Assembly (NCBI GenBank): GCA_021740625.1
Contig: JAIOZK010000035.1
Span: forward strand, 1-36,496
Length of the DNA stretch: 36,496 bases
Reading direction: 5' to 3'
Origin: Bacteroidales bacterium
GTDB lineage: Bacteria > Bacteroidota > Bacteroidia > Bacteroidales > JAIOZK01
How positions within the stretch are numbered: position 1 is the stretch's first letter; every line of letters starts with the position of its first letter. Shown one piece after another: positions 1 through 36,496 of this stretch. The notes under the pieces were generated by a model. That model was given only the letters and a program-made list of their open reading frames with translations. It was not told the origin of the DNA and made no database searches. Both the position numbers and the translations under genes were made by a program.

Positions 1-137
1 GAACTTTAAAGCTTTCACTGAAGTTCCTTCGCCTTCTCTCAGATACGGTTAATTTTTGTGATTTTCTTGTTGCCATTTTTAACTAATTTTAGTTTGTTTT
101 TCTGTTAAAAAGTGGTCAACGTATTTCAGGCATTGAC

Positions 138-170
138 AAAACCCCTGCCGGCATGCTCGCACCGACAGGG
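138..170 (-). terminator. Rho-independent terminator of the T9SS adhesin gene
   Basis: On the minus strand a GC-rich stem (CCCTG/CAGGG, one mismatch, then CGG/CCG) is followed by TTTT, about 16 nt after the stop codon of the gene at 186-3533. Positions 1-137 hold no gene I can support. Confidence 0.6.
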
Positions 171-185
171 ATCCAGAAAGGGGCG

Positions 186-3100
186 TTAATTGATGATAAT
201 TTTGCGAAACTCCCTCTTGTTCCCGGTACGAATCTCAGCAATGTACAATCCTTCCGGTAAACGGGAAATGCTCAGCCTTATCCGCCTGCTGTCAGGACTA
301 AGACTAACAACGGGCTGCCCGCTAACAGAGGTGAGGGTAAAGTGATGGATTACCTCTTCCCTTCCGGTCAGAACAATGTTTAGTTGTTCAGAAACCGGAT
401 TGGGATATATGTGGATATGGTTTTGATTGGTTTCCTTGTTGATATCTGTGTAAAGAGAAATACTGACTGTGCCCAGGGTATCTGATTCGCACTGATCATA
501 AAGGGCTGAAATGAAATAGCTGTATTCACCGCTTTCATACAAAGTATCGGCATAATTGCTTTCCGGCCAGTTGAATTCTATCAATTCTTCATTCCTGAAA
601 ATATTATAGCCTTGCAATGTCCTTGGCTCACGCTTACTATCTGGTTGATAAGATATATTGCTGAGCTGAAGTTCAGGCTTCAGATTCCGGGAAACAGGAT
701 GCAGTGCTGTAGAATTTACCACGATTTGATCGGATGGGCTATGTTTTACATAAACTTCGCAACTGCTGATGAAATCGTAACCATAATGGGACAGTTCCGT
801 GAGATTGCCGATGGATCCATAGTATAGCTTTGGATTTTTGCTGTGATCATCTACAGCAATAAAGGGCCCGTTGTTTTGATTGTTTTTGATGTAGATCAGA
901 AAATTGCCTTCCTCTATCGCAATGGCTTCAAAATTTGCCGTTAGCCAGGAATTTCCTTCACCGGCCTGCACTACGACGGGTCCTGCCAGTACGGAATTTC
1001 CATCTCCACTCAATACATAAACTTCAAGTTCATTCTGGTAGTTTAAATGATCATCAACATAAAACATGGTCTTTTGTATGCTAACAGGGTAATCTTCAGG
1101 TTCAAAAAGCTGGGCAAAGCCATAACCGGGCTCTATGGCAGAAACGGCATTTTCGAAGGAATTATCATGATAATACAGCCAATGGTAAGTCATCTGCGGA
1201 GGGTCCCAATCCAGTTTGGCAATGGAATGTCCAGAACCAAACTGGGGTTCCAGACTGAGGTTGGAGGGTTCTTCACACATTTGATAAACATGGATGTTGT
1301 CGATAAACCAGCCATCGATGTTCGAGGAGTTTTCCCCTTCGGCTCGGAATACAAGTTTAACATGCATTTCCTGATAGGTGTAGTTTGAAATGTCATAGTG
1401 TTTTGAAATCCATTCGGTGCTACCGTCGTTAATCAAGGTTTCCAGGGGATAAAATGATTCATCATCCATTACCCCAATAATGAACTTTTCAGTTCCATTT
1501 TTATCAATATCTTCAAGTTTTACATCGAGATCAAAATATACGTGCCCGTCTTCAATTCCATTTACATATAGGGGATAGGATAATAAGTCAAAGGAATAAT
1601 TCATCAGTTCAGGCAAACCGATAAATTGAGCTGACTTTCCAGGATTACCTATTTCATCGTTAATTACCCAATTATCACATGGAACTTCCCAATCATAATT
1701 GTAAAAACCGTTTTCCCAGGTTTCCGTGAAAGGAAGACTCAACGGAGCAATGATCCAGATCGACAGCGAACCTTCTTTTGCAGATTCAGATGTATCTCCG
1801 GGAGAACCGTATGGATACAAATCGTACAGAGCGGAAACATCAAATTCATGATATCCCTGTTCTAAATTATATGTCCAGTATTCGATTATGTTCTGTCCTT
1901 CGTAGTATTCAACATAATCCAGATGTTCGTCATTATGATATACATTGAAACCAAGCAAATTTTCAGGAACGACATATGACACACTTCCGTCATCTTCTCC
2001 AAATTCAAGCCCGAAAATAATATCATCCTGAAGAATACCCAGCATTGTTCTGTATCCTGGTATTATTCCATCACAAATAGCGAGTCCACCGGCATTTTGT
2101 GTACCAAAAGCACCAGAATTATAAGTAACTCCCGTCTCGGTTCCCGTAGCAATATCAAATTGAACGATGGTTGCATTGTTATCCTGGCTGTGTCCATATA
2201 AATAGGGGATGCCACTATATTCCTGATTGTCCCATGCCAGACCATAATAACTACCATAACTTCCAACAGGAAAGCTGTTTATCGTTATACCGTTTTTATC
2301 GAAAAGTGTAAATTGTGTATCCCAGTTATTTGCCCAGAAAGCATCAAATTCTTGATCATAGGCAATCGCCCTCACAGCAACAGGGGCAGTGATGGTTTCC
2401 TGCACCACTTCATCCTCAAAGTTCATTCCCCAAACCGTTGTGCTTGCATTGCTTCCCCAGAATAATTCACCGTCGTACGCAAGATCGCGCACATCCATGC
2501 AACCACCGGAAACAACAAAACTCCCAAGGAAATTTCCGTCTAATTCGTAACGAAAGAAGGTTCCATTGCCTGCATTCCAGTGGGTGGTATAGATGTAATT
2601 TCCATCCGATTCAATTCCGGCCTCCCCTGAGCAATCCCCACAAGGGAAAGAAAACTGGGTATCCCATAATTCCCGGGAATCTCCGCTGCTGGTATCGGGC
2701 ATCAGGGGCGGCTTCCATATGAGTTTCACAGCATTATCATAACTACATCCTGCCAATTCCCTGGGTATATAAAGAAAGTCGGAGGTGAAACTGAAATATA
2801 CCTTTTCTGATAATCCGGTAGTATACATGGCTCCGATGCTTAGGGTGTAAGATTGCCCGTATTCCAGCATATCATAATAATAACTTGTTTCCGTGGTGGC
2901 ATCCACCCAGGCATCATTCAGGAACAAATGATAATCGACAAGTTCTGCAACCGTATCATTCAGTACTAAAATATCTACATTGTCGATGGCCCACTGGGAG
3001 CCGGCAAAGCCGAACCAGATACTCCCTTTTTTACCTGACAGCTCTGACAGCTCAATATTTGTATGCTGCCATTCGGCAGCCGGGATCATTTCCTGCAGCA

Positions 3101-3533
3101 GTACGCAGGTTTCGAATGCATCGTAGCTGTAATAAATGGCGGCCTTTTCACCCTGCCCATCGTAGTAGCTATCGAAAAGCAAGCTGAAGTGATCATGTAT
3201 AGAAAGGTCAAGGGCGGGAGTGATTAGTGTGTCGCTTTGAAAATGAATACTGTCGTTCACACAGGCGTAATCCGAATCCCGATCGGGAATGATAAAACTG
3301 CCACCGCTACCATCGTCTGTTTTTTGCCATAGATCATTTTTTTGTGTCCATTCCTGGGGAGGGAAATCGTCTTCATCAAAGTTTTCATAAACTGCTGTAA
3401 TCCTGGGTTCTTCCCAGCTCATGACGGATGTGAGGGGATCAAAATGGACATTCCGGGGTGGATATTGTTCAAGCTGTGCATACGCACTCAAATACATCAT
3501 TCCTGCTAACAGGATCAGTAATCCATTTTTCAT
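186..3533 (-). CDS. T9SS-exported adhesin-like protein (choice-of-anchor J domains, type A sorting domain)
   Basis: 1115 aa, probably a cell-surface or secreted protein. Residues 1-19 form a signal peptide ending before Gln (SAYAQ). Two MAM-like 'choice-of-anchor J' (cleaved-adhesin type) segments are visible. The first is at about residues 46-190 and ends in the family-like WAIDNVDI. The second starts at LPFTETWENG around residue 600 and ends in GWFIDNIHVY. Between them is a beta-propeller-like stretch rich in Trp/Gly/Asp. Residues 1036-1115 are a typical T9SS type A C-terminal sorting domain, with YPNP at 1043-1046, LPEGLYIAEI and a basic end. Such proteins are exported through the periplasm and outer-membrane T9SS channel, where the tail is removed. 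The ligand is not readable from sequence. It stands alone, with a terminator directly downstream. The ATG at 3533 is chosen because the signal peptide starts there. Confidence 0.85.
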   Translation of the reverse strand: MKNGLLILLAGMMYLSAYAQLEQYPPRNVHFDPLTSVMSWEEPRITAVYENFDEDDFPPQEWTQKNDLWQKTDDGSGGSFIIPDRDSDYACVNDSIHFQSDTLITPALDLSIHDHFSLLFDSYYDGQGEKAAIYYSYDAFETCVLLQEMIPAAEWQHTNIELSELSGKKGSIWFGFAGSQWAIDNVDILVLNDTVAELVDYHLFLNDAWVDATTETSYYYDMLEYGQSYTLSIGAMYTTGLSEKVYFSFTSDFLYIPRELAGCSYDNAVKLIWKPPLMPDTSSGDSRELWDTQFSFPCGDCSGEAGIESDGNYIYTTHWNAGNGTFFRYELDGNFLGSFVVSGGCMDVRDLAYDGELFWGSNASTTVWGMNFEDEVVQETITAPVAVRAIAYDQEFDAFWANNWDTQFTLFDKNGITINSFPVGSYGSYYGLAWDNQEYSGIPYLYGHSQDNNATIVQFDIATGTETGVTYNSGAFGTQNAGGLAICDGIIPGYRTMLGILQDDIIFGLEFGEDDGSVSYVVPENLLGFNVYHNDEHLDYVEYYEGQNIIEYWTYNLEQGYHEFDVSALYDLYPYGSPGDTSESAKEGSLSIWIIAPLSLPFTETWENGFYNYDWEVPCDNWVINDEIGNPGKSAQFIGLPELMNYSFDLLSYPLYVNGIEDGHVYFDLDVKLEDIDKNGTEKFIIGVMDDESFYPLETLINDGSTEWISKHYDISNYTYQEMHVKLVFRAEGENSSNIDGWFIDNIHVYQMCEEPSNLSLEPQFGSGHSIAKLDWDPPQMTYHWLYYHDNSFENAVSAIEPGYGFAQLFEPEDYPVSIQKTMFYVDDHLNYQNELEVYVLSGDGNSVLAGPVVVQAGEGNSWLTANFEAIAIEEGNFLIYIKNNQNNGPFIAVDDHSKNPKLYYGSIGNLTELSHYGYDFISSCEVYVKHSPSDQIVVNSTALHPVSRNLKPELQLSNISYQPDSKREPRTLQGYNIFRNEELIEFNWPESNYADTLYESGEYSYFISALYDQCESDTLGTVSISLYTDINKETNQNHIHIYPNPVSEQLNIVLTGREEVIHHFTLTSVSGQPVVSLSPDSRRIRLSISRLPEGLYIAEIRTGNKREFRKIIIN

Positions 3534-4019
3534 GGTATTATTTATTTATGATGCAGCCATTCATTCAGCGGCAATTTATAATTCAAAGTTTCAGATGTTG
3601 GGGAGCAATCAACTTCACAAGTCAGGACAAATGACAGACGTTTTTGTTAAAAGAATAGTTGCACAGGTGGAACAAAAAAGTATTAATAAAATAAGAATAT
3701 GGGTTGAAACCCTTGGAGATCTAGTTGACCACAAACCCCATGCTAAAGCGTTGGGAAAGTATAGTGTTTTGATAATAATTTTGCTATAGAATAAATTTCA
3801 GCGATTACTTTCCCTACACTGAAGTGTGGGGGAAACATGGGAAAACAAAGTAACACAAGAGGCTGTTTAAAAATTGCAGTGTTTCGTCAGGCTGAGAAGT
3901 CGAAGCCTAAAGATCGTTGATTATCAGTGCATCTCGACTAGTAGCCAGCCGGCAGGCACGGCGCTCGATGTGACCCAGATAGCTGCAGGACACTTTTCGG
4001 ACAGCTCCAAACCAAAGAT
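3534..4019. other. Intergenic region without a supported gene
   Basis: This 486-nt stretch lies between two minus-strand genes. The right part (3859-4008) is a repeat-like element, listed separately. The left part has open frames but none with convincing coding character. No clear TAnnTTTG box was found for the gene starting at 3533. Confidence 0.5.
3859..4008. repeat. REP/MITE-like intergenic element with imperfect terminal inverted repeats
   Basis: The ends are GAGGCTGTTTAAAAA on the left and TTTTCGGACAGCTCC on the right, imperfect inverted copies of each other. Inside are AGTCGAAGCCT and a palindromic part with TCGACTAG and CGCTCGA around GCCGGCAGGC. The word CCGGCAGGCA recurs in the repeat at 17384-17467. 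No ORF is present. It looks like a dispersed non-coding repeat of the kind seen between Bacteroidota genes. The genome-wide copy number cannot be judged here. Confidence 0.45.
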
Positions 4020-6476
4020 TCAATTTATTTTTCCAAGGTGAATCATATAACTCTTCACAAACTTGAGTTCCCGGAAACTGACATCATTGCCAAGGGCTTC
4101 TTTGGCATCATTCAACAGAAGACTTTCGCTCTGCAGAAAATGGTCTTTTATCAAATTGAATTTATCGTCATCCACAAATGCATGAACTTCCAGTTCCCCT
4201 GTTTCAATGAAATGAGCCAGGTGGCCTTCGATGGTCCTTGGACTCATGTTTCTTTCAGCAGCAACGTCTTCAATATTCTTTCCCTGTTTCCAGAGATCGT
4301 AACTGATCTGTTTTGTATTGATCTTTGGTTTGCGGGTTTTTTCAAGCGGATCTTCGGGTGGGAGCACTTCCATGTTGTGATCTCTTCGGTATTGGATCAG
4401 CAGGTCCAGCAGTTCATCCCCGAAAGTTTCCAACTTCTTTTTACCAAAACCCTTGACTTCCCTGAGGGTTTTTTTGTTGGAGGGTATGCTGGCACAGAGG
4501 GCCCGGATGGTTTTAAGGGGTAATACCATGAACACCTCCCAGTTCAGCTCATCGGCTTTTGCATTGCGCCAGGATTTCAGCAGCTCATAAAGTTTGGCAT
4601 CTTTGATCTCATCCGTATCCGGTACTTTTTGCTTTCTTTTCCTCCTGGCCGGAAGATCCTCTATGGAAGCTTTGGCTCTGGTTTGCAGGTATTCCTTCAG
4701 CACAAATCCATTTTTACAACCTGCCAGGCATTTTTGTTTGAAAGCAGCTCTTTCGTAAAGTTTGTCGAGCGCTTCTGAAATGCTCTTTTTGATCTCACGG
4801 TTATCGGTCTCTATCGCTGTGGTATTGACAAGGCTGATCACATTTTGTTCAAGTTGATCGTTAAAATACAGCACAGCTTTATTCAGTCTTTGCTGCAGTT
4901 TGCCGTTCTTTTCCGCGTCCTTTTCCTGTTCCAGCAAATCCCTGATCTCATGCTGAAAACTTCCGGCTACTTTGCTAATAGTCTTGTTGCTGGTCCTGCT
5001 GCTTTTTTCATATTGGTCCAGTAGCTTTACAGGAAGGTTGAAAGCATTTTTCGAAAGCAGATTGTTGACGTGATAAAACTGGTTTTGCAAATCTGAAAAA
5101 TCGAACAGGTCCATCAGCATTTTTTCATGGTAGCGCATTTTGTATGCTTCCAGTTGATTTCGATCGGGTTGATTCTGTTCCACATTGCTGGTGAAATGTT
5201 GAATGCTGGTATTGGTTCGCAGGCTGCCGGAACCAATTCTGGAACTGAGCACCAGTCCCTCGAGCGATTTGCAACGACTCAATGCCACATAGACCTGCCC
5301 ATGGGCAAAGGCAGCTTCCGCATCGATGATGGCTTTTTCGAAGGTCAGCCCCTGGCTTTTGTGTATGGTGATGGCCCAGGCCAGTTTGAGGGGGATCTGG
5401 CTAAAACTACCTTCCACTTCTTCGGTGATCTCTTTGGTTTCGCGGTTCAGGCCGTATTTCACATTCTGCCATTCCACGGGATTGACCCGGATGGTAAATT
5501 CATCCTCCGGGCATTTGACGATTACGCTGCCTTCATCAAAACCCCTTACTTTCCCGATTTTACCATTGTAGTATTCTTTATCGGGGGAAGGGTCGTTTTT
5601 TACGAACATCACCTGGGCACCTTCTTTCAGGACAAGGCTTTCATCCGTGGGATAATTGTATTCGGGGAATTTCCCCTGAACCTCGGCAATGAAAGTTTCC
5701 TGTTGTCCCTGCAACCGCTTAAGTCTGCTTTCATTGATGTTGCGTGCCTTTGCATTGTGGGTCGTGAGGGTGATAAAACCTTCGCCATCCGGCTTGAAAC
5801 CGGGTTTGTGCCGTGTGTTGAGCACATCGATCACGCCCTGGTCCATTTTGTTGTCGCGTATCTTGTTCAGCAGATCGATGAAGTGCTGGTCGCTTTGCCG
5901 GTATACATGCTTCAGTTCTATGCTGGTAAAGCTGGTTTGTTTCAGGGCCTGGCTGCTGAAGAAGAATGCCGTTTCGTAATGTTGCCTTAGGATCTGCCAT
6001 TCATCTTCTTTCACTACAGGGGCAAGTTGCTGCAGGTCTCCGATCATGAGGAGTTGCACACCGCCGAAGGGCAGCGTCCGGTTTTTGAACCTTCGCAATA
6101 CGCGATCGATCCCGTCCAGCAGATCGGCCCGCACCATGCTGATTTCATCGATCACCAGCAGGTCAAGGCTTTTCATGATGTTGATCTTTTCCTTGCTGAA
6201 GCGTTTGAATGCCGCCCCTGCCCCACTCTCTTCATATCCGGGGACTTGCGGCCCGAAGGAAAGCTGGAAAAAGGAATGTATGGTCACCCCGCCGGCATTG
6301 ATGGCAGCCACTCCGGTTGGGGCCACCACGACCATTCTTTTGGGAGAAAGTTTTTTGAGATTGTGCAAAAATGTAGTCTTTCCCGTACCGGCCTTCCCGG
6401 TCAGGAAAATGTTGTTGCCCGTGTACTGCACGAAGTCAAAGGCAAGCTGTAATTGTTTGTTTTCTGGTGTTTTCAT
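4020..6476 (-). CDS. PIF1-like superfamily 1B DNA helicase with HRDC and helix-turn-helix C-terminus
   Basis: 818 aa, an ATP-dependent DNA helicase. Walker A GKAGTGKT is at 27-34 and Walker B LLVIDE at 106-111 (DE at 110-111). PIF1/RecD-type motifs follow: GGVQLLMIGDLQQLAPV, then ITIHKSQGLTFEKAIID and VYVALSRC. The middle (about 440-620) is helical. Around 640-710 is an HRDC-like helical bundle containing the typical VKGFGKKKLETFG helix-hairpin-helix. Around 730-815 is a RecQ-type HTH segment (NIEDVAAERNMSPRTIEGHL). This PIF1-core plus RecQ-tail layout is common in Bacteroidota. Its likely role is unwinding or remodelling forked or structured DNA in the cytoplasm. A TAnnTTTG box sits 22 nt upstream of the ATG. 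Confidence 0.88.
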   Translation of the reverse strand: MKTPENKQLQLAFDFVQYTGNNIFLTGKAGTGKTTFLHNLKKLSPKRMVVVAPTGVAAINAGGVTIHSFFQLSFGPQVPGYEESGAGAAFKRFSKEKINIMKSLDLLVIDEISMVRADLLDGIDRVLRRFKNRTLPFGGVQLLMIGDLQQLAPVVKEDEWQILRQHYETAFFFSSQALKQTSFTSIELKHVYRQSDQHFIDLLNKIRDNKMDQGVIDVLNTRHKPGFKPDGEGFITLTTHNAKARNINESRLKRLQGQQETFIAEVQGKFPEYNYPTDESLVLKEGAQVMFVKNDPSPDKEYYNGKIGKVRGFDEGSVIVKCPEDEFTIRVNPVEWQNVKYGLNRETKEITEEVEGSFSQIPLKLAWAITIHKSQGLTFEKAIIDAEAAFAHGQVYVALSRCKSLEGLVLSSRIGSGSLRTNTSIQHFTSNVEQNQPDRNQLEAYKMRYHEKMLMDLFDFSDLQNQFYHVNNLLSKNAFNLPVKLLDQYEKSSRTSNKTISKVAGSFQHEIRDLLEQEKDAEKNGKLQQRLNKAVLYFNDQLEQNVISLVNTTAIETDNREIKKSISEALDKLYERAAFKQKCLAGCKNGFVLKEYLQTRAKASIEDLPARRKRKQKVPDTDEIKDAKLYELLKSWRNAKADELNWEVFMVLPLKTIRALCASIPSNKKTLREVKGFGKKKLETFGDELLDLLIQYRRDHNMEVLPPEDPLEKTRKPKINTKQISYDLWKQGKNIEDVAAERNMSPRTIEGHLAHFIETGELEVHAFVDDDKFNLIKDHFLQSESLLLNDAKEALGNDVSFRELKFVKSYMIHLGKIN

Positions 6477-6498
6477 AATTTGTTTTTGGGATGTGAAT

Positions 6499-6506
6499 CA
6501 AAGATA
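6499..6506 (-). promoter_or_regulatory. Bacteroidota -7 box for the helicase gene
   Basis: The minus strand reads TATCTTTG, an exact match to TAnnTTTG, 22 nt before the helicase ATG. No clear -33 TTG was seen, so the call rests on the -7 element and its position. Confidence 0.5.
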
Positions 6507-6689
6507 GGTAATTATTGGTCATCGGTAGAATAAAATTTTAAAAGAAGGAGTAGATTATATTCATTTTGTTTTCACTTCGTTTCATGACATCCGTTTACAA
6601 TTTACAGGTAATTCAGGATATTCCTGATGCCGGGTTATAACAGACGAATAATAAGTAAAATTGAATATGGAAGGCTTGGTGATAATTTG

Positions 6690-6763
6690 TGGAGAATACC
6701 GGATTCGAACCGGTGACCTTTTGACTGCCAGTCAAACGCTCTAGCCAACTGAGCTAATTCCCC
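6690..6763 (-). tRNA. tRNA-Ala(GGC)
   Basis: The minus strand folds into a full cloverleaf. The acceptor is GGGGAAT/ATTCTCC with discriminator A, followed by a D arm GCTC..GAGC, an anticodon stem TTTGA/TCAAA with loop CTGGCAG (anticodon GGC), and a T arm ACCGG-TTCGAAT-CCGGT. The acceptor carries the G3:U70 pair that marks alanine tRNAs. CCA is not encoded. It is transcribed away from the peptide cluster. Confidence 0.95.
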
Positions 6764-6774
6764 AATTGAATGTG

Positions 6775-6805
6775 CAAATTTAATGTTTTTTCTTAATTCT
6801 GCCAA
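6775..6805 (-). promoter_or_regulatory. Promoter of tRNA-Ala
   Basis: On the minus strand a TTG (6803-6805) is followed after 20 nt by TAAATTTG (6775-6782), a full match to the Bacteroidota -33/-7 promoter form. The box ends 11 nt before the mature tRNA 5' end. Confidence 0.6.
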
Positions 6806-6929
6806 TGTATATAATAAAGCTGTTGAAAAGAATCCTAAACAAAACAAAAAATTCTATAATATTTTATGATTTACTTTATTCAATCCAAATAAGAATTTCT
6901 AATTTTCTTTTCCTTAAAACTTTAAATGT

Positions 6930-6937
6930 TACTTTTG
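6930..6937 (+). promoter_or_regulatory. Probable -7 box of the radical SAM peptide cluster
   Basis: TACTTTTG matches TAnnTTTG and lies 61 nt before the ATG of the first cluster gene (6999). No good -33 TTG was found, so this is a partial match. It would drive the genes from 6999 to 9617 and perhaps 9883. Confidence 0.45.
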
Positions 6938-6998
6938 GAGTTGTTAAGCTGCCTTGCAGCATGAATGCATAAAAAGAAAGGAATTTCTTAAAAAAACA

Positions 6999-7277
6999 AT
7001 GAAAGTTTTACGCTTTACAAAAAACAATATTGACACCTTTTATTTGTCCCCGTACATTGAATACACTTTTGACGATGAAAAGCTTGTTTTAAGGAATGAT
7101 CTCTTCGCGAAGGTACTGATTGCGCCGCAATTGAAAAAGGATCCGGAAAAGACCATGCAGATGTTAAAAGAGGGTATTCCGTCGGCAGATGCAGTTGCAT
7201 TTGTACGGGACAATTTTGTTTGTAATGATCCGCAGCAGGTACTGGAGGCATTTTTACAAAACGGTATTTTGGAGTGA
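6999..7277 (+). CDS. Small RRE/PqqD-like candidate, first gene of the peptide-modification cluster
   Basis: 92 aa from the ATG at 6999. The frame is open upstream to a TTG at 6954, but the added 15 residues are poor and the -7 box at 6930 fits 6999. The N-terminal third is beta-rich (FYLSPYIEYTF, KLVLRND). The C-terminal half has the helix pattern of a winged helix, ending DPQQVLEAFLQNGILE, which resembles the end of PqqD-type RiPP recognition elements. Such proteins bind the leader of a precursor peptide and present it to a radical SAM enzyme. This resemblance is inferred from pattern, not from a profile search. It is separated by only 3 nt from the radical SAM gene at 7281, so co-expression is likely. 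There is one Cys and no Trp-rich tail, which argues against it being a second precursor. Confidence 0.55.
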   Translation: MKVLRFTKNNIDTFYLSPYIEYTFDDEKLVLRNDLFAKVLIAPQLKKDPEKTMQMLKEGIPSADAVAFVRDNFVCNDPQQVLEAFLQNGILE

Positions 7278-7280
7278 TAT

Positions 7281-8681
7281 ATGGAAAAATTAACTGCAGT
7301 CAGAAGATCATTTATTTCCCCCTTTGTACAGGAAAAGGATTTTGATTTTACGGGAGGATACTGTTTCGAGAAAAATGGCAGTGCATTTTTATTGAATCCT
7401 GATGTCGGCAGTTCTATTTTGCTCGACCGGGATCATCTGGAAGAAATAAAAAACAAGAAGATCAGCGACGACCTGCAATTCAAATTGATCCAGCGGGGAT
7501 TTATGAAAGTGCCCGGAAGCCCCCAATGTACGGATGAAGAATCGATATTGCCCAGGTTTTTTATCATTGATCTGACGCAGGCCTGCAATTTTCGCTGTAC
7601 GTATTGTTTCAGGCATCTGGATGAAACACCCAGGACCATCAGTAATGAAACATTACAAAGCATCATTGACTTTATTGCTGATTACTGCAAAAAGACAAAT
7701 CAACGCGAAATCCACATACAACCCTGGGGCGGAGAACCCCTGATCGCCTGGAAAAAGATCCTCCACATACATGATGATTTACAGGAAAAAGGGATTAAAG
7801 CGGTTCTGACCATAGAGTCGAATGCCGGCCTCATCACACCGAGAGTAGCAAAGGAAGCATACGAAAGGGATATACGCATTGGTGTGAGCATCGACGGTTT
7901 GCCTGAAATCCACAACTTGCAGCGCAAGCTTGCCAATGGAAAGGATTCTTTTGAAAAGATGCGGCAGGGCATGCAGAACTTACGGGATGCAGGTTACGGA
8001 ACAAGGCATGGGATCATCACGGTACTCACGCGCAATACCCTTCCCTACCTGGAGGAATTCCTGGAATATTTTGCCATCGATTTGAAGATCGACCGTTTCA
8101 AGTTAAATATTGTCAAGGACAGTCCGGTGATGAAAGACAAAGGCCTTTGTCTGAGCAATGCCGAGATCATCGATTTTCAAAAACGTCTGCTGAAGAAACT
8201 GATCGAATTGAACAAACGCGGCCATTCCATCATTGAGTTGAATGTATTTGACAAGTTGCAGAACCTGCTGATCCGGAACAAAGGTAACATTTGCATTTCA
8301 CGGGGATGCCTGGGCGGTAAAAAGATGATCGCCTTCGACATGGACGGCAGGATTTTTCCCTGTGATATCACCGATTATAAGGAAGAAGCTGTGGGAAGCG
8401 TTAACGACGGTGAAGAGCTGATTCCCCTGCTCGAAAAGGCACATCACAAAACCGACTTCTTTGCAAAAAAGGAATCTGAAAATTGTGCTTCATGTCCCTG
8501 GTGGTTCTTTTGTAAAGGTGGATGCACCACGGCCATCAAGTATAAAAAGGGAAAGGTTGAAGGCGTGGACGAGCTGGAATGCCTTTCGAACCGCAGTCTT
8601 TATCCGGAACTGATCAGGATGTTCCTGGAGGAACACGAACTGGTAAAGATATTGACAAAAAATAAATTAGAAATCGCATAA
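7281..8681 (+). CDS. Radical SAM/SPASM peptide maturase A
   Basis: 466 aa. The radical SAM cluster motif CNFRCTYC gives C102, C106 and C109 (CX3CX2C), with SAM-binding GGEP at 150-153 and a beta-strand SIDG around 203. The C-terminal SPASM part has many further Cys likely to bind auxiliary Fe-S clusters: C338, C343, C361, C402, C405, C411, C415 and C434, in a CASCPWWFFCKGGC arrangement typical of peptide-modifying enzymes. Residues 1-90 precede the barrel and may contact the leader peptide. Established family roles of SPASM maturases include C-C, C-S and C-O crosslinks on ribosomal peptides. The precise reaction here is unknown. The next gene starts directly after its stop (TAAATG). Confidence 0.88.
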   Translation: MEKLTAVRRSFISPFVQEKDFDFTGGYCFEKNGSAFLLNPDVGSSILLDRDHLEEIKNKKISDDLQFKLIQRGFMKVPGSPQCTDEESILPRFFIIDLTQACNFRCTYCFRHLDETPRTISNETLQSIIDFIADYCKKTNQREIHIQPWGGEPLIAWKKILHIHDDLQEKGIKAVLTIESNAGLITPRVAKEAYERDIRIGVSIDGLPEIHNLQRKLANGKDSFEKMRQGMQNLRDAGYGTRHGIITVLTRNTLPYLEEFLEYFAIDLKIDRFKLNIVKDSPVMKDKGLCLSNAEIIDFQKRLLKKLIELNKRGHSIIELNVFDKLQNLLIRNKGNICISRGCLGGKKMIAFDMDGRIFPCDITDYKEEAVGSVNDGEELIPLLEKAHHKTDFFAKKESENCASCPWWFFCKGGCTTAIKYKKGKVEGVDELECLSNRSLYPELIRMFLEEHELVKILTKNKLEIA

Positions 8682-9617
8682 ATGAGGACGGCTTATTTTT
8701 CAATGAGTTTTGATTGCAACGAGAAGTGTATCTTTTGTCCTTGCTCGGAAGGGGCCAATACCATACCTGATATCAGCCTGGACGAAATGAAGCATTGCCT
8801 CGACCGCGCCATAGAGGAAACCGGTGTTGAGCATGTGCTGCTCAGTGGGGGGGAACCCACACTTAAAAAAGATTTACTGCCATTTCTTTCCTACATCGTT
8901 TCCAAGAAGCTTTCTATCGGTATATTGTCGAATGCCCTAAAATTTACCAGTGAGCGCTACCTGGATAAAATGCTGGAAATTACCGGGACGGAAAATCTGG
9001 AAATCACTACGGCCATTCACAGCCATATTCCCAAAAAGCATGAAAGGCTCACGCAATTGAAGAACAGTTTTGCAAAATCAATGCAGGGCATACAGAATGT
9101 ATACGAAAGAGGCGTAAAAACCACGGTAAAATACAATGTGATCAATTACACCTACAGAGATCTACCTGCATACACGGATTGGGTTTTTGAATCCTTTCCG
9201 GATGATGTAACCTACCTGATCTGCAACATCGATATCAATGGCGTGGCCTTGAAAAACAAAGATATGATCGCTGTGGAGTTTTCCGAATCAACACCCTTTG
9301 TGGAGGAAGCGCTTGATAAGGTTATTGCATACAGGAAAGCTGGCCGCAGAAGGAATGTGAAACTTTTTACAACCCCGCTCTGTACCATCGATCCGTATTA
9401 CTGGGGTTTTGTAAACAACCAGACAAAAGAAACACTCGCAGCTTTGCGGGTTCCGACAGATGTGCCGGAAAACGACAGGCTTTTTCTGAACATCAGCAGT
9501 GATACGGGAACCATGTTCGAACCCTGCAGGGAATGTGCCATGAAGGACCCCTGCCCGGGAACCTGGAAAAAGACAGGAGAATTATTTGGTGATAAGATTT
9601 TATCGCCTTTTCAATAA
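8682..9617 (+). CDS. Radical SAM enzyme B, second maturase of the cluster
   Basis: 311 aa. The cluster-binding CNEKCIFC is very close to the N-terminus (C12, C16, C19), with an extra C21 just after it. GGEP is at 56-59. The C-terminus has C234 and a CRECAMKDPC group (C282, C285, C291) that could hold an auxiliary cluster, but it lacks the full SPASM pattern of its neighbours. Its ATG abuts the stop of maturase A, so the two are almost certainly translationally coupled. The pairing of a long SPASM enzyme with a shorter one after a small protein is reminiscent of the HxsD-HxsB-HxsC order, but the HxsD-type signature is not seen. The function is inferred from context. Confidence 0.82.
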   Translation: MRTAYFSMSFDCNEKCIFCPCSEGANTIPDISLDEMKHCLDRAIEETGVEHVLLSGGEPTLKKDLLPFLSYIVSKKLSIGILSNALKFTSERYLDKMLEITGTENLEITTAIHSHIPKKHERLTQLKNSFAKSMQGIQNVYERGVKTTVKYNVINYTYRDLPAYTDWVFESFPDDVTYLICNIDINGVALKNKDMIAVEFSESTPFVEEALDKVIAYRKAGRRRNVKLFTTPLCTIDPYYWGFVNNQTKETLAALRVPTDVPENDRLFLNISSDTGTMFEPCRECAMKDPCPGTWKKTGELFGDKILSPFQ

Positions 9618-9679
9618 TGCATATCCTATTCAATGGGACGTGTGATAATTAAATATATGTAGAACCAAAACGAGATGCT

Positions 9680-9883
9680 ATGAAAAAAGTGAAAGTGTTT
9701 TCCAAAAAGCTCGATGCCAATATGACCATCGAGCTGGATGGCAATGGCCCGAGCATCACAAATCTGTACGAGGACAAGAATGCAGACTCTTCAGATTGTT
9801 CGCTGGCTACCGAGTTCTCCGACAGAGGATGGGAGGCATGGATGAACGCCGGATGGAATAACTGGGGCGCCATTTGTAATTAA
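9680..9883 (+). CDS. Candidate RiPP precursor peptide, Trp-rich C-terminal core
   Basis: 67 aa between radical SAM genes, 62 nt after maturase B. The N-terminal part (about 1-37) is charged and leader-like. The C-terminal part (about 38-67) has two Cys (C40, C66), four Trp (W51, W54, W59, W62) and F46. It contains two adjacent 8-residue units, GWEAWMNA and GWNNWGAI, each with W-x-x-W. WMN and WNN fit the aromatic-x-Asn form of the three-residue cyclophane sites known from triceptides, so crosslinked Trp rings are a reasonable guess. FSD at 46-48 could be another. No clear GG cleavage site was seen, and there is no protease or exporter gene beside it. That it is a precursor is inferred from size, position and residue bias. 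Confidence 0.7.
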   Translation: MKKVKVFSKKLDANMTIELDGNGPSITNLYEDKNADSSDCSLATEFSDRGWEAWMNAGWNNWGAICN

Positions 9884-9921
9884 TTTCAACAGGAGGTTGT
9901 TCTCATAGAAAATCACGGATG

Positions 9922-9954
9922 ATTGATGAAAATCGCTTCATTCGGGTAAATTTG
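9922..9954 (+). promoter_or_regulatory. Promoter of the third radical SAM gene
   Basis: ATTG (9922-9925) is followed after 21 nt by TAAATTTG (9947-9954), a good Bacteroidota promoter. It ends 28 nt before the ATG at 9983. The last maturase may therefore be expressed independently of the rest of the cluster. Confidence 0.6.
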
Positions 9955-9982
9955 GGAATGGCCTCCTTTTACAATTCTTCCC

Positions 9983-11326
9983 ATGCTTAAATTGTCGCGT
10001 TTCAGTCATCAGTTTTCGCTCAATGGAAAAACATTCCTGTATCATGCACTCAATTTCAAAAAAGCTGTCCTGAATGATGATGTTGTCAGGACAAATCAAC
10101 AGGGAGAATCCTATCTTGAGTTTGACCCTGTCTATCATGATGATCTTGCAAAAGAATTGCAGGAAAAAGGAATTTTGATCAGTTCCGATAAGGAAGACTC
10201 AGAATTATTGGATGAAAATCGCGCCCAGATTCAGAAACCTTACATCAGCACGGTTTATTTCTTCATCACCAATGATTGCAACCTGGCCTGTAGATATTGT
10301 TTCGAACGGCAATCGGTTCCGGAGTTCTTCAAAAAGGAAAACATGACGGAGGATGTTTTTATTAAGGGATTGTTGTTTTTTGAAAAACTCATCAGGCGCG
10401 ATCCGGAGAAGTTCCGGCACAAAAAAACCATCATCTTTTATGGAGGGGAACCCTTTATGAACAAGAAGCTTTTGTTTTATGCCATCGAACAAATACAAAA
10501 GCATAAAGCACAAGGGATTTTGCCCGAAGAAACACATATCATTGTTGTTACCAACGGAGTATTAATCAATGCCGGGGATGTGGATTTCATCAAATCGCAT
10601 GATGTAACCCTCACCTTCTCCATCGATGGAGACAGAAAAGCATGTTCCAACAGGGTGTTCCCGGGCAAGCAAGAAGCATTTGAACAAATCATTGAAAAAT
10701 ATACTATTTGTCGCGATGCCGGCATCAATATCAACATTGCCTGTACTTTAACACCAGAAACAATTGACAACTTTGATCCTTGCATAGACTTCTTTATCCA
10801 TGATTTGAAGATCAGCAATATTGGTTTCAATGCTTTGCTGGACAATGGGATCATACAAATCCCGGATCATTATGATGATGCGGCTGCAGCCTTTGTTGCA
10901 AAAGCAGGCAGAATACTGGAAGAACATGGTATTTCAGAAAACAGGACCGGTCGGCGCAAACAGGTATACCAAGCTGGCAAAGCATGCATTTTTGATTGCA
11001 ATGCCCAGGGGGGAAGGCAGATTGCAATTGCCCCCGGCGGTGAAGTAGGAATTTGTCATGAGCACATCGCCGACAGAAAACATTTTGTCACGGATATAGA
11101 TCAGGATTTTGTCCCCGAAGAAGATCCTGTATTCCTGGAATGGGCAAAACGCTCCCCCTTATACATTGAAAAATGCCTGGATTGTCCGGCTCTTGGATTG
11201 TGCGGCGGTGGATGCGTGATCAATACAGAACAAAAGCACCAGAGCATCTGGGAACCTGATGACAGGTTCTGCAAGCAAACCCTGGCCATTTTAAAGGACT
11301 TGTTGGTGATGAACAATGAAATTTAA
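9983..11326 (+). CDS. Radical SAM/SPASM peptide maturase C
   Basis: 447 aa. The cluster-binding CNLACRYC gives C99, C103 and C106, GGEP is at 154-157, and SIDGD is at about 213-217. The SPASM part has C335, C339, C358, C398, C401, C407, C411 and C430, with CLDCPALGLCGGGC near the end. Residues 1-88 form a separate N-terminal region. It shares layout with maturase A but is clearly diverged, so it may act on a different residue or in a different order on the 67-aa peptide upstream. It has its own promoter at 9922-9954. No gene follows on the plus strand until 12152, so the cluster probably ends here. Confidence 0.88.
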   Translation: MLKLSRFSHQFSLNGKTFLYHALNFKKAVLNDDVVRTNQQGESYLEFDPVYHDDLAKELQEKGILISSDKEDSELLDENRAQIQKPYISTVYFFITNDCNLACRYCFERQSVPEFFKKENMTEDVFIKGLLFFEKLIRRDPEKFRHKKTIIFYGGEPFMNKKLLFYAIEQIQKHKAQGILPEETHIIVVTNGVLINAGDVDFIKSHDVTLTFSIDGDRKACSNRVFPGKQEAFEQIIEKYTICRDAGININIACTLTPETIDNFDPCIDFFIHDLKISNIGFNALLDNGIIQIPDHYDDAAAAFVAKAGRILEEHGISENRTGRRKQVYQAGKACIFDCNAQGGRQIAIAPGGEVGICHEHIADRKHFVTDIDQDFVPEEDPVFLEWAKRSPLYIEKCLDCPALGLCGGGCVINTEQKHQSIWEPDDRFCKQTLAILKDLLVMNNEI

Positions 11327-11413
11327 CAGGCAAATCTTTTCCACGATAAAGTTTTAATAATTTCTCCGTTCCTGAATAAAAACAATGGATTGGGCGCTAT
11401 TTCAGTAGTGTTG

Positions 11414-12046
11414 TCACAATTGACGGTATCGCTCGGATTGATGTTTATACACCCCTGTGTTGTAGATCGTAAGTTCCTGCTTTTTCCAGTCCTGCTTTGC
11501 CTTTGTCACTCCGTCATCAAATTCATTGAACTGATGAACACGGAAAAAACGCAGGATAAGTTTTTCCCAGATACAATCCTGTTTCTGCATATTTTTCCGC
11601 TTGCATATTGCTTTTGTCTCCGAAAGGCGAATCCGAAAGCCCCTGTGTAAATTCATCATCCACCTGGGCAATCGAATAATCGCTGAATTCGGTGAAGGGA
11701 GAATTGTATTTATCTAAATCTCTGAAATAGTTACTGCTTTTATTGATGTCGGGGAAAAATAGAACCTGATTCGTATCCTTATTCCAGTTGGGTTCGAAAA
11801 AGTGAACGTGGGTAACACAAATACCATCATTCCTTCCACAACGTATATAAAGATTTGGATAGGTTACATAAACAGCTTTTTCGTTGTTGCTGAGCAAATA
11901 AGAAATGAAATTACCACCAGCTTTTTGTTCAATGAGGCCGTTAGGGTACTTTCAAATGTTTCTTTTTTCATGGCAGTGGGTTGACAAGAAGAGGCTGAAA
12001 TAAACAAAACAATAAACACGTGCAGGGACAGTGGATAATATTTCAT
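11414..12046 (-). pseudogene. Frameshifted lipoprotein gene, function unknown
   Basis: The gene starts at 12046 with a lipoprotein signal (lipobox SASSC) and runs to about LNKKLV, near 11920. Coding then continues in another frame as NFISYLLSNNEKAVYV down to about 11545. It shifts again at a run of six T's (minus strand), where one extra base breaks TYPAFF from RVHQFNEFDDGVTK, and ends at 11414. Joined, it would be about 210 aa. I do not recognise the family. Two independent shifts suggest decay, but the second is in a homopolymer and could be a sequencing error. It is divergent from thpR. Confidence 0.6.
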
Positions 12047-12151
12047 GATTGTTAATTTGGGTTTTAGTATTAAACCTAAAGCTGAGGATTTTTTGAGGAA
12101 ATGTGTAATTTGGTCCCTACAATTTGAGAGAAACGAACAATTGTCACGGAA

Positions 12152-12709
12152 ATGAAACGTCTCTTTGCAGCCATAAAACTTCATCCGACCGATAAATTCC
12201 TGGAATTATTCGGGCAGCTTCAGAACCAATTAAAACAGGACAAGATCAAATGGGTGGATCCGCAAAAAATACATATTACTCTGAAGTTTTTTGGCGATAC
12301 AACTGAAGAGAATATCGATGAAATTGCCGGAGCCATGGATGATGCGGTTTTTGATGCTTCTCCTTTCGAATTGCAAATGCACAATGTTGGCATTTTCGGC
12401 AGTTCGTACAAACCCCGGGTGATCTGGTTTGGAATTGAAGCCAGTGAAAAGTTGAGATCTCTTTATCAGAATCTGAAAGTGAATCTTGAAGAACTGGGCT
12501 ACAAATACGACCGGCAGAATTTTGTGCCGCATCTGACCGTCGGACGGATCAGGCACATACAAAACAAACGGTATTTTCAGCAGGTGATCAATCGGTTCAA
12601 AGATGAAGATATACAAAAGGAAAAGATAGACAGGCTTATCTTATTTGAAAGTATTTTACGACCGCAAGGACCGGAGTACATTGTTGTTGAGGAGTTTACT
12701 TTTCAATAG
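12152..12709 (+). CDS. thpR: RNA 2',3'-cyclic phosphodiesterase (2'-5' RNA ligase family)
   Basis: 185 aa, the usual family length. It has two HxTx motifs of the 2H phosphoesterase fold: HITL at 41-44 and HLTV at 127-130. The first is followed by the typical KFFG and the second by GR. The family hydrolyses 2',3'-cyclic phosphate RNA ends, and can ligate tRNA halves in vitro. It is cytoplasmic. It stands alone, divergent from a broken lipoprotein gene. Confidence 0.9.
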   Translation: MKRLFAAIKLHPTDKFLELFGQLQNQLKQDKIKWVDPQKIHITLKFFGDTTEENIDEIAGAMDDAVFDASPFELQMHNVGIFGSSYKPRVIWFGIEASEKLRSLYQNLKVNLEELGYKYDRQNFVPHLTVGRIRHIQNKRYFQQVINRFKDEDIQKEKIDRLILFESILRPQGPEYIVVEEFTFQ

Positions 12710-12813
12710 GATGTAATTTCAGCATTTCTGTTTAACCCCTCTACTTTGAGACTGTACCAAAAGTAAAATAATTAAAATACAACTTAAACAGGATCATTAG
12801 ACCGAATGGACAA

Positions 12814-12848
12814 ACTTGCAACTTGCAACTTGTAACTTGTAACCTGCA
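12814..12848. repeat. Five tandem 7-bp repeats
   Basis: Five head-to-tail heptamers: ACTTGCA twice, ACTTGTA twice, ACCTGCA once. They lie between the converging thpR and DUF6249 genes, just outside a terminator hairpin. Tracts like this are prone to length change. No function can be assigned. Confidence 0.75.
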
Positions 12849-12854
12849 ACAAAG

Positions 12855-12881
12855 AAGGCTTCCGGGAATCCCAAAAGCCTT
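12855..12881 (-). terminator. Terminator-like hairpin of the DUF6249 gene
   Basis: AAGGCTT and AAGCCTT form a perfect 7-bp stem around a 13-nt loop. On the minus strand it lies 24 nt after the stop of the gene at 12905-13267. The run of T's after it is weak. Confidence 0.5.
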
Positions 12882-12904
12882 TCAATCAATTCACCATATA
12901 AGTT

Positions 12905-13267
12905 CTACATCTCCTTTTCCTTGTTTATCTGTTCCGGCTTCTCATTTTCTTTCCTTTCCATGAAGTAGCTGATCACAAGGGCGATGCCGCCGAAGAGGAA
13001 GATCATTGAGAAGAAAGCAGCTTCCTCACCCATATTGATGCTTGGAATTTCAGCAAAGATATTTCCTAAGAAAATACCAATTGCTACGCCAATAAACAGC
13101 AATCCAAAACGCAGCGTATTGGATGTCTGTTTCTTACCAACAAATATTGAGGCGTCTGCTCCTCTTTCAAGAAGCATTTGGCGTTCCTTTTTTCTAACGC
13201 CCAGGTAAACGATTCCATAAATGAATCCGAAAATAATTGCAACTACAAATACTGCTGTTAAATCCAT
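12905..13267 (-). CDS. DUF6249-like small inner-membrane protein
   Basis: 120 aa with three hydrophobic segments at about 4-23, 53-72 and 83-102, a short basic/acidic cytoplasmic loop (RKKERQMLLERGAD) and a charged C-terminal tail. The first TM plus the RKKERQ..LLERG loop is the pattern of the DUF6249 proteins that often sit beside ECF sigma factors in Bacteroidota. It is divergent from the sigma gene at 13427, separated by 159 nt, and may belong to the same stress-response unit. The function is unknown. Confidence 0.65.
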   Translation of the reverse strand: MDLTAVFVVAIIFGFIYGIVYLGVRKKERQMLLERGADASIFVGKKQTSNTLRFGLLFIGVAIGIFLGNIFAEIPSINMGEEAAFFSMIFLFGGIALVISYFMERKENEKPEQINKEKEM

Positions 13268-13426
13268 GATTATTGATTTTTAAATGTTAAACTTCCGTTT
13301 TCTGTTGGATAGGACGAAGGTTTTTTGGGGAGGTTACAAATGATACTTTGTTATTTGGTGCTTGTATTTTGTATATTACTATTCTCTATGTAACTTTAAC
13401 TAGAAAACAGCGTCAAAAAAATACAA

Positions 13427-14005
13427 ATGGCTTTCCGGGAAGACCAATATTATATTGAGAGAATCAAGGATGGAGAAACATCGGCTTTTTCAGAACTGGT
13501 GGAAAAGCACAAAGACTGGGTATATACCATCGTGATCAGAATATTGAGAAGTCATGAAGAAGCCGAAGAAACCGCACAGGATGTCTTTTTAAAGGCATAT
13601 AATTCCCTCAAAACTTTTCAGGGCAAATCAAAATTTTCGACCTGGTTATACAGCATTGCATATAATACTGCCATTACCAAAACACGGAAACGAAAACTGA
13701 AAACATCCGACCTGGATGATGAGATCATTTACAATTATTCAGAAGATGAGATAAGTAAAAGTATGTATGAACTGAGCCCTGAGGAGCAACAGCAAAGTCT
13801 CCGCAAGGCCATGAATGACTTGCCGGAGGAGGAAAATCTCCTGATCACCTTGTTTTATAAAAAGGAGAACAGCATAGCGGAGATCAGTGAGATCACGGGT
13901 ATGTCTTCTTCCAATGTAAAAGTGAAACTCCACCGGATCAGGAAAAAGCTTTATGAAAAATTAAGAATTATTAATAAAATAGAAAATCAGGAAAAAGCGT
14001 TCTGA
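13427..14005 (+). CDS. ECF-type RNA polymerase sigma-70 family factor
   Basis: 192 aa. Region 2 (about 20-90) has the typical EEAEETAQDVFLKAY and TWLYSIAYNTAIT patterns. Region 4 (about 130-185) ends in an HTH, EISEITGMSSSNVKVKLHRIRKKL. It is expected to direct RNA polymerase to a specific stress or envelope regulon. The gene 41 nt downstream encodes a small membrane protein likely to control it. The C-terminal Lys/Glu-rich extension after region 4 is ordinary. Confidence 0.92.
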   Translation: MAFREDQYYIERIKDGETSAFSELVEKHKDWVYTIVIRILRSHEEAEETAQDVFLKAYNSLKTFQGKSKFSTWLYSIAYNTAITKTRKRKLKTSDLDDEIIYNYSEDEISKSMYELSPEEQQQSLRKAMNDLPEEENLLITLFYKKENSIAEISEITGMSSSNVKVKLHRIRKKLYEKLRIINKIENQEKAF

Positions 14006-14045
14006 ATGTAACCCCAACCGGTTTCATTCGTCCAAATGGATACCA

Positions 14046-14468
14046 ATGCTGAATGAAAATAACGACATATTAAAAAAGCTGATCGCCGAAACTGATCTTG
14101 AGAAAGCTCCCGGGGGCTTTACTGCCAAGGTTATGAAAAAGGTTCGGGCTGAGGAAAAATCACAATCACTCTTTGATCCAGGCGGCTTTCTCAGTCCGCA
14201 ATACTGGTTGCTGATCGGCTCAGCGCTGGGCATTGCACTCATCTTCATCTTTTCATTTGATATTCCATTGCTAAGCTGGTTGATTGAAAATGCTGATCTC
14301 AGGAACATCACAAAAATTCTCGGCCAGTTTCTTCTGAATATACAGGCCTATATCACGCAAATTGATATTTCTACCACTTCCATTGCCATCTTTGCCGGGA
14401 TAGGAATGCTGATCCTGATCGACAGATTGCTGAGAAAGCGTTTTGCTTTCGGAATTTTTTCTTTGTGA
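14046..14468 (+). CDS. Small membrane protein, probable anti-sigma partner
   Basis: 140 aa. The N-terminal 50 residues are cytoplasmic and charged, with a PGGFTAKVMKKVRAE segment. Two clear membrane segments follow at about 53-75 and 112-128. It lies directly behind the ECF sigma gene in the same orientation, the usual place for an anti-sigma factor. No zinc-binding HxxxCxxC motif is present, so it is not a ZAS-type anti-sigma. The role is inferred from position. Confidence 0.6.
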   Translation: MLNENNDILKKLIAETDLEKAPGGFTAKVMKKVRAEEKSQSLFDPGGFLSPQYWLLIGSALGIALIFIFSFDIPLLSWLIENADLRNITKILGQFLLNIQAYITQIDISTTSIAIFAGIGMLILIDRLLRKRFAFGIFSL

Positions 14469-14504
14469 TAATGTTTAAATTCGCATTCCAAAGTATATCA
14501 GTTT

Positions 14505-15383
14505 ATGATCAAAGAAAAAACCAGGAAAGCCATCCTAAAAGCCTTATCCGGGTATTTCAACAAAGACATAACGGACTTTTCAGAACAAGCAATTGGCGGT
14601 GGCGATATCAATGAAGCCTATAAACTTACGACTCCTGACAAGGCGTTTTTCATAAAACTGAACAGTGCAAGCAGATTCCCGGGCATGTTCGAAAAGGAAA
14701 CCCGGGGATTGAGATTATTACAGGAACCCGGCGTCATCAGGGTACCGGCTGTTATTTTGCATGAGGAGGAAAATGATGAATCATTCCTGATATTAGAATA
14801 TATAAAGTCTTCGGGCAAAGGCCCTGATTTCTGGGAAAACTTTGGAAAATCACTGGCGGAGCTTCACCAGAACACGGCTGATTATTGCGGACTGGACCAT
14901 GACAATTATATCGGTTCACTTCACCAGTACAACAACAAGCACCCCGATTGGATTTCTTTTTTTATTGAAGAAAGATTGGAACCGCAGTTAAAACTAGCCA
15001 GAGATGATGGGAAAATAGATGACTTCTTTAGCAAAATGTTTGATAACCTGTATAAACACCTGGAAAAGATTTTCCCGAAGGAGCCCTCTGCCCTGCTCCA
15101 TGGAGATCTCTGGAATGGAAACTTTATGATAGATGATCGCGGTGAAGCATGTATCATCGATCCGGCTGTTTATTACGGGCACCGGGAAATGGATCTTGGG
15201 ATGTCGAAACTTTTCGGAGGTTTTTCATCCGAATTCTATGCTGCATATGATGAAGCCTACCCACTTGAAAAGGATTGGAAGAAGCGTACTGACATTTGCA
15301 ACCTGTATCCACTGATGGTGCATGTGAATCTTTTCGGGGGAGGATATGCCGCAAGCGTTCGAAATATCATCAAAAGGTTTTAA
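14505..15383 (+). CDS. Fructosamine kinase family protein
   Basis: 292 aa, the family length. ATP-binding Lys is in FFIKLN (K51). The catalytic loop is HGDLWNGN (199-206, D201) and the metal-binding Asp is in IIDPAVYYGHREMDL (D219). These match the fructosamine/ketosamine-3-kinase branch of aminoglycoside-kinase-like enzymes. Members phosphorylate glycated amines so that the sugar adduct is released. The physiological substrate in bacteria is often uncertain. It lies 36 nt after the membrane partner of the sigma factor. Confidence 0.88.
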   Translation: MIKEKTRKAILKALSGYFNKDITDFSEQAIGGGDINEAYKLTTPDKAFFIKLNSASRFPGMFEKETRGLRLLQEPGVIRVPAVILHEEENDESFLILEYIKSSGKGPDFWENFGKSLAELHQNTADYCGLDHDNYIGSLHQYNNKHPDWISFFIEERLEPQLKLARDDGKIDDFFSKMFDNLYKHLEKIFPKEPSALLHGDLWNGNFMIDDRGEACIIDPAVYYGHREMDLGMSKLFGGFSSEFYAAYDEAYPLEKDWKKRTDICNLYPLMVHVNLFGGGYAASVRNIIKRF

Positions 15384-15416
15384 TATTTCATTTATCAACA
15401 GGAAACATATTATTCA

Positions 15417-15424
15417 TAGCTTTG
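15417..15424 (+). promoter_or_regulatory. -7 box of the S9 peptidase gene
   Basis: TAGCTTTG matches TAnnTTTG and lies 31 nt before the ATG at 15456. No clear -33 TTG was seen. Confidence 0.45.
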
Positions 15425-15455
15425 AAGCCAATTTTGTTAAATTAAAATGATAAAA

Positions 15456-17339
15456 ATGAAAAAGCAATTAATTACAATGAGTATGATTACAGGAATGCTT
15501 ATCAATGTGTTGATGGTCAATGCACAGGTAAGAGAGATTCCGCTGGAAGATTTTTTCAAGAATCCTGAAAAGTCCGGATATCAGATATCACCGAATGGTA
15601 AATACTTTTCTTATATGGCGCCTTATGAAAGCCGCATGAACATTTTTGTTCAAAAGATCGGCAAAGACAAGGCCGAACAGTTGACCTTCGAGACCGACCG
15701 CGATATCGCCGGTTATTTCTGGGCCAATGACGATCGCATCCTGTATTTGAAAGATGATGGAGGAGATGAGAATTTCAGCCTTTTCGGTGTTGACCGGAAC
15801 GGAGAGAACCTCAAGTGCCTCACCTGTTTCGAAAATGTCAGAACACAGATCATTGATGATCTTCCTGAAATTGAAGATTACATGATCATCGGTCTGAATA
15901 AAAGAAATCCCCAGGTATTTGATCCATACCGCATGAATGTGAATACAGGGGAAATGGAAATGATTGCTGAGAATCCCGGGAATATCCAGGGATGGGTTAC
16001 CGATCATGATGGGAAATTGCGTGCTGCCTATGCCATCGTGGATGGTGTAAATTCTCAAATCCTTTACCGTGAAACCGAGGAAGAGGAATTTGAACCCATT
16101 CTTACCACCAGTTTTAAAGAAACCATGAGCGTGATGTTCTTTACTTTCGACAACAAGAACTTTTACGCTGTTTCTAACCTGGGCCGGGATAAAACCGCTG
16201 CGGTTATTTTCGATCCCAGGACCGCTGAAGAAGTGGAAGTGCTTTACGAAAATCCTGATTATGATGTTAGCCGTTTGTCTTATTCCAGGAAGAATAAGGA
16301 ACTCTGGGCGGCATATTATACTTCCTGGAAAGGACAAAGACATTATTTCAGTGAAGATTTCAAAAACCTGATCGAAAACCTGGAAAGCAAGCTGGGTGAT
16401 TACGAAATTGGAATTTCAGCTTATGATGATGATGAGGAAACATTCATCGTGAGGACTTCGGGCGACCGCACCCTGGGTGCTTATTACTTGTATGACAGGA
16501 AAAAGGATAAACTTGAGCTGATCCACAATGTCGGTCCCTGGATGAAAGAAGATGAACTGGCCGAAATGAAACCCATAACATATGAAGCCCGCGATGGTTT
16601 GAAAATCCATGGTTATCTGACCCTGCCCAAGGGGGTTGAGGCCAAAAACCTTCCCGTGGTGGTGAATGTCCATGGCGGTCCCTGGGCACGTGATTCATGG
16701 GGATTCAACCCTGAAGTACAATTCCTGGCCAACCGTGGCTATGCAGTTTTCCAGCCTAACTTCCGCGGCTCAACCGGATATGGAAAAGAATTCTGGGAAG
16801 CCTCTTTCAAAGAATGGGGCCTGAGCATGCAGAATGATGTTACCGATGGCACCTACTGGTTGATCCGGGAAGGTATTGCCGATCCTGGTAAGATAGCCAT
16901 TTATGGTGGGAGTTATGGTGGATATGCCACCCTGCAGGGAATTGTGGTCAATCCAACCCTGTATTCCGCGGCTGTTGATTATGTTGGAGTTTCCAACCTC
17001 TTTACTTTCATGCAAACCATTCCACCTTACTGGAAACCTTTGTTGGATATGATGTATGAAATGGTGGGCAATCCCGAAAAGGATAGTGTTCAATTTGCTG
17101 CCACCTCCCCTGCCCTCAATGCTGACAAGATCATGACGCCTTTGTTTGTAGCCCAGGGTGCCAACGATCCCAGGGTGAATAAAGCCGAATCGGACCAGAT
17201 CGTGGAAGCATTGCGCAAAAGAGGTATTGATGTGGAATACATGGTGAAAGACAATGAAGGTCATGGTTTCAGGAATGAGGAAAACCGTTTTGATTTTTAC
17301 AGGGCCATGGAGAAATTCCTGAGTGGGCATATCAAATAA
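15456..17339 (+). CDS. Secreted S9 family serine peptidase (prolyl oligopeptidase / acylaminoacyl peptidase type)
   Basis: About 627 aa. The ATG at 15456 (MKKQLIT) gives a clean signal peptide ending NAQ; an ATG three codons upstream at 15447 is also possible. The N-terminal 370 residues are a beta-propeller. The C-terminal alpha/beta-hydrolase domain has the oxyanion HGGPW (409-413 counting from 15447), nucleophile GGSYGG (S489), Asp in GANDPR (D574) and His in NEGHGF (H606), a complete triad. It probably cleaves short peptides in the periplasm. It is followed by a GC-rich hairpin region with terminators. Confidence 0.92.
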   Translation: MKKQLITMSMITGMLINVLMVNAQVREIPLEDFFKNPEKSGYQISPNGKYFSYMAPYESRMNIFVQKIGKDKAEQLTFETDRDIAGYFWANDDRILYLKDDGGDENFSLFGVDRNGENLKCLTCFENVRTQIIDDLPEIEDYMIIGLNKRNPQVFDPYRMNVNTGEMEMIAENPGNIQGWVTDHDGKLRAAYAIVDGVNSQILYRETEEEEFEPILTTSFKETMSVMFFTFDNKNFYAVSNLGRDKTAAVIFDPRTAEEVEVLYENPDYDVSRLSYSRKNKELWAAYYTSWKGQRHYFSEDFKNLIENLESKLGDYEIGISAYDDDEETFIVRTSGDRTLGAYYLYDRKKDKLELIHNVGPWMKEDELAEMKPITYEARDGLKIHGYLTLPKGVEAKNLPVVVNVHGGPWARDSWGFNPEVQFLANRGYAVFQPNFRGSTGYGKEFWEASFKEWGLSMQNDVTDGTYWLIREGIADPGKIAIYGGSYGGYATLQGIVVNPTLYSAAVDYVGVSNLFTFMQTIPPYWKPLLDMMYEMVGNPEKDSVQFAATSPALNADKIMTPLFVAQGANDPRVNKAESDQIVEALRKRGIDVEYMVKDNEGHGFRNEENRFDFYRAMEKFLSGHIK

Positions 17340-17383
17340 GGGAGACTATTATTTCAGGAGCGTCAGCGAACTGAAAGAATTTA

Positions 17384-17467
17384 GTCGAACTCTTGCCTGT
17401 CCGGCAGGCAGGTATCCCGAGCTTCCGCGAGCGCTGAAGCTACTCAGCGGAGGCGCTGTCGAGGGAT
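17384..17467. repeat. REP-like palindromic element
   Basis: Bounded by GTCGAACTC on the left and CTGTCGAGGGATC on the right. It contains the hairpins GCCTG-TCCGG-CAGGC (17395-17409) and CGCTGA-AGCTAC-TCAGCG (17432-17449). It shares CCGGCAGGCA with the element at 3859-4008, which suggests a dispersed family. It is non-coding and lies between the S9 gene and its terminators. Confidence 0.5.
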
Positions 17468-17500
17468 CACCTTGGCGAAGCACTGAGAAAAAATTACAAG

Positions 17501-17525
17501 AACCCGGTTTTTGCCGGGTTTTTTT
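17501..17525 (+). terminator. Rho-independent terminator downstream of the S9 peptidase gene
   Basis: AACCCGG and CCGGGTT form a 7-bp stem with a 6-nt loop, followed by a run of seven T's in all. Confidence 0.8.
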
Positions 17526-17530
17526 ATTAT

Positions 17531-17724
17531 TAAAGCCCGCTGGAAGCGGGCTGGGGGATATAGCCTCTGGATCTTCAAAACCCCGATAAATCGGGGTGCT
17601 AATCTCATGAAGGTATTATGGATCAAATGCTTATGATTGATAAGCATTAGGATAGCACCCGGATTTATCCGGGTGTTTCAGTGATTCAATGGCTCCGCAC
17701 CCAGCCCGCTTCAGCGGGCTTTTT
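17531..17724. repeat. Nested array of five hairpins forming a large inverted repeat
   Basis: The hairpins in order are: AGCCCGCT/AGCGGGCT (17534-17552), CCCCGA/TCGGGG (17581-17596), AATGCTTA/TAAGCATT (17626-17648), CACCCGGA/TCCGGGTG (17656-17675) and AGCCCGCT/AGCGGGCT (17703-17720) followed by TTTT. The first and last share the same 8-bp stem. The second and fourth have similar flanks (GATAAATC, GGGTGCTA) in inverted orientation, so the block is roughly symmetric around 17637. The last hairpin can terminate plus-strand transcripts. No ORF is present. Confidence 0.7.
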
Positions 17725-17751
17725 AATTCCAATTCTTTCATCGAATAATAT

Positions 17752-17759
17752 TACCTTTG
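17752..17759 (+). promoter_or_regulatory. -7 box of glnS
   Basis: TACCTTTG matches TAnnTTTG, 19 nt before the glnS ATG. The -33 element is not obvious. Confidence 0.5.
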
Positions 17760-17778
17760 CATCCTTAAATGTGATTTC

Positions 17779-19476
17779 ATGGTAAAAAATTCACCTGACA
17801 ATACTGAGAAGAAAAAATCATTGAATTTTATTCAACAGATCATTGAAAAAGATCTGGCAGAAGGCAAGAATGAAAAAAGGGTGCATACACGCTTCCCCCC
17901 GGAGCCCAATGGCTACCTGCACATCGGGCATGCCAAATCCATTTGCCTGAATTTTGGACTGGCCGAAAAATACAATGGCCTGTGCAATTTGCGGTTTGAT
18001 GATACCAATCCGCTGAAAGAAGATGTGGAATATGTTGACTCTATTAAGGAAGATATCCAATGGCTGGGTTTTGACTGGGAAGACCGGGAATACTACGCCA
18101 GCGATTACTTCCAGCAACTTTACGAATGGGCCATCAAGCTGATCATGGATGGCAAAGCCTATGTGGATGACCTGGATCAGGAAGACTTTGCAAAGAACTA
18201 CCGTGGTACGGTAAACACGCCTGGCAAGCCAAGTCCATACAGGGATCGAAGTATTGAAGAAAACCTGGAACTTTTCGAGAAAATGAAAAAGGGTGAATTT
18301 CCGGATGGATCAAAAGTTTTGCGTGCCAAAATCAATATGGCCTCTCCTAACATGCTCATGCGTGATCCGGCCCTATACAGGATCAAACATGCTTCCCATC
18401 ACCGTACGGGAGATAAGTGGTGCATTTATCCCATGTACGATTATGCCCATGGTCAATCGGATTATATCGAAGGGATAACACATTCCATCTGTACCCTGGA
18501 GTTTGACATTCATCGTCCTTTGTATGACTGGCTACTCGAACAAATCGTGGATACAAAATACCGCCCACATCAATATGAGTTTGCCCGGCTGAACCTGAGC
18601 TATACCATCATGAGCAAGCGTAAGTTGTTGCAGTTGGTACAGGAGAAATATGTCAGCGGTTGGGATGATCCCCGCATGCCTACCATATCAGGTCTCAGGA
18701 GAAGAGGATATACCCCCGAATCCATACGCTATTTTGCGGACAAGGTTGGGGTGGCCAAAAGAGACAATGTGATCGATGTGGCCTTGCTGGAACATAGCAT
18801 ACGGGAAGATCTGAATAAGAAAGCTCAGCGACTCATGGCAGTGCTTGATCCAGTAAAACTTGTCATCGATAATTACCCTGATAGTGAAACAGAGGAATTG
18901 GAAGCGGTAAACAATCCCGAAGACGAAAGCATGGGAAAGCGAAAAGTCCCTTTTTCAAAAGAACTCTATATAGAAAGAAAGGATTTCATGGAAGATCCTC
19001 CTCGCAAGTTTTTTCGCCTGGCTCCCGACAGGGAAGTTAGATTGCGGTATGCATACATCATTAAATGTGTATCGGTTGAAAAAGATGATGAAGGAAATAT
19101 CAACACCATCCATTGCACTTATGATCCGGAAACCAAAAGCGGTACCGGTAAGGCACAGCGCAAAGTCAAGGGTACAATCCACTGGGTTTCGGCCGATCAT
19201 GCAATCGATGCTGAAGTAAGGTTGTATGACAGGTTGTTCAACAATGAAGACCCGAACGAAACAGAAGAAGGAAAAGATTTTACTTCAAACATCAATCCTG
19301 ACTCTCTGAATATCGTCCAGGGAAAAATAGAACCTTTTATCAAAGATGCCGAAGCAGGAGATAAATTTCAGTTTGAAAGGACCGGGTATTTTTGTGTGGA
19401 CAAAGATTCCAGTGAAAAGCTGGTTATCAATCGTACAGTACCTTTGCGAGATAGCTGGGCAAAAAAGAATCAATAA
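17779..19476 (+). CDS. glnS: Glutaminyl-tRNA synthetase
   Basis: 565 aa, normal length. It is a class I synthetase that charges tRNA-Gln with glutamine in the cytoplasm. The start of the Rossmann fold has [15 protein letters not shown], with HIGH at 48-51, and the KMSKS-type loop is MSKRK at 278-282. GlnRS-specific stretches include RFDDTNP and [18 protein letters not shown]. The C-terminal half is the beta-barrel anticodon-binding region. Direct GlnRS charging is standard in Bacteroidota. A tRNA-Gln gene lies 268 nt downstream on the same strand, behind its own promoter. Confidence 0.97.
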
Positions 19477-19607
19477 AACCTGTTGCTTGCCATTGAGTTG
19501 TTTTTGTTTTCGGATTACAGATTACAAATTGAGGGGATGACAAACAGCTCAGTTTAGCCCTATCTACCAGGGATATAAATCGACCATCAACAATTCGTTG
19601 AAATTGT

Positions 19608-19638
19608 CGATTTTCGATTGCCGATTTTCGATTTTCGA
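19608..19638. repeat. Short AT-rich direct repeat
   Basis: CGATTTTCGATT occurs at 19608-19619 and again at 19622-19633, with a further TTCGA after it. It is non-coding, between glnS and the tRNA-Gln promoter. Confidence 0.5.
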
Positions 19639-19662
19639 AATTCAAAACTTAAAATCCAAAAC

Positions 19663-19693
19663 TTTGAAAAAAATTAAAAAACTTTTATCTTTG
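19663..19693 (+). promoter_or_regulatory. Promoter of tRNA-Gln
   Basis: TTTG (19663-19666), 19 nt, then TATCTTTG (19686-19693): an ideal Bacteroidota promoter. The tRNA begins 51 nt after the -7 box. The leader contains GC-rich inverted pieces (CCGCCGATGGGCGG). Confidence 0.75.
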
Positions 19694-19744
19694 CAGCCGC
19701 TTCCGCCGATGGGCGGACAAGATTCCGCGAACGGGCGGAAAAAT

Positions 19745-19817
19745 TGCCCGATGGTGTAATTGGCAACACGTCTGACTCTGGATCAGAAGAGTCTAGGTTC
19801 GACCCCTAGTCGGGCAA
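19745..19817 (+). tRNA. tRNA-Gln(CTG)
   Basis: The acceptor is TGCCCGA/TCGGGCA with discriminator A, and the D arm is GTGT..ACAC. The anticodon stem TCTGA/TCAGA has loop CTCTGGA (anticodon CTG), and the T arm is CTAGG-TTCGACC-CCTAG. The weak U1-A72 first pair is usual for tRNA-Gln. CCA is not encoded. Confidence 0.95.
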
Positions 19818-19831
19818 CATATTAAAGAAAC

Positions 19832-19866
19832 AAGCCCTTGATTTGATAGTAGATCAAGGGCTTTGT
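19832..19866 (+). terminator. Terminator of tRNA-Gln
   Basis: AAGCCCTTGAT and ATCAAGGGCTT form a perfect 11-bp stem with a 10-nt loop, 15 nt after the tRNA. The T tract after it is short. A degenerate CCTGAATCTGTCGAAGGA repeat-like word follows at about 19897-19914. Confidence 0.7.
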
Positions 19867-20046
19867 GTATTATGACTGGGGGGGAGAATTTCATCCTGAA
19901 TCTGTCGAAGGAGGCAATATATGAGAGAAGCGAACCCTGGATTTCATCTTTTCGCATAAAAATGAACATTAATAATCTCCACCCACTTGACATATGCAGC
20001 ATGTTCATCGTACTTTTATATGCAAACCAAATCTTATTTTATGAGA

Positions 20047-20424
20047 ATGAAAAGAGCCCTTGTATTGCTGATGATTTCAGCCGTTTGTTTATTTCTGAAT
20101 GCTTCATCCTGCACAGAAGACGATAAAGATACACCCCTTAAGCTAAAAGTAACTGCCAATTTCACCATCGTTCCGGAATCGGGTACAACCAGTACCGAGT
20201 TTTTATTTGACGCTTCTTCATCCGTCCTGGAAGGGGATTATGAAACCGTAGACCATGAATGGTATTTCGGTGATGGAGAATCTAAAATAGATGGCGATGT
20301 TACGCAGAAGCATACTTATGATGCGCCTGGTGATTATACGGTAAAACTGGTCATCAAAATCTATAAAGCCAATCAATCCGGTTCGGCTGCAGACGAAATT
20401 GAAAAAACACTTACGGTGATATAA
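20047..20424 (+). CDS. PKD-domain lipoprotein
   Basis: 125 aa from the ATG at 20047 (an ATG two codons upstream, 20041, is equally possible). It has a lipoprotein signal with lipobox NASSC (C22), then one PKD-type Ig-like domain with the conserved HEWYFGDGE and KHTYDAPGDYTVKL. It is probably anchored to the outer membrane or periplasmic face, with a binding or spacer role. It converges with the LruC gene, and the two share a bidirectional terminator. Confidence 0.85.
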   Translation: MKRALVLLMISAVCLFLNASSCTEDDKDTPLKLKVTANFTIVPESGTTSTEFLFDASSSVLEGDYETVDHEWYFGDGESKIDGDVTQKHTYDAPGDYTVKLVIKIYKANQSGSAADEIEKTLTVI

Positions 20425-20456
20425 AAAAGAGCATTTCTCCCGCGAAATGCTCTTTC
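20425..20456. terminator. Bidirectional terminator between PKD and LruC genes
   Basis: AAAGAGCATTTC and GAAATGCTCTTT form a perfect 12-bp stem with a 6-nt loop (TCCCGC). A's precede it and T's end it, so it can act on both strands. Confidence 0.85.
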
Positions 20457-20478
20457 AAATCATTTGCCTTTTTCTTGC

Positions 20479-22359
20479 TTACCAGGATGGAGTATAAACA
20501 TGGCTATTGTCGGGATTGTTGTACCAGGTCTGGTTCACATTTCCACCCGATTCAGCCCAGTCTTTAAATTGTGGGTAAGCAAGCAGAATATCAGTCTTTT
20601 CTTTTGCTACTTTAAAATCATTTGTTATGAACTCTACGGCCCATGGATGATTGTTTTCGGTGCGATAGAAAGCATTGGCACCAGTTAATGGATAAGAAAA
20701 TGAAGTACCTACGCTTCCGTTCCAGCTTGTGGGTGAATCATCATTGCCAGTATCAAAAAGGCCCATATTGGCTGTCGCTGTGGGTGGGGTTCCAAAGGTT
20801 CTCACTTGATGGGAGGGATCATTGGAGCGGAACATATAAGCAAGCATTTCGAAGCTCCATATTTCGCCTTGCGGGATATATGCCTGGAAAAAGACCGTAT
20901 CAGGCTTTGCATCGGGGCCAAGTCCACCGGTATTTGAATAGGGAGTATATTGCCAGTCTTTCACATTATCAAAACAGATCACTCCATTGTTGACGTCAGG
21001 ATCGGCATTTGCCCCAAACCATGTTGCAATATCAGGCATGTATTCGCGTGTACCATTGCCATTGTTCTTGAACAATTCCCAGCCCAATCCGCTTTGTATG
21101 CCAGCTCCTACAGCCTGCACAACGGTTTGTACATAAATGTAATGAAAAGAATTGTCAGCGTGTTTGTCCCATCCTATCTTTGATTTCAATACCATATCAT
21201 TCAGGTCGAAATCACCGGTATTCGGCCAGAGGTCTTCGAATATCTGATAGAAATATGTTGTGGCAGGATAGTCATAATGTGGATCTCCCGCTACCGGGTC
21301 TTCTCCCCCACTTGCAGCTTCACAGACACCTGCTCCATTGTTGGATTCGTAATCTGTTGCGTCAGTGGCATCCAGTACGATTTCATCCAGGTAACCCCTG
21401 CTGTTACCACCCTGACCGTAAAAATGCCATTCAATACGATAAATACCACTTTGTGAGATGGAGATGGATTCTGTTTGCAGGTTGTCATCACTGTACTGAA
21501 AATCCAGCAAAGTTGCCACCTGATTTTCATTTTCATCCACCAGGTAAACATCCAGGTATTTGCCACCACCATTTAACACATTCAGCTTATGGATAAATTC
21601 CAGGGTGTTGCTGCCATCAAACTCGTACCAGGGTGAATAGACACGGTGAGGCGGAGCCTGATTTGGCATGTTCGACAACTGTCCGGTTCTCACACTGGTT
21701 CCATATCCGGGGATTCCGGGATCTTTTGTTGAAGTACTGTAAAACTGCCAGCAGTAGCCCCTGTAAAAATCTCTGTTGCCTTCTTCAAAATCAATATAAT
21801 TGGGATCATAGGCATTCAGGTTTTTCAGGTCATTGTTAAAATAATGATGATTCGGAGAAGCCGGAAATGTAACGCCATACGCCCTGTCTGCATCATTGGG
21901 ATAATCGTCGAAACGATTGGCAATGCCATCGCCGTCAGTATCGATCAGTCCGGATTTATCCGGAATTACATTAAGGTCGAAGGTTACAATTCCTGCATTC
22001 ACTTCTATGTCCATCGACTGATTCACCATGGGTGAGTAGATTTTTACAAACTCAGCAGCCGTTGGGACTTTGAAGTTGAATTCAACCTCGCTGTTGTAAA
22101 TGGTAGCTTTGTCAAGCAGGTTGCCATCCATATCCATCAAGTCAAGTGGTGTAGCGTCAAATAATTCCGTTTCACTGCCATCCATCAATATGTTTACCTT
22201 CAGATTATAATCTGCGATTGCAGACCAGGTAAAACTTGCAGGCACCACAAGATCTTTGAATGATTCCTGTTGGGGAGTTGTATCCGTGTCCTTTTTGCAG
22301 GATGTCATTCCAAAGATGAAAACTGTAACTAAAATTGCGATTCCAATAATTCTTTTCAT
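20479..22359 (-). CDS. LruC-domain lipoprotein
   Basis: 626 aa. Lipobox FGMTSC (C21) follows a hydrophobic signal, so it is likely surface- or periplasm-anchored. A calcium-binding thrombospondin-3-like stretch, DTDGDGIANRFDDYP, is at 140-154. At 355-626 is a LruC domain, opening with the family-like YQIFEDLWPNTGDFDLNDMV at 371-390. A lectin-like beta region with YLDEIVLD lies between them. LruC proteins are common in marine and gut Bacteroidota, and the function is not established. It is a single gene with its own promoter box upstream. Confidence 0.88.
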   Translation of the reverse strand: MKRIIGIAILVTVFIFGMTSCKKDTDTTPQQESFKDLVVPASFTWSAIADYNLKVNILMDGSETELFDATPLDLMDMDGNLLDKATIYNSEVEFNFKVPTAAEFVKIYSPMVNQSMDIEVNAGIVTFDLNVIPDKSGLIDTDGDGIANRFDDYPNDADRAYGVTFPASPNHHYFNNDLKNLNAYDPNYIDFEEGNRDFYRGYCWQFYSTSTKDPGIPGYGTSVRTGQLSNMPNQAPPHRVYSPWYEFDGSNTLEFIHKLNVLNGGGKYLDVYLVDENENQVATLLDFQYSDDNLQTESISISQSGIYRIEWHFYGQGGNSRGYLDEIVLDATDATDYESNNGAGVCEAASGGEDPVAGDPHYDYPATTYFYQIFEDLWPNTGDFDLNDMVLKSKIGWDKHADNSFHYIYVQTVVQAVGAGIQSGLGWELFKNNGNGTREYMPDIATWFGANADPDVNNGVICFDNVKDWQYTPYSNTGGLGPDAKPDTVFFQAYIPQGEIWSFEMLAYMFRSNDPSHQVRTFGTPPTATANMGLFDTGNDDSPTSWNGSVGTSFSYPLTGANAFYRTENNHPWAVEFITNDFKVAKEKTDILLAYPQFKDWAESGGNVNQTWYNNPDNSHVYTPSW

Positions 22360-22388
22360 GATATTAATATTTATGAATAATTCAGGTG

Positions 22389-22396
22389 CAAACCTA
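22389..22396 (-). promoter_or_regulatory. -7 box of the LruC gene
   Basis: The minus strand reads TAGGTTTG (TAnnTTTG), 29 nt before the ATG at 22359. No -33 TTG was found at the right distance. Confidence 0.4.
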
Positions 22397-22609
22397 TTTG
22401 CAATATATGTACCTTTTTTATAAGTAAAAGAAAATCAGTGACAAGTAATTTTTGCATAGTCCCAAAACGGGAATATATATCTAATATAGGAAAGTAGATG
22501 GATTTTGGAATCATGTTATAAAGTTACAAATAAGCAAATAAAGCAAACATGTAAAAAAGGTTTATACCTGAATGATTCATACATTAGCTGAGAAACTAAA
22601 TTAATTTTG

Positions 22610-23245
22610 ATGGATTGGATAGATATTTCAGTAAGTATTGATACGAGCCTTGTTGTCTGGCCCGGCGATCCACCAGTGGAGATTAAAATGGTAAATGATA
22701 TGCACCTGGGCAATGAGGCCAATTTGAGCAGGTTAAATATCAGTGCACATACCGGTACCCACATGGATGCGCCACGTCATTTTGTAAAAGAAGGCCTGAG
22801 TCTGGACCGGATACCCCTGGATGTGTGCATGGGCAAAGCCAGGATTATTGAGATCAGGAATGAACATACGATTCAGGTTGCAGAGCTGGAAACACATAAT
22901 ATTAAAAAAGGAGAAAGGATACTTTTCAAGACGAAAAACTCTGATAAAGATTGGAGTGCACTGCCGTTCAGGTATGATTTTGTTCACCTGGAAACAGAGG
23001 CAGCCAGGTTTCTTGCAGAGAAAGAAATCCGGCTTTGTGGAATCGATTACCTGTCGGTAAGCGGATACAATAAAAATGAGACTGCAGTTCATCGTGCCTT
23101 GCTGGAAGCAGGCATTTGGATCATTGAAGGATTGTTGCTGAAAGGTATTGAAGCGGGCAATTATGAACTGGCCTGTTTGCCAGTTAAGATCAGGAATAGT
23201 GATGGTGCGCCGGCCAGGGCAATTATACGAAAACAAGGAAACTGA
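22610..23245 (+). CDS. Cyclase / kynurenine formamidase family metal hydrolase
   Basis: 211 aa from the ATG at 22610; the TTG one codon earlier is not needed. The metal-binding motif HTGTHMDAPRHF supplies H47, H51, D53 and H57, the core of the cyclase (PF04199-type) fold. The N-terminal DISVSIDTSLVVWPGDPP and C-terminal GLLLKGIEAGNYELACLPVKI are also family-like. Members hydrolyse amides such as N-formylkynurenine. No other tryptophan-catabolism gene is nearby, so the substrate is open. It converges with the flavoprotein gene. Confidence 0.87.
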   Translation: MDWIDISVSIDTSLVVWPGDPPVEIKMVNDMHLGNEANLSRLNISAHTGTHMDAPRHFVKEGLSLDRIPLDVCMGKARIIEIRNEHTIQVAELETHNIKKGERILFKTKNSDKDWSALPFRYDFVHLETEAARFLAEKEIRLCGIDYLSVSGYNKNETAVHRALLEAGIWIIEGLLLKGIEAGNYELACLPVKIRNSDGAPARAIIRKQGN

Positions 23246-23260
23246 ACCATGCAATATTCT

Positions 23261-24406
23261 TCAGCCCTTGAATAGTTTTAATAATGATTTGAGAAATGAA
23301 AAAACTCCATCAGGGTAGGGATGCCCACTCAGATAATAATCTGTGAACTTTTCGGATAGGAAAGTTCCCCGTTTTCTGAATACAAAATTTGCAATATAAG
23401 GCATGTCGTATAGAATATGTGCCAGAAAACGAGCGTGTTTTTGATGATGAATGATTTTATCATCAATGGATCTCTGATACAGAGATCCGGCTTTCTTACC
23501 GGTTTCCAATGATTCGGAAACAGCAAGCGCGGCCAACTTCCCGCTCATCATGGCAAAGGTAATTCCCTCGGCAACAACCGGATCTGCCAGGCCTGCCGCA
23601 TCACCACATAAAAGAATATTTCCTTTGTAAAGGCCTTCTTTTCTTGGTGAAATAGGAATTACGGAACTTTGAATTTGAAAGTCATAGGCAGGTTTAAGAT
23701 TCAGAAATGCAAAATAGCGTTTCAAATAATCATGCAAATTGATCTTTACCTTCCTGGAAGAGAATTTTCCCAGCCCGATACTCAGCAATTTCTTTTTTGG
23801 AAACACCCAGGCATAACCCCTTGGGATAAAACCTATGTCAAATCTTAATTCATGGCAAAGTGGATGATTTTCTGAAATAGGTATTTCGCATTCAAGGGAA
23901 ATTGCAAGATTCCGGTCCTCTTTCCACCCACTAATTTTTGCAGTCGTAGAATGTGCCCCGTCAGCAGCGATGATATATTTTGAACGCACAACACCTTTGG
24001 AGGTGTGCAGGGCAAATAAGTTGTTTTCCTTTGTGATATCTAAGAGTTCGGTTCCTGCATATTTATATATTTTTTGGCCATCAATGAGGCTGAAAAGATA
24101 ATGATCAAAACTGTCGCGCATGACAGTGTATAAGATGGGTGCTTTTCTTTTCACATGGTGATGAAAAGAAATATCATGAACATAAATGTGAATATCATGG
24201 AATATTCTTTCAACAACGGTTTCAATATCATAATCAAAAGGATTGTTTGCTTTCAAAAGAAATCCACCTCCGCAGATTTTATAGCGGGGCAGCTCTTCTT
24301 TTTCAAGGATGAGCGTTTTCAGTCCGTGCTTTTGTGCTTCGATTGCTGCAGAACTTCCCGCTGGACCAGCGCCGATAATGGCAAGATCATAAATTCCAGA
24401 TCCCAT
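23261..24406 (-). CDS. Geranylgeranyl reductase-like FAD-dependent oxidoreductase
   Basis: 381 aa from the ATG at 24406; an ATG at 24433 adds nine residues and is possible. The open frame continues to 24613, but the extra residues do not look coding. The FAD-binding fold starts DLAIIGAGPAGSSA (GxGxxG at 12-17), with an acidic residue ending the second strand (LILEKEE). IAADGAHSTTAK is the usual second motif, and CGDAAGLADPVVAEGI is the FAD pyrophosphate/ribose motif. PRYKICGGG near residue 40 is typical of geranylgeranyl-reductase-family flavoproteins, which reduce isoprenoid chains or related double bonds. The true substrate is unknown. Confidence 0.85.
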   Translation of the reverse strand: MGSGIYDLAIIGAGPAGSSAAIEAQKHGLKTLILEKEELPRYKICGGGFLLKANNPFDYDIETVVERIFHDIHIYVHDISFHHHVKRKAPILYTVMRDSFDHYLFSLIDGQKIYKYAGTELLDITKENNLFALHTSKGVVRSKYIIAADGAHSTTAKISGWKEDRNLAISLECEIPISENHPLCHELRFDIGFIPRGYAWVFPKKKLLSIGLGKFSSRKVKINLHDYLKRYFAFLNLKPAYDFQIQSSVIPISPRKEGLYKGNILLCGDAAGLADPVVAEGITFAMMSGKLAALAVSESLETGKKAGSLYQRSIDDKIIHHQKHARFLAHILYDMPYIANFVFRKRGTFLSEKFTDYYLSGHPYPDGVFSFLKSLLKLFKG

Positions 24407-24579
24407 GAATGATAATTGTTTCACATGCAACATCTTGCATAATTTTGCATATAATTCAACTCGATGCTGTAAATTTATTAGATTATTTGCAATAAATGAT
24501 ATTTCATCCGACTGTAAAAATACGAGAGCATCCCAATAAGAAAAGGCTAAAGAAAAGGCACAATATTGATGGTTTCTGA

Positions 24580-24587
24580 TAGTTTTG
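24580..24587 (+). promoter_or_regulatory. -7 box for the exported protein gene at 24617
   Basis: TAGTTTTG matches TAnnTTTG and lies 29 nt before the ATG chosen at 24617. This supports that start over an upstream one at 24566. No -33 match at the usual distance. Confidence 0.45.
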
Positions 24588-24616
24588 TGATAATAAAAAG
24601 AAAAACATTCCATTTT

Positions 24617-25483
24617 ATGCCAACACGTAGAAACCTTTTATTATTGATGATGATCATTGTCGCATCTGGTGTTTCCGGACAGATCGACAGCCTGAATCCC
24701 GGACTGGCAAAAGATTGCCTGCGTTCCCTGAATTTTTCTGACCGGATGTTTGAGGAAGAGAATTATGATATTTCCTATAAATACTGGCAGAATGGATACA
24801 ATATATGCGATAAGGACATTGGAAGTGGCATATATTTCCTGGGTGAAGCCCTGCTGGAATACCGTCTATTTGAAGTAAGCCGGGGAGAAAAGAAAAGAGA
24901 AGTCCTGGATTCGCTGGTATGGTTGATAGAAGAACGCAAGGAACGTTATGGCAATGAGATCCAACTGCAGGGACAAAAGCCATTGTCTGCCAACAAAAAA
25001 CTAAATGCATTGAAAGTCTTTTATGGCATCAATGAGAAGTGTGAGTACATGCGCTTTAACAAAGAAAGCTCGGGCAGTGGATTTTCGATCGAAACTTTTC
25101 CCACCCTTTTATGGGAAGATCATTATTATTCTATTGCCATGGCTATTGATGAGGCGGACAAAAAGATTAATATGAATTTCATCCTGGATTTCGATGAACA
25201 GCACGACATCCGGAAAGGAGATATTGTGAAACTGGAATTAAAGGATGGAACCCAACTGGTGCTGGAAGCTAAAAAAGATGCCTCTGCCGTTGGCTTGAAA
25301 AAATTCAAACATTTAATCTTTCGCACAAAACCTGTATATTCAATTCACCCGACAGAGGTTTCTATGTTGTCCAATGAAAAGAATCCGGTAGTTAGGATGA
25401 TCTTTAACACTGCAGGTGGTAAGATTGAAAAAGATTTGCAATATCCAGATAACATGATTTCACTAGTGGGATGTTTGCGGTAA
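24617..25483 (+). CDS. Exported protein of unknown function
   Basis: 288 aa from MPTRRNLLLL; an in-frame ATG at 24566 would put a non-signal stretch first. The signal peptide ends VSGQ. The next 100 residues are helical, with a TPR-like look (NFSDRMFEEENYDISYKYWQNG, GIYFLGEALLEY). The C-terminal part is beta-rich, with KGDIVKLELKDGTQLVLEAKK. I do not recognise a family. It is probably periplasmic, a single gene divergent from the flavoprotein. Confidence 0.7.
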   Translation: MPTRRNLLLLMMIIVASGVSGQIDSLNPGLAKDCLRSLNFSDRMFEEENYDISYKYWQNGYNICDKDIGSGIYFLGEALLEYRLFEVSRGEKKREVLDSLVWLIEERKERYGNEIQLQGQKPLSANKKLNALKVFYGINEKCEYMRFNKESSGSGFSIETFPTLLWEDHYYSIAMAIDEADKKINMNFILDFDEQHDIRKGDIVKLELKDGTQLVLEAKKDASAVGLKKFKHLIFRTKPVYSIHPTEVSMLSNEKNPVVRMIFNTAGGKIEKDLQYPDNMISLVGCLR

Positions 25484-25515
25484 TTTCATCATTGTTGAAT
25501 TAAATAAAGATATAA

Positions 25516-25547
25516 AAAAAAGCCCTGAACATCATTTGACAGGGCTT
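25516..25547 (-). terminator. Strong minus-strand terminator after the tRNA-like fragment
   Basis: On the minus strand AAGCCCTG-12 nt-CAGGGCTT is followed by a run of T's (seven or more). It lies directly downstream of the tRNA-like 3' end at 25553-25587, as expected for a tRNA gene's own terminator. It could also stop plus-strand transcripts from 25483. Confidence 0.75.
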
Positions 25548-25552
25548 CGGGG

Positions 25553-25587
25553 AGGTCTCGGGCGGATTCGAACCGCCGTACAAGACC
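25553..25587 (-). other. tRNA 3'-end-like minihelix, possible element attachment site
   Basis: On the minus strand: GGTCTTG, TAC, a 5-bp T-stem GGCGG/CCGCC with canonical T-loop TTCGAAT, then CGAGACC. The outer 7-nt arms pair fully (one G-U), so it folds as an acceptor plus T arm with no D or anticodon arm. It is followed by a tRNA-style terminator. This looks like the 3' part of a tRNA gene left at one junction of an integrated element. The 5' pairing arm may be chance or an evolved remnant. The amino-acid identity cannot be read because the anticodon arm is absent. Confidence 0.6.
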
Positions 25588-25754
25588 ACAGTAATATCAA
25601 GCCTTTCAGAACATCCTGCCTTACCTGGTATACACTTTGGTAACTCAGTTTATGCAAAGCTAATAATTTTCTTATTAGGGTTTATTTTCAAAAATTGCTA
25701 CTTAGGGTTCAAGCATCACATGGAATTGGTATACCAATTATATGATGGTCGTTT

Positions 25755-25919
25755 TTATTTCTTTGGTCTTGGAGGTATTCTTTCCTTATCTGGAAAATCC
25801 TTAATACGTTTTGGTTCTGACGGTCGAATAGTTGGAATTACCTTTGGTGTAGGCTTTGGTTTTGGTGGAGAAGAAGGTCTGCTCTCTTCATTCCTTAAAT
25901 GAAAATGATCACTTTTCAT
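25755..25919 (-). CDS. 54-aa proline-rich protein overlapping the two-TM gene
   Basis: 54 aa, starting at the ATG at 25919 inside the end of the preceding gene (its last 11 nt), so translation is probably coupled. About one residue in four is Pro and one in five Lys, with PPKPKPTPK, IPTIRPSEPKR and ERIPPRPKK. There is no signal or membrane segment. The codons fit an expressed reading frame, and the other strand's 60-aa frame here is not convincing. Short Pro/Lys-rich proteins of this kind may bind partner domains or nucleic acid. The function is unknown. Confidence 0.6.
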   Translation of the reverse strand: MKSDHFHLRNEESRPSSPPKPKPTPKVIPTIRPSEPKRIKDFPDKERIPPRPKK

Positions 25920-26421
25920 GAGACAAAGTTTTTGTTTGATAATTGTTTTCGATATATCTATCTGTATCTTTATCAGCTTTCCTTATTAGTTTTCTATCTC
26001 TGCCTATCAACAATTCATCAGAGGTTCTTAAAGTCTTTATTTGTTTATCATAGTTGTCAAAGTATTTTTTAGAAGCTACTTTATCATCTATATACTTCAT
26101 GAAATGTTCAAAAAATATTTTTTCATATTCAGCCTGAATTAGCTCTAATACTGACAACTTCTCGTTCAATTCTTTGATCTTTTTATCAAGTGTCAGAAAC
26201 GGTTTAATTGCAATTAAAACATTTGATAAAGCAATAAGTAAAGCCCACAACCATGGTATAATTTCCCAAATCACCCAAGCTGATACACTTGATAAAGAGA
26301 TAACTGAAAGAAAAGAATTAATTGAAATACTTTGCCGCTGGTATTTGCGGATCAAATATCCTATATAGTAGCATTTAAACTTAGTATTCACCAAATTATA
26401 CCATATTTTATCTTCAATCAT
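25909..26421 (-). CDS. Two-transmembrane protein with cytoplasmic coiled coil (SLATT-like layout)
   Basis: 170 aa. The N-terminal helix (about 1-30) is basic/aromatic. Two adjacent membrane segments lie at about 33-53 and 54-74, and a long charged helical region (75-165) includes LDKKIKELNEKLSVLELIQAEYEKIF. This order (short helix, TM hairpin, coiled coil) is that of SLATT-type effectors associated with nucleotide-signalled phage defence. No sequence-level match can be claimed. It has no neighbouring nucleotide cyclase in the window. It forms a tight pair with the 54-aa gene downstream, and a -7 box lies upstream. Confidence 0.65.
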   Translation of the reverse strand: MIEDKIWYNLVNTKFKCYYIGYLIRKYQRQSISINSFLSVISLSSVSAWVIWEIIPWLWALLIALSNVLIAIKPFLTLDKKIKELNEKLSVLELIQAEYEKIFFEHFMKYIDDKVASKKYFDNYDKQIKTLRTSDELLIGRDRKLIRKADKDTDRYIENNYQTKTLSHEK

Positions 26422-26453
26422 ATATTGATTATTAGGTGGGTACTAATGTAAAA

Positions 26454-26461
26454 CAAATTTA
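26454..26461 (-). promoter_or_regulatory. -7 box of the two-TM gene pair
   Basis: The minus strand reads TAAATTTG, 32 nt before the ATG at 26421. It abuts the 13-bp repeat at 26462-26474. The -33 element is not clear. Confidence 0.45.
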
Positions 26462-26474
26462 TTGAACTGCACTT
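26462..26474 (+). repeat. 13-bp direct repeat, left copy
   Basis: TTGAACTGCACTT, identical to 27173-27185. The two copies bracket the truncated deiminase gene. A 13-bp match can occur by chance in this much DNA; the position is what makes it notable. Confidence 0.5.
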
Positions 26475-26526
26475 TACCCTTTTCCCCTTAATAAAGCCAA
26501 AGCAAACTGCAGTTTTTCATGTACAA

Positions 26527-27183
26527 TCATTCCAGCACATTCCAACTCACGCAATTCAAATTCCCACCTTCCTTTGCAAGTTCATTACACCTTACCGGGA
26601 TGACATCTGTTCCTCGGAAACACTCCCTCAGTGTCTTCTCGGCTTCTTTATCCATGTCCTGACCGAACGCAGGCATGAAAATGACACCTTCCATCTGCAG
26701 GAAGTTCATGTAGTCTCCTGATGCATCTGAGTGCTTCTGGTTATCATACATGCTCGTGGGTAGTACGACCGTTTTCAGCCCTGCGTTATGCAGGGTAGTT
26801 CGGAGGCATTTATCGAATGCTTTGTTTTTCTCTTTGGTGTTGTCATTTATCAGTACAGTGTCCCCGTCAATAAACCGAACCAACCCGTCACTGTGTCCTG
26901 TGAAGTCATGCGGCTGTTCGGGGATCAGGATTAACTTGTCAACTTTGAGGACTCTTTCAAGCTCGCTAATCAATTCATCGAATTTATATTGGTGAAGATT
27001 CTCGGAAAATATACGGGTGGTCATGATAATTTTATTTTCCCATTGAACTACGTTTCCTCCGTCCAGAATTATTTCCGAGGTAGTAACCTTCTTGCCTAAC
27101 TTCTCTGCTACCAATACTCCATCGGTTTTTTTGTTTTCGTATTTCTTGAATCGGAGATAGCTTGGGTCGTATTTGAACTGCAC
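26527..27183 (-). CDS. Truncated agmatine deiminase / peptidylarginine deiminase family protein
   Basis: 218 aa from a GTG that directly follows an in-frame TAA. The residues seen are the C-terminal part of the pentein fold. DGGNVVQWENKIIM (41-54) is followed by FTGHSDGLVRF (His97, Asp99), YMNFLQMEGVIFMPAFG (158-174) and GGNLNC (catalytic Cys211). Full-length relatives are roughly 300-370 aa. About 90-100 N-terminal residues are missing, including the usual substrate-binding W/RD region. It is therefore probably inactive or altered as an agmatine/arginine deiminase. The sequence just upstream is a KilA-N remnant, not the missing N-terminus. It may be a decaying fragment with an intact frame. 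Confidence 0.75.
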   Translation of the reverse strand: MQFKYDPSYLRFKKYENKKTDGVLVAEKLGKKVTTSEIILDGGNVVQWENKIIMTTRIFSENLHQYKFDELISELERVLKVDKLILIPEQPHDFTGHSDGLVRFIDGDTVLINDNTKEKNKAFDKCLRTTLHNAGLKTVVLPTSMYDNQKHSDASGDYMNFLQMEGVIFMPAFGQDMDKEAEKTLRECFRGTDVIPVRCNELAKEGGNLNCVSWNVLE

Positions 27184-27185
27184 TT
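27173..27185 (+). repeat. 13-bp direct repeat, right copy
   Basis: TTGAACTGCACTT, identical to 26462-26474. It overlaps the GTG start of the truncated deiminase. It could mark a rearrangement junction. Confidence 0.5.
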
Positions 27186-27227
27186 AGGTCTGCTCTCCTT
27201 AAAGAATCTTTATGTAATGTGCAGTTA

Positions 27228-27461
27228 TTATTTTGTATCCTGATGCATCTAGGTTCCTTGAGAGACTTTTGAGGTGTTTCCACCACGCACCGTCTGAACT
27301 GGCTGATAATCAACGTTGTGAGATTTCCTCACTTCGGTTAAAGTGTCTATAAATGAGACGGTTGCTGGTAATCTCAACCAATCAACAGGGCGTTTCCCAA
27401 AAGGCTTTGCCATCTCGGTGGCATTGAAAAAGCCGACCCCATTCCCGAGATCGGCTTCTAA
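27228..27461 (-). pseudogene. KilA-N domain gene remnant
   Basis: In the same frame as radC and directly after its TGA stop, the minus strand reads GNGVGFFNATEMAKPFGKRP, then VDWLRLPATVSFIDTLTEVR, and VQTVRGGN down to QGT. A TAG at 27249-27251 sits where the family has Trp (QGTW-MHED), followed by MHQDTK and TAA at 27228-27230. This is a clear KilA-N domain core, typical of phage antirepressor-like DNA-binding proteins, lacking its start, broken by a nonsense codon and cut off after. It shows that the region is phage-derived or phage-visited. Confidence 0.8.
27430..27457 (-). terminator. Possible terminator after radC
   Basis: On the minus strand AAGCCGA-14 nt-TCGGCTT is followed by TTTT, 5 nt after the radC stop. 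It lies within the KilA-N remnant's old coding sequence, so the hairpin may be fortuitous. Confidence 0.4.
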
Positions 27462-27962
27462 TCATAACTTCCCTTCATCCGCAAAAGAATAGTAATTCTC
27501 CCCGGACAAGATTAAATGATCCAACACATCCATATCCATCAACTTCCCTGCATCCTTTAGCTTCCTGGTTAGCCTGATGTCCGATTCACTTGGTTTAAGA
27601 TTCCCACTTGGATGATTATGCCCACAGATGATACTGGATGCATTCGCTTTTAAAGCTGTCTGGAAAATGATCTTCGGATCAGCAACACAACCCGAAATAC
27701 CACCCCTACCGATAAGCGACCATCCCAATACCATATTTGCCCGGTTCAGGCATAACAGCATGAATTCCTCCACATGATCCATGCTACCGGACCAGACACC
27801 CCTGAAAAGCTTCTCAGCATCCTCAGAGCAGGTAATCTTTAATCTTTTGGATTGGGGTGTCCGGTTGATATATCTGATCTTTATTTCGGCTAAGAAATGA
27901 TTCTGCGCCTTGTTGGATTGATCATAGCTTTCTTTGATCATTGCCAGCAATTCATCATTCAT
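27462..27962 (-). CDS. Short RadC / JAB-domain protein
   Basis: 166 aa. The MPN/JAB metalloprotease-like motif is present: Glu in VEEF (65-66), GHNHPSG with H115 and H117, and D128 in SESD. The helix-hairpin-helix N-terminus of chromosomal RadC (about 220 aa) is missing. This is the form found on plasmids, ICEs and prophages. The true activity of the family is unresolved; repair or anti-restriction roles have been proposed. Its start overlaps the preceding gene's end by 8 nt. The frame downstream runs into the KilA-N remnant. Confidence 0.9.
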   Translation of the reverse strand: MNDELLAMIKESYDQSNKAQNHFLAEIKIRYINRTPQSKRLKITCSEDAEKLFRGVWSGSMDHVEEFMLLCLNRANMVLGWSLIGRGGISGCVADPKIIFQTALKANASSIICGHNHPSGNLKPSESDIRLTRKLKDAGKLMDMDVLDHLILSGENYYSFADEGKL

Positions 27963-28377
27963 CGGATGCGTGTTTTTGGGTCCATCGGGCTGACCTGAAG
28001 ATAAAACGCAGCAGAAGCAATCCCGGAGCCAGGTACAAAAACACAGTTTTCATATTGCCCCATACCCATTCCTTATGGAACTTCTGCCGGTAATAATCAA
28101 AGCGGTCGTTGTAGATGGCATCTTCCAGGGCAGAAATCTTTTGATCATATCTGGACCTGTTATTCTTTATCCTTCCTAAACTGATCGAATTGGATTCTGA
28201 ATTCTGCCATTGCCTGAATATTTCCTTTCCTTCCTGTGACACCTTGCCATGTGTTGGCGGCATCCAACCTATGTATAATACCGCACCCACAAGCAGGGTT
28301 GCCAGGGCGGCATAGAATACAAGGTTAAAGTTTGTTTTGATCTCTTTTGCTATTTTGTGTTTTGATTCGTTTTTCAT
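27955..28377 (-). CDS. Two-TM membrane protein of the accessory region
   Basis: 140 aa with membrane segments at about 18-38 and 110-128 and a charged helical region between them (GKVSQEGKEIFRQWQN). I do not recognise a family. It overlaps radC by 8 nt, so the two are translated together. It sits behind the terminator at 28412-28464 and starts a small transcription unit. Confidence 0.65.
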   Translation of the reverse strand: MKNESKHKIAKEIKTNFNLVFYAALATLLVGAVLYIGWMPPTHGKVSQEGKEIFRQWQNSESNSISLGRIKNNRSRYDQKISALEDAIYNDRFDYYRQKFHKEWVWGNMKTVFLYLAPGLLLLRFIFRSARWTQKHASDE

Positions 28378-28411
28378 TTTTAATTGTTTTTAAAATAGTT
28401 CGACAATAAAA

Positions 28412-28464
28412 AGCCATGACCTTTCCAGGAGAATGTGATCATCCACTATGGAAAAGCCATGGCT
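28412..28464 (-). terminator. Long-stem terminator of the ATPase-DUF3871 unit
   Basis: AGCCATGACCTTTCCA and TGGAAAAGCCATGGCT pair over 16 bp with two mismatches. On the minus strand a T tract (TTTTTATT) follows. It lies 31 nt after the stop of the gene at 28495. Confidence 0.75.
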
Positions 28465-28494
28465 AAGATTTCAATTAATTACTGCTGGTCTTAT

Positions 28495-28746
28495 CTATAC
28501 TACTATCCTGAATAAACCATAATAATAAGGCGTATTATCAATGATATATACCAGCCGGTACTCCTGAGACATCAGGACTTTGGATACTTGCAAGCGTTCA
28601 CCTGCCTGCAATCCCCCGGCTTCAATGATCACTTCTACCGGGAAAGGGCAGAACAGGCGAACGACTTTCTTTGGGGTTATCACAAGCAATGACCTGGAAT
28701 TGATATAGCGCGAAATCTGGCTCAGTTCATCTTTTCCCATAGTCAT
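28495..28746 (-). CDS. Small protein downstream of DUF3871, unknown
   Basis: 83 aa from the ATG at 28746; 28740 is a second possible start. It is mostly beta-like (VVRLFCPFPVEVIIEAGGL, LVYIIDNTPYYYGLFRIVV), without signal or TM. The start is 3 nt after the DUF3871 stop, so it belongs to the same operon. It has the size and context of a DNA-metabolism accessory protein, but no family is recognised. Confidence 0.65.
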   Translation of the reverse strand: MTMGKDELSQISRYINSRSLLVITPKKVVRLFCPFPVEVIIEAGGLQAGERLQVSKVLMSQEYRLVYIIDNTPYYYGLFRIVV

Positions 28747-28749
28747 ACG

Positions 28750-29724
28750 CTAACTTAAATACCAGAAACTACTCCTGTTCTCCAGGGCATCCCTGATCTG
28801 CAATGAGAATTCCAGCGCATTCACATTCTTATCCAGAAAACTGTCGATGTAGCTTGATTTATTTGCGCCCGTGAATAGATTGAACAGGTTCCACAAACCA
28901 ATCTCTCCGGTGGCAGCACTTCCAAAGTTTTTGTCTTTGTAATACTGCTTCACAACTGTATTAACCTGAGAATCTCCCAAATACAGAGGGTGTATTTCTT
29001 TGCGCCCGGAAGAAGGCAAATGATTATACATCCTTGCCCTTCCGATCAATTGTGCAAATTGCTTTTCAGATAGGGAGTAATTATCTAAACTACTCAGGGA
29101 CTTGCTTGCCCGGTATGCATCGAAATTGCTCAGGAGCTTGTATATGGCTTCCAGAAGCTCATGCACTGACCGAACCCTAACATCAGCCGCAAATCCATCT
29201 GTTGAAATGCACAGATTGATACATACCCAGTTCTTGAAACCAATAAACACTTTAAAGCGTTCCTCAGCCTTGCGAGAATGCAGGTTCATCTGGTTGTAGG
29301 CTCTTACTCCTCCAATGGTCAATGAAAGGGAATTCCCGCCTACATAATCACTGATGGTCGGAATCTCGATCATAAAAGCCATGCGCTCATAATACAGAGT
29401 CTTCTCATGCTCCTGCAATTGATCTACCGGCTTTCCAACCGCTTCCGGGATTCTTCCCTTTTGGGGATGTGAAACCCGCACAGCAGGCTTGAGAACCCTT
29501 TCATTGCGAAAGATATGATTTGCCACTTCCTGGGTTGCATTGATGAATTCCTGGTGAGAGATGGTCGACTCATTGTCTTTCGTGAAGACGGGAATTATAC
29601 ACTTCTCCTCTAGGGACTGCAGTTTAACAGACTTGGTATTGGCTTGCATGAATTCATCCGAAGAGGTATCCTCGATCAGTTCAAGCTGTCCTGTTTGCTG
29701 GTTATCTATGTTTACTGTTTCCAT
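28750..29724 (-). CDS. DUF3871 family protein
   Basis: 324 aa. The sequence matches my memory of the Bacteroidota DUF3871 family. Features include PEAVGKPVDQLQEHEKTLYY, SDYVGGNSLSLTIGGVRAYN and, near the end, NLFNLFTGANKSSYIDSFL. The role is unknown. Families with this size and place, next to a Sak4-like ATPase, are sometimes DNA-annealing or replication proteins, but I cannot show this. It is separated by 2 nt from the ATPase gene. Confidence 0.78.
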   Translation of the reverse strand: METVNIDNQQTGQLELIEDTSSDEFMQANTKSVKLQSLEEKCIIPVFTKDNESTISHQEFINATQEVANHIFRNERVLKPAVRVSHPQKGRIPEAVGKPVDQLQEHEKTLYYERMAFMIEIPTISDYVGGNSLSLTIGGVRAYNQMNLHSRKAEERFKVFIGFKNWVCINLCISTDGFAADVRVRSVHELLEAIYKLLSNFDAYRASKSLSSLDNYSLSEKQFAQLIGRARMYNHLPSSGRKEIHPLYLGDSQVNTVVKQYYKDKNFGSAATGEIGLWNLFNLFTGANKSSYIDSFLDKNVNALEFSLQIRDALENRSSFWYLS

Positions 29725-29726
29725 AA

Positions 29727-30581
29727 TTAATTGTTTTGATTGTTCTCGAATTCTGCTACACTATCGCTAATGATCTTCTTACGACGGGTCAAATCCGGTG
29801 TGATCTGTTCCCTGAACTCAGGGTAACGATCGTAAATTTCCATCAGATCATCCATGGTATCGGTTTCCCGGATTTGCTTTCTGACCTGATCCAGGGAAAT
29901 ACCCGAGAGGCACCATTGCTTGATCTTCTTGCCTGTGGCGGTAGTGACCTTGAAATGTGGCTTATTCATAAACAAGCCCGTTCTGTCCTTCGAAGCAACG
30001 GCATTGTGTTTCAGATCCAAATCAAGCACTACGGTCATCTCGTAATCAAGACCTTCTCGTGTAATACCCTTAAGTCCCACCTTCTCTGGGACATATTTGC
30101 CTCCTTTGTCAGTCAACACATAATCCTGCTTGGTTCTGATGGTAGCAATGATATGTGCCGGACTTTGCAGCATCTTCTGCACGAATGCATTATGCCGGGG
30201 GGTTAGCTGGTTCCAATTGGCAAAGCTGTTTCCCGGCATTTTGCTGTGAATATCCAGGATGCCACCGGAGCTTTCCCACTCATGACTGCAACTGTCCACT
30301 ATGATAACTTCCATCCCTTCATTCTCACAGGCTGTTATCGCCTCTGAATACTTCTCAGGACTAAATGGAGCTTTTATGGGCAATACATTGTAATCGCCCA
30401 GGTGTTCATAGAGATCACTGGAATTGTTTTCAGAATCTATCACTACGATCTTGTTCCAGTCTCCACAAAGCCCGTAAGCGATCAACAAAGCGGAATAGGT
30501 TTTTCCTGACCCTGATGGTCCTTGCAGACCCAGTTTGATCCGGGCTTGCTTTCTCTCTGCTTTCCTTAATTTCATACTCAT
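29727..30581 (-). CDS. Phage-type RecA-like ATPase (Sak4/AAA_24-like)
   Basis: 284 aa from the ATG at 30581 (30575 also possible). The open frame to 30644 adds a poor N-terminus. Walker A is GPSGSGKT at about 21-28, and VVIDSEN and EVIIVDSCSHEWE are the Walker B/acidic strands. Downstream motifs typical of phage nucleotide-binding proteins are LTPRHNAFV, HIIATIRTKQDYV and KDRTGLF. Sak4-like ATPases work with single-strand DNA-binding or annealing proteins in phage recombination. It is the first gene of the operon ending at 28495. Confidence 0.85.
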   Translation of the reverse strand: MSMKLRKAERKQARIKLGLQGPSGSGKTYSALLIAYGLCGDWNKIVVIDSENNSSDLYEHLGDYNVLPIKAPFSPEKYSEAITACENEGMEVIIVDSCSHEWESSGGILDIHSKMPGNSFANWNQLTPRHNAFVQKMLQSPAHIIATIRTKQDYVLTDKGGKYVPEKVGLKGITREGLDYEMTVVLDLDLKHNAVASKDRTGLFMNKPHFKVTTATGKKIKQWCLSGISLDQVRKQIRETDTMDDLMEIYDRYPEFREQITPDLTRRKKIISDSVAEFENNQNN

Positions 30582-30626
30582 ATAAATTTTTGATTTAAAC
30601 ACATGTGAATTTTTGATATAAAAAAC

Positions 30627-30648
30627 GGGGAACGCATGATGCATCCCC
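30627..30648 (-). terminator. Terminator between the small-protein genes and the ATPase operon
   Basis: On the minus strand GGGGATGCAT and ATGCGTTCCCC pair with one bulge, followed by TTTTTT with one G inserted before it. It lies 39 nt after the stop of the 97-aa gene. Confidence 0.6.
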
Positions 30649-30686
30649 CTTTCCCTGTATAATTGTTTTTTGTATGCCCGTTATGC

Positions 30687-30980
30687 TTAATCTTCGTACA
30701 TACCAACAATCATTATGAACACGCCAACAACCACCGCCGTACCCAGGATGGTGCCGGCAAATATTCCCATTTGCTCACGTACCCAGTTTGCCACACCAAG
30801 TCCACCGATAGCCATTGCCACGGCAATCAGACCTTTGAAAAACCTGAGTACCGATTCGGGCAGACAACCTTCCTTGTCTTCTGATTTGTTGTAATCCTTT
30901 TGGCGTGATCCCGGAAGGTTGCTTGAATGGTTTTCTTTTTCCTGGTAGTTGTTTTTCTGTATATCTCTGTTTTGTTGCAT
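30687..30980 (-). CDS. Small two-TM membrane protein
   Basis: 97 aa. The first 45 residues are hydrophilic and Asn/Lys-rich. Membrane segments follow at about 48-66 and 73-93, and it ends GMYED. It is not recognised. It lies between the acidic-tail protein and a terminator, in the same orientation. Phage and ICE small membrane proteins often look like this, but no role can be given. Confidence 0.6.
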   Translation of the reverse strand: MQQNRDIQKNNYQEKENHSSNLPGSRQKDYNKSEDKEGCLPESVLRFFKGLIAVAMAIGGLGVANWVREQMGIFAGTILGTAVVVGVFIMIVGMYED

Positions 30981-31013
30981 ATAAAAAGTATATATTTATT
31001 AACATGAAAGAGA

Positions 31014-31031
31014 AGCCCCTTTTAAGAGGCT
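31014..31031 (-). terminator. Possible weak terminator between the acidic-tail and 97-aa genes
   Basis: AGCCCCTT and AAGAGGCT pair over 8 bp with one mismatch and a 2-nt loop. The tract after it on the minus strand is pyrimidine-rich (TTCTCTTTC). Confidence 0.35.
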
Positions 31032-31042
31032 CCTCTTTTCAC

Positions 31043-31432
31043 TTAATAATCAACATCATCATTTGCAGCAACTTCGGCTTCTTCTTCGATCTGATGACCT
31101 TCAGGCTTGCCTTCAAAGACATTTTCCTCCAGGTTTTCGCCTTCCGGGACATAGACCCAGCGGTGAGACAAATTCACGATCTCACCGGACTCAGGGATGG
31201 CATATTCATAAGGCTCGCATTCAACCTTTTTAATTGAGCCTGGGATCTCTGAACCCAACAGGCTCTTGCAAGTTTCTTCATCGAAGGTCGAAGTAATGCT
31301 GGTGCGCTTTGCAGTCGCATAATATGACCCTGATTTTGATTTTACCATTTCCAGCCCACTTTGGATGATCAGGCTGAAGAATTTTTCGTTGTCCGAATTT
31401 ACTCTCTGTTTGTAATCGATAATTCGTACCAT
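31043..31432 (-). CDS. Accessory-region protein with SSB-like acidic tail
   Basis: 129 aa. The N-terminal 95 residues are beta-rich. The last 25 are acidic (EENVFEGKPEGHQIEEEAEVA, then NDDVDY). An acidic C-terminal tail near a phage recombinase module is reminiscent of single-strand DNA-binding proteins, which use it to recruit partners. No OB-fold motif can be confirmed by eye. It is the most upstream gene of the leftward accessory block. Confidence 0.6.
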   Translation of the reverse strand: MVRIIDYKQRVNSDNEKFFSLIIQSGLEMVKSKSGSYYATAKRTSITSTFDEETCKSLLGSEIPGSIKKVECEPYEYAIPESGEIVNLSHRWVYVPEGENLEENVFEGKPEGHQIEEEAEVAANDDVDY

Positions 31433-31961
31433 TTTTAATAAGTTTTAATGAAACATTAATTTAGTTACGGGGGTATTTAAACCCACTCAAAGCATAGGGG
31501 GGGTTCGGATAGAGGTGGGGAGAGGAAGCGCATACAGGGGGTTGAAAATTTTTTATGGAAAATTTTTATATGATTGGGGTACCACTATTCCCCTTATAAA
31601 ATAATAAGAATAGTGGGGTCAAATAAGATTCAGGGACTACGCGTATTAAGGTTAACAAAAGAAATATTGTAAAATATTTGATATTCGTTCAACAGCACGC
31701 AGGGAACTTCGCAGAAAGTTTAAAAGATGATTGATAAGATTTTGGAGTTTGTTAAAAAAATTCTATTTTTATTATCTTGAAAAGATTTACAATTAGTCAT
31801 AGTACCATGAAAAACTATCAGATTGCTTAATAAGAAAATAAATCGGGAAAAAACAAAGACACAAAAGGTGCACATAATATCCAAAAATGGGTAGTTATAT
31901 ACACTAAATGTGAACATATAAACAATTTTAAGTAACTACTACTTAATAATTACACTTAAAA
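31433..31961. other. 529-nt non-coding divergent region with palindrome and repeats
   Basis: It lies between leftward and rightward genes. There is a G-rich tract (31495-31542) with runs of up to seven G's and a direct repeat of GAAAATTTTTTAT-type at about 31543-31570. A perfect 9-bp inverted repeat CCACTATTC/GAATAGTGG (31582-31616) has a second small stem (TTAT/ATAA) inside its loop. Base composition becomes strongly AT-rich from about 31.63 kb. No convincing ORF is present. It could hold promoters or a replication or transfer origin. Confidence 0.5.
31928..31946. promoter_or_regulatory. 7-bp inverted repeat upstream of the 968-aa gene, possible operator
   Basis: TTAAGTA-ACTAC-TACTTAA, a perfect 7-bp inverted repeat ending 16 nt before the ATG at 31962. 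It could bind a dimeric regulator or shield the start in mRNA. A CATATAAAC word lies just upstream. No Bacteroidota TAnnTTTG box was found here. Confidence 0.4.
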
Positions 31962-34868
31962 ATGAAAGAAAAATTAAGCAAATTAACTAAGAAAGTTGTT
32001 GGAAGCAACATTGCCAAAAAGGCACTTGGTTTTGGCGCAAAAGCAATTTTAACTGCAGCAATGGTCTATGGAGGATATCAAAACATAAAGGCTAATCAAG
32101 CTTCTGCAAAACCCTTAGAAGGTTTTTATGGCAAGCACAATACGGGCTATGCTTTTGTTGGAGAAAGCAATCAACAATCAAGAAATTACGAAGATAAAAC
32201 TATAAATTACATTGATGCAAAAGAAAGGAATTATAATGTAAAAGAAGAAGAGGCAAATCCAAACAAAAAAACTTCACTTAATTATGTTGAAAAAAGATCT
32301 CCTAAAAAAATAAAACCAAATAAATCTCTCGAGGAGGAGAGTTCTGAAAATTCTAATACATCTTTCACCTCTACTTTGTCAACATCTAACGATTATTTTA
32401 GTTCTCCAACATCAACAAATTACGCATCCGATGATACAACAAATGAAATACAAAAAAAAGAATCAACTAAAAAAATAAAACCAAACAAAGTAAAAGAAAA
32501 AAAATTTCCGATTGTAAATAAGGGACTTAAAAATAAAGGAGATTCTGTTACACATAAACAAGCAGATAGTCTAGAACTTTTTTATGTTCCTTCTGTAAAC
32601 TCTTATCTTAATGAAAAAACTTCGGACAAAGTAAGGAAAAAAATCATGGAAGGAAATTCAAGAGATGTAACTTCCTTTTATGGGGATCAAGTTTTGAACC
32701 CATTTGCTCAACCAAATGTTCTTTCAACAAACTATTCAAATCCTGGAGAAGATAATCTTCATTTTTATGGTTCAGGAGATGCAAATGATGACGGGGTAAT
32801 TAACTGGACAGATTATGATTTGGTAAATTCGGGAACAGCAAACGATAGAACAGATCTTGATGGAGATGGAAGCAGATCAACAACAACAGATGCCCAAATT
32901 CTTTATGATTATTTGACAGATCAAATGCCCTACCTTCCAGCACATTGGGAGCATTTGACTCAAACAGAAAAAGTAGATTGGTTCGAGAAAACTTTGGCAA
33001 TAGACCAAACAGATTTAATTCCTCCCGGACCTAATTGGGATTGTGATGATTTTGCATTTCAGCTTTGCATTAATGAGGCGGGAATTGAAAATATTGAAAA
33101 TGCGGAAATAAATTTCAATGTTTATGACACAACAATGAATGGTAGATTTAATTCACCTGTTTATAGAGTTACAACTACTTCAGCAAACAACATTGCACAT
33201 AGAATTGACGCCAATTTGGTTGGAGATAATCCTATTAATTTTGAAGATTGGTATTTTGTGGAACCCCAGGACGATTCTCAAGTTTCTCCCGGAGACCCAA
33301 GTATGGACCCAAATGAGCCTGTTAAAATTGATAGGTATTCTTATATTTGGAGTGAAAACATTCAACAATACGTACATGGTTATGTTAATGCTGTTTGGTT
33401 CAACTTAACAAACGGAACCCCCACAGTTTCATGGCAACATCCGGATTTGGTCACTCAAAGGCCTGCAAAAGACTTCTATATTAATATAGGAGGAACTGCG
33501 CCTGAAGATATAACTATTGAATACGACCAATCATATGAGAATTCAAGCCCCTCAATGGAAGATGCGGGAGAAGTTACAGGATACGCGGATTGGGCAACTG
33601 TTTCATTTTCAGATTCTACAAACAGAGTTGGAACTACAAGCGATTCAAGTTTCTTTAACTATGATATCTTTAGATCAATATTGGCAAAATCAGATTCCTC
33701 TTTAGTTATTGATACGACCTATAAATCAATAGATTCAAGGTATGGAAGACCAGCACAATTAATTCAGGTAAGAGATACTGAAACGCCAGTTATAACACAA
33801 AACCATAACGGAGATGAAATGTTTTACTCAGATTGGTTGGCAAACGGATTCCAACATTCGACAGCTACGGACAATTCTGGATACCCTGAATTGTTTGAAG
33901 AACAAACCTCAAACCAAGGAACAAATCCTGACAGTTGTAACTATTACAATTTTACAATAAATGTTTCAGACAGTGCTGTAGATCCTACTGGAAATTATTC
34001 TTTAAACAGTTATAATGTAGATGTTGTTTTAGATGATACGTATTTTACTTTTGTTCCTGAGGACCAAGAAATTTCTTACTCTCCAGATTTAAATTTATTT
34101 CCGGAAAACACTGGAGGTTACGCACAGGCAACAAACAATGCAGGAGTTCCAGTAGGAATTAGTTATTTCGATATTTCTAATCAAGATCCAGATTCAACCC
34201 AATGCAACCATTACAATTATAGTGTAAATAGGATTTGGGAAGCTCAAGACCAAGTTTGTTTTAACCCCCCTATATCAGACGGACAAAATATAGACATTTC
34301 CAAATCTTACTCTATAAGTTTAGATAGTTTTCCACAAGATGTGGTTATAGGTAATAATGATCCCACTCATCCAGACCAAACCGGATGGATACAAGGTACA
34401 GATACTTTGGTTCCTTGGTATCCAGTTCAAAGGCCATTTGAAGACGAAATAATAGAGGCAACCCCCTCAGATACAATATGGCACAGACACTGGAGCATGA
34501 AAGATATTTGTGATCAATCAGAGGATTATGGTTATCAGGTAATACACAAAGATGTTTATTTAGGAAAAGAAGATTTAGAATCTTTATTGTACAAATCAGA
34601 TTTAAAACTTCCATATCCAAATCCGATTAAAGGAGGAATGACAAACTTTTCATATGAACTAAAAGAAAATGCTGATGATGTTAGATTGACAGTGAGAGAT
34701 GTTCTTGGAAGAGAAATAGAACAGTTTGATTTAGGATCTAAAGAAAAAGGAAACCATACTTTAAGAAAAGACTTCAACAATCTTTCTTCAGGAAACTATT
34801 TTGTAACGCTTGACGTTAATGGGAAACCTATTGATACCGAAAAGCTGATTAAAATTAAGAATGATTAA
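31962..34868 (+). CDS. T9SS type A-sorted protein with dockerin-like and papain/transglutaminase-like segments
   Basis: 968 aa. The N-terminus has a hydrophobic signal-like stretch (about 18-49, ending QASA). Residues 50-260 are low-complexity Lys/Asn/Ser, with KKIKPNK at 115-121 and again at 170-176. A dockerin-like pair of calcium loops lies at 272-318 (GDANDDGVINWTDYDLV and DLDGDGSRSTTTDA). Then CDDFAFQLC (C361), AHRID (H413) and WYFVEPQ (E434) have the spacing of a papain/transglutaminase-like Cys-His-acid fold. The middle and C-terminal parts are beta-sandwich-like. Residues 884-968 are a T9SS sorting domain (PYPNP, LSSGNYFVTL). It is Lys/Asn-rich and AT-rich, unlike the first T9SS protein. 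It is tail-to-tail with the next gene, sharing 4 nt. Confidence 0.75.
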   Translation: MKEKLSKLTKKVVGSNIAKKALGFGAKAILTAAMVYGGYQNIKANQASAKPLEGFYGKHNTGYAFVGESNQQSRNYEDKTINYIDAKERNYNVKEEEANPNKKTSLNYVEKRSPKKIKPNKSLEEESSENSNTSFTSTLSTSNDYFSSPTSTNYASDDTTNEIQKKESTKKIKPNKVKEKKFPIVNKGLKNKGDSVTHKQADSLELFYVPSVNSYLNEKTSDKVRKKIMEGNSRDVTSFYGDQVLNPFAQPNVLSTNYSNPGEDNLHFYGSGDANDDGVINWTDYDLVNSGTANDRTDLDGDGSRSTTTDAQILYDYLTDQMPYLPAHWEHLTQTEKVDWFEKTLAIDQTDLIPPGPNWDCDDFAFQLCINEAGIENIENAEINFNVYDTTMNGRFNSPVYRVTTTSANNIAHRIDANLVGDNPINFEDWYFVEPQDDSQVSPGDPSMDPNEPVKIDRYSYIWSENIQQYVHGYVNAVWFNLTNGTPTVSWQHPDLVTQRPAKDFYINIGGTAPEDITIEYDQSYENSSPSMEDAGEVTGYADWATVSFSDSTNRVGTTSDSSFFNYDIFRSILAKSDSSLVIDTTYKSIDSRYGRPAQLIQVRDTETPVITQNHNGDEMFYSDWLANGFQHSTATDNSGYPELFEEQTSNQGTNPDSCNYYNFTINVSDSAVDPTGNYSLNSYNVDVVLDDTYFTFVPEDQEISYSPDLNLFPENTGGYAQATNNAGVPVGISYFDISNQDPDSTQCNHYNYSVNRIWEAQDQVCFNPPISDGQNIDISKSYSISLDSFPQDVVIGNNDPTHPDQTGWIQGTDTLVPWYPVQRPFEDEIIEATPSDTIWHRHWSMKDICDQSEDYGYQVIHKDVYLGKEDLESLLYKSDLKLPYPNPIKGGMTNFSYELKENADDVRLTVRDVLGREIEQFDLGSKEKGNHTLRKDFNNLSSGNYFVTLDVNGKPIDTEKLIKIKND

Positions 34869-35602
34869 CCTTTTAATTCTATATTTGCGATTATCGGGAA
34901 GTGGTCAGATATTTTTCCATCAGAACATTCTATTTTTTTAATCTTAAATTTTGATTTGTGTGCAAGAATATAATCCAAAGTTATTGGTTTATCATTATTT
35001 GAAAATTTTGTGGGATTAAAAGATTTGTACTGTTTTATTAAATAAGATATATAGTAATTTTCTTTTGCAATTTCAATTATTTCTTTTGTGTCTTTTATGT
35101 TAAAATCCCCCGCGATTATTGGTTGAATTTTTTTCTTATTGCACCACTTTAAAGCCTCTATTAATTGCTTTTTTGATCCTTCATCCGTGTTTTCAAAGTG
35201 AACATTTAACACATCTATTTTTTTCCCTTTTATCTTTATTCTGAAATGTGCAAATCCCGATTTTTTTGTTTTTTTAACTGATTCAAGGATTTTTATTTTG
35301 GATTTTATTAGCTTGTATTTTGATAGAATTCCAAATCCTTGGGACATTTTCCATTTTAGAGGTTCTTTGTGCCAATTTTTCATTTTATCCAATTTTACAA
35401 AAGAAAAATAAGGATATTTTAATTCACGATTTATTTCGTCAATTTGGTTTTTATAGATCTTTTTCAATCTATTATCTTTACAAGCTTCTTGAAAAAGAAT
35501 GATTTCTGGGGAGTTTTCTTTTATGAAATCTACGGCATTTTTTTTCCTATTTTTCCAATCATAGTATTTCCAGATATTTAATGTTATTAGTTTTATTTCC
35601 AT
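34865..35602 (-). CDS. Endonuclease/exonuclease/phosphatase (EEP) family protein
   Basis: 245 aa. The EEP motifs are all present: N9 in TLNIW, E39 in LFQEA, H135 in NVHFEN, GDFN at 165-168, D210 in LDYIL and SDH at 232-234. These bind a divalent metal and cleave phosphodiester bonds. There is no signal peptide. The substrate (DNA, RNA, nucleotide or lipid) cannot be told. The protein is very Lys/Ile-rich and the gene very AT-rich. It lies 24 nt downstream of the gene at 35627, so they probably form an operon. Confidence 0.88.
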   Translation of the reverse strand: MEIKLITLNIWKYYDWKNRKKNAVDFIKENSPEIILFQEACKDNRLKKIYKNQIDEINRELKYPYFSFVKLDKMKNWHKEPLKWKMSQGFGILSKYKLIKSKIKILESVKKTKKSGFAHFRIKIKGKKIDVLNVHFENTDEGSKKQLIEALKWCNKKKIQPIIAGDFNIKDTKEIIEIAKENYYISYLIKQYKSFNPTKFSNNDKPITLDYILAHKSKFKIKKIECSDGKISDHFPIIANIELKG

Positions 35603-35626
35603 TAAAAGAAAAAAGGAAGTTATTAT

Positions 35627-36292
35627 TTAAATTTGATGATTTGCAGATTCTTTTCCATTTTCTAAGGCAGATTTTGCACATTGGGAGTATCTTTCATCTA
35701 CTTGGAGATCTTTTGCAATCATTTCCAAAGTTTCTTTTTTTACATTCGGATTTCTAGAAATTATTCTTAAAATATATCCAAAACCCAACTCATTCCCCAA
35801 TGATTCTGCAACATGGTGAAGATATTTGGAGTTACAATGGGGACTCGTAGTTAATGAAGCCTGTATTTCCCAAGAACGAGAGCCCCTTTCTCTTTGAGTT
35901 ATTTCTTCCAACAAATTTTTCTGATTGGAGTTTGAAGTCCCCCAGATAAGTGCCAGTTTTGTTAAAAAGTCATTATTTTTTAATAAAAGACTTCTTTCTT
36001 TTTCAGAAGTATTTGAAGAATATGCCTTATGAAAGTCAGAAGACCATCTTTTATTTTTTATTTCTTTTCCCTTTTCCTCAATTATAAAATTCCAAATTCC
36101 TTCTTTTATTTTTGCTATGTGAAATCTTTGGAGGTTAAATTCTTTAGATAATTCTTTTGGATTATTGATTTTATAGTATCCCATTATTTCTTCGGAATTT
36201 CTAAAAACTGAAGAGAGTGTCTTATGGTCAAGGAAGGTTAACCCTTCATCTTCTGTCCCTTTGTTATTAATAAGAATCTCATTTCTAAACAA
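35627..36292 (-). CDS. Unknown protein, possibly helical repeat
   Basis: 221 aa from a TTG at 36292. The frame is open further to 36364 with coding-like residues (NKLINKNNFSKAIEALKFNL) but no ATG, so the start is uncertain. It is hydrophilic, largely helical, Lys/Glu/Asn-rich. The second half (about 110-210) has HEAT-like helix pairs (NDFLTKLALIWGTS, SLGNELGFGYILRIISRNP). There is no catalytic motif I recognise. Confidence 0.6.
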   Translation of the reverse strand: MFRNEILINNKGTEDEGLTFLDHKTLSSVFRNSEEIMGYYKINNPKELSKEFNLQRFHIAKIKEGIWNFIIEEKGKEIKNKRWSSDFHKAYSSNTSEKERSLLLKNNDFLTKLALIWGTSNSNQKNLLEEITQRERGSRSWEIQASLTTSPHCNSKYLHHVAESLGNELGFGYILRIISRNPNVKKETLEMIAKDLQVDERYSQCAKSALENGKESANHQI

Positions 36293-36496
36293 TAGATTAA
36301 ATTTTAGTGCTTCAATGGCCTTTGAAAAATTATTTTTATTTATTAACTTATTTTGATTTGTTGCTCAATTAATCATTGAACGTTCATTGATAAAAGAAAA
36401 CCGATTGTTTTTCAGGATTATACCAAAGGATTTGATTTTTCTTAAGAAGGGGGATAAAAACCTGGTGATATGATGAAATGAGGGAAAATGTAAATT
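36293..36496. other. AT-rich end of window with short palindromic repeat
   Basis: TCATTGA occurs twice (36373-36379 and 36384-36390) around a 10-bp palindrome TGAACGTTCA (36377-36386), an operator-like site. It could control the leftward gene pair. The rest has no supported gene. Confidence 0.35.

Follow-up and report, generated by a model that had tools for sequence, protein, structure and literature searches.

Many new peptide cross-links have come from SPASM enzymes. These enzymes make W-x-N/D cyclophanes (PMC11002830), and radical SAM maturases form Cys-Asp and Cys-Asn thioethers (PMC11002830, PMC9413430). BamA, a protein of the outer membrane, is inhibited by darobactin and dynobactin, which are both Trp-linked, and the Trp(i)-Trp(i+3) link of cihunamide is reported in a P450 context (PMC11002830). 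The backbone can also be edited, as when the radical SAM enzyme PlpX and its RRE partner PlpY excise tyramine (PMC11002830). Here we describe a five-gene cassette (6999-11326, + strand) in a 36,496-nucleotide contig of a Bacteroidales bacterium, the whole of which is called the window below. The cassette would be a rare variant of SPASM-type RiPP biosynthesis that matches none of the named peptide families to which it was compared. Its five genes probably form a self-contained RiPP pathway in which three radical SAM enzymes act on one Trp-rich core, with Trp-centered links and a thioether of Cys as the probable products.

Organization and conservation of the cassette

The initial annotation had proposed a five-gene radical SAM cluster with tight spacing. 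All five ORFs were found, all on the + strand, and the spacings from P1 to P5 are 3, 0, 62, and 99 nt, the first two matching the 3-nt gap and stop-start contact described. The cluster had been taken to start at 6930 and this was corrected to the start of P1. The proteins were compared with NCBIfam and Pfam model cut-offs, with the best 25 NCBIfam models listed for each enzyme. The Pfam radical SAM model scored above its gathering score in P2, P3, and P5. Among the models listed, no window protein reached a family-level NCBIfam cut-off. The initial annotation had not recognized the gene set as a named system.

Table 1 Features of the cassette and its flanks, with the identity of each protein to its counterparts in two related loci.
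Feature	Coordinates	Strand	Identity, L012 and L013 (%)	Description
tRNA-Ala (GGC)	6689..6763	-		upstream of cassette, one edge of variable site
Possible Bacteroidota -7 promoter element TACTTTTG	6930..6937	+		weak
P1	6999..7277	+	41 and 50	92 aa; candidate leader-peptide binder; possibly RRE-like predicted fold
P2	7281..8681	+	69 and 72	466 aa; radical SAM enzyme; full 7-Cys SPASM motif
P3	8682..9617	+	73 and 73	311 aa; short HxsC-like radical SAM enzyme
P4	9680..9883	+	76 and 78	precursor peptide of 67 aa; C-terminal WEAWx[ND]AGWNNWGAICN conserved
Hairpin, terminator/attenuator-like	9891..9967	+		strong; between P4 and P5
P5	9983..11326	+	59 and 64	447 aa; radical SAM/SPASM; divergent, related to FibroRumin maturases

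A single scan, seeded with P3, of a genome collection at species level returned two relatives, L012 and L013. In each, the set of five genes is complete and its order unchanged, with proteins 41-78% identical to those of the window, P1 being the least conserved of the five. Because all three copies (window, L012, and L013) are tied to this search, the frequency of the peptide or of P5 without P3 cannot be deduced from them. Among 395 genomes of the phylum, P3 was detected at E<=1e-20 only in the window's own genome. No gene outside the five was found to be common to the three loci. The retention of five genes in order in both relatives, together with a protein conserved despite saturated third codon positions, indicates that the cassette is more than a chance grouping.

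A Pfam scan of the neighboring proteins (3 in the window, 4 each in L012 and L013) recognized no peptidase or peptide exporter; the initial annotation had noted no protease or exporter beside the cluster. A C39-peptidase domain protein is encoded on another contig of the window's genome, so export is possible. In a genome of the same genus (G103), a tRNA-Ala in the opposite orientation has on one side the helicase gene that also occurs at the window's tRNA-Ala, and on the other side different genes. CsgG/FlgO-type proteins are encoded downstream in L013.

A conserved, Trp-rich probable precursor peptide

The initial annotation would have been refuted by a 67-aa ORF that is not conserved next to these enzymes; in both relatives returned, the ORF is conserved between the same enzymes. 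All three loci have the small precursor beside modifying enzymes that is the general mark of a RiPP pathway. Between copies of P4, 51-60% of third and 7-12% of second codon positions differ; the protein is under selection, being conserved while third positions are saturated. Its C-terminus keeps four Trp and one Cys in all three peptides. The peptides of the window and L013 contain two Cys and that of L012 one, and only the penultimate residue (Cys66) is invariant. Since there is a single invariant Cys, the description of P4 as Trp/Cys-rich is right for Trp and wrong for Cys.

Both W54-x-[N/D]56 and W59-N60-N61, which follow the triceptide-type aromatic-x-Asn/Asp/Arg/Ser motif, are present in the core in all three peptides, as are two W-x-x-W pairs (W51/W54 and W59/W62). 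Tyr is absent from the core, CX3D repeats are absent from P4, and none of the three peptides contains His. The N-terminal half is also conserved (KVxVFSKKL..N.TI...G.GPSIT.LY). P4 had no family match at E<=1 in NCBIfam or Pfam.

Three distinct radical SAM enzymes and a small candidate partner protein

Two SPASM radical SAM enzymes and a shorter one had been proposed, and the motifs agree: P2 and P5 have the full SPASM motif, and P3 lacks it. In all three loci, P2 contains CxxxCxxC (CNFRCTYC in the window) and the pattern CX9-15GX4C...CX2CX5CX3C, and P5 contains CxxxCxxC and the full seven-Cys motif. The Pfam SPASM model scored 15.8 bits on P2 (cut-off 21.5) and was not among the matches listed for P5, so the SPASM call is based on the Cys motif together with matches to models of SPASM families; the generic NCBIfam SPASM domain model passes its cut-off of 27 on P5 of L012 (48.1 bits). 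P3 contains CxxxCxxC (CNEKCIFC in the window) and, in all three loci, CX2CX5C, with no CX9-15GX4C, and its Cys residues C234, C282, C285, and C291 probably serve one auxiliary cluster.

The best NCBIfam models for P2 were PapB (130.3 bits), DynA (123 bits, cut-off 450), and HxsB (114.6 bits), and each score falls far short of the cut-off. Also among its best 25 listed were the cyclophane-forming families GrrM/OscB (84.5 bits, cut-off 310), YhhB (91.2, 445), AmcB (81.7, 425), and FxsB (64.9, 370); DarE scored 91.1 bits (cut-off 650). The top model for P3 was HxsC (112.9 bits, cut-off 267.9), followed by a mixed list that includes NirJ, AhbC, and MoaA at 55.2 bits and less (61.6 and less in L012). 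In L012, HxsB and HxsC reached 126.1 bits (cut-off 370) and 119.5 bits (cut-off 267.9), both below. The relatives listed for P2 and P5 are mostly peptide or protein maturases. Against characterized non-peptide families, no enzyme reached a cut-off among its best 25 models.

P5 scored 288.4 bits in the window and 307.3 bits in L012 against the FibroRumin maturase model TIGR04136, missing the cut-off of 400; a Campylobacter maturase used as a positive control scored 707.4 bits, and L009 (337.9 bits) and L010 (219.1 bits) likewise fell under the cut-off. In direct comparisons, P5 scored 227-298 bits with the FibroRumin-type L009 and L011, 51 or less with P2, and 8 or less with Roseomonas Hxs proteins. 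Its second NCBIfam model was PapB (118.4 bits), and its best solved relative was CteB (5wgg). The precursors beside L011 are Cys-rich, the small ORF before the L010 maturase is Cys-rich by eye, and TIGR04135 (cut-off 45) matches the Campylobacter precursors with scores of 54.9 and 62.0 bits.

P1 had been described as PqqD/RRE-like. The RRE part of this description depends on a weak fold likeness, and a sequence match to an RRE family was not found: P1 has no meaningful match in Pfam or NCBIfam, and the three P1 proteins have no NCBIfam match at E<=5 in a library whose inclusion of the HxsD model is unconfirmed. The AlphaFold2 model (pLDDT 78.6) predicts strands followed by three helices. Foldseek returned a best E of 0.33, with none at E<=0.001, and TbiB1 RRE-leader complexes were among the best neighbors; VIA placed TbiB1-leader complexes in rows 2 and 4 (Z 4.1 and 4.0), in a list that also holds ThcOx and McbBCD, with all Z under 5 and unrelated folds reaching 4.0. 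On this weak fold comparison, P1 is possibly RRE-like.

Noncoding elements

The hairpin between P4 and P5 has z-scores of -5.11 in the window, -4.13 in L012, and -5.89 in L013 (0 of 200 shuffles each). The hairpins occupy the same place in the three loci and are dissimilar in sequence by eye; a terminator scan did not flag the window copy. A hairpin before P5 allows separate regulation of this gene. The candidate promoter element resembles the Bacteroidota -7 consensus TAnnTTTG. In L012 (8226) the element also precedes gene 1, by 28 nt, but in L013 (7649) the distance to gene 1 is 243 nt, and the pattern has 33 matches across both strands of the whole window.

A proposed pathway and its alternatives

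In the proposed pathway, P4 would be the substrate, with its N-terminal half as leader and about the last 17 residues as core. P1 would bind the leader as a separate RRE subunit, most likely serving P3, P2, or both. P2 and P3 would form cross-links on Trp residues by means of SAM-derived radicals. By analogy with triceptide W-x-N/D cyclophanes, the likeliest sites would be W54-x-[N/D]56 and W59-N-N61, an assignment that we make tentatively. We are similarly cautious about P5, a relative of the maturases of Cys-rich peptides, which would most likely form a thioether from Cys66, the only invariant Cys, plausibly with an Asn as partner. The hairpin after P4 would yield more peptide message than P5 message, and leader removal and export would fall to proteins encoded elsewhere. 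It is highly probable that all three enzymes act on P4, and the core may carry several different modifications, as first suggested. As a default guess, the product would be a secreted antagonist or signal. Three distinct enzymes, each below the family-level cut-offs of the models listed, would then converge on a short, nearly invariant Trp-rich core, which makes the chemistry directly testable with one peptide, four proteins, and a 2-Da mass shift for each bond.

For a relative of maturases that act on Cys-rich peptides, a single conserved Cys in the substrate is not much, and this counts against the pathway as drawn. The locus might consist of two neighboring units, with P1-P4 making one RiPP and P5 modifying a peptide encoded elsewhere; the strong hairpin stands between P4 and P5 in all three loci, and P5 does not belong to the lineages of P2 and P3 and has relatives that adjoin Cys-rich peptides. 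We regard this as very unlikely, as P5 directly follows the peptide in all three loci despite differing flanks, no further small ORF beyond the five genes appears to be conserved, and Cys66 is invariant. It is unlikely that one enzyme, most likely P3 with P1, splices, epimerizes, or cleaves the backbone with no cross-link, a reading compatible with the main one except for that step. The short P3, with no full SPASM motif and Cys for about one auxiliary cluster, and the possibility that P1 is a separate RRE protein would suit the PlpX/PlpY precedent. However, the top curated match of P3 is HxsC, no PlpX-type model is among its best 25 listed, and the core has no Tyr. We know of no report on the chemistry of HxsC.

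PQQ is made from the precursor PqqA with an RRE-like partner and SPASM enzymes. P4 could similarly give rise to a small redox cofactor that stays inside the cell and is not an exported product, with leader and core cut down to a few cross-linked residues derived from Trp. This parallel, the conserved rather than variable core, and the lack of a recognized exporter or protease beside any of the three loci speak for it; it is nevertheless quite improbable, given that no dehydrogenase or other client enzyme is common to the neighborhoods, that rarity (P3 in 1 of 395 phylum genomes) is unlike a cofactor, and that the C39-peptidase domain protein makes export possible. A role of the enzymes in a non-peptide pathway, for example of tetrapyrrole or molybdopterin type, with the small ORF encoding a regulatory or structural protein, is extremely unlikely: NirJ, AhbC, and MoaA do follow HxsC in the list for P3, but at about half its score and far below cut-off, the matches of P2 and P5 are mostly to maturases of peptides or proteins, and the small ORF is leader-core shaped and co-conserved.

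Going beyond the proposed pathway, the cassette could define a new RiPP class, in which three radical SAM enzymes of separate lineages and a stand-alone leader-binding subunit turn the 17-residue core into a compact polycycle with both W-x-x-W pairs bridged and a thioether from the penultimate Cys as closure. We consider this unlikely; if true, the bridges (Trp-Trp or Trp to beta-carbon) would include radical SAM Trp-Trp chemistry at i,i+3.

Comparison with known systems

The spacing of W51/W54 and W59/W62 recalls the Trp(i)-Trp(i+3) C-N link of cihunamides, which is set among P450 chemistry as described in PMC11002830, whereas the enzymes here are radical SAM. Triceptides, darobactin, and dynobactin have Trp-centered cross-links made by SPASM enzymes, in triceptides from a ring carbon to a beta-carbon. 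The core motifs W-x-[N/D] and W-N-N resemble known Trp(i)-Asn/Asp(i+2) cyclophane sites (PMC11002830), but P2 and P5 score far below the GrrM/OscB, YhhB, DarE, and DynA cut-offs where these are listed, and the linkage here is putative. Ranthipeptides (PapB, CteB; non-alpha-carbon thioethers from Cys, for which the cassette offers the invariant Cys66) share with the cassette PapB as the best model for P2 and the second for P5. They differ in that P2 and P5 (130.3 and 118.4 bits) miss the PapB cut-off of 340 (NF047865) and that P4 has one conserved Cys and no CX3D repeats.

The His-Xaa-Ser system (HxsA/B/C/D) likewise pairs a long radical SAM enzyme with a shorter one, side by side in B-C order, and the C-terminal CX2CX5C of P3 also occurs in the one Roseomonas HxsC examined. 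In contrast, P2 reaches 115 of 370 bits for HxsB and P3 113 of 268 for HxsC, the full SPASM motif of P2 is missing from the Roseomonas HxsB, the three peptides without His can have no His-Xaa-Ser repeats, P1 has no family match, and a FibroRumin-like enzyme is added. As in the FibroRumin system (TIGR04136/TIGR04135), the maturase gene comes right after a small peptide gene, the arrangement seen on a Campylobacter plasmid, and P5 aligns over nearly the whole maturase model. Unlike that system, P5 is under the 400-bit cut-off, P4 has no TIGR04135 match and one conserved Cys, and the cassette has P1 and two extra radical SAM enzymes, none of which is annotated within the 5 kb shown at the Campylobacter copy. 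The cassette suggests that the range of FibroRumin-like maturases extends beyond Cys-rich peptides.

A conserved five-gene radical SAM cassette

We found that the five-gene radical SAM cluster proposed in the initial annotation consists of five consecutive ORFs on the plus strand and occurs again at two other loci. The intergenic gaps of 3, 0, 62, and 99 nt match the tight spacing described there. P2, P3, and P5 each pass the Pfam radical SAM cut-off; the Pfam SPASM model is under its cut-off in P2 and is not among the matches listed for P5. The CxxxCxxC motif together with the full SPASM Cys pattern was present in all three homologues of both P2 and P5, and in all three P3 homologues CxxxCxxC is accompanied by a shorter C-terminal CX2CX5C.

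Genes of the cassette (ORF list) and their identity to the counterparts in L012 and L013
Gene	Product	Position	Strand	Length (aa)	Identity, L012	Identity, L013
P1	possibly RRE-like protein	6999-7277	+	92	41%	50%
P2	SPASM radical SAM enzyme	7281-8681	+	466	69%	72%
P3	short HxsC-like radical SAM enzyme	8682-9617	+	311	73%	73%
P4	Trp-rich precursor peptide	9680-9883	+	67	76%	78%
P5	radical SAM/SPASM enzyme	9983-11326	+	447	59%	64%

The two loci were found by scanning a species-level genome collection with P3, in which 29 stretches matched and two encode a relative; diverged copies will be missed because the scan matches exact 8-residue patterns. The relatives lie in MAGs labelled 'Sphingobacteriia bacterium' (L012) and 'Bacteroidales bacterium' (L013). 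The complete set is present in both, with gene order and strand preserved, and the P1-P2 gap is 55 nt in L012 versus 3 nt in the window. The recurrence of P4 beside the same ordered enzymes supports the earlier reading of the cluster as a peptide-modification system. The cassette is best read as a SPASM RiPP biosynthesis system, unusual in how many enzymes, and of how many kinds, it devotes to one short core.

P4 is a conserved peptide under selection

The alignment of the three P4 peptides contains invariant blocks in both halves. At the C-terminus, which reads W51-E-A-W54-x-[N/D]-A-G-W59-N-N-W62-G-A-I-C66-N67, four Trp and one Cys are invariant in all three; the other Cys of the window peptide, C40, is substituted in L012. 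The copies differ at 51-60% of third and 7-12% of second codon positions, and the last 25 codons contain 9-12 synonymous and 2-5 nonsynonymous codon changes. Because 14 of the 15 comparisons between genes had saturated synonymous distances, dN and dS are given only for P4 between L012 and L013, the one computable comparison (0.21 and 3.7). P4 is thus a protein under selection and not a chance ORF. A conserved double-glycine leader was considered and rejected, since GG is absent from the window and L013 peptides; L012 has GGG aligned with GNG of the other two.

The cassette lies in a variable site beside a tRNA gene

No similarity was detected outside the five genes between the window, L012, and L013 (blastp, E<=1e-4, all stop-to-stop frames of >=35 codons); some of the blastp matches between loci are shadows in alternative frames or cross-matches between the enzymes P2, P3, and P5. 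The cassette is flanked by a PIF1-type helicase and a LigT-type 2'-5' RNA ligase in the window, by SAM hydroxide adenosyltransferase, HAD hydrolase, and alanine and saccharopine dehydrogenase types in L012, and by a SUKH/TPR protein, a T9SS-tail protein, and CsgG/FlgO-type proteins in L013. The neighbouring proteins scanned at the three loci included no recognisable protease or peptide exporter, in agreement with the initial annotation. The window makes up all of contig 9 in a 4.0-Mb genome (52 contigs, an estimated 95% complete). A different contig of this genome encodes, in a frame of 736 codons, a C39 peptidase domain protein that is at most a speculative candidate for handling P4.

The same-genus genome G103 keeps both genes flanking the cassette (68 and 67% identity), and between them it carries Kelch, DUF6599, DUF362, and PIN-domain genes. 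Across window positions 6794-12151, blastn (E<=1e-5) detected no similarity to G103. A tRNA-Ala gene adjoins the helicase gene in the window (6689-6763) and in G103 (locus L019, 2894-2968), where its orientation with respect to the helicase gene is reversed. With the flanks kept, the intervening content differing from that of G103, and the tRNA-Ala at the edge, the cassette therefore occupies a variable site beside a tRNA gene. Loss of the cassette from G103 would be the alternative, and insertion at this site is the likely explanation.

Two other regions of the window were recorded. Positions 26527-30644 on the minus strand encode a peptidyl-arginine deiminase of the Porphyromonas type together with RadC, DUF3871, and AAA_24 proteins, a group that may be a mobile island. 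The 968-aa protein encoded at 31962-34868 carries a C-terminal sorting domain for type IX secretion and precedes a stretch falling to 28% GC.

Relatives are rare in the genomes searched

P3 was matched in three of 295 order genomes at E<=1e-15: in that of the window and in two others with 28-29% identity (G091, 4.5e-17; G183, 6.6e-16). The window alone was found in 395 phylum genomes at E<=1e-20. As a profile, P3 recovered the window and one of the weak order-level matches in 295 class genomes, with no further copy, and only the window in two family genomes; the samples overlap. P5 matched the window and two loci at 30% identity in the 295 order genomes. At both loci, inspection by eye of 1.5 kb on each side showed a small ORF rich in Cys preceding the enzyme and no gene resembling P2 or P3. 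Four P4 matches were obtained in the same genomes at E<=0.01, the window and three at 28-33% identity; the three, lying within long frames (438, 817 aa) or containing stops, were taken as noise.

Scans of viral contigs with P3, P2, P4, or profile A3 returned no relative, and profile A5 gave one partial match at 24%. A tblastn search of plasmids was negative for P2 at E<=1e-20. With P3 it gave three weak matches sharing 23.5-27.9% identity, two of which are annotated as HxsC, and with P5 it detected a single FibroRumin system. A literature search, covering mainly titles and abstract starts of the papers listed, with most subscription papers outside its scope, yielded no paper recognised as describing this gene set, and a search for 'FibroRumin' found none.

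The enzymes resemble several maturase families

Among the best 25 of 81, 53, and 74 NCBIfam models for P2, P3, and P5, respectively, no cut-off was reached by a window protein. P2 scored 130 bits with PapB, 123 with DynA, and 115 with HxsB, none of them decisive. Its best solved relative is an anaerobic sulfatase-maturating enzyme; the fold of its AlphaFold2 model matches anSME, SuiB, and CteB among other barrels, a comparison that adds little because the model is poor (pLDDT 51.2).

The best model for P3 was HxsC (113 bits, next best 55, cut-off 268). In an HxsC search of 395 phylum genomes, P3 (106.5 bits) ranked second, behind a single partial match at 251 bits; none of the 395 passed the cut-off, and 14 control genomes were also without a match, leaving the search without a positive control. 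Compared with single proteins, P3 scored 50.5 bits with Roseomonas HxsC and 52-57 bits with three other radical SAM proteins, which suggests a weaker Hxs link than the family model does. Membership of the cassette in the Hxs family was rejected, as its scores lie below the family cut-offs. A Paenibacillus polymyxa plasmid (L028, 3863-6062) carries two adjacent radical SAM genes, the first of which equals Roseomonas HxsC in closeness to P3. A defence role was also rejected, as PADLOC gave viperin models only, matching the radical SAM part.

The nearest model for P5 was that of the FibroRumin maturases, with 288 bits (307 for L012) against a cut-off of 400; a genuine member from a Campylobacter plasmid scored 707, compared with 338 and 219 for two relatives that are unassigned. 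A P5 profile scored 298, 292, and 208 bits with the FibroRumin-type loci L011, L009, and L010, and 51 with P2, 37 and 31 with two Paenibacillus radical SAM proteins, and 6 with Roseomonas HxsB. The best solved relatives of P5 are CteB (5wgg) and 8vpo. FibroRumin membership of the cassette was rejected, as the P5 score lies below the cut-off. The Campylobacter plasmid locus L011 (4688-8490) encodes a FibroRumin maturase and two tandem Cys-rich precursors that pass TIGR04135, and the gene of a 697-aa hypothetical protein overlaps the maturase end. L009 (1223-2850) and L010 (1278-2859) encode divergent FibroRumin-type maturases under the family cut-off, beside Cys-rich small ORFs that match neither TIGR04135 nor another family.

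None of the three P1 proteins had a meaningful Pfam or NCBIfam match (best Pfam E 0.12 and 0.16, to unrelated-looking families). The AlphaFold2 model of P1 (pLDDT 78.6) consists of strands followed by three helices. Its top Foldseek match was the lasso-peptide RRE TbiB1 with leader (E 0.33), with none at E 0.001. VIA ranked 7ly4 (Z 4.9), TbiB1 (4.1, 4.0), ThcOx (4.1, 3.9), and McbBCD (3.3), with unrelated pieces up to Z 4.0; BmdC (7ly4), ThcOx, and McbBCD carry RRE-type domains. From the modelled fold, P1 is likely an RRE, a leader-peptide-binding domain.

A hairpin separates P4 from P5

A strong hairpin was found between P4 and P5, close behind the P4 gene, at all three loci (window 9891-9967, z -5.11; L012 11251-11279, z -4.13; L013 10792-10826, z -5.89), with z-values reached by 0 of 200 shuffles each. 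By eye, the hairpin sequences are dissimilar across the loci. The number of U residues directly following the stem is three for the window, four for L012, and six for L013, and a consensus terminator scan did not call the window hairpin. Between P3 and P4 there is no comparable signal in the window (z -0.33) or L012 (-0.48), and L013 shows a modest signal (-2.65). The simplest reading is that the P4-P5 hairpin is an attenuator favouring the peptide over the P5 message.

Proposed chemistry and comparison with known systems

We propose that P1 would capture the leader of P4, that P2 and P3 would modify its Trp-rich core, and that P5 would use its invariant Cys; this allocation of reactions among P2, P3, and P5 is a guess. 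Precedents are described in two published sources. PlpX and its RRE partner PlpY together excise tyramine (PMC11002830), and DynE links Trp with the Asn at position i+3 (PMC11002830; PMC9413430). XncB and OscB connect Trp with an Asn, Asp, or Arg at position i+2 (PMC11002830; PMC9413430), a link that W54-x-[N/D]56 and W59-N-N61 of P4 fit. PapB and its relatives form Cys-Asp and Cys-Asn thioethers (PMC11002830; PMC9413430), and Cys66 of P4 fits this chemistry. Cihunamide contains a Trp-Trp link between residues three apart (PMC11002830), which the W-x-x-W pairs of P4 fit by spacing.
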